Shown here in pieces: positions 1-31,102 of a stretch of DNA of 31,102 bases. The notes beneath the pieces are model-generated. The model did not search any database, was not told the origin of the DNA, and was given only the letters and a program-made list of their open reading frames with translations. Position 1 is the first letter of the stretch. Each line of letters opens with the position of its first letter. A program made the position numbers and the translations under genes. This DNA is from a virus: positions 1 to 31,102 of IMG/VR virus record IMGVR_UViG_3300029268_000089; one strand, given 5' to 3'.

Positions 1-1
1 G

Positions 2-1825
2 CAAAACGCATCATATGGGTATGGAGCGCAAGGTCAAGAGGCCGGTATGCGTGGTGAAAATATTGGCAGAATGGGGGCACAACAAGCCTCCTCACGGGCC
101 AATCTAGCAACCGACATAGCGATGCAGTCGGCCATGATGGGGCAGGGCGCTGGAGCGCTAGGGCAGCAGGTTGGCCTTCAGGCTGCACAGCGAGCGGCTG
201 AGCGTGCCCAGCAAGCGGAACAGGCAGCCTATGGATATGGGAATGCTGGATTCCAGTCGGGAATGATGGGGCAGCAACTTGGTATTCAAGGTGGTCAGCG
301 ATTCGGAGAAATGGGTGCTGGATATGGCGCTCAAGGCGCCGGCTACGGAGCGCAAGCTGCTGCTCTCGCCAATCAAGCACAAATGTATGGCGGCATGGGC
401 GCGGGGTATGGTGGACGTGCGGCCAATATTGGCGAAATGGCACTTGCTGCTCAAGACTATGGCCGTGACGTAGGCGAAGAAGCCCGGCAGTTTGCTCGCC
501 AGGCTGCACTAACTGGTCAAGGTTATGCAGCTCAAGCCACAGATCCTTTTTCTGTACAGCGCTACATGTCTCCGTACATGGAGTCGGTGGTTCAAAATCA
601 AGAAGAAGCGGCACGCCGAAACGCTGCAATTCAGCGCACTCAGCTTCAATCCCAAGCCACCCGCGCCGGAGCTTTTGGTGGTGGTCGGGAAGCCGTTCAA
701 AGAGCCGAAGCAGATCGCGCGCTTAACACACAACTTGATACTATTCGTGCGCAAGGGCTGCAGTCGGCGTACAACCAGGCCATACAATCTATGCAATACG
801 GTACTGGCCAAGGTTTGGCTGGATTGCAGGCAGCACAATCGGGACTTGGTACTGCCCTTCAAGGTGGTCAACTGGGTCTGTCCGGTATTGGACAGGCTAT
901 TGCAGGTCAACAGGCCGGTATCTCTGGTGCTGGAATGGGCCTTCAAGGGCTTGGCCAAGCCGGCCAGTTGTATGGTGTGGGTATCCAGGGTGCACAAACA
1001 GGCATCCAGGGTGCACAAGCCGGATTGGCTGGCATCGATCGTCAACTTGCTGGCACCGCTCAGGGTATGCAGGGCGCTCAGGTTGGACTGTCTGGCGTTG
1101 ATAGAGCGCTTGCCTCTGGGCAGCTTGACCTGTCTGGTGCTGACCGTGGGTTGGCTGGTACCGCTCAGGGTATGCAGGGTGCCCAATTTGGATTATCAGC
1201 GGCTGATAGGGCTTTGGCCGCAGGACAATTGGAACAACAAGGCATTCAATCCGCTTTGGCTGGTACTGGGCAAAGCATGCAGGGTGCTGGACTCGGGCTT
1301 CAGGGGGTCGGACAAGCCATCAATGCCGGGCAGCTCGGTCTTCAAGGAGCCGGAGTTGGTCTTCAAGGCACCGCTCAAGGTATGCAGGGCGCTCAGGTTG
1401 GACTGCAGGGAGTCACTGGTGCGCAGGCTGGATATGGATTGGCAGGTCAAGCAGGCACAAACTTGGCAAACATTGGTACCGCACAGCAGGCGGCTGACTT
1501 GTCGCGCATGGGCTTCCAGTCACAGATGGGTGCAGCACAGCAAGACCGCGAACAGCAGATCATCAATCAAGCGGTCCAGAACTACGCGATGGCGCAAGAG
1601 AACCCGTTCCAGCGTATGTCCCAATACAGTGGTTTGATCCGTGGCTACATGACGCCTACGACTACTGTTTCTCAGTATTCTGCGTCGCCTAGTATTGGCG
1701 GTCAGTTAGCCGGTCTTGGTTCTATTGCATATGGCGCTAGTCAGAAAAAGAAAGGCGGCAAGATTAAAGAGCGCGGGATTGAAGCGTTGGCGCTACGACG
1801 CGCTATGAAGGGAGGCCGGGCATGA
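2..1825 (+). CDS. Gly/Gln-rich repeat virion protein, 5'-partial
   Basis: The frame is open from base 2 with no stop, and its first codons (QNASYGYGAQGQEAG) already have the repeat composition seen further in, so the true start lies left of the window. The visible part is low-complexity, built from Gly, Ala, Gln and Met in short GLQGAQ/GMQGAQ units. Between about 550 and 760 is a non-repetitive block (RYMSPYM, then RAGAFGGGREAV and an Arg/Glu-rich helix) of a kind I recognise from virion proteins of environmental podo-like phages. The C-terminus is basic (QKKKGGKIK). It overlaps the next gene by 4 bases (ATGA) and stands two genes before the giant polyvalent protein, which suggests a role in the internal or tail part of the particle. 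Function is otherwise unknown. The minus-strand ORFs opposite it are low-complexity shadows. Confidence 0.75.
   Translation, partial: QNASYGYGAQGQEAGMRGENIGRMGAQQASSRANLATDIAMQSAMMGQGAGALGQQVGLQAAQRAAERAQQAEQAAYGYGNAGFQSGMMGQQLGIQGGQRFGEMGAGYGAQGAGYGAQAAALANQAQMYGGMGAGYGGRAANIGEMALAAQDYGRDVGEEARQFARQAALTGQGYAAQATDPFSVQRYMSPYMESVVQNQEEAARRNAAIQRTQLQSQATRAGAFGGGREAVQRAEADRALNTQLDTIRAQGLQSAYNQAIQSMQYGTGQGLAGLQAAQSGLGTALQGGQLGLSGIGQAIAGQQAGISGAGMGLQGLGQAGQLYGVGIQGAQTGIQGAQAGLAGIDRQLAGTAQGMQGAQVGLSGVDRALASGQLDLSGADRGLAGTAQGMQGAQFGLSAADRALAAGQLEQQGIQSALAGTGQSMQGAGLGLQGVGQAINAGQLGLQGAGVGLQGTAQGMQGAQVGLQGVTGAQAGYGLAGQAGTNLANIGTAQQAADLSRMGFQSQMGAAQQDREQQIINQAVQNYAMAQENPFQRMSQYSGLIRGYMTPTTTVSQYSASPSIGGQLAGLGSIAYGASQKKKGGKIKERGIEALALRRAMKGGRA
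830..1440 (+). repeat. Degenerate intragenic repeats encoding GxQGAQ-type units
   Basis: Nearly identical DNA blocks recur in frame. ACCGCTCAGGGTATGCAGGG occurs at about 1056 and 1160, and again near 1370 with one change. Between them lie variants such as GGTCTTCAAGG and GGCATCCAGGGTGCACAA. The protein units are about 11 residues (LAGTAQGMQGA, GLSGVDRALA, GLQGVGQAI). The period is uneven, so this is a decayed tandem array and not a perfect one. Confidence 0.75.
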
Positions 1826-3303
1826 GCATTGCACAACAGATCATGGCTAACCCTGGGCGCTATAGCATCCAGCAATTGCAAAGCGCTTTGAACGATGGAT
1901 TGATTCCGGCATACATAGCCATTCCGCTTATTGAGCAAAAAACCAAAGAGGCTGGCTCGCTCAAGCTGAATGAGCTTGCAGCAAATGCCCCTCAAGATGA
2001 CTCTCCTACCATCGCTGAGCAGGTGCTTGCTCAGGCAGATCAGGGGCTTGATCAATTGCCGTCTAACCTTCCAGTAGAGGGATATGCACCTGGCGGAATT
2101 GTGGCGTTTGCAGACGAAGGCTTGGTGCAGGACGAAGACAAAGAAGAGGAGTTTGATACCACCCCGGCAGGGCTGATGAAGCTGTTTAGATCCACAATGC
2201 CAACACAAACACCAGAAGAACAAATTGCGTCTGGCATTAACGCGATTCGTGGTATGCGCACGGCTGGTGATGACGTAACGGGCGACATTAGAAGCTATAT
2301 TCAGCAGCAAAAAGACACCGCCGCAGAAAGAGCAAGAAGCGCAAGAGCCAACAGGTTTATTGAGCTGGGCGCTAACATTCTGGCTAGCAAAGACCGCTAT
2401 GCAACTGGTGCTATTGGGCAAGGTCTTGCCAAGACAATGCCAAGCTTTATCTCAGATGAAAAGGCCGCCGAAGAGGAGGGTCTTAAGTATTTGCAGATGC
2501 GTAATGAGCTAGAAAAACAACGCCGCGCAGAAGAGTCTGCAGACATTACCGGCGGTATAAATTTGTATGGTCACATGGGAACCGAGGGTGCCAAGCGGTC
2601 GGCGGCTGCTGCTCGCATGGCTGGCGCCATATCAAAGCTAAGTCAAGGCCAAACGCCCAAAGGGTTTGATAACTTGGCCAATGCCAACTTCAACCAGTAC
2701 ATGGTTGAAATTAAAACAGGCCAACGTCCACCACCATTGGGTGCTGATAAAAAGTCACTTGAAGGCGCAGACCTTGAAGCTGTTGTTCGTGGCCAGGCAA
2801 CACAAGATGCAGCCAAGACATGGAAGGAATTTGGTCCTACGATGGGATTCCAAGGAATTATGGCAAACGTAGAGGAGCGCAGAAGAACGGCAGATGAGGA
2901 TCGAAAGTTGCGCACAGAAAGACAAATTGCTTCAATAACTGGAAGAGTATCGGATGATGTTCTTGCGGAATCTGAGAATATAAGGAGCCCCCTGTTCAAA
3001 AAAATCAGAAAAATTCGCACTGATTACGGTAACGATGCAGCAGCTACGGCTCTAGAAAACGAACGTATACGGCGTTTCAATAACGATCCATCGGTTCCCA
3101 AAGAACGTCACATGCCGTTGCTGCCGGAGCCTTGGAAAAAAGCTGCACAGCCAGCAGCGCAATCCCCCGCCACACCAGAAAAACCAATGGTTGCGCCTTC
3201 GGCTGCGGTGAATTTTTTAAAGCAAAATGATTCTCCGGCTATGCGGCAAATGTTTGATGCAAAATATGGTCAAGGGGCAGCCGCTCGTGCATTAGGTAAA
3301 TAA
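1822..3303 (+). CDS. Uncharacterised virion-associated protein
   Basis: 493 residues, starting at the ATGA overlap with the preceding gene and stopping one base before the start of the giant gene, so the three are co-transcribed. No enzymatic domain is recognised. The N-terminal 60 residues are helical (QQIMANPGRYSIQQLQSAL). The motif YAPGGIVAFADEG near residue 90 is one I associate with structural proteins of environmental phages in the same position. The middle is rich in Arg, Glu and Ala and is likely coiled coil (ERARSARANRFIELGANILA; LRNELEKQRRAEE-type sequence). The C-terminal 70 residues are Pro/Ala-rich and end in a short basic helix. A part in the particle core or ejection apparatus is an inference from context only. 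Confidence 0.75.
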   Translation: MSIAQQIMANPGRYSIQQLQSALNDGLIPAYIAIPLIEQKTKEAGSLKLNELAANAPQDDSPTIAEQVLAQADQGLDQLPSNLPVEGYAPGGIVAFADEGLVQDEDKEEEFDTTPAGLMKLFRSTMPTQTPEEQIASGINAIRGMRTAGDDVTGDIRSYIQQQKDTAAERARSARANRFIELGANILASKDRYATGAIGQGLAKTMPSFISDEKAAEEEGLKYLQMRNELEKQRRAEESADITGGINLYGHMGTEGAKRSAAAARMAGAISKLSQGQTPKGFDNLANANFNQYMVEIKTGQRPPPLGADKKSLEGADLEAVVRGQATQDAAKTWKEFGPTMGFQGIMANVEERRRTADEDRKLRTERQIASITGRVSDDVLAESENIRSPLFKKIRKIRTDYGNDAAATALENERIRRFNNDPSVPKERHMPLLPEPWKKAAQPAAQSPATPEKPMVAPSAAVNFLKQNDSPAMRQMFDAKYGQGAAARALGK

Positions 3304-3304
3304 C

Positions 3305-6300
3305 ATGGATCGGAAAGAAAATCCGTTTGACCAGTTTGACCAAGAGCCAGCCAATCAATTTGACCAGTTTGAAGTAACACAAAGCGCCAACCCGTTTGAT
3401 CAGTTTGATCAAATGGATAAAGTTGCCGCACCAGTTGCGCGTGGTCCAATCAAGGGGCCAGCGCAGCGTACAGTGGTGCCCCCAGCGGCAGCCCCTGTGG
3501 CGCCAGTAACAGCAGAAGATTACTTGGAGCCAGCGACTTCTGCGCCGCCACCTTTAAGTGAGGCTGTGCGATCGCAATTAGATCGCAAGTATGACGCCCT
3601 GTCTCCACAGGACCGGGATGCAATCATTCGTGGTCGCACCAAAGATGGCCGCCAGACCTTGGAAGGAATGTACTTTGCCTACAGGGACAAGCAGTTTGCT
3701 GCGCGTGATGCTGATACGGCAGCATTTGCCAAGCAGCTCGGTCCAATGGCATATCGCCTTTCTGACCTGACAGACCCCCGGAAAGAGTCGCGTGCTCGTA
3801 TGGCGCGTGAGCAGGGCGCATCGGACAAGACAGCAGAGAATATTGCAGCGCAAGCAGCTATCGAGGGTCTGCCAGCAGAAGAGGTGGTGCCGCAGGCCAA
3901 AGAATCAAAGTTTGATTTTGACTTGGCTGCTCGCTACAAAGATCTTAATCCCGTGGTGCGCGGGGCTGTAAAGGGTTACTACGGCTACAAGCAAAGTGTG
4001 CTTGGCCTTAACCAAGCGCTTGGTGACTTGGTTGGTGCAACAGACTTTGCGGATACGCAAAGGGCTGGCGCAGAAACTGCCGGCGGTCGTGTTGAATCTA
4101 TTGGTGAGCGTCCTGATTACCTGTCGCGTAACTTTGAAGGCGCGGTGAGCAGTGTTGTTCAAAATATTCCCGGCATTCTTGGCGGAATTGCAACGGGCGG
4201 TGCGCTAGTCCCATTGTCTGTGCTGGGCGTACAGTCTTTTGGCCAGAACTACACAGAGGGCGTGAGTCGTGGGTTGACCCGCGACTTGGCGGCGCAACGC
4301 GCAGGCGTGTTTGCAGCAGCAGAAATCTTGGGCGAGCGCTTTGGCTTGGCCGGTCTAACAAACGGCATCCGCAAAGCCTTTGGCAAGAAAAGCTTTGAGG
4401 AGGCTTCCGATGCGGTCTCGCGGTACATCGTTAGCCAGATTCCCGGTGAGCAACTGACTACTGCTACGCAGTTCCTTGCAGACAAGTACCCGAGTTTTGC
4501 CTTGAATCCACAGGCAGGTATCAAAGAGTATCTGCAGCAAGCTGGCGATACGTTGACTCAAACCATCATGCAGGGCGGTCTGATGATGGGTGGCGTTAAG
4601 GGCGCTCAGTTCTTGGCTACCGGGCGGTTTGGCGCAGAGCCCGGAGAACAGCCACCGATTGCCGGCCGTCCTCCAGAAGAGCCGCCGATGGCACCAACCG
4701 AAGAGCCCCCTATTGCTCCGTCTGGCGCTCCGGGTGGTGAACGCATAGAACCAACGGTTACCGCAGAGCCCACCATCACTCCGGAGCGTGTAGAGCCTGC
4801 GTTTGGTGCAGAACCCACTATAGAGCCTGCTGTAGAACCGGAAGAGCCCGGCGTTCCCGGCATGGTCACCACGGAGATGCTGGCACCCGAAGCGGTGGAG
4901 CAGCCAGAAGGCCAGGTTGCCCCAGCAGAACCGCCGGTTCCGTCGCCTATCAAGCCAGCTGTTGCGCCTCCACAAGAACCATCCAATGAAACCACTGTAG
5001 ACGGAATGTTGCCGGTCAATGTGCCGCTCAAGGATCTGACGCTCTCCAAGGATGTGCCGCAGTTCAAGATGGGCGCAGATGCCAAGGGCGTTGTAGAGCC
5101 GCTAGGCGGAAAGTTTGAGCGCACTGGCGTCGCCCCCATTCAAGTCTGGCGCCGGCTTGATGGCAGCCTAGAGGTTATCTCCGGGCGTCACCGTTTGGAT
5201 TTGGCTCGCCGTAGTGGCGAGAAAACCATCCCTGCACAGATTCACGACGAGTCGCAGGGCTTTACTCCCACGATGGCGGCCATTCTAGATGCGGAGCTGA
5301 ACATCCGCGATGGCCAAGGAAAGGTGAAGGACTATGTCAATTACTTCAAAGCGGCCGGCATCACCCCGGAAGATGCAGAGTCAAGAGGACTTCTGGCAAG
5401 GTCAACGGGCAAGCGGGCTTACACAATCGCAACTACGGGCAGCGATGAACTCGTTGCCGCAGTTCGTAACGACCAAATCGGTGATGAAGCGGCGTACTAC
5501 GTCGCGCTAAACGCGCCGAATGACCCGCGTCTGCAAAGCGTGGGTCTGCAAGCCATTCAGGATGGCAAGTCGGCCAATCTAGCAGTCAACACCATGCTGG
5601 CCATGAAGGCGCTTGGCATGGAGCAAGACACCACGACCGACATGTTTGGCTTTGACGACAGCGCCATGAAAGAAGCGGCTGCTATGGCACAGGTCGCTAA
5701 CAAGAAGCAGCGTGAGATCCAGACCCGGCTTGCTGCTATTACTGGCGCAGCCAAGAACCCGGCTGTTGCCAAAGCAGAAGGCATCGACATCCGCGACCCA
5801 GAGGCGGTCAATCGCCGTATTGGTGAGCTGCGTCAGATGAAGAATGCTTGGGACAACTGGGCTACCAGTCCTGAATTGATTGGCGAAATTCGCCAAGCAC
5901 GTGGCGTTGAAGCACCTGGTCTGACTCTGCGTGGCGAGACGGAAGAAGAAATCCGTGCCCGCGAGGAAGCGGCGGCAGCAGAGGAGCAGCGTCTCCGTAG
6001 CGAGGCGGAGGCAGCCAGACGTGCAGAGCAGGCGGAGATAGAGCGCAAGCGTGCAGAAGAAACGACCGACCTATTCCAGCTTGGCCAGACTGCAGAGCAG
6101 CAGATGTCTGGCATGGGTGATTTGTTTGCGGAACCGGCAGCCCCAGCAAAAGCGCCGAGGGAAGCGCCAGAATTTCCGTTTGAAGAAGGCGCTCGTGTTC
6201 GTTTTTTGCCAACCGACACATCGCCTTTGGGTGGCGGTGTTGCAGAAGGCCAAATCATTGGTTTGGACAAAACCAGTGGAAAAAACTACCGAGTTCGTTT

Positions 6301-9300
6301 GCGCTTAGATAAAGATGCCCCGCAGGGTAGCGGCAAGATGGAGCGCGTTGTTTACAGCAATGCCGGTACTTTTGAGGCGGCAGAAGCGCCCGCAGCAGCC
6401 CCAGCAGCAAAACCTGTTATTGAAAGAACTACCCAGCCCGATGGCGGTGTTCGCACAGTTGTAACCAGAGATGGAAAAGTCATTAAAGATGTGACTCGCT
6501 GGAAATACGAAGCGATTGTTGCTGACGAACCGCAAGGGTTTGTTGTCGAACAAGATAACATCACTGGTGAAAAAGAAGCATTTTGGGCCGTAGATGGCAG
6601 GGTTATTGGCTCCGGCATTGGTGCCACAAAGCTTTTTGAACAAGGCATGTCTAACGAAGACGCCATCCGTCGATTGATGCAGGATGTAGAAAGTCTGACG
6701 CTTAAAGGCAAGGCAGAAGCGCCCGCAGCAGCACCAGAAGCAGCCGACATGGAGCAACTCAACCGCCTGATGGGCGAGTTGCAAAAGGCGCGCAGTGAAC
6801 AAGAGTTCACCGACGCTGCTGTTGCGCTGGGTGAGTCGGTGCCCAAGCAACCGTTCTTGGGAGTGCAGCTGAAGGAGCTGTCGAGCGGTGTGCGGTTCAA
6901 TATCGCTCGCTCTTCGGATGGCAACCGTATTGTCTTTAATGCTGGCTACGATGACCCCGATGGTTTTGAGATAGCCCGCAAGCCCAATCAAGCGTGGAAG
7001 CTTACAAAGACACCGCGCTTTGCCAAGCAGATCATTGAGCGCAACCAAGCAGCGCCGGTGGTTGAGAAGCCAGAAGCTAAGCCCGCTCTGCAGAAGCCGG
7101 CTGCCGAGAAAGCAGAACCACGCGCAGATTTTGACAAGCGCGCGAAGAACGCGATTGATAGCTTTGTAGACAGCATTGTTGAGCAGTTTGACATGACGCC
7201 GGAAACGGCCCTGGCTGCATTCAACTGGCTGCGCAGCGAGAAGCTGGCTGAAGTGGATCCGGTTCTGGGCAAGGTCAATCTTAAGGATGGTCGCTTCTGG
7301 GATGGCGAAATCCTACGTCGAGCGGCGCTGGAGACGGAGGCCAGGGGCCGTGAGCCAGGGGCAACGGACGAGGACGTTAAGGCAGTCGGCGAAGTTTTTG
7401 AAGGCGCACGCGCCGGTCAAGAAGAAGAGCTTCATCGTCTGTTCGACAAGCCTAAAGAGGTGGTGCGCCTCACCCAGAAGGGTGACTTCATCACTCCTGC
7501 AGAAGCAAAGAAGCGTATTGCTGAGTGGAAAAAGAATGCAGAAGACCAAGGCAAGACCAACGCTAATTCAGACAAGATCGTTCTGTCATTGTTTGATTTG
7601 ACTGGCGCATGGAGTGAGCCGTGGCTTGAGGCTGGGTATCAGGTCTATCGCTTTGACATCCAAGATCAATGGACAATGACCGATGAGCGCACAGGCGAAG
7701 AACTAAACCTTGGCGACATCAACAACTTCAGCGTCGAATACTTTGAAGATCTGTTTGGTAACTTTGAGGGCAACGATGTCCACGCCATCCTAGCTGCCTG
7801 CCCTTGTACCGACTTTGCATCTAGTGGTGCGCGTCACTTCAAGGCTAAAGATGCAAGTGGTCAAACGATGGACTCGGTGCAGTTGGTGCAGCAAACGCTG
7901 GCCACCATTGAGTACTTCCGTCCTGCTATTTGGGCTATTGAGAACCCTGTTGGTCGTATTGAAAAGCTGACTGGCTTGCCACCGTGGAGCCTGTCGTTTG
8001 ACCCGTACATGTTTGGTGACCCGTACACCAAGAAGACATTGTTGTGGGGTCGGTTCAACGCCAATCTGCCGACCGCTCCTGTTGACCCTGTAGAGGGCAG
8101 CAAGATGCACCGCATGTATGGCGGCAAGTCTCTGGCCACCAAGAACGCCCGGAGCGTCACGCCGGAAGGTTTTGCCTATGCGTTCTTCCAAGCCAACAAC
8201 GCTATTGACCATCCTGTCATGGCCCTGGCCAACATCTACGACCGACTAAACCCCAAGCTGTTTGAGCGTGCAATGAAGCTTGGCGTGTCTGAGCAAGACA
8301 TCCGTTACGCTATAGATGACGCGTACTACAGCGAGTTGGACGATGCGGCAGCAGAAGCTGAGCTCGTTCGACTGGCCAATGAAGCGCAAGCGGCTAAGGC
8401 TCCTAAGCCGAAGGCGGAGAAGCCTGCTGAAAAACCAATTGCCGCCAAACCAGCGGAAAAACTTCCGTACACCAAAGAGCAGCGCGAAGATGCCGAGATC
8501 CATGCCAAAGAAGTGGGCGGGGAGATTGTATGGCAGCGTGGTGAATACGCACTGATTCGCGGCTACTCCGATCGTACCGGAGACCCGATGTATGCGCCCA
8601 CCATTGGTAGCTCACGAGCCCGTGTTGATATCTCTGCTTTTATTGGCAAGCAGATCCCGGATGATGTGAAGAAGGAAATGCTGGAGACCAAGGAGCGCCT
8701 TGAAAAAGAAGCTGCCGAGGCTCATGCAGCCAATCCGTTCATCAAGTTCAAGGATGGCATTGCTCTGTCGGAAGACATCCCGGCAGATTTGGCGGGGGTT
8801 ATCCGTGAGTGGAAAAACCTTCTCAATATAAATGTTCCGGTCTATGTATCTACCATTGAAGATGCCAAGCGGAATATTGATAACTTTACTGGGCCGCACC
8901 GTCGCATTGGATCTGGAACGCTTGATGAGAATGAAGCGGGGTCGATGCGCCGGATGACAGATGATAGCTATTACATTCTGTTTAAGAAATCTACCAGCTA
9001 CACAAAAATGTTGGAGACGTTGGCCCACGAAATTGGCCACCTTCACATGACTGTTCACTATAAACGAGCAAGTCAAGAAGACAAAAAAGCCCTAGAAGCC
9101 GCGCACATTAAATGGATGGAGTCGCAGAAAGACAAAAGCGCAAAAGAATGGGTAGATGCTATGCGCGCTCGATCTACGGGCCGCATGGTTAAAGAAGTCC
9201 CTGGCATGAAAGCCAGTGAAATGGACTTTTATTGGCGCAAGTTTGGCGAGTGGTACGCCGATCAGACTGCACGGTGGGCGATGTCCGCAGAAGCTCCGGT

Positions 9301-12300
9301 ATCGGTGGTGGAGAAGTTCTTCAAACGGCTGGGCAATCAGCTGCGCCGTTTCTACCAAAGCCTGCGTGGCCAGAAGTATCTGCCGGATGAGACGTTCCGT
9401 GAGTTTATTGAACGTGCCATCAGCCCAACCTACATGGGACCGACTGACACGACTCTGCCACCCTCAGATGAGGCAGAACGGCAACTGCGCGATGCAGAAC
9501 GCGAGAGTGCAACGTGGTCGCCTAAGCGTATCAAGATGCTGGTGCGTGAGTTTGTATATCGCCAAGAAGGTAGAGAGAACGACACCAAGGCATACGCTGC
9601 CTTTATCAATCCGACTGAGTTTGTGCGTGCAACCACCGAGCCTGGTGAGTTCCGCAAAGAATTGCTCCGCGCAGAAGAAGGCTTGGACATGGATCGTCTG
9701 CGTGAGGAAGACCAGACGCCGTTCTTGAAGGTGGATTACGTGCCCGGCGACCGGGTGATGTGGTCTATCGTCAATCATGAGGGCCGTCACCGCATGGCTG
9801 CTTTGGCAGCTGCTGGCGTGGAGCGCGTGCCCGTATTGATTCGCATGACTGGCGAAGCGCAAGCATGGCCCGCTATTGAGTCGCAGTGGTTGAGCGGCCA
9901 AAGATTTGGCACTGGGATTAGGGAGAAAGGTGATGCAGTCGAGATCACCGACTTGACGCCAATCTCGTGGGCCAACCGCGATGATCTGCAACAGAAGTTT
10001 GGTGGCGAGGGTATAGCGTTCAGTATCGAACAGCCAGAAGCAAAGCCCACGAAGCGGATGAGCGATGAAGACATTCGCGACGAACAGATTCGTGAGTACT
10101 CTGCACTGCGTCAACGCTTAGCTGCTGTTCCCCGGAGAATCGCGACTGGCAAAAGCGCGCTCCCTGATGGCCCAGCTAAAGGCATGACCGAGCTTGAGCG
10201 CGTCTACCTGAAGTCTCTTGTGGATAGGGCGCAGTATCTTAAGGCTGCCATCAAGATCAGTGCTCCGCGTCTTGATAGCCCTGAGCAGTTCCTGGCTCGC
10301 GCTCTCAAGGAGTACGACGCCGGCAACATCAGCAAGGAAGTGTTAGATGTCATTCAGGCTGCGTATAAACAACAGCCCAGACTTCTCAATGGACTAAAGC
10401 TCAGCATCAAGCAAGCCCCTGAAGGGGAGGGGCGCTTTGCCGGTGCGTTCCTAAACATGTCGCGCATCGTTCGCCTCTACAAGGGGTCGAGCGGTGTGGA
10501 CGATCCAAAGACCATCCGCCATGAGCTGACGCACTCTTTGGAGCAGATGATGACGCCCGAGCAGCGCGGCGTGATTATCGACAAGTGGCAAGACGATCTG
10601 GCCAGGGCAATCCGCAAGCACAAGGATGCCGCCCATCAGAAGTACTTTGAGGCGCTGCTGAAGTTCTTGGATAAGCCCACGATGGAAAACTACAAAGCTG
10701 CCATCGCGGCGCTGCCATCGTATGACATGTACCAGTTCATCACTCCCTCTGAGTACTGGGCAGTCAACGCAGAGAACCTTATGGCCAGCCAGCTTGGCGG
10801 TCCTTGGCAACGCTTCAAGGCAGCCATGAAGCGGATGTTTGAGGCGCTGAAGGATGTCTTTGGATTCGATAACAAGTACGTTGTCCAGCGTGTCTTCAAA
10901 GACATCATGACTGGCAGCAAGGAACGCGTGACCACCGAGATGCTGGCTGACCGGGCGGGCATTGCTGTCTATCCTGCGCAGAACATCGAAGAAGACAAAA
11001 CGCTGATTGAAAAGTACAAGCGTCCCAAGACGCCGATGCTGGACAAGAAGCCGCTGGCTACCTTTTTGCTTGACCAGTTTAAGAACGGCAAGGATCTGTT
11101 TAAAGACTTTGTAGAGAACCCCAAAGAGGCTGCTGCTGACGCTGGCAACTCATTAATTGATGGGGCGCTCAGGGCGCGCATGGCAACTGTCTGGTACGGG
11201 GCCGGTTTGGAGTCACGCGACTTTGCCAAGTATGGTGGTCAGCTGCGCACTAGCGAAGACTTGGCCACAGCATCTGTTGCTTTGGATAACGCCATCCGCA
11301 GCGGCAATATTGGCGTGGAAGTCATCTTCCGTGGTGGCCTAAAGTTTGATAAGGACAAGCTGCAACTCGTAGCCGTAGAGACCAAGAAAGGTATGCGCGG
11401 TGTCTACGATGCAGAGCGCCGCCTGAAGGACAAGCTGGGCAATCAGCTTGGCACTGACATTATCCAAGGCTATCTGGAAGCCAAACGTTCTATAAGCATC
11501 ATGAACGAGTTTTACGATCGCCAGGCTGCATACGAGGGCGCCAAGGAAAACCTCAAGATGCTGCGCGAGCAGGGCGCTTCGGAGAAAAAGATTAAGGAAG
11601 CAGTGGCGCTCATGGAGAGCGCAGAGCGCAGCCTTGAATCGGTTAAGAAAGCCGTCTCATCGGTGACCATGACCGAAGAGGAAATGTACGATTTTGCCGC
11701 TAGGGACAAGGTTCATCCAGAGCTCCGCGAAATTATGGACAACTGGACGGCTGTAAATCAGAACCTGTTGCGTATCTGGCGAGATGTTGGCCTGTTGTCT
11801 CCGGAGCGTTACGAGGCGCTTGCCTCTATCCCGGACTACGTACCGTGGTATCGCATCATGCAGGACGAAGAGGATCCGCATACGCCTCTTATGTCTACCA
11901 CCCGTGGGCTCACCAACATTGGCCGGGAGAAGCTGTTTAAGCGGACCAAGCCGACCGATGTGCTGGACTTCAAGGGCAAGGAAGGCAAGAAGGTTCTGGA
12001 CGAGAGCGGCAACTTGATTGGCATGTCTTTCAAAGTGCCGCCGTCCACTGTGCTACGCGTTGAGGTAGATGGCGAAAAGATCAAAGCCCAGGACTTGTCT
12101 GTGACCGATGACGGCCGGGTAATGGTCAAGGCACCGATTGATGACGCCTCTCTGGTGGTCTTCAAGGTGACCCGCCCGATTCAAAACATTGTTGATAACA
12201 TGACTCAGAACGTCATGCGCATGACGATGAACGCCATCCGTCAGTATGCGGCTGGACGGATTGTTTCTGAGTACGCAACCCGTGACCCCCAGGGAAGAGT

Positions 12301-14008
12301 TATGACGTTCCCGAAGGAAGATCTTGCCAAAGGTCGATTCTCCTTTGTGATCAACGGTCAACGCAAGGTCGTAGAAATTTCAGACCCGCTACCGCTGGGC
12401 GCTATTTATGGCATGGATAGCTTGAACTTGAAGATGTTTGCACTGCCTGCTGCATTCGCCAACTTCTTCCGTCGCACCATTACTCTGTCGTTTGTGTTCC
12501 AGCTGAAGCAGGTATTCAAGGATGCGCCCACGGCGGCTGCCGTTACCGGCGTTCGCAATCCAGCAGCTCTTATCCTGGGGACTTACAAAGGACTCATTAC
12601 CGCGTTGCTGCAACCTGTCGGCAAGAAGGTGGGCATAGACATCGAGCCAGCGGTGGATATCTTGAAGGCTGCCGGCATCGGCGGCTTCCAGAATCCGTCA
12701 CGTACTCCAGAGGCAGAAGTAAAGCGTCGGCTGGGCATCATGAACCGCAACGTCTTCGACTTTGTGATCAAGGCGCTAGACCACATTGGTGACTCGGCTG
12801 ACATGGCGCAACGGATTGCAGTTTACAAGCGCGTCATGGCAGAGACTGGCAATGAAACGCAGGCGCTCTATCAGGCTGCCAATGTCATTAACTTCCTACA
12901 CCACGGCTCCTCCGGCACAGCTCAGGCTTTGGTTAAGACCGTTCCCTTTATGGGCGCATATGCCAACGCAATGGATGTATTGGTTAACTCATTGATTGGC
13001 GGCGGCCTTAAGGGCATGAGTCGCAGGAAGGCCATTGCCCGTTTGAGTGTGACCACGGGGATGCTGATTGGCATCACGCTGCTTTACACCATGTTGGTCA
13101 GTGGTGATGACGACTACGAAGAGCTGGACGATCAGACTAAGCTGCGCAACTTCATCATCCCTGGCACCGACATCATGCTGCCGATGAACACGTCGTATGC
13201 GTTCTTCTGGAAGGCAATCACGGAGATGCTTTACAACGAGGCAATCAAGAAGGCTACGCCGAATGAGATTGACCAAACACGCCTGAAGAAAGCGTTGAGT
13301 ACTGCCGCCAGAGACATGCTGCTTGGTCCGGAGCCGGTGCCGCAGATAATCAAAGGTCCGGCTGAGATTGCCATCGGCTACAACTTCTTCACCGGACGGG
13401 ACATCATTCCTGAAGGTCTGAAGAACGTTGAAACGTTCCAGCAGTACACCGCTGCCACTTCAGAACTTGGCAAGTGGTTTAGCAGCTACACCGAAGTCCC
13501 CGGTACTGATGGCAAGCGCATCCTAAGCCCCATCGAGGCAGATCATCTAATCCGTTCCACGTTTGGTACGGCCGGGGCTCTTGGTCAATGGGTCACCAAT
13601 CGCATTGCCGTAGAGGCTGGCACAAGACCGGAGCTCACGGAAAAGGAAGCGCCTATCACTGGCGCGTTCCTGCGACCGGAAGTAGATCGTGGCAGAGAAG
13701 ATCTGTTCTACGACCTACGCAATCGCGTGAACCAAAAGTACAACACGCTGCGTGAGCTGGAGCGTGATGATGAGAAGAAAGCCGAGGCTTACGACGAAAA
13801 GTATGAAGACCTTCTTGATATGCACAAAGACGTAAACAAGATAGCCGCAGACCTATCCGACATCAACGCAGAAATTCGCGAGCTCAGCACATCTAAAGAT
13901 ATCAAGATGACCCCCGCCGAACGTCGCGCCGAAATCCGCGCTCTTCAGCAGGAAAAGAAAGAAGTCCTTGATGACATATACGAGCTTCGCAAGGAGGCGG
14001 GGCTCTAG
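3305..14008 (+). CDS. Giant polyvalent virion/ejection protein (ParB-like, C5-MTase-like, two zincins, LPD38-like end)
   Basis: 3567 residues in one uninterrupted frame. In order: NPFDQFDQ-type repeats (5-36); a Gly/Ala-rich hydrophobic stretch (about 276-360); a Pro/Glu linker (about 450-570); a ParB-like motif GRHRLDLAR (627-635); an Ala/Glu/Arg coiled coil (about 885-940); a cytosine-methyltransferase-like domain (about 1420-1640) with SLFDLTGAWSEPWLEAGY, CPC around P1500-C1501 and ENP (1546-1548); a zincin HEIGH (1908-1912) with likely third ligand E1982; a second ParB-like GRHRMAAL (2160-2167); a second zincin HELTH (2406-2410) with E2483; and a C-terminal region resembling the large polyvalent protein-associated domain LPD38, with a membrane-type segment near 3243-3268 and a charged coiled-coil tail. 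Such proteins are thought to enter the host with the DNA and protect or process it. The domain motifs are seen; catalysis and ejection are inferred. Pro/Ala-rich linkers separate the modules. Confidence 0.85.
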   Translation: MDRKENPFDQFDQEPANQFDQFEVTQSANPFDQFDQMDKVAAPVARGPIKGPAQRTVVPPAAAPVAPVTAEDYLEPATSAPPPLSEAVRSQLDRKYDALSPQDRDAIIRGRTKDGRQTLEGMYFAYRDKQFAARDADTAAFAKQLGPMAYRLSDLTDPRKESRARMAREQGASDKTAENIAAQAAIEGLPAEEVVPQAKESKFDFDLAARYKDLNPVVRGAVKGYYGYKQSVLGLNQALGDLVGATDFADTQRAGAETAGGRVESIGERPDYLSRNFEGAVSSVVQNIPGILGGIATGGALVPLSVLGVQSFGQNYTEGVSRGLTRDLAAQRAGVFAAAEILGERFGLAGLTNGIRKAFGKKSFEEASDAVSRYIVSQIPGEQLTTATQFLADKYPSFALNPQAGIKEYLQQAGDTLTQTIMQGGLMMGGVKGAQFLATGRFGAEPGEQPPIAGRPPEEPPMAPTEEPPIAPSGAPGGERIEPTVTAEPTITPERVEPAFGAEPTIEPAVEPEEPGVPGMVTTEMLAPEAVEQPEGQVAPAEPPVPSPIKPAVAPPQEPSNETTVDGMLPVNVPLKDLTLSKDVPQFKMGADAKGVVEPLGGKFERTGVAPIQVWRRLDGSLEVISGRHRLDLARRSGEKTIPAQIHDESQGFTPTMAAILDAELNIRDGQGKVKDYVNYFKAAGITPEDAESRGLLARSTGKRAYTIATTGSDELVAAVRNDQIGDEAAYYVALNAPNDPRLQSVGLQAIQDGKSANLAVNTMLAMKALGMEQDTTTDMFGFDDSAMKEAAAMAQVANKKQREIQTRLAAITGAAKNPAVAKAEGIDIRDPEAVNRRIGELRQMKNAWDNWATSPELIGEIRQARGVEAPGLTLRGETEEEIRAREEAAAAEEQRLRSEAEAARRAEQAEIERKRAEETTDLFQLGQTAEQQMSGMGDLFAEPAAPAKAPREAPEFPFEEGARVRFLPTDTSPLGGGVAEGQIIGLDKTSGKNYRVRLRLDKDAPQGSGKMERVVYSNAGTFEAAEAPAAAPAAKPVIERTTQPDGGVRTVVTRDGKVIKDVTRWKYEAIVADEPQGFVVEQDNITGEKEAFWAVDGRVIGSGIGATKLFEQGMSNEDAIRRLMQDVESLTLKGKAEAPAAAPEAADMEQLNRLMGELQKARSEQEFTDAAVALGESVPKQPFLGVQLKELSSGVRFNIARSSDGNRIVFNAGYDDPDGFEIARKPNQAWKLTKTPRFAKQIIERNQAAPVVEKPEAKPALQKPAAEKAEPRADFDKRAKNAIDSFVDSIVEQFDMTPETALAAFNWLRSEKLAEVDPVLGKVNLKDGRFWDGEILRRAALETEARGREPGATDEDVKAVGEVFEGARAGQEEELHRLFDKPKEVVRLTQKGDFITPAEAKKRIAEWKKNAEDQGKTNANSDKIVLSLFDLTGAWSEPWLEAGYQVYRFDIQDQWTMTDERTGEELNLGDINNFSVEYFEDLFGNFEGNDVHAILAACPCTDFASSGARHFKAKDASGQTMDSVQLVQQTLATIEYFRPAIWAIENPVGRIEKLTGLPPWSLSFDPYMFGDPYTKKTLLWGRFNANLPTAPVDPVEGSKMHRMYGGKSLATKNARSVTPEGFAYAFFQANNAIDHPVMALANIYDRLNPKLFERAMKLGVSEQDIRYAIDDAYYSELDDAAAEAELVRLANEAQAAKAPKPKAEKPAEKPIAAKPAEKLPYTKEQREDAEIHAKEVGGEIVWQRGEYALIRGYSDRTGDPMYAPTIGSSRARVDISAFIGKQIPDDVKKEMLETKERLEKEAAEAHAANPFIKFKDGIALSEDIPADLAGVIREWKNLLNINVPVYVSTIEDAKRNIDNFTGPHRRIGSGTLDENEAGSMRRMTDDSYYILFKKSTSYTKMLETLAHEIGHLHMTVHYKRASQEDKKALEAAHIKWMESQKDKSAKEWVDAMRARSTGRMVKEVPGMKASEMDFYWRKFGEWYADQTARWAMSAEAPVSVVEKFFKRLGNQLRRFYQSLRGQKYLPDETFREFIERAISPTYMGPTDTTLPPSDEAERQLRDAERESATWSPKRIKMLVREFVYRQEGRENDTKAYAAFINPTEFVRATTEPGEFRKELLRAEEGLDMDRLREEDQTPFLKVDYVPGDRVMWSIVNHEGRHRMAALAAAGVERVPVLIRMTGEAQAWPAIESQWLSGQRFGTGIREKGDAVEITDLTPISWANRDDLQQKFGGEGIAFSIEQPEAKPTKRMSDEDIRDEQIREYSALRQRLAAVPRRIATGKSALPDGPAKGMTELERVYLKSLVDRAQYLKAAIKISAPRLDSPEQFLARALKEYDAGNISKEVLDVIQAAYKQQPRLLNGLKLSIKQAPEGEGRFAGAFLNMSRIVRLYKGSSGVDDPKTIRHELTHSLEQMMTPEQRGVIIDKWQDDLARAIRKHKDAAHQKYFEALLKFLDKPTMENYKAAIAALPSYDMYQFITPSEYWAVNAENLMASQLGGPWQRFKAAMKRMFEALKDVFGFDNKYVVQRVFKDIMTGSKERVTTEMLADRAGIAVYPAQNIEEDKTLIEKYKRPKTPMLDKKPLATFLLDQFKNGKDLFKDFVENPKEAAADAGNSLIDGALRARMATVWYGAGLESRDFAKYGGQLRTSEDLATASVALDNAIRSGNIGVEVIFRGGLKFDKDKLQLVAVETKKGMRGVYDAERRLKDKLGNQLGTDIIQGYLEAKRSISIMNEFYDRQAAYEGAKENLKMLREQGASEKKIKEAVALMESAERSLESVKKAVSSVTMTEEEMYDFAARDKVHPELREIMDNWTAVNQNLLRIWRDVGLLSPERYEALASIPDYVPWYRIMQDEEDPHTPLMSTTRGLTNIGREKLFKRTKPTDVLDFKGKEGKKVLDESGNLIGMSFKVPPSTVLRVEVDGEKIKAQDLSVTDDGRVMVKAPIDDASLVVFKVTRPIQNIVDNMTQNVMRMTMNAIRQYAAGRIVSEYATRDPQGRVMTFPKEDLAKGRFSFVINGQRKVVEISDPLPLGAIYGMDSLNLKMFALPAAFANFFRRTITLSFVFQLKQVFKDAPTAAAVTGVRNPAALILGTYKGLITALLQPVGKKVGIDIEPAVDILKAAGIGGFQNPSRTPEAEVKRRLGIMNRNVFDFVIKALDHIGDSADMAQRIAVYKRVMAETGNETQALYQAANVINFLHHGSSGTAQALVKTVPFMGAYANAMDVLVNSLIGGGLKGMSRRKAIARLSVTTGMLIGITLLYTMLVSGDDDYEELDDQTKLRNFIIPGTDIMLPMNTSYAFFWKAITEMLYNEAIKKATPNEIDQTRLKKALSTAARDMLLGPEPVPQIIKGPAEIAIGYNFFTGRDIIPEGLKNVETFQQYTAATSELGKWFSSYTEVPGTDGKRILSPIEADHLIRSTFGTAGALGQWVTNRIAVEAGTRPELTEKEAPITGAFLRPEVDRGREDLFYDLRNRVNQKYNTLRELERDDEKKAEAYDEKYEDLLDMHKDVNKIAADLSDINAEIRELSTSKDIKMTPAERRAEIRALQQEKKEVLDDIYELRKEAGL

Positions 14009-14358
14009 TCTAGGGTGTGTATCAGAATAGAACACGCTCCACCCTTCCTGATCTCTTGACGGATGAGGTGGAGCTCATCTATCTGGCTATCTGATTCATA
14101 GCAGCCAGCGTGCTCACAGGCGTCCAAAAGCGCCTTGCAAACGTTATCTAGGTCACGAGCCCTCCGGTCAGGAGGAAAGAGCGCGACATGCACAGCAAGC
14201 CTCCCTTCCAAAGCCTGGACATTGCTGTCTACGCACGCTTCCGCCACCGCAACACGGAAGTCTTTGCCACGCTTAGAGATGAAACGATGTTTGCCTGACT
14301 GCCCCCAGTAATGGTTTACAGAAGGCGGAAATGGCAACAGCAGCTGTATGTGTTTCAT
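14005..14358 (-). CDS. rusA: RusA-like Holliday junction resolvase
   Basis: 117 residues with the RusA pattern: PPSVNHYW (11-18), basic residues at 24-36, DLDN with acidic D69 and D71, K75, and the downstream SDSQID with D90. RusA-family enzymes are homodimers that resolve four-way junctions using a cluster of aspartates, and phages use them to debranch DNA before packaging. The ATG is preceded by AAAGGA, which forms part of the right arm of the 19-bp palindrome, so an operator-bound protein would also mask its translation signal region at the DNA level. The gene converges on the giant gene with a 4-base overlap and diverges from the exonuclease gene. Confidence 0.92.
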   Translation of the reverse strand: MKHIQLLLPFPPSVNHYWGQSGKHRFISKRGKDFRVAVAEACVDSNVQALEGRLAVHVALFPPDRRARDLDNVCKALLDACEHAGCYESDSQIDELHLIRQEIRKGGACSILIHTLD

Positions 14359-14365
14359 GGTTGTT

Positions 14366-14384
14366 CCTTTAACAATGTTAAAGG
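14366..14384. promoter_or_regulatory. 19-bp palindromic operator, copy 1
   Basis: CCTTTAACAATGTTAAAGG is a perfect inverted repeat with 9-base arms around one central A. It lies 7 bases upstream of the rusA start and upstream of the promoter that reads into the exonuclease gene. An identical copy is at 30584-30602 before the LexA-like gene. Two exact 19-base copies, both in intergenic control regions, make a repressor operator the natural reading. The binding protein is inferred. Confidence 0.8.
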
Positions 14385-14461
14385 GAGGCCGAATTTTTCA
14401 ATGAAATCAATGGGGGTGTCTTTGCAAAAATGTTGCACATGAAAAAAAGTTGACGCACCTG

Positions 14462-14494
14462 TTGACACGGGGCGACATGGGTATAAGAATACCC
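14462..14494 (+). promoter_or_regulatory. Promoter for the recombination/replication operon with overlapping inverted repeat
   Basis: A perfect -35 TTGACA (14462-14467) is followed by TATAAGAAT (14482-14490); a 17-base spacer gives AAGAAT as the -10 and a 14-base spacer gives TATAAG. The -10 region is embedded in GGGTAT-AAGA-ATACCC (14479-14494), a 6-bp inverted repeat. A GGTA-N6-TACC arrangement also overlaps the -10 of the LexA-like gene (30630-30643). The ribosome binding site AAGGAGG follows directly before the ATG at 14509. Confidence 0.6.
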
Positions 14495-14508
14495 GTTAAG
14501 GAGGCAAC

Positions 14509-15393
14509 ATGAAACTGACTAACAAGCACGGTATCCCCCAAACTTTCATCAATGTGTTGGAGCGCCCTACCTACAGCAAGGGCAAGGCCAACCTATCCGT
14601 GACTCAACTGATCAACAGTCCGAAGATTGTTGCGCTGACACAGAAGTTTCAGGAAGAGATTGAGCAGGATGTGTCGGAGATGGTGTGGAGCTTGTTTGGC
14701 TCCGCTATTCACAAAGTGCTTGAGCACGGCGCCGATGAGAACCACTTAATTGAGGAGCGCCTTCACGCCCATGTGGACGGTTGGAACATTTCCGGCGCTA
14801 TCGATCTGCAAATTGTCAACGATGACGGTAGCTTGTCGATTCGTGACTACAAGACCACATCGGCCTGGGCGGTAATGAACGACAAGGCCGAATGGGAGCA
14901 GCAACTGAACATCTACGCATGGCTGGTTGAGACGGTCAAAGACAAGCCGGTCAAAGACCTTGGCATCGTTGCTATCATCCGCGATTGGAGCCGGCGTGAT
15001 GCAGCCAATCGAGAGGGTTATCCTAGCGCCCCCGTCAAGGAGCTGCCCATTAACTTGTGGACGTATGGGGAGCGCGAGCAGTTTGTGCGCAATCGTATTG
15101 AGCTGCACTCTGCGGCTGATTTTGCGATGGAAACGGATCAGCTTTTGCCGCCGTGCACTCCCGAGGAGATGTGGGAAAAGCCCACCGTGTATGCGGTGAA
15201 GAAGAAGGGTGCAGCACGAGCAAAGTCTTTGCACGAGACCGAGCAAGAGGCAAACGTCATTCGCTTGCAGTTGGGCAATGACTACGAGGTGGAGACGAGG
15301 CTGGGGGAGCGCACCCGTTGCGCTAACTTTTGCTCCGTCAACGCATGGTGCCAGCAATGGCGCGACTATCAAGATGGCTGGAGGGCTGAATGA
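14509..15393 (+). CDS. PD-(D/E)XK exonuclease with Cas4-like cysteines
   Basis: 294 residues. Nuclease motifs in order: LSVTQLI (29-35), H68, E83, GAID with D99, DYK with D113 and K115, and QLNIY (132-136), the classic RecB/Cas4 layout with two metals bound by H, D and D/E. Four cysteines, C216 and then C271, C275 and C281 (C-x3-C-x5-C), are spaced like the iron-sulfur-binding set of Cas4/AddB-type nucleases. Its stop overlaps the start of the ERF-type annealing gene (ATGA), so it is likely the exonuclease half of a two-component phage recombinase, resecting double-strand ends for the annealing protein. The start has a strong AAGGAGG site. Iron-sulfur binding is an inference from spacing. Confidence 0.88.
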   Translation: MKLTNKHGIPQTFINVLERPTYSKGKANLSVTQLINSPKIVALTQKFQEEIEQDVSEMVWSLFGSAIHKVLEHGADENHLIEERLHAHVDGWNISGAIDLQIVNDDGSLSIRDYKTTSAWAVMNDKAEWEQQLNIYAWLVETVKDKPVKDLGIVAIIRDWSRRDAANREGYPSAPVKELPINLWTYGEREQFVRNRIELHSAADFAMETDQLLPPCTPEEMWEKPTVYAVKKKGAARAKSLHETEQEANVIRLQLGNDYEVETRLGERTRCANFCSVNAWCQQWRDYQDGWRAE

Positions 15394-16070
15394 GTATTTA
15401 CAAGAAGTTGATGGATGCTCGGGTCAAGCTTCATGGTATGGAGCTGAAGAAGTCTGGCGAGAACAAGTTTGCCGGGTATAGGTACTTTGAGTTGGGAGAC
15501 TTTCTCCCGCAGACCATGAGAATCTTTTCTGATCTTGGTCTGTGCAGCGTTGTGAGTTTTGAGTCGGACTATGCATCCCTGACTATCACAGATGCAGAGA
15601 GTGGCAACTACATCACTATCAAGAGTCCGATGGCAGATGCCAATCTCAAAGGCGCTCACCCCATCCAGAACCTGGGCGCAGTAGAGTCCTATCAGCGCCG
15701 TTATCTTTGGATGGCGGCGATGGAGATTGTGGAGAACGACATCATTGATGCCGCTCCGCAGGTTAAGCCGGAGGCTAAGCCCGAAGTCAAGCCTGCGGCC
15801 AAGAAGCCGTCTCCTGAGATTAAGGGTGAGTCGGGCGATTGGAGCATCAAGGTTTCTTTGAAGCCGGATGGCAACGTGGATGATTGGCTGGTGGTTGTTA
15901 ATGATGCCGTCATGGCCGGCCTGGAGATGGCAACCAAAGAAGATGATGTCATGCAGATCTTTAAGAAGAACAAGCAGCTGTTTGACGCCGTGAAAGAGGC
16001 GGATGCTGTGTTTTTCAAGGATTTGATGGCTGCGTTTACTGATACCAAGAACAAACTGAAAGGGAATTAA
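15390..16070 (+). CDS. erf: ERF-type single-strand annealing protein
   Basis: 226 residues. The first 120 match the ERF recombinase pattern: an N-terminal helix (YKKLMDARVKLHGM), AGYRYFELGDFLPQTMRIF, an extended strand region, then IQNLGAVESYQRRYLWMAAM (92-111), the conserved Gly/Tyr/Arg helix. A Lys/Pro/Glu-rich linker (about 122-145) leads to a separate C-terminal helical domain of about 75 residues. ERF proteins form rings that pair complementary single strands. Coupling to the upstream exonuclease by a 4-base overlap supports a recombination pair. Confidence 0.87.
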   Translation: MSIYKKLMDARVKLHGMELKKSGENKFAGYRYFELGDFLPQTMRIFSDLGLCSVVSFESDYASLTITDAESGNYITIKSPMADANLKGAHPIQNLGAVESYQRRYLWMAAMEIVENDIIDAAPQVKPEAKPEVKPAAKKPSPEIKGESGDWSIKVSLKPDGNVDDWLVVVNDAVMAGLEMATKEDDVMQIFKKNKQLFDAVKEADAVFFKDLMAAFTDTKNKLKGN

Positions 16071-16352
16071 ATGAGCAATTATGTTCCGCGTCCTAACTCT
16101 GGAACCTTGTGGCCCAACAACAAGCGAGCCGACAATCACCCTGATGTCAGGGGCGATGCGTTTCTTGATCGCAAGTTGCTTCAGAGCATGTTGCGCAATT
16201 CCGACGACGACCTAATTAAGATTCAGGTGTCCGGATGGGCAAAGACTATCGCCGGCAAGGACTGTATTTCTTTGTCGTTCTCGGAGCCATACGAAAAGCC
16301 TCAGTCCAAGCCTGTCGCCAAGTCGGCGTCAGATGAGGATCTTCCATTCTGA
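16071..16352 (+). CDS. SSB-like protein with acidic DLPF tail
   Basis: 93 residues, starting directly after the annealing-protein stop. The body (SGTLWPNNKRADNHPDVRGD, then IKIQVSGWAKTIAGKDCISLSF) has the strand-rich look of small phage OB-fold-type single-strand binding proteins. A Lys/Pro linker leads to the terminus SDEDLPF, which matches the acidic DDxPF tip that bacterial SSB uses to dock partner proteins. It shares one base with the next start (TGATG). Function is inferred from the tail and from its place after exonuclease and ERF genes; no clear OB-fold signature can be proven by eye. Confidence 0.6.
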   Translation: MSNYVPRPNSGTLWPNNKRADNHPDVRGDAFLDRKLLQSMLRNSDDDLIKIQVSGWAKTIAGKDCISLSFSEPYEKPQSKPVAKSASDEDLPF

Positions 16353-16771
16353 TGAAGACGCTTCAATTTGAGGCCGTCAAGGTTGAGATGAAGCAGAACG
16401 TTAAAGGCTACATCTTGACCTTGTGCCTTCATCCAGATGAGGTTCCAGAGGATTTGTTCAGGGACTATGTAGGTGCCCGCTATCAGGTGGTGATGGTTCG
16501 CATAAATGCGAACGAAGAACCGATTGATAGGCAAGATGAATTTGAGTCTGACAAGTCGGTGAAGCTTGCTGGCATGTTGTGCAGAGACCCAAAGTTTTGG
16601 CAGTTTCTGCACGATGACACTCAGATCATTCAGCCCAATGAGGCCGAAGCAACTGACTGGCTCAGGGATTTCTTGAACATCAAGTCCAGAACAGAGCTAA
16701 AGAAAAACATAGAGGCCAGGAACCAGCTGGACTCGTTGCACAGGGAGTTTGTTGCATGGACAAGAAAATGA
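16352..16771 (+). CDS. Conserved phage protein of unknown function
   Basis: 139 residues. The N-terminal half is strand-rich (FEAVKVEMKQNVKGYILTLC, then the sequence HPDEVPEDLF, then ARYQVVMVRIN). I recognise this pattern from small proteins that sit in phage recombination clusters but know of no function. The C-terminal half is helical and charged (LKKNIEARNQLDSLHREF). Its start overlaps the SSB-like gene by one base and its end overlaps the ribbon-helix-helix gene by 16 bases, so it belongs to the recombination operon. Confidence 0.7.
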   Translation: MKTLQFEAVKVEMKQNVKGYILTLCLHPDEVPEDLFRDYVGARYQVVMVRINANEEPIDRQDEFESDKSVKLAGMLCRDPKFWQFLHDDTQIIQPNEAEATDWLRDFLNIKSRTELKKNIEARNQLDSLHREFVAWTRK

Positions 16772-17034
16772 TTCCGTTTTCGGTGTATCTGCCGGCGGAA
16801 TATCACGAGCGAATGAAGCAAGCCGCTCAAGGGCGTCGAGCGTCTGCCTTGGTTCGCGATGCCATCACGATGATCATGGATGGCGACGATGCGTTCAAGG
16901 CTGGCTACAACAAGGCCGTGCGCGATGCATCAAAGGTTGTGTATGACTGCAAAGAGGCTCAGATGGTTGCAGTCAATAAGCGTGACCTTGGGGCAATTCT
17001 GACCGAATTGATTGAGAAGCTGGAGATGAAATGA
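16756..17034 (+). CDS. Ribbon-helix-helix-like DNA-binding protein
   Basis: 92 residues. The first 45 fit an Arc/CopG-type ribbon-helix-helix: strand IPFSVYLPAEY, helix HERMKQAAQG, turn, helix SALVRDAITMIMDG. The rest is a helical extension (KAVRDASKVVYDCKEAQMV, then DLGAILTELIEKLEMK) that could mediate dimerisation. It could repress part of this early operon; the operator is unknown. It overlaps its upstream neighbour by 16 bases and its downstream neighbour by 4 (ATGA). Confidence 0.65.
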   Translation: MDKKMIPFSVYLPAEYHERMKQAAQGRRASALVRDAITMIMDGDDAFKAGYNKAVRDASKVVYDCKEAQMVAVNKRDLGAILTELIEKLEMK

Positions 17035-17276
17035 TCCATATTCTTGAGACCGAGATTGGTGATGTTCCTTGTGTAGTAAGGCTACTCAATTGGGAGCCTT
17101 ACAAGCCAGCCTACATCAGCGGTGCACCTGAGAATTGTTACGAAGCTTCTGGCGGTCATGGCGATTGGGAGGTGTGGGTTGATGACGAGCGCGCCAAGTG
17201 GCTAGAGGATGATATGTCCGCGAAAGACATTGAGAAGCTGGAGGATCAACTTTTCTACATGATGGAGGGGCGATGA
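17031..17276 (+). CDS. Small acidic phage protein, unknown function
   Basis: 81 residues (IGDVPCVVRLLNWEPYKPAY, then EASGGHGDWEVWVDDERAKW). It resembles short proteins found repeatedly in phage early operons, with no known role. A four-base overlap on each side places it in the coupled chain between the ribbon-helix-helix and MazG-like genes. Confidence 0.65.
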   Translation: MIHILETEIGDVPCVVRLLNWEPYKPAYISGAPENCYEASGGHGDWEVWVDDERAKWLEDDMSAKDIEKLEDQLFYMMEGR

Positions 17277-17578
17277 ACTTTGAACAGCTGAACCTTTTGG
17301 TTCGTGAGTGGGCGGAGGTTCGCGGGATCTACGCGCATAGCAACGCCCGTGCGCAGCTTCTGAAAGCGATGGCTGAGTTCGGCGAGCTTGCTGACGCGGA
17401 AGGCAAGGAGGACATGGCTGGCATCATTGATGGGATTGGAGACACCCTGGTGTGCCTTATCAACTACGCCGCCATGCACAAGCTAGATATTGTTGGTTGT
17501 TTGGAATGTGCTTACGATCAAATTAAAAACCGCAAGGGCTACATGATTCAAGGCGGTTTGTTCATAAAGGAAGAATGA
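17273..17578 (+). CDS. MazG-like nucleotide pyrophosphohydrolase
   Basis: 101 residues with the short all-alpha NTP pyrophosphatase pattern: KAMAEFGELADA (E35 and E38, the ExxE metal motif) and DGIGDTLVCLINYA (D53 and D57, the second metal site), followed by a C-terminal segment KNRKGYMIQGGLF of a type common in phage members. Such enzymes hydrolyse nucleoside triphosphates to monophosphates and may adjust nucleotide or alarmone pools during infection. Substrate is not predictable from sequence. Confidence 0.85.
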   Translation: MNFEQLNLLVREWAEVRGIYAHSNARAQLLKAMAEFGELADAEGKEDMAGIIDGIGDTLVCLINYAAMHKLDIVGCLECAYDQIKNRKGYMIQGGLFIKEE

Positions 17579-17871
17579 TGTTTACAGATTATTCGACATA
17601 TCTTCAGACCATTGTGATGCTGGAAAAGCAGGCACATGAATTGTGCAATCTTAAAAAATACAGCGAAGCCAAGAAAAAAGCCGAGGAGATTCACAAAGTT
17701 GCTTACGAGCTTTCCAGTTGGTTGGAAAAGCAGCAGCCCGGCAAAGCAAAGTCTGTTGAAGACGCTGCCAGGCTAGCGCTGGAAGCAATCGAGCTCGGCT
17801 GTTCGTTTGATTACTTTGACAGCGTCATCGGGCCAGAGCTGAGGAAAGCGCTAGGAGGCAGGAGTGACTAG
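17575..17871 (+). CDS. Small helical protein, unknown function
   Basis: 98 residues, almost entirely helical by composition (LQTIVMLEKQAHELCNLKKY, then EAKKKAEEIHKVAYELSSWL), with a C-terminal helix pair (AARLALEAIELG). No family is recognised. It begins in a 4-base overlap with the MazG-like gene; two adjacent ATG codons make the first residue uncertain. Its stop overlaps the GTG start of the following small gene. Confidence 0.6.
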   Translation: MMFTDYSTYLQTIVMLEKQAHELCNLKKYSEAKKKAEEIHKVAYELSSWLEKQQPGKAKSVEDAARLALEAIELGCSFDYFDSVIGPELRKALGGRSD

Positions 17872-18034
17872 AGAAGATATTTTGCGGATGGCGCGTGAGG
17901 CCGACTGTTTGGATCCTCAGCACTATGGAAGTGACTGGGTTGACAAGCTGGAGAAACTCGCGGACTTGATTGAGCAGCACGTCAAGCAAGAGGCGAAAGA
18001 CAAACTGAGAAAATGGGCATCGTATGAACCGTGA
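17864..18034 (+). CDS. 56-residue protein with MAREA-type N-terminus (GTG start)
   Basis: Reads from GTG at 17864 to TGA at 18034. AGGAGG lies seven bases before the GTG, the start overlaps the previous stop, and the end overlaps the next start by 11 bases, so it fits the coupled chain. The opening TREDILRMAREADC closely parallels NRDEIIRMAREQG at the start of the next gene, suggesting a local duplication. The remainder is helical (WVDKLEKLADLIEQHVKQEA). Function unknown. Confidence 0.6.
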   Translation: MTREDILRMAREADCLDPQHYGSDWVDKLEKLADLIEQHVKQEAKDKLRKWASYEP

Positions 18035-18227
18035 CGAAATAATCCGCATGGCGCGGGAGCAAGGATTGCCTGAAACGGAAATTGAAGGCGTGTTCAGAGT
18101 CAACACCGACGACCTTGGCCGAATGCTTGCAGCAGAACGCGAGGCGTGTGCTCAGGTGTGTGAATCAAAAGGCATGGTCAAGGGCGGTGAAGTGTTCGCG
18201 GCAAGAATCCGAGCGAGGGGTGAGTAA
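18024..18227 (+). CDS. Small protein with MAREQ and AEREACAQVCE motifs
   Basis: 67 residues. NRDEIIRMAREQG opens it and LAAEREACAQVCESKGM follows, a two-helix pattern seen very often in short phage proteins of unknown function. It overlaps the 56-residue gene upstream, which shares its N-terminal motif, and precedes the next gene by two bases. Confidence 0.65.
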   Translation: MNRDEIIRMAREQGLPETEIEGVFRVNTDDLGRMLAAEREACAQVCESKGMVKGGEVFAARIRARGE

Positions 18228-18229
18228 AA

Positions 18230-18478
18230 ATGGACAGCAATAAAGTATTGGTGGAGTTGGAGTGGGAACAGATTGACGCAATTGTGAGGAACGAACTGCG
18301 TGACCATATTGAAATGATTCATAGGGAGTTGGCGGCGGGGGATCATATCCATCCAGACGATGAAGCCGGCAAGCAAAAACTTCTCCCCGCTTTGTATGTG
18401 GTCTACGAGCATTGGGCGGGTGAGGCCGAGAGTATGCGGTTGATGAAGGAACTAGAGTATGAAACTAGAACTGATTAA
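18230..18478 (+). CDS. Small acidic helical protein, unknown function
   Basis: 82 residues; helix-rich and acidic (LEWEQIDAIVRNELRDHIEM, then HIHPDDEAGKQKLLPALYVV). Such a layout, with a central DDE-rich turn between helices, is common in phage early-region proteins and carries no known function. Spaced two bases after the previous stop; its last 20 bases overlap the next start. Confidence 0.6.
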   Translation: MDSNKVLVELEWEQIDAIVRNELRDHIEMIHRELAAGDHIHPDDEAGKQKLLPALYVVYEHWAGEAESMRLMKELEYETRTD

Positions 18479-18620
18479 GTTAAATGAAGATACCGGCATC
18501 TGCGAGTTGGACATTGATGAGGAAGGCAAGCAGATGCTGATGGAGTTGGGGTTCAACGCATTGATGCGTAAAGCACTAGAGGGATACGACAATGAACAAA
18601 AGCGGAGGATGCATGACTGA
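18459..18620 (+). CDS. 53-residue acidic protein, unknown function
   Basis: ATG at 18459 to TGA at 18620, encoding MKLELIKLNEDTGICELDID followed by a short helix with LMELGFNALMRKALEGYD. It overlaps both neighbours, as do other genes in this chain. The N-terminal strand-turn-strand then helix is typical of small phage proteins. No function is proposed. Confidence 0.55.
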   Translation: MKLELIKLNEDTGICELDIDEEGKQMLMELGFNALMRKALEGYDNEQKRRMHD

Positions 18621-18795
18621 CTTTATCCAGAAGCAGTTTGATATCAGTCAAGAGCTCATCCGGTTAATGAACCGCGAGCACGAGGAGCGGTTGCGTATGT
18701 TTGATGTTTACGATGAGCAGCTGCGCGATAAAGACCGACAAATTGCCAAACTTAAATCCACCATTGAGGCACTAGAACTTTTAGTGAAAAAGTAA
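18613..18795 (+). CDS. Small coiled-coil protein
   Basis: 60 residues from the ATG at 18613, chosen because GGAGGA lies just upstream and the start overlaps the previous stop; an ATG at 18592 in the same frame is less well placed. The protein is one charged helix (EHEERLRMFDVYDEQLRDKD, then RQIAKLKSTIEALELLVKK), a probable coiled coil. Its TAA shares a base with the next ATG (TAATG). Confidence 0.6.
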   Translation: MTDFIQKQFDISQELIRLMNREHEERLRMFDVYDEQLRDKDRQIAKLKSTIEALELLVKK

Positions 18796-18959
18796 TGGGA
18801 CACTGGATCTGGTTCAATCTTCTTCTGTTTTCTAATGGTCATTGGGTATACGTTGATTCTTTGGAAACACTAGAGGATTGTTCTGATCTCCGAATGCAAT
18901 ACGAAGAAAAATATCCCGGCAATTACTATTGCTTGCCAATCCAAGTTATTAAAATTTAA
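18795..18959 (+). CDS. 54-residue protein with aromatic N-terminus
   Basis: Starts at the TAATG junction with the coiled-coil gene. The N-terminus MGHWIWFNLLLFSNGHWVYV is aromatic and hydrophobic, then comes an acidic helix and CLPIQVIKI. It might be a small membrane-associated or single-strand-rich protein. The only support is its exact fit in the coupled gene chain. Confidence 0.5.
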   Translation: MGHWIWFNLLLFSNGHWVYVDSLETLEDCSDLRMQYEEKYPGNYYCLPIQVIKI

Positions 18960-18967
18960 GGATAAAA

Positions 18968-19177
18968 ATGATCCCAATTGCAGCAAACAGAATGGCAGAG
19001 GTAGACACTGCCCCAATGTACTATCTTAATAGCCAGCCGTGGCTGCCCCACTACACTAAGCCACATATTTTTGTGGCTCCTGGTGGTTACGAAAAAACCG
19101 AGCATCAGCTTATTTCGCTTGGGGCTCGCAAGAAAATTGTTGCCCTATGGATGCGGTCATGGCAGAAAAAGAAGTAA
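18968..19177 (+). CDS. Small basic protein, unknown function
   Basis: 69 residues; AAGGAT lies five bases before the ATG. Pro- and Tyr-rich N-terminal half (APMYYLNSQPWLPHYTKP), then a basic C-terminus (ARKKIVALWMRSWQKKK). No family recognised. The 3' end overlaps the following gene by 31 bases. Confidence 0.5.
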   Translation: MIPIAANRMAEVDTAPMYYLNSQPWLPHYTKPHIFVAPGGYEKTEHQLISLGARKKIVALWMRSWQKKK

Positions 19178-19434
19178 ACCTGACTTTTTATCACGTCAAT
19201 GGATTGCTAACGTGGGAGCAGCTTTATGCTCTATTCAACATCATTGAGGACTACGAAACCGTGGACGATCAAGAGCAATACGACATAGCGTGTTTGAAAA
19301 GCATGGTTCTTAACACGCCGATGGAGGGTGGACGCACTTTTGGGGAGCTGCTTTGCATGATACAAAGCCCTAATGTTGAAGCCGTGCCATCAAGTGAACT
19401 GCGAGATATCAACCCAGCTAGTCAGTCTGGCTAG
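19147..19434 (+). CDS. Small acidic protein, unknown function
   Basis: 95 residues from the ATG at 19147; an in-frame ATG at 19159 is an alternative. The middle is acidic and helical (TWEQLYALFNIIEDYETVDD, then EQYDIACLKSMVLN). No motif is recognised. It overlaps both neighbours (31 bases upstream, 62 downstream), so either its own or its neighbours' starts may be slightly misplaced. Confidence 0.5.
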   Translation: MDAVMAEKEVNLTFYHVNGLLTWEQLYALFNIIEDYETVDDQEQYDIACLKSMVLNTPMEGGRTFGELLCMIQSPNVEAVPSSELRDINPASQSG

Positions 19435-19639
19435 CGGTGATGTTGTATGCAGCGCCTGCCCCAACTGGGCAATGGAGTGTGAGGCCAGGCGACTTCTAAC
19501 CTACCCTGCGGCCCAGCGCAGAGAGGCTCTGTCAAAACGGAAAGAGATCCGCAAAGACATTTCTCAACTTGAAGCGGTGATGGAATTCCTTGAACAACAA
19601 ACTAACGCCGGCCGAAAGAAAGCACCTTCACAAAGTTAA
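19373..19639 (+). CDS. Small cysteine-containing phage protein
   Basis: 88 residues from the ATG at 19373; a GTG at 19394 would shorten it by seven. The core SLASGDVVCSACPNWAMECEAR, then a Lys/Arg/Glu-rich helix, matches a type of short zinc-finger-like protein I have often seen beside nuclease genes in phages (possibly the DUF7696 group; not certain). C-x2-C followed by a third Cys could bind zinc. It overlaps the HNH gene by 50 bases. Confidence 0.55.
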   Translation: MLKPCHQVNCEISTQLVSLASGDVVCSACPNWAMECEARRLLTYPAAQRREALSKRKEIRKDISQLEAVMEFLEQQTNAGRKKAPSQS

Positions 19640-19853
19640 GTCTTTGCCATGCGGGGTGTGTGGCGCGGCTGGTCCTAGTGACGCTCACCATGTAGAGCAG
19701 CATCAGCAGTATCTGTGCATTCCTCTGTGCAAGGATTGCCATCAGGGAAGCCACAACGGCATCCACGGCGAAAAGCGGATCTGGTCGGTCTACAAAAAAA
19801 CAGAGCTATCGGTGCTTAACGAAACGATAAGAAAGCTTCTTGCCGGGTTCTGA
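19590..19853 (+). CDS. HNH-type nuclease, Ref-like (TTG start)
   Basis: 87 residues. C21-x2-C24, the DAHHVE core (H33, H34), C43, C47, C50 and H51, then GSHNGIHG (N56, H60) give a zinc-stabilised beta-beta-alpha metal nuclease of the type found in the phage P1 Ref and NinG-like groups. The opening helix LTPAERKHLHKVKSLPC is also typical. No ATG exists in frame upstream of the motif, so TTG at 19590 is the best start. It is the last gene of the rightward operon, 51 bases before the terminator. Such enzymes can cut recombination intermediates; the specific role here is unknown. Confidence 0.8.
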   Translation: MNNKLTPAERKHLHKVKSLPCGVCGAAGPSDAHHVEQHQQYLCIPLCKDCHQGSHNGIHGEKRIWSVYKKTELSVLNETIRKLLAGF

Positions 19854-19904
19854 GTTATAATTGCTGTGTCCTCATCTCCTAGGACGTATCGATGAAGTAG
19901 CTTG

Positions 19905-19933
19905 GCCCCTCTTTGAAACGAGGGGCTTTTTTT
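19905..19933 (+). terminator. Rho-independent terminator of the early operon
   Basis: GCCCCTC (19905-19911), an 8-base loop, GAGGGGC (19920-19926), then seven T. A perfect 7-bp GC-rich stem with a uridine run, closing the operon that ends with the HNH gene. Confidence 0.9.
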
Positions 19934-19940
19934 GTACAAT
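19913..19940 (+). promoter_or_regulatory. Promoter nested in the terminator
   Basis: TTGAAA (19913-19918), 16-base spacer, TACAAT (19935-19940). The -35 is within the terminator loop and the spacer is the terminator's right arm and T-run. Predicted transcription start is near 19947, three bases before the hammerhead motif. The promoter is inferred from consensus only. Confidence 0.55.
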
Positions 19941-19949
19941 GGTTTTACA

Positions 19950-19995
19950 GTCCTTCTGATGAGCCGTGAGTCGGCGAAACCTACGGGTAAAGGAC
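19950..19995 (+). ncRNA. Type I hammerhead ribozyme
   Basis: All core elements are present in order. Stem I GTCCTT (19950-19955) pairs with AAGGAC (19990-19995). CTGATGA is at 19956-19962. Stem II GCCG/CGGC (19963-19966 with 19972-19975) has loop TGAGT. GAAA is at 19976-19979. Stem III ACC/GGT (19979-19981 with 19986-19988) is capped by a TACG (UNCG-type) tetraloop. The expected cleavage is after A19989, within GUA. Stem I is the open stem, so this is type I. The very short stem III resembles minimal hammerheads. Self-cleavage is predicted, not shown. Confidence 0.85.
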
Positions 19996-20126
19996 AGCAC
20001 GACCTGCCGGTGTAGTGGTCTGCGTAGCGGGACTGCCGCAAGGGGGAATGGGTGAAGAAATGTGGGAGCCTGTGCACGGGCGAACCGCAGCCCTAGTACC
20101 GAACCGGCAACTTCAAGGAGATAACA
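19996..20126 (+). ncRNA. Structured leader RNA downstream of the hammerhead
   Basis: Between the ribozyme and the small ORF the sequence folds readily: TGCCGGT (20005-20011) with ACCGGCA (20103-20109), enclosing CTGCG (20020-20024) with CGCAG (20086-20090), which encloses hairpins GCGG/CCGC (20027-20030 with 20036-20039) and GCCTG/CGGGC around a TGCA loop (20068-20081). The outer helix closes six bases before the AAGGAG ribosome binding site (20115-20120). This could be a cis-regulatory leader or a separate RNA. I do not recognise a known riboswitch family. Confidence 0.55.
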
Positions 20127-20276
20127 ATGCAACTGCGTTGCTTGAATGTTTGGGAAGACGCGCCGCACGTTCGCGGTGACCGCAAGTTTTGGCTGAACTT
20201 TGAGCGCACCATTGGATGGTGGTCGCTAACCATCTGCGGTTTTTGTTTTATCCTGCTTAGATCATCGAAGGATTAA
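20127..20276 (+). CDS. 49-residue predicted membrane peptide
   Basis: ATG at 20127 with AAGGAG seven bases upstream, ending TAA at 20276. MQLRCLNVWEDAPHVRGDRK is followed by one hydrophobic segment (TIGWWSLTICGFCFILL) and a short basic end, so it is probably a single-pass inner-membrane protein. It is the only ORF served by the hammerhead-led transcript, and its end overlaps by 20 bases the end of the convergent phosphoesterase gene. No homologue is recognised. Confidence 0.55.
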   Translation: MQLRCLNVWEDAPHVRGDRKFWLNFERTIGWWSLTICGFCFILLRSSKD

Positions 20277-21411
20277 CAATCGTCCGGCAATACTCGCCAA
20301 AATCGGCGTGGTATGTAATGCATTGCGCGTCTCTTTGGGCTCGATAGCCAGCGTTGTGCGCCCACAGGTCTGATGGCTGAAGGACGCGGTGGCTTTCAAT
20401 GCACACGCCCTGGAGATCTTTCATGGTCTTGTGGTGAATGTGCCCTATGTGGGCATACCTATGCCGAGTGCTTCCCCACATTTCTGGCTTGTCGGCAGCC
20501 ATCACGCCCTGCAAAGTTTCTGGCTTGACGGTGTCGCCATGAGTAGCGGCCAACATAACTTTCCCAAACTGTCGGAAATAAAATTTATTTGCCGACGTTT
20601 CAATGTGCACGCGCGGCTCGTTCTCATAAGCAACTTGCAGCCAGAGACTGAGATCGATGGCCGAATAATCGTCGTGGTTTCCGATGATGTTCCACACGGT
20701 AACCTTGGTGTGCTTTCTTAAAGAAATCCGAATCATCTCTCGCAGTATGCGAAAGCCCACCTTGCGAACCTTTTGATAGCGACCATCAACATCTAAGGCA
20801 TGACCGGATCTCAAAGTTCTGTTTTGCCCGTCATCGGCATGAAAATAGTCACCAAGATTTAGGATGATTGCCTCTTCTGCCAGCGGGGAGCGCTCCACCA
20901 AATCGTCGTGAGCGCGGATAAATATTGATTCTGCTTTTGCCAGGTCGTGATCTTCGCCTGTCTCTTCGGCCCAAGCTCTCATGCCGACATGCGGATCCCC
21001 GTATATATACATCGAGAGCAGTTTTTGATCGCAAGCCTCCGTGGGCAAATGCGTTGGCGACACCCTGACAATCTCATCGCGAAAAGCCTCAAGAAATGCT
21101 TGCTTAATCTCTTCGCTGTTCTGCGTATCCTCTCTTGTTTTAACCCATTGTCCTTTAACCGTTCCATCTTCCGAGTAATAGGTTGAGGTTCCCTTGACCA
21201 CGTAGCCTGGAGGGGCTGCGTGGGTCATGTCGTGTTCAGGCGAGAGACCTTGGCGGGCAGCTCTGGCTTGCAGCCGGTAGATCTGGCGATACATGTTTCT
21301 GAGGTTCATTCCAAGGGCTGCAGCAGCCTGAGTCTTGTTGCCACCAGCTGCTTCAATTGCATCCAAAACTTCATGATCTCTTACGTTGGCAAACTCTCTT
21401 AAGTGATCCAC
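20257..21411 (-). CDS. Metallophosphoesterase with N-terminal helix-turn-helix (GTG start)
   Basis: 384 residues. Residues 17-46 (AIEAAGGNKTQAAAALGMNL, then RNMYRQIYRL) form a Fis-like helix-turn-helix. The calcineurin-type phosphoesterase motifs follow in order: GDPHVG (D139, H141), GDYFHADD (D188), GNHDD (N245, H246), THGD (H291), and GHIHH (323-327). Together they give a two-metal active site for phosphodiester hydrolysis of a nucleic acid, nucleotide or protein. The start is GTG at 21411 with a G-rich ribosome binding site just upstream. It is transcribed leftward, against the flanking rightward operons, immediately after an intrinsic terminator. Fusion of a DNA-binding helix to the phosphoesterase points to a DNA-directed enzyme, though this is inference. 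Confidence 0.88.
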   Translation of the reverse strand: MDHLREFANVRDHEVLDAIEAAGGNKTQAAAALGMNLRNMYRQIYRLQARAARQGLSPEHDMTHAAPPGYVVKGTSTYYSEDGTVKGQWVKTREDTQNSEEIKQAFLEAFRDEIVRVSPTHLPTEACDQKLLSMYIYGDPHVGMRAWAEETGEDHDLAKAESIFIRAHDDLVERSPLAEEAIILNLGDYFHADDGQNRTLRSGHALDVDGRYQKVRKVGFRILREMIRISLRKHTKVTVWNIIGNHDDYSAIDLSLWLQVAYENEPRVHIETSANKFYFRQFGKVMLAATHGDTVKPETLQGVMAADKPEMWGSTRHRYAHIGHIHHKTMKDLQGVCIESHRVLQPSDLWAHNAGYRAQRDAQCITYHADFGEYCRTIVNPSMI

Positions 21412-21423
21412 TTTGCCCCCCCT

Positions 21424-21447
21424 AAAAAAATCCCCGCCGAAGCGGGG
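21424..21447 (-). terminator. Intrinsic terminator with UUCG tetraloop
   Basis: Read leftward: CCCCGC, TTCG loop, GCGGGG, then A and seven T (21447 down to 21424). It stands between the acidic-protein gene and the phosphoesterase gene and ends about 13 bases before the latter's start, leaving no room for a separate promoter. Readthrough may therefore set phosphoesterase expression. Confidence 0.88.
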
Positions 21448-21457
21448 TCAAATGCAA

Positions 21458-21703
21458 TTAAGACAAAGGTTTTTCTTCTAGGCCGTCATCGTCATCAATG
21501 TCTTCGTCTTCATCGATGTCCTCGTCTTCGCCAAGATCATCATCAAAGTCATCATCATCATCATCGCCGATATCGGTTGCGTGCCACGATTCGCTGACTT
21601 CATCAGCGTCAGAATCAAAAGCTTCCTTGATAGCATCGCTGGCAGTTTCAGCTTCGATGAAATATTCAAATCGAACAATGTTCGTAATGTTCCAAATCTT
21701 CAT
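21458..21703 (-). CDS. Small protein with poly-acidic C-terminal tail
   Basis: 81 residues from the ATG at 21703, which has GGGGGTGG upstream (a GTG two codons earlier is possible). The N-terminal 40 residues look like a small alpha/beta unit (IVRFEYFIEAETASDAIKEAF). The C-terminal third is almost only Asp and Glu (about residues 47-75). Strings of that kind occur in DNA-mimic and histone-like acidic proteins, but also as simple solubility tails. The coding DNA is a decayed GAT/GAC/GAA repeat. A role as DNA mimic is speculative. Confidence 0.65.
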   Translation of the reverse strand: MKIWNITNIVRFEYFIEAETASDAIKEAFDSDADEVSESWHATDIGDDDDDDFDDDLGEDEDIDEDEDIDDDDGLEEKPLS

Positions 21704-21779
21704 AACCACCCCCCGTAAGCGCGACCGTGCGCACGCATGAAACTATCTACACATTATTGCCACCATGTGAATTAAGGTG

Positions 21780-21807
21780 TTGACAAGCGGTTGAATTGTA
21801 GTATGTT
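21780..21807 (+). promoter_or_regulatory. Strong promoter for the large structured RNA and ParB-like operon
   Basis: Perfect -35 TTGACA (21780-21785), 16-base spacer, -10 TATGTT (21802-21807). It is oriented away from the leftward acidic-protein gene. Predicted start near 21814. Nothing else upstream of the ParB-like gene matches both boxes as well. Confidence 0.65.
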
Positions 21808-21812
21808 TAGCG

Positions 21813-22200
21813 TGTCTGGTGTGGCAACCAGGTATGTCCGTAGACCCCGGTGCAGTGATAGGGGGCTTGTGTGGTCACAAAGCATCTGCGGACATGCCAA
21901 GTGATTGCCCAAGCCAAGGGCCAAGCCCTCTATCAGTGCATTGGGGTTTTTCTTTTGGCAGCCAGACCGTCAGGGCGCGTTAGCAGATGGGCCTGTATGG
22001 GCTGCACCCGATAAACACACGGTCTAACTTACACCCGATTAGTACCGTACCAGCCTGTCAGCGAGGGACTGGTGTAGATAACGCAACGTGGTAGGAACCC
22101 AGGCGTTATTGAATGAATCGCTGCCTCATGGGGGACTGGGGCCGGTCAGCCGGTCTGGGTCGTGTGAATCCCGCAACCGCCGGATCCACCCTGGGGAGAC
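21813..22200 (+). ncRNA. Large structured non-coding RNA with interlocking helices
   Basis: No credible ORF in about 500 bases, yet base pairing is dense. CTGGT/ACCAG hairpin (21816-21831). Helix A GGTATGTCCG (21831-21840) with CGGACATGCC (21889-21898). Helix B, 19 positions (21851-21869 with 21922-21940), with 17 Watson-Crick pairs, one G-U and one mismatch. The order A-B-A'-B' makes A and B a pseudoknot. Further helices: AGACCGT/ACGGTCT (21964-21970 with 22019-22025), ACCAG/CTGGT (22049-22053 with 22069-22073) interlocking with CAGCGA/TCGCTG (22059-22064 with 22118-22123), and ATAACGC/GCGTTAT (22078-22084 with 22103-22109). The 3' boundary is uncertain; the RNA may continue as the leader of the ParB-like gene. 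It may belong to one of the large ornate phage RNA classes (for example GOLLD or ROOL), but I cannot identify it. Confidence 0.65.
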
Positions 22201-22312
22201 TATTTTTCCGTGATGCGGCATCAGATGAAAGTGGCAACGGTCATGTGCTATGATAAAGCTGCACCTAGAACGTTATGCTGGTGTACGATGGAAGGCCCAC
22301 AAAGGAGGTCAA

Positions 22313-23143
22313 ATGAAGAAGCTTGCACTAGACGCCATCCGCCTGGATGGTGAAACGCAGGCCCGCGTATCGCTTAACCAAGATGTGGTTACGGAATACG
22401 CGGCGCACATGCAGGAAGGTGATACGTTCCCGTCGATTGTTGTGTTTCATGATGGCAGCGATTACTGGTTGGCGGATGGTTTCCACCGCTACATGGCGCA
22501 TAAGCAAAACAAGGCCACAGAGATTGAGTGTGATGTCCGCACGGGCACTTTGGAGGAGGCCAGGCTATACGCCTACGGTGCAAACGGCCGTCGCGGCCTG
22601 TCGTTGAGCCGAGAGGACAAGCGCAAGATCGTTTTGTCTATGCTCAAACATCCGGAATGGAAAAAGTGGGCCAATACGGAGATTGCAAAGCACGTTGGAT
22701 GTTCAAGTATGACCGTAGGCCGGATCAAGTCTGGATTGGTTTATGACGCAGAAAAAGAGCAGCCCAAGAAGGTGGTTCGTAATGGCAAGGTGCAGGAAGT
22801 AAAAACACAAAATCTTGGAAAGCAGAAGAAAGTTGTTGAGATTGTTGAGGCCGAGCAGGAAAGCGACACCTTGGCCGAGCTGACCGATACTATTAATGAG
22901 CTTCATACAGAGAATCAGAAGCTCAAGGATGCGATTGCAATTGGTCAATGGGACGCCAGCGAGATTGAGAAGCTGGACATTCAGGAAACTGTCGAGGAGC
23001 TGCGCGAAAAGGCAAGGGTGCTGGAGATCGACAACGCGGCATTGAGGGATAGCCGCGATATGTTCCAGGCGAGAAACGCGGAGCTTATGCAGACCGTAAA
23101 AAACCTGCAAACAAAACTGCGGAAGATAGAAGCGGCAGCTTGA
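22313..23143 (+). CDS. ParB-like protein with HTH and coiled coil
   Basis: 276 residues from the ATG at 22313, chosen because AAAGGAGG lies directly before it; the longer frame from 22250 lacks such a site. Residues 1-75 form a ParB/sulfiredoxin-like fold with the motif ADGFHRYMAH (54-63), equivalent to the GxxR nucleotide-binding box. Residues 121-139 (NTEIAKHVGCSSMTVGRIK) form a helix-turn-helix. The C-terminal 90 residues are a long coiled coil (ELHTENQKLKDAI; ELREKARVLEIDNAALRDSR). ParB-like phage proteins can bind CTP or act as nucleases or regulators. The head of the replication operon suggests an origin- or DNA-binding role, which is inferred. Confidence 0.85.
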   Translation: MKKLALDAIRLDGETQARVSLNQDVVTEYAAHMQEGDTFPSIVVFHDGSDYWLADGFHRYMAHKQNKATEIECDVRTGTLEEARLYAYGANGRRGLSLSREDKRKIVLSMLKHPEWKKWANTEIAKHVGCSSMTVGRIKSGLVYDAEKEQPKKVVRNGKVQEVKTQNLGKQKKVVEIVEAEQESDTLAELTDTINELHTENQKLKDAIAIGQWDASEIEKLDIQETVEELREKARVLEIDNAALRDSRDMFQARNAELMQTVKNLQTKLRKIEAAA

Positions 23144-23189
23144 CCGCTTGCCCCACGCCGCAGGGAGTGCGGCAGTTTATGGAGATCAT

Positions 23190-24689
23190 ATGGAGCTGCA
23201 ATTGCGCGAGCACCAGATGCGTGTCATCGAGGAGCTCAGGGAAGGATTCCGCAAAGGGTATCGATCACAACTGCTGTACGCCCCGACGGGGTTTGGTAAA
23301 ACAGAGGTCGCCATCTATTTAATGAAGGCGGCCAGAGAGAAGTGCAAGAAGTCTGCGATGGTGATGGACCGCATCGTTTTGGTAGACCAGACAAGCCTAA
23401 GATTAAGCAAATACAATCTGGCGCACGGCGTGTTTCAAGCGGGGCATTGGAAGTATGACCCGAGCGAGCTCATTCAGATCTGCTCAGCGCAGACTCTGGA
23501 GCGCAGGGATACGGTTCCAGGCATGAACCTGCTAATCGTTGATGAATGTCACATTGCGCGCAAACACATCACGCAGTTCATTAAAGACAATCCCCATATC
23601 TCCGTCGTTGGGCTGACGGCGACGCCTTTTACCAAAGGCTTGGGCGACATTTACGAAAATGTAGTAACCGGCGCGACCAATGGCTGGCTAGTCGATAACA
23701 ATTGGCTGACGCCGCTACGCGTGTTTATCGCCAAAGAAATTGACATGACCGGCGCCAAAAAGGTGGCGGGCGAATGGTCTCAGGATGTAGTAACGCAGCG
23801 CGGTATGTGCATCACCGGCGACATCGTTCAGGAGTGGATTAAAAAGACACACGAGATTTATGGAAAGCCGGAAAAGACCATTGTGTTTTGTGCCGGCGTG
23901 GCTCACGGTGCAGACCTTGTGGAGCAGTTTGCTCAGCATGGTTATAACTTTGTGGCTATTAGCTACAAAGACAACGATCAATTTAAGCGTGATGCAATCG
24001 AGGACTTTGCCAAGCCAGACACGCAGATACACGGGCTTATCGCTACAGATATCTTGACCCGTGGGTTCGATGTGCCTGATGTGAAGATCGGAGTGTCGGC
24101 GCGCCCTTTTTCAAAGTCTCTTTCGTCACACGTTCAGCAGATGGGGCGCGTCATGCGTCCCCACCCCTCCAAAGAGTTTGCTGTGTGGCTTGACCATTCG
24201 GGAAACTATCTTCGCTTCCGTGAGGATTGGGATTCGCTGTATGTCGATGGGGTGGATGAGCTCGACGACAAAGCAGAGACGCCAAAGAAAGAACCGTCGT
24301 TCAAAGACAAAGAGGAGGCTAAATGTCATGTCTGCGGATGTCTTCGTCCGCGCGGCGCGGGCAGCTGCCCATCATGTGGTCATGTTTTCCAAAAACGTAA
24401 CCAGGTCGAGGCGATCGCCGGCCATTTGGAGGAGCTCACATCGGGTCACAAGTCCAAAGAGGACAAACAAAAGTTTTATTCCGAGTTGGTTTGCTACGCG
24501 ATGTCAAAGGGATACAACCCAAATTGGGCGAAACACAAATACAAAGATAAGTTTGGTGTCTGGCCCAAAAACCTTTCTGAGACCCCGATGCCGATCAGTT
24601 TGGCAACGTCCCAGTGGATTAGGTCTCGGCTAATTGCCTATGCCAAGAAGCAGGAAAAGCTCCGCATTCCTAGTATGGTGGCGCGATGA
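23190..24689 (+). CDS. SF2 DEAD/DECH-box helicase with zinc finger
   Basis: 499 residues from the ATG at 23190 (GGAGAT just upstream). Motif Q-like LREHQMRVIEEL, Walker A APTGFGKT (31-38), DECH box (118-121), TATP (143-146), and a second RecA-like domain with IVFCAGVAHGADLVEQF, IATDILTRGFDVP and motif VI QQMGRVMRPH (Q316-H324). Near the end, C379-x2-C382 and C393-x2-C396 form a zinc ribbon. The set matches phage replicative or recombination helicases of the RAD3/UvsW-like type. ATP-driven strand separation during replication is the likely role, beside the Toprim primase whose start overlaps this stop (ATGA). Confidence 0.9.
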   Translation: MELQLREHQMRVIEELREGFRKGYRSQLLYAPTGFGKTEVAIYLMKAAREKCKKSAMVMDRIVLVDQTSLRLSKYNLAHGVFQAGHWKYDPSELIQICSAQTLERRDTVPGMNLLIVDECHIARKHITQFIKDNPHISVVGLTATPFTKGLGDIYENVVTGATNGWLVDNNWLTPLRVFIAKEIDMTGAKKVAGEWSQDVVTQRGMCITGDIVQEWIKKTHEIYGKPEKTIVFCAGVAHGADLVEQFAQHGYNFVAISYKDNDQFKRDAIEDFAKPDTQIHGLIATDILTRGFDVPDVKIGVSARPFSKSLSSHVQQMGRVMRPHPSKEFAVWLDHSGNYLRFREDWDSLYVDGVDELDDKAETPKKEPSFKDKEEAKCHVCGCLRPRGAGSCPSCGHVFQKRNQVEAIAGHLEELTSGHKSKEDKQKFYSELVCYAMSKGYNPNWAKHKYKDKFGVWPKNLSETPMPISLATSQWIRSRLIAYAKKQEKLRIPSMVAR

Positions 24690-25501
24690 CGTTCGAGGAT
24701 TTTGTAAGGGGGCACGGGCTTATCGTTGACGGTCTTGTGCCGGATAGGTGGGTTGCCGTCCCTACGGAAGATCACCCGCGCAAAAAAAATGGTCGCTACA
24801 AGTGGCTGGGCGATGTGGGTTGGGCGCAGAACTGGGCAACTATGGAGCGGCCACAAATGTGGCGCGGCCCCGACTCGACTGTTGACCCCAGGCGCATCGC
24901 ACAAGCGGCTGATACGCGGCAGCAGGAGGCCGATAGGGCCGCCAAAAAGGCCGGGTGGATACTGCACCAGTCTGAACTGCGCGACCACCCCTATCTGTGC
25001 AGGAAAGGGTTCCCTGACGAGCGGGGCGCTGTATGGAACGACCTGCTAGTGATTCCGATGCGCCGTGATGGCCGGCTGGTGGGCGCACAACTCATAGACC
25101 AAGAGGGCGGGAAGCGATTCCTGGCTGGCCAGACCACTAAGGGGGCAGCGTTCGTTTTCGATGCAAAGGGGCCGCCCATTTTCTGCGAAGGCTTTGCCAC
25201 CGGGCTGAGCATTCGGGCAGCCATGCAAGCTCTCAAGATCCGTTACACCATTTACGTGTGCTTCTCGGCAGGAAACATAGAGGGTGTGGCGTCGAAAGTC
25301 TCTGGCGGTATCGTCGTCGCAGACGCCGATCCTAATGGTGTCGGGGTCAGGGCCGCCTGCAAAACAGGCAAGCCTTATTGGGTGTCTGACGCAGTCGGTG
25401 AGGACTTCAACGACCATCATGCGCGGGTGGGATTGTTTCAAGCGGCTCTATCTTTAAGACGGGCGTTGTTCGATAAATCCGCAACAGCCGATGGTACTTA
25501 G
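24686..25501 (+). CDS. Toprim-domain DNA primase-like protein
   Basis: 271 residues. A zinc-free N-terminal part (about 1-110) contains a nucleotide- or DNA-binding segment (KNGRYKWLGDVGWAQNW). The Toprim domain has FCEGFATGLSIRAA (E168), then VVADADPNGVG (D213, D215), then GEDFNDHH (D240, D243), the metal-binding acids used by DnaG-type and P4-like primases. The short length suggests it works with the upstream helicase, as in other phages with split primase-helicase functions. Its last 95 bases overlap, in the opposite orientation, the end of the leftward cassette. Confidence 0.85.
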   Translation: MTFEDFVRGHGLIVDGLVPDRWVAVPTEDHPRKKNGRYKWLGDVGWAQNWATMERPQMWRGPDSTVDPRRIAQAADTRQQEADRAAKKAGWILHQSELRDHPYLCRKGFPDERGAVWNDLLVIPMRRDGRLVGAQLIDQEGGKRFLAGQTTKGAAFVFDAKGPPIFCEGFATGLSIRAAMQALKIRYTIYVCFSAGNIEGVASKVSGGIVVADADPNGVGVRAACKTGKPYWVSDAVGEDFNDHHARVGLFQAALSLRRALFDKSATADGT

Positions 25502-25676
25502 CTTCGATTGCCCGGACCCGTTCTTTACAATACCACGGGCGGCCTGCTGCTGCGAGTGAAGCTCCAGCCCTGCGCTCACAAAGCACCGCCCAGTAACGAT
25601 CCTTCACGTCCTGGGCGATGCGTCCTGCTTCTGGTTTGCCCCAAAGGGCGTCAAACTGCTCACGCGTTAAATCCAT
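25407..25676 (-). CDS. Small protein with possible KorA/TrfB-like HTH
   Basis: 89 residues from the ATG at 25676, which overlaps the end of the upstream gene by 10 bases. LTREQFDALWGKPEAGRIAQ opens it, and the segment VLCERRAGASLAAAGRPWYC, then KERVRAIEAKYHRL, resembles in layout the TrfB/KorA repressors of IncP plasmids (LTxxQF, then a helix-turn-helix with a V-x2-A-x2-R recognition helix). That similarity is weak and may be coincidental. The gene is last in the leftward cassette and runs 95 bases into the convergent primase gene. A long C-terminal extension (KIEPLETIPPAHDGR) is unexplained. Confidence 0.55.
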   Translation of the reverse strand: MDLTREQFDALWGKPEAGRIAQDVKDRYWAVLCERRAGASLAAAGRPWYCKERVRAIEAKYHRLLRIYRTTPVLKIEPLETIPPAHDGR

Positions 25677-25855
25677 CCGCAACCCACCCAAATAACGATG
25701 CCCACAAACGCAATAATCCACCAAATCCATGAGCCAAAAGATCGATCCGGCTCCTCCACCCATAGTGTAGCTTCATATCCGTAAGCCTCCCGCATGGAGC
25801 GGGGAATGCGGTAATCCTTAGATCTAAACTCGCTGAAAAAAAGGTTGTTTTTCAT
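25667..25855 (-). CDS. 62-residue single-pass membrane protein
   Basis: From the ATG at 25855 (a TTG two codons earlier overlaps the previous stop). A soluble N-terminus (SEFRSKDYRIPRSMREAYGY) is followed by a C-terminal membrane span (SWIWWIIAFVGIVIWVGCGW) ending at the stop, a tail-anchored layout. Small membrane proteins of this form in phages often affect lysis or exclusion, but no role can be assigned. Confidence 0.65.
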   Translation of the reverse strand: MKNNLFFSEFRSKDYRIPRSMREAYGYEATLWVEEPDRSFGSWIWWIIAFVGIVIWVGCGWI

Positions 25856-25857
25856 TT

Positions 25858-26073
25858 TCAAAATGGCACCGTGGATTCGACCGGGTCGTTTTCAATCACG
25901 TCGGGCAGGGGCTGCCAGAAGCGGCCCTCCGCCCCACACGGCCAGATCCGCATCTGATAGCAGTTCTGTTGGTTGATGTCGCCCGTGACAATGTTGGGTT
26001 GCTCCGCCCGCGAATGCAGGCACAGGTGCGTCATCGGGTCGTGGTATTGGCAATCGCGGCAGATGCGGGTCAT
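25858..26073 (-). CDS. 71-residue cysteine-rich protein
   Basis: The ATG at 26073 overlaps the preceding stop (ATGA) and has AGGAGG seven bases upstream; a longer frame from 26097 is disfavoured. The N-terminus CRDCQYHDPMTHLCLH has Cys5, Cys8, His11, Cys18 and His20, a possible zinc knuckle. A second part holds NCYQMRIWPCGAEGRFWQPL. This resembles short zinc-binding phage proteins of unknown function. Confidence 0.65.
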   Translation of the reverse strand: MTRICRDCQYHDPMTHLCLHSRAEQPNIVTGDINQQNCYQMRIWPCGAEGRFWQPLPDVIENDPVESTVPF

Positions 26074-26636
26074 GCTGCATCCTCCTCGGATTCCCATTCC
26101 TCCATAGCGGCAACGATGCCGAACTCATTTTCCAGCTCCGCCGGCAGATCACGGGCATCCTCGATGCTTCCGATTTTGTAGCGCCAGTCCTGACCGTCTT
26201 GGAACATGCCGGCAAACCCCATCCCGCATTCCCAGTAGTACGCCTTGACCTCAAGGTCTCCGCGCTCAGAGAGGGCTTCATAAACGCCAACAGGCGGAGC
26301 CCATGCGGACTCGAATTGTGCCCTCAGTTGGAATTGACCACCCCCCAAGTCGGACACGTCGAAGTTGTCGTCGCCCACGTCCCATTTAGTGCCCCACCGT
26401 GACGTGCAGAAGTCGTACCAGTTCCCGTAACCGTGCTTCTCGAGGCTCTCTGCGGTTTTGCGTTTGAGTTCCTTTTTCTCGGCCTCATCGCCCCGAAAAC
26501 CAGCAGTGATGTGCAGGTCGTCGGGCACGGGGATCACCCCATTGCAAAAGCGGCCATGCTTAAAAGCCTCCGCCAACCGTTCAATCTCGGCCTGCGGTCC
26601 TGTAATGACAATGCTGTTAGAGCACCAATTTGGCAT
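26070..26636 (-). CDS. Api92/YubB-like protein (DUF1281 type)
   Basis: 188 residues. The opening MPNWCSNSIVITGPQAEIER and the later SRWGTKWDVGDDNFD, then FESAWAPPVGVYEALS, are hallmarks of the Api92/YubB-like family with a ferredoxin-type fold, widespread on plasmids and phages and of unknown function. The C-terminus is acidic (EEWESEEDAA). AGGAGA precedes the ATG. It is the second-longest gene of the leftward cassette. In plasmids such genes sit in leading or accessory regions, which fits an accessory block here. Confidence 0.85.
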   Translation of the reverse strand: MPNWCSNSIVITGPQAEIERLAEAFKHGRFCNGVIPVPDDLHITAGFRGDEAEKKELKRKTAESLEKHGYGNWYDFCTSRWGTKWDVGDDNFDVSDLGGGQFQLRAQFESAWAPPVGVYEALSERGDLEVKAYYWECGMGFAGMFQDGQDWRYKIGSIEDARDLPAELENEFGIVAAMEEWESEEDAA

Positions 26637-26639
26637 TTT

Positions 26640-26738
26640 TTAATCTCCTAGAAAAACAGCGGTAAAAAAGCCAGCGTAAGCCAGAAGGCGGCCATTGCCA
26701 GCAGCAGTGGCACGCCATGGTGCCTTGGGGTCATTCAT
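26640..26738 (-). CDS. 32-residue predicted membrane peptide
   Basis: ATG at 26738 overlaps the preceding stop (ATGA) and has GAGGGGG four bases upstream. After a polar N-terminus (MNDPKAPWRATAAGNG) comes a short hydrophobic span (RLLAYAGFFTAVFLGD). The arrangement is supported by the tight coupling and ribosome binding site; the length alone would not justify a call. Confidence 0.5.
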   Translation of the reverse strand: MNDPKAPWRATAAGNGRLLAYAGFFTAVFLGD

Positions 26739-27037
26739 GCTACCCCCTCGATCACCCATTCGCCCGCCTCCGGATAGAGCGATTCGGTCGCCTGGCCGAG
26801 GGCCATGCCTGACAGTTCGGCGTCGATGGCCTTTAGGACGTATTCGTGAGCAAACCACGGTGTCCGCATCCGCTCCGCCTCATCTATGGCAGCGTCGATG
26901 CGGGCCTGTATGTCGGTGCCGTTTGCCTCGTCGTCGAATCGCATCGCCCCTTCAACAATGTTCTCCAACAGGGAAACAATGCATTTCTGGATCGCGCGCT
27001 CTTGCTGCGCGTCCGTCAGTTCCTTAAATGTTTTCAT
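26735..27037 (-). CDS. Conserved 100-residue phage protein
   Basis: MKTFKELTDAQQERAIQKCI, then LLENIVEGAMRFDDEANG: a helix-rich N-terminus that I recognise as recurring in phages and prophages of proteobacteria, function unknown. The remainder is helical (IDAAIDEAERMRTPWF; YVLKAIDAELSG). Start and stop both overlap neighbours in ATGA form. Confidence 0.65.
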   Translation of the reverse strand: MKTFKELTDAQQERAIQKCIVSLLENIVEGAMRFDDEANGTDIQARIDAAIDEAERMRTPWFAHEYVLKAIDAELSGMALGQATESLYPEAGEWVIEGVA

Positions 27038-27090
27038 GTTCTTCCACCGTGTCCAAGTGAACCCATCGGCCGTGCGGCATCGTGTGTCAT
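27034..27090 (-). CDS. 18-residue micro-ORF bridging two genes
   Basis: ATG at 27090 overlaps the stop of the upstream gene (ATGA), and its own TGA at 27034 overlaps the next ATG (27037), again ATGA. GGAGG stands 5-6 bases before the ATG. It encodes MTHDAARPMGSLGHGGRT. It may be a translated linker that keeps ribosomes coupled and not a functional peptide. Confidence 0.4.
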   Translation of the reverse strand: MTHDAARPMGSLGHGGRT

Positions 27091-27197
27091 GTTGCCTCCA
27101 TCTGTTCGTTCGTCCAGTCGCTCACGTCCACGCCCTCGGGCAGCTGCAAACTGAACGTCTTCCGCTCGATTTCCTCCACGAAAAAATCCATCTTCAT
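27087..27197 (-). CDS. 36-residue acidic peptide
   Basis: ATG at 27197 with GGGAGG six bases upstream; the longer frame from 27278 has no ribosome binding site and an unlikely composition. MKMDFFVEEIERKTFSLQLP is followed by EGVDVSDWTNEQMEAT. It has a strand-strand-helix look and is the first gene after an 87-base gap in the cassette. No family known. Confidence 0.5.
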   Translation of the reverse strand: MKMDFFVEEIERKTFSLQLPEGVDVSDWTNEQMEAT

Positions 27198-27284
27198 TTT
27201 TTCCCTCCCAAAATTGCATCGATGAAAGCCGCCGAGAACCCCCGGCGGAGCATTGCAGCGCGGAGTGCATCCGCCCATGTCGTA

Positions 27285-27971
27285 TTAGGCGGCGGTCTCA
27301 TGTCCTATGTCTCCGGCTACATGATGGCGCAAAAAGCTGCCGACAGGCAAGGCCCGTGCGAATTTTTTAATCTCTGTAGCATCGTCTCCGACGCCATGCG
27401 TCCGCGTCTTGTGCCAATGAATGACGGTGCGGCCCGCTGCCGCATAGCATCCGCCAGTGCCCGTGCCGACACGCGCCGCCTGCGACCCGTGGGCCGTGAA
27501 TTGAATGATGTAATCGCGCTCGCGCGCGCATAGTGGGCGTCCGCCACCGCAAGTGTGGCAAGTGACCGCCTGCGTCTCGGCGGGGCATCGCACGAACCGC
27601 ACCCCGTCCATCCGCCACAAGTCAGGCGTGCCCGCGGCCGCGGCGTAAACGGTAGCGTGCCCCATGCGGTGGGCCAGGATGGCGGCCTCCGGTGTGTCCG
27701 CCGATATGTTTATGATGGTTTTCCCCGGCGCGGGCAATGGGATCAGTTCCGGGGCAAAATGCGTATAGGTCCACGCATGGCCCCGGCGCGGTACAGCGTC
27801 CCGCAGCGCGGCCAGATAGTCGAGGTCGATGGCATCCGTTCCACGTTCCGGCGCGGGGTGCAAGGCGCACGTCCGCGGGCAGGTTCCATATGTATCGGCG
27901 GCCCCGCTGCGATAGGTGGTCGCGATTGGGCCGGTCTTGGCGTTGCTGCTGACCGCTAGAAGTTTGAGCAT
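27285..27971 (-). CDS. DUF7227-like protein with rearranged block order
   Basis: 228 residues. The start LAVSSNAKTGPIATTYRSG, then TCPRTCALH, the WTYTHF block (67-72), INISADTPEAAILAH (87-101), and CP-x8-C-x2-C with further Cys (129-148) followed by FTAHG (158-162) match a family I know from phages and plasmids of proteobacteria (I believe named DUF7227). In members I recall, the block GCYAxxG...HW...RHNQAGD lies between the TCP and TYTH blocks. Here the equivalent GCYAAAG (174-180), IHWHK (184-188) and RHHVAGDIG (215-223) come after FTAHG, at the C-terminus. The zinc-type cysteines suggest metal binding. Function is unknown. GGAGG precedes the ATG. Confidence 0.7.
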   Translation of the reverse strand: MLKLLAVSSNAKTGPIATTYRSGAADTYGTCPRTCALHPAPERGTDAIDLDYLAALRDAVPRRGHAWTYTHFAPELIPLPAPGKTIINISADTPEAAILAHRMGHATVYAAAAGTPDLWRMDGVRFVRCPAETQAVTCHTCGGGRPLCARERDYIIQFTAHGSQAARVGTGTGGCYAAAGRTVIHWHKTRTHGVGDDATEIKKFARALPVGSFLRHHVAGDIGHETAA

Positions 27972-28261
27972 GTTTCCTCCAGCGCGCGGCTGAAAATCAA
28001 GGTTAATCTGTCGAGGTCGGTGTCGTCCAATTCGGGGTCGCCCACGGCGTCGAGGAAAGTCTCAGCAGCGGCCCGCAGCACGGCGCGGCCTCGTACTGCC
28101 TCCCAGTAGTCGCTGGCGTCTCCCGGCTCGACGTTCAAATTGACTGTGCCGTCCAGTTCGTCGATGCTGTCGAGGGCGTGGCGCGTCCCGTCACGCCAGA
28201 CATGCACCGGGGCGTCGGGGTCGCATTCCTGCATCAGGGCGATAAGCTCGCTCGTGTTCAT
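27956..28261 (-). CDS. Small protein with DPDAPVHVW motif
   Basis: 101 residues from the ATG at 28261, which overlaps the preceding stop (ATGA) and has GGAGG upstream. MNTSELIALMQECDPDAPVH: helix, then DPDAxV and a strand, a pattern common among small phage proteins with no known function. The C-terminal part is helical and acidic (AETFLDAVGDPELDDTDLDR). Confidence 0.6.
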   Translation of the reverse strand: MNTSELIALMQECDPDAPVHVWRDGTRHALDSIDELDGTVNLNVEPGDASDYWEAVRGRAVLRAAAETFLDAVGDPELDDTDLDRLTLIFSRALEETCSNF

Positions 28262-28584
28262 TTTGCCTCCGTCAAATAAGTGTGTTTCGCGTATGTCCAA
28301 GCGTCGTTCCAAAGAACCTGCACGTCCTCGCGCATCTCTTCCCCATCTGCCATCCAGATTTCAACCCCGTGGTCGGCGAGCGCGGCGTCCATCACCATGT
28401 TGGCGTCGAGGTGGTCGTGCGAGTGGCAAACGTGGGGATCAGTCTCTGCCGCGTTGTCCCGGCGCATCGCCTGCCATTCCTGCGGCGTGAGGCGGGCGCG
28501 CAGAGAATGGCTGAATGTCGCCGCCAGTTCGCGGTGGTCGGGCAGGGCCAAGCGTTTGTCCTCCCAAATAGCGGTCAGGTGCAT
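28258..28584 (-). CDS. 108-residue acidic protein
   Basis: From the ATG at 28584; a longer frame from 28707 overlaps its neighbours heavily and looks unreal. LTPQEWQAMRRDNAAETDPH, then VCHSHDHLDANMVMDAALAD, then DAWTYAKHTYL. The Cys/His/Asp cluster (VCHSHDHLD) could bind a metal. Not recognised beyond similarity to other phage hypotheticals. Confidence 0.6.
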   Translation of the reverse strand: MHLTAIWEDKRLALPDHRELAATFSHSLRARLTPQEWQAMRRDNAAETDPHVCHSHDHLDANMVMDAALADHGVEIWMADGEEMREDVQVLWNDAWTYAKHTYLTEAK

Positions 28585-28760
28585 GGTTCCACCACATAGT
28601 CTGTCGATTCGATGGGGCGGGCCAAACATGCCGTGAACAGGTCGGCGCGTTGCGTGACCCCGTTGTAGGCGGCGCGGGCATCCTCGGCGGACTCGTGGCA
28701 TTGCCATTCATCGAGAAAATGCCCTGCCGGGGTACGGATGGTGTAGACGACGAGAAACAT
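28575..28760 (-). CDS. 61-residue phage protein
   Basis: ATG at 28760 shares a base with the preceding TAA (TAATG), with AGAGGA upstream. MFLVVYTIRTPAGHFLDEWQ, then CHESAEDARAAYNGVTQRAD: a strand-helix unit of the ferredoxin-like size class. Unknown function. It overlaps its downstream neighbour by 10 bases. Confidence 0.55.
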   Translation of the reverse strand: MFLVVYTIRTPAGHFLDEWQCHESAEDARAAYNGVTQRADLFTACLARPIESTDYVVEPCT

Positions 28761-29035
28761 TATCGAATCCTCTGAATGGTGCAGTTGTCGCATTGCCAAA
28801 TGCTGCGGTCTCCCGGTTCGGTGTCCATAAAGTCGAGCACCGAATCCAGAGACCCGTGCAGTCGAGTCCATGTGCCCCATTCGGCGGGGTCGAATAGGTT
28901 GGTCTCCCCGCATTCCGCCCGCAGGGTGTCGCGTGTGTGGAGTTTCGTGGCCCCGTCCCACTCCAATAAATAAACGGGAAAGTGCAGCGCGGAAAGGTCA
29001 ATCGATCTCCGCAGGTCTTGGAAGTCAAGATTCAT
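28760..29035 (-). CDS. 91-residue protein with C-terminal CxxC
   Basis: From the ATG at 29035 with GAGAGG upstream. MNLDFQDLRRSIDLSALHFP opens it, followed by PVYLLEWDGATKLHTRDTLR and a C-terminal SIWQCDNCTIQRIR. Composition is aromatic and acidic. Possibly zinc-binding through one CxxC. Not recognised. Confidence 0.55.
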   Translation of the reverse strand: MNLDFQDLRRSIDLSALHFPVYLLEWDGATKLHTRDTLRAECGETNLFDPAEWGTWTRLHGSLDSVLDFMDTEPGDRSIWQCDNCTIQRIR

Positions 29036-29046
29036 GGTCGAACCTC

Positions 29047-29301
29047 TCAGATGAACCGCCGGAGTCGGCGGATGGGGTGGTCGCGGTCGATGTGCGCTTC
29101 CGTCACGTTGTACGGGGCGCCCCGGCTGTCGAGCGCGCGCAGCAGCAGGCCCGCGTCAGAGTCTTCTTCCAGATAAGCCCGAGGGCCGTCGGTGTAGCTA
29201 TAGGGCGAGACGTCGGCGGCAATGCCTAGCGTGTCGAGGAGCGAGCGGGGGCACTCAAGCCACCCGTGACCGGGGTCGCTGTGGAACGTCAATTTATGCA
29301 T
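29047..29301 (-). CDS. Conserved 84-residue phage protein
   Basis: From the ATG at 29301 with GGAGAG upstream. MHKLTFHSDPGHGWLECPRS, then YLEEDSDAGLLLRALDSRGA: I recognise this pairing (SDPGHGWLxVP and YLEEDxDA) as a frequent phage and prophage hypothetical protein. Function unknown. Twelve bases separate it from the following gene. Confidence 0.7.
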   Translation of the reverse strand: MHKLTFHSDPGHGWLECPRSLLDTLGIAADVSPYSYTDGPRAYLEEDSDAGLLLRALDSRGAPYNVTEAHIDRDHPIRRLRRFI

Positions 29302-29362
29302 GGTCTCTCCGAGAAGGGCGGGATGCCCATCCCTGTCTACCTCGGCGGACAGGGAAAGGCGC

Positions 29363-29614
29363 TCAGCGCGGCTCAAATGAGAAAACATCGCCCTTGCCGT
29401 CGAGGGTGGCACCAACGTAGTCCACGAACGGCGCGGCCTCGGGCCAGTGCTTTTTCACAAGGGCGATCGCGGCAACGCAATGCGCGTCCTGCGCGTGGTC
29501 GAATGGCACGGTCACCGACCAGATGGCATCGGCTCCGCGGTAGGTTGCGGCTTTGATGCGCGAGCCGCGCGTGTTGGTCGGCCCGAGGAAGCGGGTGTGA
29601 ATGGCAATTGGCAT
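29363..29614 (-). CDS. Conserved 83-residue phage protein, first gene of the leftward cassette
   Basis: From the ATG at 29614 with GGGAG upstream. MPIAIHTRFLGPTNTRGSRI: the FLGPTNTRGSRIKA signature is one of the most frequent small phage proteins, with no assigned function. It ends KGDVFSFEPR. Being first, it should be preceded by the cassette promoter. On the minus strand near 29695-29668 only a weak pair (TTGCAT, 17 bases, GAGACT) is visible, so the promoter is uncertain. Confidence 0.7.
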   Translation of the reverse strand: MPIAIHTRFLGPTNTRGSRIKAATYRGADAIWSVTVPFDHAQDAHCVAAIALVKKHWPEAAPFVDYVGATLDGKGDVFSFEPR

Positions 29615-29751
29615 GGTTGGGTCTCCCAGGTGATGAATTAGTGCCGTTTCATGTGCGGCATGGACAGTCTCGCACACACGCGGCCGCAATGCAAGCGCCG
29701 CGATGGTAAACTGGCGCGACCATATTCCGGTTCTGTACCGGGGGGAACGAT

Positions 29752-30381
29752 ATGAGGAAGTTGAAGCGGAGCGAGGTGGTCGAAGCGCTCAAGACTCATC
29801 CAATTGAGAATGTGCTTGTAGGTGCCAGTAGAGCGGACAGCAAGCGGCTCACCGCAAAGCAACGCCGATTCGCTGAGGAGGTAGCGACGGGCAACACCTA
29901 CGCCGGAGCATACAGAGCGGCCTATGACACGCATACCCGGCCGGAGATCCAGAGCAATGAGGGAAGGAGACTTGCAGCGCACCCGCGTGTTGCCCTACAA
30001 ATCGCGGCTCTAGAGGCGGCAGCAGAGGCAAAAAGATACGCAACCCCGGCAGCGCTGCGGGCTTTGGTCATCGAGCAGCTGACAGCAATGGCCGTGGACG
30101 ACACCGTCAAACACGCGCAACGGCTCCGCGCGCTCGAGCTTCTGGGCAAGGTGACCGAGGTGGCGGCATTCACCGAGCGGCGCGAGGTGGTGACGGTGAG
30201 CGACTCCGGCGCAGCTCGAGACCGGCTCATCGACTCGCTGCGCGCTGCGCTGCGCTCGGACACCATCGATGCGGACGTGGTGGGCGAGACCCTGATTGCC
30301 GAGCTGCGGCCCAGCGATGGGGTGGGGGTGGGCCTTGTCAACGCGCCTGCGGACGGGGAGGGGGAGGGGGCGGCCCCCTAG
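29752..30381 (+). CDS. terS: Terminase small subunit
   Basis: 209 residues. LTAKQRRFAEEVATGNTYAG, then AYRAAYDTHTRP, then NEGRRLAAHPRV is the characteristic helix-turn-helix pattern of phage small terminase subunits (Terminase_2 type). The protein recognises packaging sites and loads the large subunit. GGGGGAAC lies just before the ATG, directly after a small inverted repeat (CCGGT/ACCGG, 29727-29741). The C-terminus is Gly/Glu/Ala-rich (DGEGEGAAP). The gene shares the high GC content of the leftward cassette, not that of the region to its right. Confidence 0.88.
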   Translation: MRKLKRSEVVEALKTHPIENVLVGASRADSKRLTAKQRRFAEEVATGNTYAGAYRAAYDTHTRPEIQSNEGRRLAAHPRVALQIAALEAAAEAKRYATPAALRALVIEQLTAMAVDDTVKHAQRLRALELLGKVTEVAAFTERREVVTVSDSGAARDRLIDSLRAALRSDTIDADVVGETLIAELRPSDGVGVGLVNAPADGEGEGAAP

Positions 30382-30420
30382 CGAGGACGGCTTGCCTCCG
30401 CCACTATAGCTTAGTAATCC

Positions 30421-30466
30421 ACTCATCCGATCGCCAACTTTTAAACTCATCCGATCGCCAACTTTT
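30421..30466. repeat. 22-bp tandem direct repeat (two copies, 24-bp period)
   Basis: ACTCATCCGATCGCCAACTT plus TT is at 30421-30442 and repeats exactly at 30445-30466, separated by AA. Each unit contains the palindrome CGATCG. Two units are too few and too closely spaced for a CRISPR. Iteron-like origin repeats or terminase recognition sites are possible. Confidence 0.85.
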
Positions 30467-30512
30467 GGCCATTACCACACAGTACCGTATACCGTTATCG
30501 ATGATTATCACC

Positions 30513-30521
30513 TGTGGATAA
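30513..30521 (-). promoter_or_regulatory. Perfect DnaA box
   Basis: TGTGGATAA here equals TTATCCACA on the minus strand, the Escherichia coli consensus. Just upstream is CGTTATCGATGATTATC, AT-rich with further TTATC elements. One box alone can occur by chance; its place beside tandem repeats makes it notable. Confidence 0.55.
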
Positions 30522-30583
30522 CCCGTTTCTAACTTTTTTCCAAAAAGGTTAAGTGCTTGATTTTATTGGCCGGAAACGCCCTC

Positions 30584-30602
30584 CCTTTAACAATGTTAAA
30601 GG
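30584..30602. promoter_or_regulatory. 19-bp palindromic operator, copy 2
   Basis: CCTTTAACAATGTTAAAGG, identical to 14366-14384. It ends six bases before the -35 of the promoter driving the LexA-like gene, as expected for an autoregulatory operator. Confidence 0.8.
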
Positions 30603-30608
30603 AAGGAT

Positions 30609-30637
30609 TTGCCTGTTAACATAGTGAATGGTATATT
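30609..30637 (+). promoter_or_regulatory. Promoter of the LexA-like gene
   Basis: TTGCCT (30609-30614), 17-base spacer, TATATT (30632-30637). The spacer begins within TGTTAACA, and GGTA-N6-TACC (30630-30643) overlaps the -10. The gene's ATG follows 46 bases later without a clear ribosome binding site. Confidence 0.6.
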
Positions 30638-30683
30638 TGTACCCACCCCACCCCTTATCAATATCTAGGGATTAATAGATTTT

Positions 30684-30974
30684 ATGAATCAGCAAACACC
30701 CCCCGGTAGGTCTCGGAGTAAAAAGAGGGCGGGGGGTATATGTAAAGAAATGACGCCAGCTCAGAAAGAGGTTTACTTGGTTATTGATGAATGGTGGAAG
30801 CGATTTGGTTTTGCTCCATCTGTGGATGATGTAATGCAAGTGCTTGGGGCTAAGGGTAGGGGTAACGTGGCTCGCAAGATGTGGAGGCTTGTGGAGCTAG
30901 GGTATTGCAAAGGCCAGCCTGGCAAAGCTCGTTCTATACGGCCTAGTCATATAAAGGTGTGGAAGGTTGATTGA
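30684..30974 (+). CDS. LexA-like winged-helix regulator (DNA-binding domain only)
   Basis: 96 residues. From residue 23, MTPAQKEVYLVIDEWWKRFG, then FAPSVDDVMQVLGAKGRGNV, then LVELGYCKGQPGKARSIRP follows the LexA N-terminal winged helix, including the GKARSIR wing. The autoproteolytic C-terminal domain of LexA is absent, so this is a stand-alone repressor or activator. The first 22 residues are basic (GRSRSKKRAGG) and may be an extension; an ATG at 30750 would begin exactly at the domain. Its promoter carries one of two copies of the 19-bp palindrome, so autoregulation and control of rusA and the exonuclease operon are inferred. Confidence 0.8.
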   Translation: MNQQTPPGRSRSKKRAGGICKEMTPAQKEVYLVIDEWWKRFGFAPSVDDVMQVLGAKGRGNVARKMWRLVELGYCKGQPGKARSIRPSHIKVWKVD

Positions 30975-31102
30975 TCTTGCTTCTTTGTCTGACGAGCATC
31001 TCTTTCAGATTTTGAAGGGGATGCCGGAGGACCGCCTTCTTAGGGTTATTGATGCCATGCCTGATGGGCAGAGGGATCACTTATTGCAGATTGCTGAGGA
31101 CT
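30967..31102 (+). CDS. Unidentified gene, 3'-partial (possible terminase large subunit start)
   Basis: The frame is open from TTG at 30967, overlapping the LexA-like stop, to the window edge: LIDLASLSDEHLFQILKGMP followed by EDRLLRVIDAMPDGQRDHLL. An in-frame ATG at 31021 is an alternative but has no spaced ribosome binding site. A short helical lead-in like this, followed by the ATPase domain, occurs in many phage large terminase subunits, and the small subunit is one gene upstream. No ATPase motif is inside the window, so identity is a guess. Confidence 0.45.
   Translation, partial: MIDLASLSDEHLFQILKGMPEDRLLRVIDAMPDGQRDHLLQIAED

Follow-up and report, generated by a model that had tools for sequence, protein, structure and literature searches.

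A family of structured phage RNAs with a pseudoknotted, terminator-like 5′ domain and a conserved core

Results

Organization and predicted fold of the locus

The window analyzed here is the complete 31,102-nt stretch of the IMG/VR virus record IMGVR_UViG_3300029268_000089. It contains an RNA of ~390 nt on the plus strand (approximately 21815 to 22203), organized in three domains, which is followed by a gene for a ParB-like protein and then by helicase and primase genes. A small ORF on the minus strand (21458 to 21709) lies beside the RNA, and its product, as judged from the DNA, is apparently rich in acidic residues. One third of the window is taken up by a 3567-aa open frame (3305 to 14008, plus strand). 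tRNA genes were absent from the window, and only one was found in the 48 loci scanned.

A sequence scan placed a sigma70-type promoter (TTGACA-16-TATGTT) at 21780 to 21807 on the plus strand, from which we infer a start near 21815. The transcript would open with a 5′ hairpin (21816 to 21831) carrying a GUGGCA loop; GTGGCA is present in 17/17 class II homologues (see below), a class that was selected for this motif. Helix A follows (21831 to 21840 with 21889 to 21898; nine Watson-Crick pairs and one G-U pair). Helix B had been annotated as 21851 to 21869 pairing with 21922 to 21940, with 17 Watson-Crick pairs and one G-U pair in 19 positions around a 52-base loop. This pairing is present as claimed, as is that of helix A, and B extends to 28 columns (21842 to 21869 with 21922 to 21949). 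The 3′ arm of A crosses B, giving an A-B-A′-B′ pseudoknot, and a U-run resembling that of an intrinsic terminator comes directly after B (21947 to 21957).

Domain 2, the conserved core, spans 21964 to 22137. In it, the P1 hairpin (21991 to 21993/22000 to 22002), taken from the core alignment, is closed by P0 (21973 to 21975/22007 to 22009), recognized by eye; together they occupy 21973 to 22009. The same alignment defines P2 (22019 to 22022/22045 to 22048 plus an inner stem), the P3 hairpin (22049 to 22073) and the P5 hairpin (22078 to 22085/22102 to 22109), in which the last pair is mismatched in the window. The P5 loop is of the type GGUGG..ACAAG, and that of the window is divergent. The P3 loop CAGCGA (22059 to 22064), on the stem 22049 to 22056/22065 to 22073, pairs with TCGCTG (22118 to 22123) and thereby forms a second pseudoknot. 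Domain 3 (22164 to 22203), delimited by inspection, consists of a terminal hairpin and a conserved 3′ tail of the CACCCUUGGGGAACCUAUG type, which reads CACCCUGGGGAGACUAUU in the window.

Helix B was proposed to be very unlikely by chance, and shuffling of the window alone agrees with this: its score is 59, and the best of 300 shuffles reached 37. Helix A is only moderately unusual when the window is considered alone, since 13/500 shuffles reach its score; it is established through its homologues, by sequence comparison. An automatic search of the region for the best interlocking pair (row L001, the window sequence) retained B and chose another register for A, with a total of 82 versus at most 57 in eight shuffles. 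The folding energy of the region has a z-score of −3.1 (0/100 shuffles as good), and that of 21815 to 22203 a z-score of −2.7 (1/100 shuffles as good). The longest ORF within the RNA has 54 aa, and no ORF spans it. Among 44 homologues, no frame of the core is stop-free in all rows, and the most open plus-strand frame contains a stop in 28 of them. A coding function was rejected on this basis, in line with the initial annotation, which saw no credible ORF.

Homologues are found mainly in uncultured viruses

A BLAST search of 50,697 phage records returned one convincing match, to the uncultured podovirus MW202484.1, and one chance-level match (E 7). When four other members were used as queries, two retrieved only MW202484.1 and two retrieved nothing. 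In this genome, the RNA is overlain by a CDS for a "hypothetical protein" (33533 to 33892, corresponding to 2910 to 3269 of L002), probably a misannotation of a noncoding RNA.

An exact 16-base pattern from a shared stretch matched at least 120 stretches of viral contigs; since these could include chance matches, they were checked with a covariance model. A 36-base core pattern with 26 fixed bases matched 101 stretches of viral contigs and none of 84,980 bacterial and archaeal species genomes, a search that prophage copies with a changed motif would escape. From this distribution, the core looks virus-borne. Because loci were found by core motifs, the invariance of those core bases is partly a matter of selection.

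The core model R1 (P1 to P5 with the covarying pseudoknot) detected 160 loci in viral sequences at ≥50 bits, a count that includes training rows, near-identical copies and three copies of the window virus. In the first source set, 26/52 sequences matched (25 at ≥50 bits); the corresponding numbers were 100/100 (76) for the motif-chosen set and 62/63 (59) for the third set. The window RNA has the core that defines membership and scores 147.6 bits (E 1e-43), a value that is high by construction, the window being a training row. The R1 search of 40 records found exactly one copy in 36 and none in four; most of these records are of unlisted completeness, and MW202484.1 is listed as a complete circular genome. 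A 43,914-base IMG/VR contig carries an RNA and a ParB-like gene identical to those of the window and probably represents the same virus. The 36 one-copy records correspond to 35 viruses, since G001 and the window record probably stem from a single one.

The initial annotation suggested looking for homologues upstream of ParB-like genes. This link did not prove general: the core is carried by 21/47 ParB-like loci, the window virus among them, and motif-found loci mostly lie beside other genes. When 14 of the 26 core-less ParB-like loci were searched without filters, the best score was 10 bits; several of the other 12 include only a short upstream region. A ParB-specific leader was rejected on these counts.

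Variants of the core were also seen. Six loci (L117, L119, L125, L134, L139, and L153) have a second core type, in which CGTCAGGGCGCGTTAGC and ACCC are kept, GGCAGAAATCTCC is found in the P1 hairpin, and the downstream sequence also differs. In L086 (2102 to 2340), an insertion makes the core ~65 bases longer than in other members.

The core structure is supported by covariation

The core alignment (A1) contains 44 nonredundant members. They derive from 73 nonredundant motif loci, of which 49 had the class 1 core pattern and 48 of these were long enough; the divergent loci L082, L121, and L137 and the insertion-bearing L086 were left out. In A1, the structure composed of P1, P2, P3, P5 and the pseudoknot is paired in 94.1% of 1,314 cells, and both sides have changed at 27/30 pairs. 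The covariation score is 0.718, versus 0.209 for shuffles and at most 0.091 for slid versions of the structure. The structure was derived from A1 itself and is thereby favored over the slid versions, but the difference far exceeds this effect.

Between the P3 loop and the strand behind P5, all 264/264 cells pair, in each of the 44 sequences, and changes on both sides occur at 6/6 pairs. The second pseudoknot, which the initial annotation had considered possible at 22049 to 22123, is thus real. By eye, P0 is swapped as a whole helix between distant subfamilies, with the variants GGG/CCC, GCGA/UCGC, GAGG/CCUC, GACG/CGUC, UCCG/CGGA, and UCCA/UGGA.

Domain 1 combines a pseudoknot with a terminator-like U-run

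Domain 1 was analyzed by class. The class I alignment (A3) holds 49/52 members; L132, which belongs to class II, and the near-duplicates L194 and L211 were left out. The class II alignment (A2) holds 17/21 members, including the window, with near-duplicates omitted. Further classes occur, as seen by inspection.

In class I, the A arm is the loop of the 5′ hairpin and pairs with A′ within the loop of B. Pairing is observed in 96.9% of 1,221 cells and in 97% of those of the A pseudoknot, bearing out the interlocked arrangement first proposed for the window. The covariation score is 0.447, compared with 0.177 for shuffles and a maximum of 0.113 among slid versions. Both sides have changed at 5/7 pairs of helix A and at 10/13 pairs of helix B. 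The selection pattern for class I fixes the first arm of the 5′ hairpin and the first two bases of A, which makes those pairs uninformative; the double changes fall in pairs outside it. Compensatory changes, the absence of which was named in the initial annotation as grounds for refutation, are abundant in A, B, and the core. Chance pairing is refuted by the comparison of A1 and A3 with their shuffled and slid controls.

The A arms of class II can hardly be aligned by sequence, but in each phage the two arms are complementary. With the phage's own partner, the longest run of perfect pairing averaged 10.3, versus 5.2 with the partners of other phages; 6.6% of the swaps reached 8, and the top swap reached 11. 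The window gave the lowest own value (6), its arm having been cut by the column slice. In class I, 48/49 own arms gave at least 7 perfect pairs; among swaps between different arms, 4.8% did so. When A was searched for automatically over all loci, the result was only moderately above the controls (21/39 loci scored ≥20, versus 17% of shuffles and 20% of swaps), because the loop geometry differs between classes. For A, the decisive tests were those made class by class.

A feature that the initial annotation had missed is that helix B also resembles an intrinsic terminator. Of the 12 bases counted from the foot of B, at least 6 are T in 49/49 class I and 17/17 class II members, and the stem sequences of B differ among these 66. 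In a more diverse set, 31/39 loci had such a U-run; the other 8/39, e.g., L102, L114, L121, and L137, had fewer than 6 T at this position. The automatic search for B failed in 18/57 nonredundant loci; the failure was true in, for example, L117, L130, and L141 and due to the criterion only in L072, L086, and L175. Judging from the arrangement of stem and U-run, the foot of B has the appearance of an intrinsic terminator whose loop is unusually long. The U-run follows the stem directly, as in intrinsic terminators, but the loop is not short: it measures 52 bases in the window and ~20 to 90 nt across members, which is long for a terminator, and B was not reported by a standard terminator scan, which allows loops of 3 to 8 bases.

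In L162 (~555 to 725), a tRNA-like T-arm and an acceptor-like stem, as judged by eye, apparently lie upstream of the core and replace the usual A/B domain. ARAGORN detected no tRNA in this locus.

Promoter and 3′ end

A promoter scoring at least 9/12 stands beside the 5′ hairpin in 64% of 66 loci, including the window, versus 4.0% of shuffles. In 53/54 loci scoring at least 8, the −10 box ends 0 to 4 bases before the aligned start. Because the sigma70-type promoter lies at a near-constant distance, the RNA very probably begins at its 5′ hairpin. The initial annotation had likewise noted a consensus promoter at the right distance. In L157, L070, L073, L093, L112, and L124, the −35 box of the RNA promoter lies inside an upstream terminator-like hairpin, e.g., CCCCTGCTTGACAGGGGCTTTTTTT, so that terminator and promoter overlap compactly upstream of domain 1.

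At the other end, a tail of the same type as in the window follows the terminal hairpin in 46/53 nonredundant loci. Its AUG is the likely start of the next gene in several phages (replication initiator, HNH), and the window has CUAUU in place of CUAUG. In capsid contexts, the tail AUG opens a short frame only, and TTGACA and a −10-like box ~19 bases apart come next, as seen by eye; this site went unscored in our promoter scan, which used spacers of 16 to 18. Promoters scoring at least 9/12 after the tail were weakly overrepresented (9/46 loci versus 6.8% of shuffles). In the window, a separate promoter-like site (22225 to 22254, plus strand; 9/12, with TG before the −10 box) lies between the RNA and the ParB-like gene; promoter-like sites are not in excess in the whole stretch (7 versus 5.1 in shuffles). 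On inspection of 46 sequences, we noticed no terminator beyond the 3′ tail, and the number of terminator-like sites downstream of the window RNA does not exceed that in shuffles. Antitermination as judged by a count of downstream terminators was rejected, there being no excess in the window.

The RNA occurs in different gene contexts

PHROGs and Pfam searches identified neighbors of different function. In L157, a T7-type capsid assembly protein is encoded upstream and the major head protein downstream; L181 has a replication initiation protein and L192 a YbcO/HNH nuclease as neighbor. In L056 and L082, the recognizable downstream genes, for a sigma-70 region 4 protein and a primase, are on the opposite strand. 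The first of these is a phage gene at 9858 to 10391 of L056, and the ORFs closer to the RNA in this locus had no family match. The nearest downstream ORF of ~80 aa or more was co-oriented with the RNA in 31/39 loci and the nearest upstream ORF in 25/39; of the eight loci that deviate downstream, at least three (L157, L180, and L192) do so as an artifact of choosing the longest ORF. Of eight records analyzed for cumulative GC skew, the minimum was within 1 kb of the RNA in G003 and within ~3 kb in MW202484.1, and the other six showed no turn near the RNA. A replication origin as judged by GC skew was rejected on these data, which speak against it in 6/8 records and not in two.

The RNA does not match known families

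At gathering scores, Rfam 15 gave no match for the window or for 12 homologue loci, and permissive all-family scans of three members produced only matches far below the cut-off. Known Rfam families were rejected accordingly. The four models that the initial annotation had proposed as a check were run on six records without a match. For GOLLD (RF02032), there were 0/6 hits at E ≤10, with control signal in 5/14 genomes, none above the cut-off. ROOL (RF03087) likewise gave 0/6 at E ≤10, a result that is weak alone as its control gave no signal. HEARO (RF02033) gave 0/6 at E ≤10 (control signal in 2/14, none above the cut-off) and OLE (RF01071) 0/6 (no control signal). The all-family cmscan agrees in all four cases. 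The annotation had left the choice between GOLLD or ROOL and a new class; the latter half of this proposal stands, and neither GOLLD nor ROOL is matched. Judged by sequence and covariance models, the RNA is a new family with no Rfam match. It is the family that is new; large structured RNAs of unknown function, as a broader kind, are already known from phages. No description of the family was found in the open-licence literature searched, including passages of PMC9004378 and PMC12286853.

According to PMC12286853, GOLLD and ROOL are large ornate RNAs of phages and prophages with unknown function, and GOLLD, too, is conserved in its 3′ portion and less so in its 5′ portion; the likeness lies in these traits. 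In the same paper, GOLLD is often >800 nt long, and ROOL env-120 measures 659 nt. The new RNA differs in its length of ~390 nt, in its own promoter, in the U-run after the 5′ pseudoknot, and in lacking a tRNA island.

Lambda pR′/6S RNA with tR′ and the antitermination RNAs HK022 put and Bacillus EAR lie ahead of phage or operon genes. Like the new RNA, they place behind a promoter either a short structured RNA with a terminator or a structured RNA. Unlike them, the new RNA has a conserved core of ~170 nt after the terminator-like element, its neighbors vary, and the window shows no excess of downstream terminators. The phi29 packaging RNA is likewise a single phage RNA gene in which loop-loop complementarity is kept though varying between phages. 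The new RNA differs from it in having no Rfam match at all, three domains, and a loop pairing that is explicable within one molecule.

Discussion

Comparative evidence places the window RNA in a family of structured phage RNAs, ~390 nt long and built of three domains. Domain 1 is an A-B-A′-B′ pseudoknot with a U-run, domain 2 is the core with a second pseudoknot, and domain 3 is the terminal hairpin with the 3′ tail. Our preferred reading, to which we give slightly less than an even chance, is an independent RNA gene whose pseudoknotted terminator would decide between a ~140-nt and a full-length product. We read it as an RNA gene because it is conserved and covarying, occurs once per record, has its own promoter, and has interchangeable neighbors. 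The U-run after B makes domain 1 a likely attenuator, and this predicts two products of ~140 and ~390 nt.

According to this model, the RNA itself would be the gene product, made by the host RNA polymerase. Domain 1 would be a promoter-proximal intrinsic terminator within a pseudoknot, acting as a switch, and A/A′ would be able to influence whether B forms or is used. Action of the terminator would release a ~140-nt RNA. If a phage factor or the kinetics of folding override it, transcription would yield the full-length RNA, core included, and often continue into the next operon. The core, being rich in conserved unpaired bases, would be the part that binds a partner or catalyzes a reaction.

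This reading is supported by the covariation in the core and domain 1, the test of own versus swapped A arms, the promoter at near-constant distance, and the lack of an ORF across the RNA. It also fits the U-run, kept behind B in 66/66 aligned members despite differing stem sequences, and the single match in each of 36/40 records with varied neighbors. On the other side, termination at B is predicted from stem and U-run only and the B loop is long; 8/39 diverse loci are poor in T at the foot of B, and 18/57 fail the B search. The lack of a terminator excess behind the window RNA lends no help to a role in antitermination. In several members, moreover, the 3′ tail runs straight into a start codon, which fits a cis-acting leader equally well.

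The main rival, somewhat unlikely in our estimation, is a structural RNA that stands alone and acts in trans, with a logic like that of ROOL, GOLLD, or the phi29 packaging RNA; it would fold into a particle or multimer or bind host machinery; the U-run would be incidental or structural and the neighboring genes irrelevant. The single copy in 36/40 records suits it, as do the varied neighbors (convergent in two loci), the promoter-like sequences after the RNA in some contexts, and a conserved core behind a variable 5′ part. Moreover, the A pairing of class I joins a hairpin loop to a second loop, a geometry that could also act between molecules. A U-run in all 66 aligned members is less easily accommodated, as are the co-oriented nearest downstream ORF in 31/39 loci and the failure to notice a terminator behind the 3′ tail in 46 sequences. 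In another reading, that of a purely cis-acting mRNA leader, the conserved tail GGGGAACCUAUG would present the start codon, and the RNA would govern translation or stability of the next gene. A tail AUG that likely starts the replication initiator or HNH gene in several phages makes such a role possible for some phages. As an account of the family, it is improbable, because the next gene is functionally unrelated between phages, capsid contexts offer only a short frame before TTGACA and a −10-like box (by eye), the recognizable next genes of L056 and L082 are convergent, and the window has CUAUU, not CUAUG.

Three further explanations carry little weight. The compact pseudoknotted core with its many conserved unpaired bases could belong to a large ribozyme of the self-cleaving or splicing type, capable of its own maturation or of moving from one intergenic site to another, but no Rfam ribozyme or intron model matches and we rate this as very unlikely. 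Lower still stands a replication-origin or packaging element, for instance a primer RNA or R-loop. It would agree with the single copy per record, the frequent proximity to replication genes, and the GC-skew minimum near the RNA in G003 (within 1 kb) and MW202484.1 (within ~3 kb); the 6/8 records with no skew turn nearby and the RNA between capsid assembly and major head genes argue against it. Chance pairing or protein-coding sequence has next to no chance of being correct: the CDS annotated over the RNA in MW202484.1 would favor coding, and the covariation controls and the stops in the homologues contradict these two notions.

Returning to the terminator switch, its fullest form can be put forward more tentatively than the RNA gene itself. 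The RNA may be a new phage RNA machine, present once per genome in unrelated gene orders, with a built-in terminator switch yielding a ~140-nt or a ~390-nt RNA and a pseudoknotted core that would bind a host or phage component or another copy of the RNA.

Whatever the function, a large and strongly covarying RNA family seems to have been overlooked, being absent from Rfam 15 and nearly absent from described phages. Its study can now begin from a defined object, with a promoter, a pseudoknotted terminator-like element, a core, and a 3′ tail, whose transcription, structure, and deletion phenotype are testable. The finding suggests that uncultured phages hold further RNA classes.
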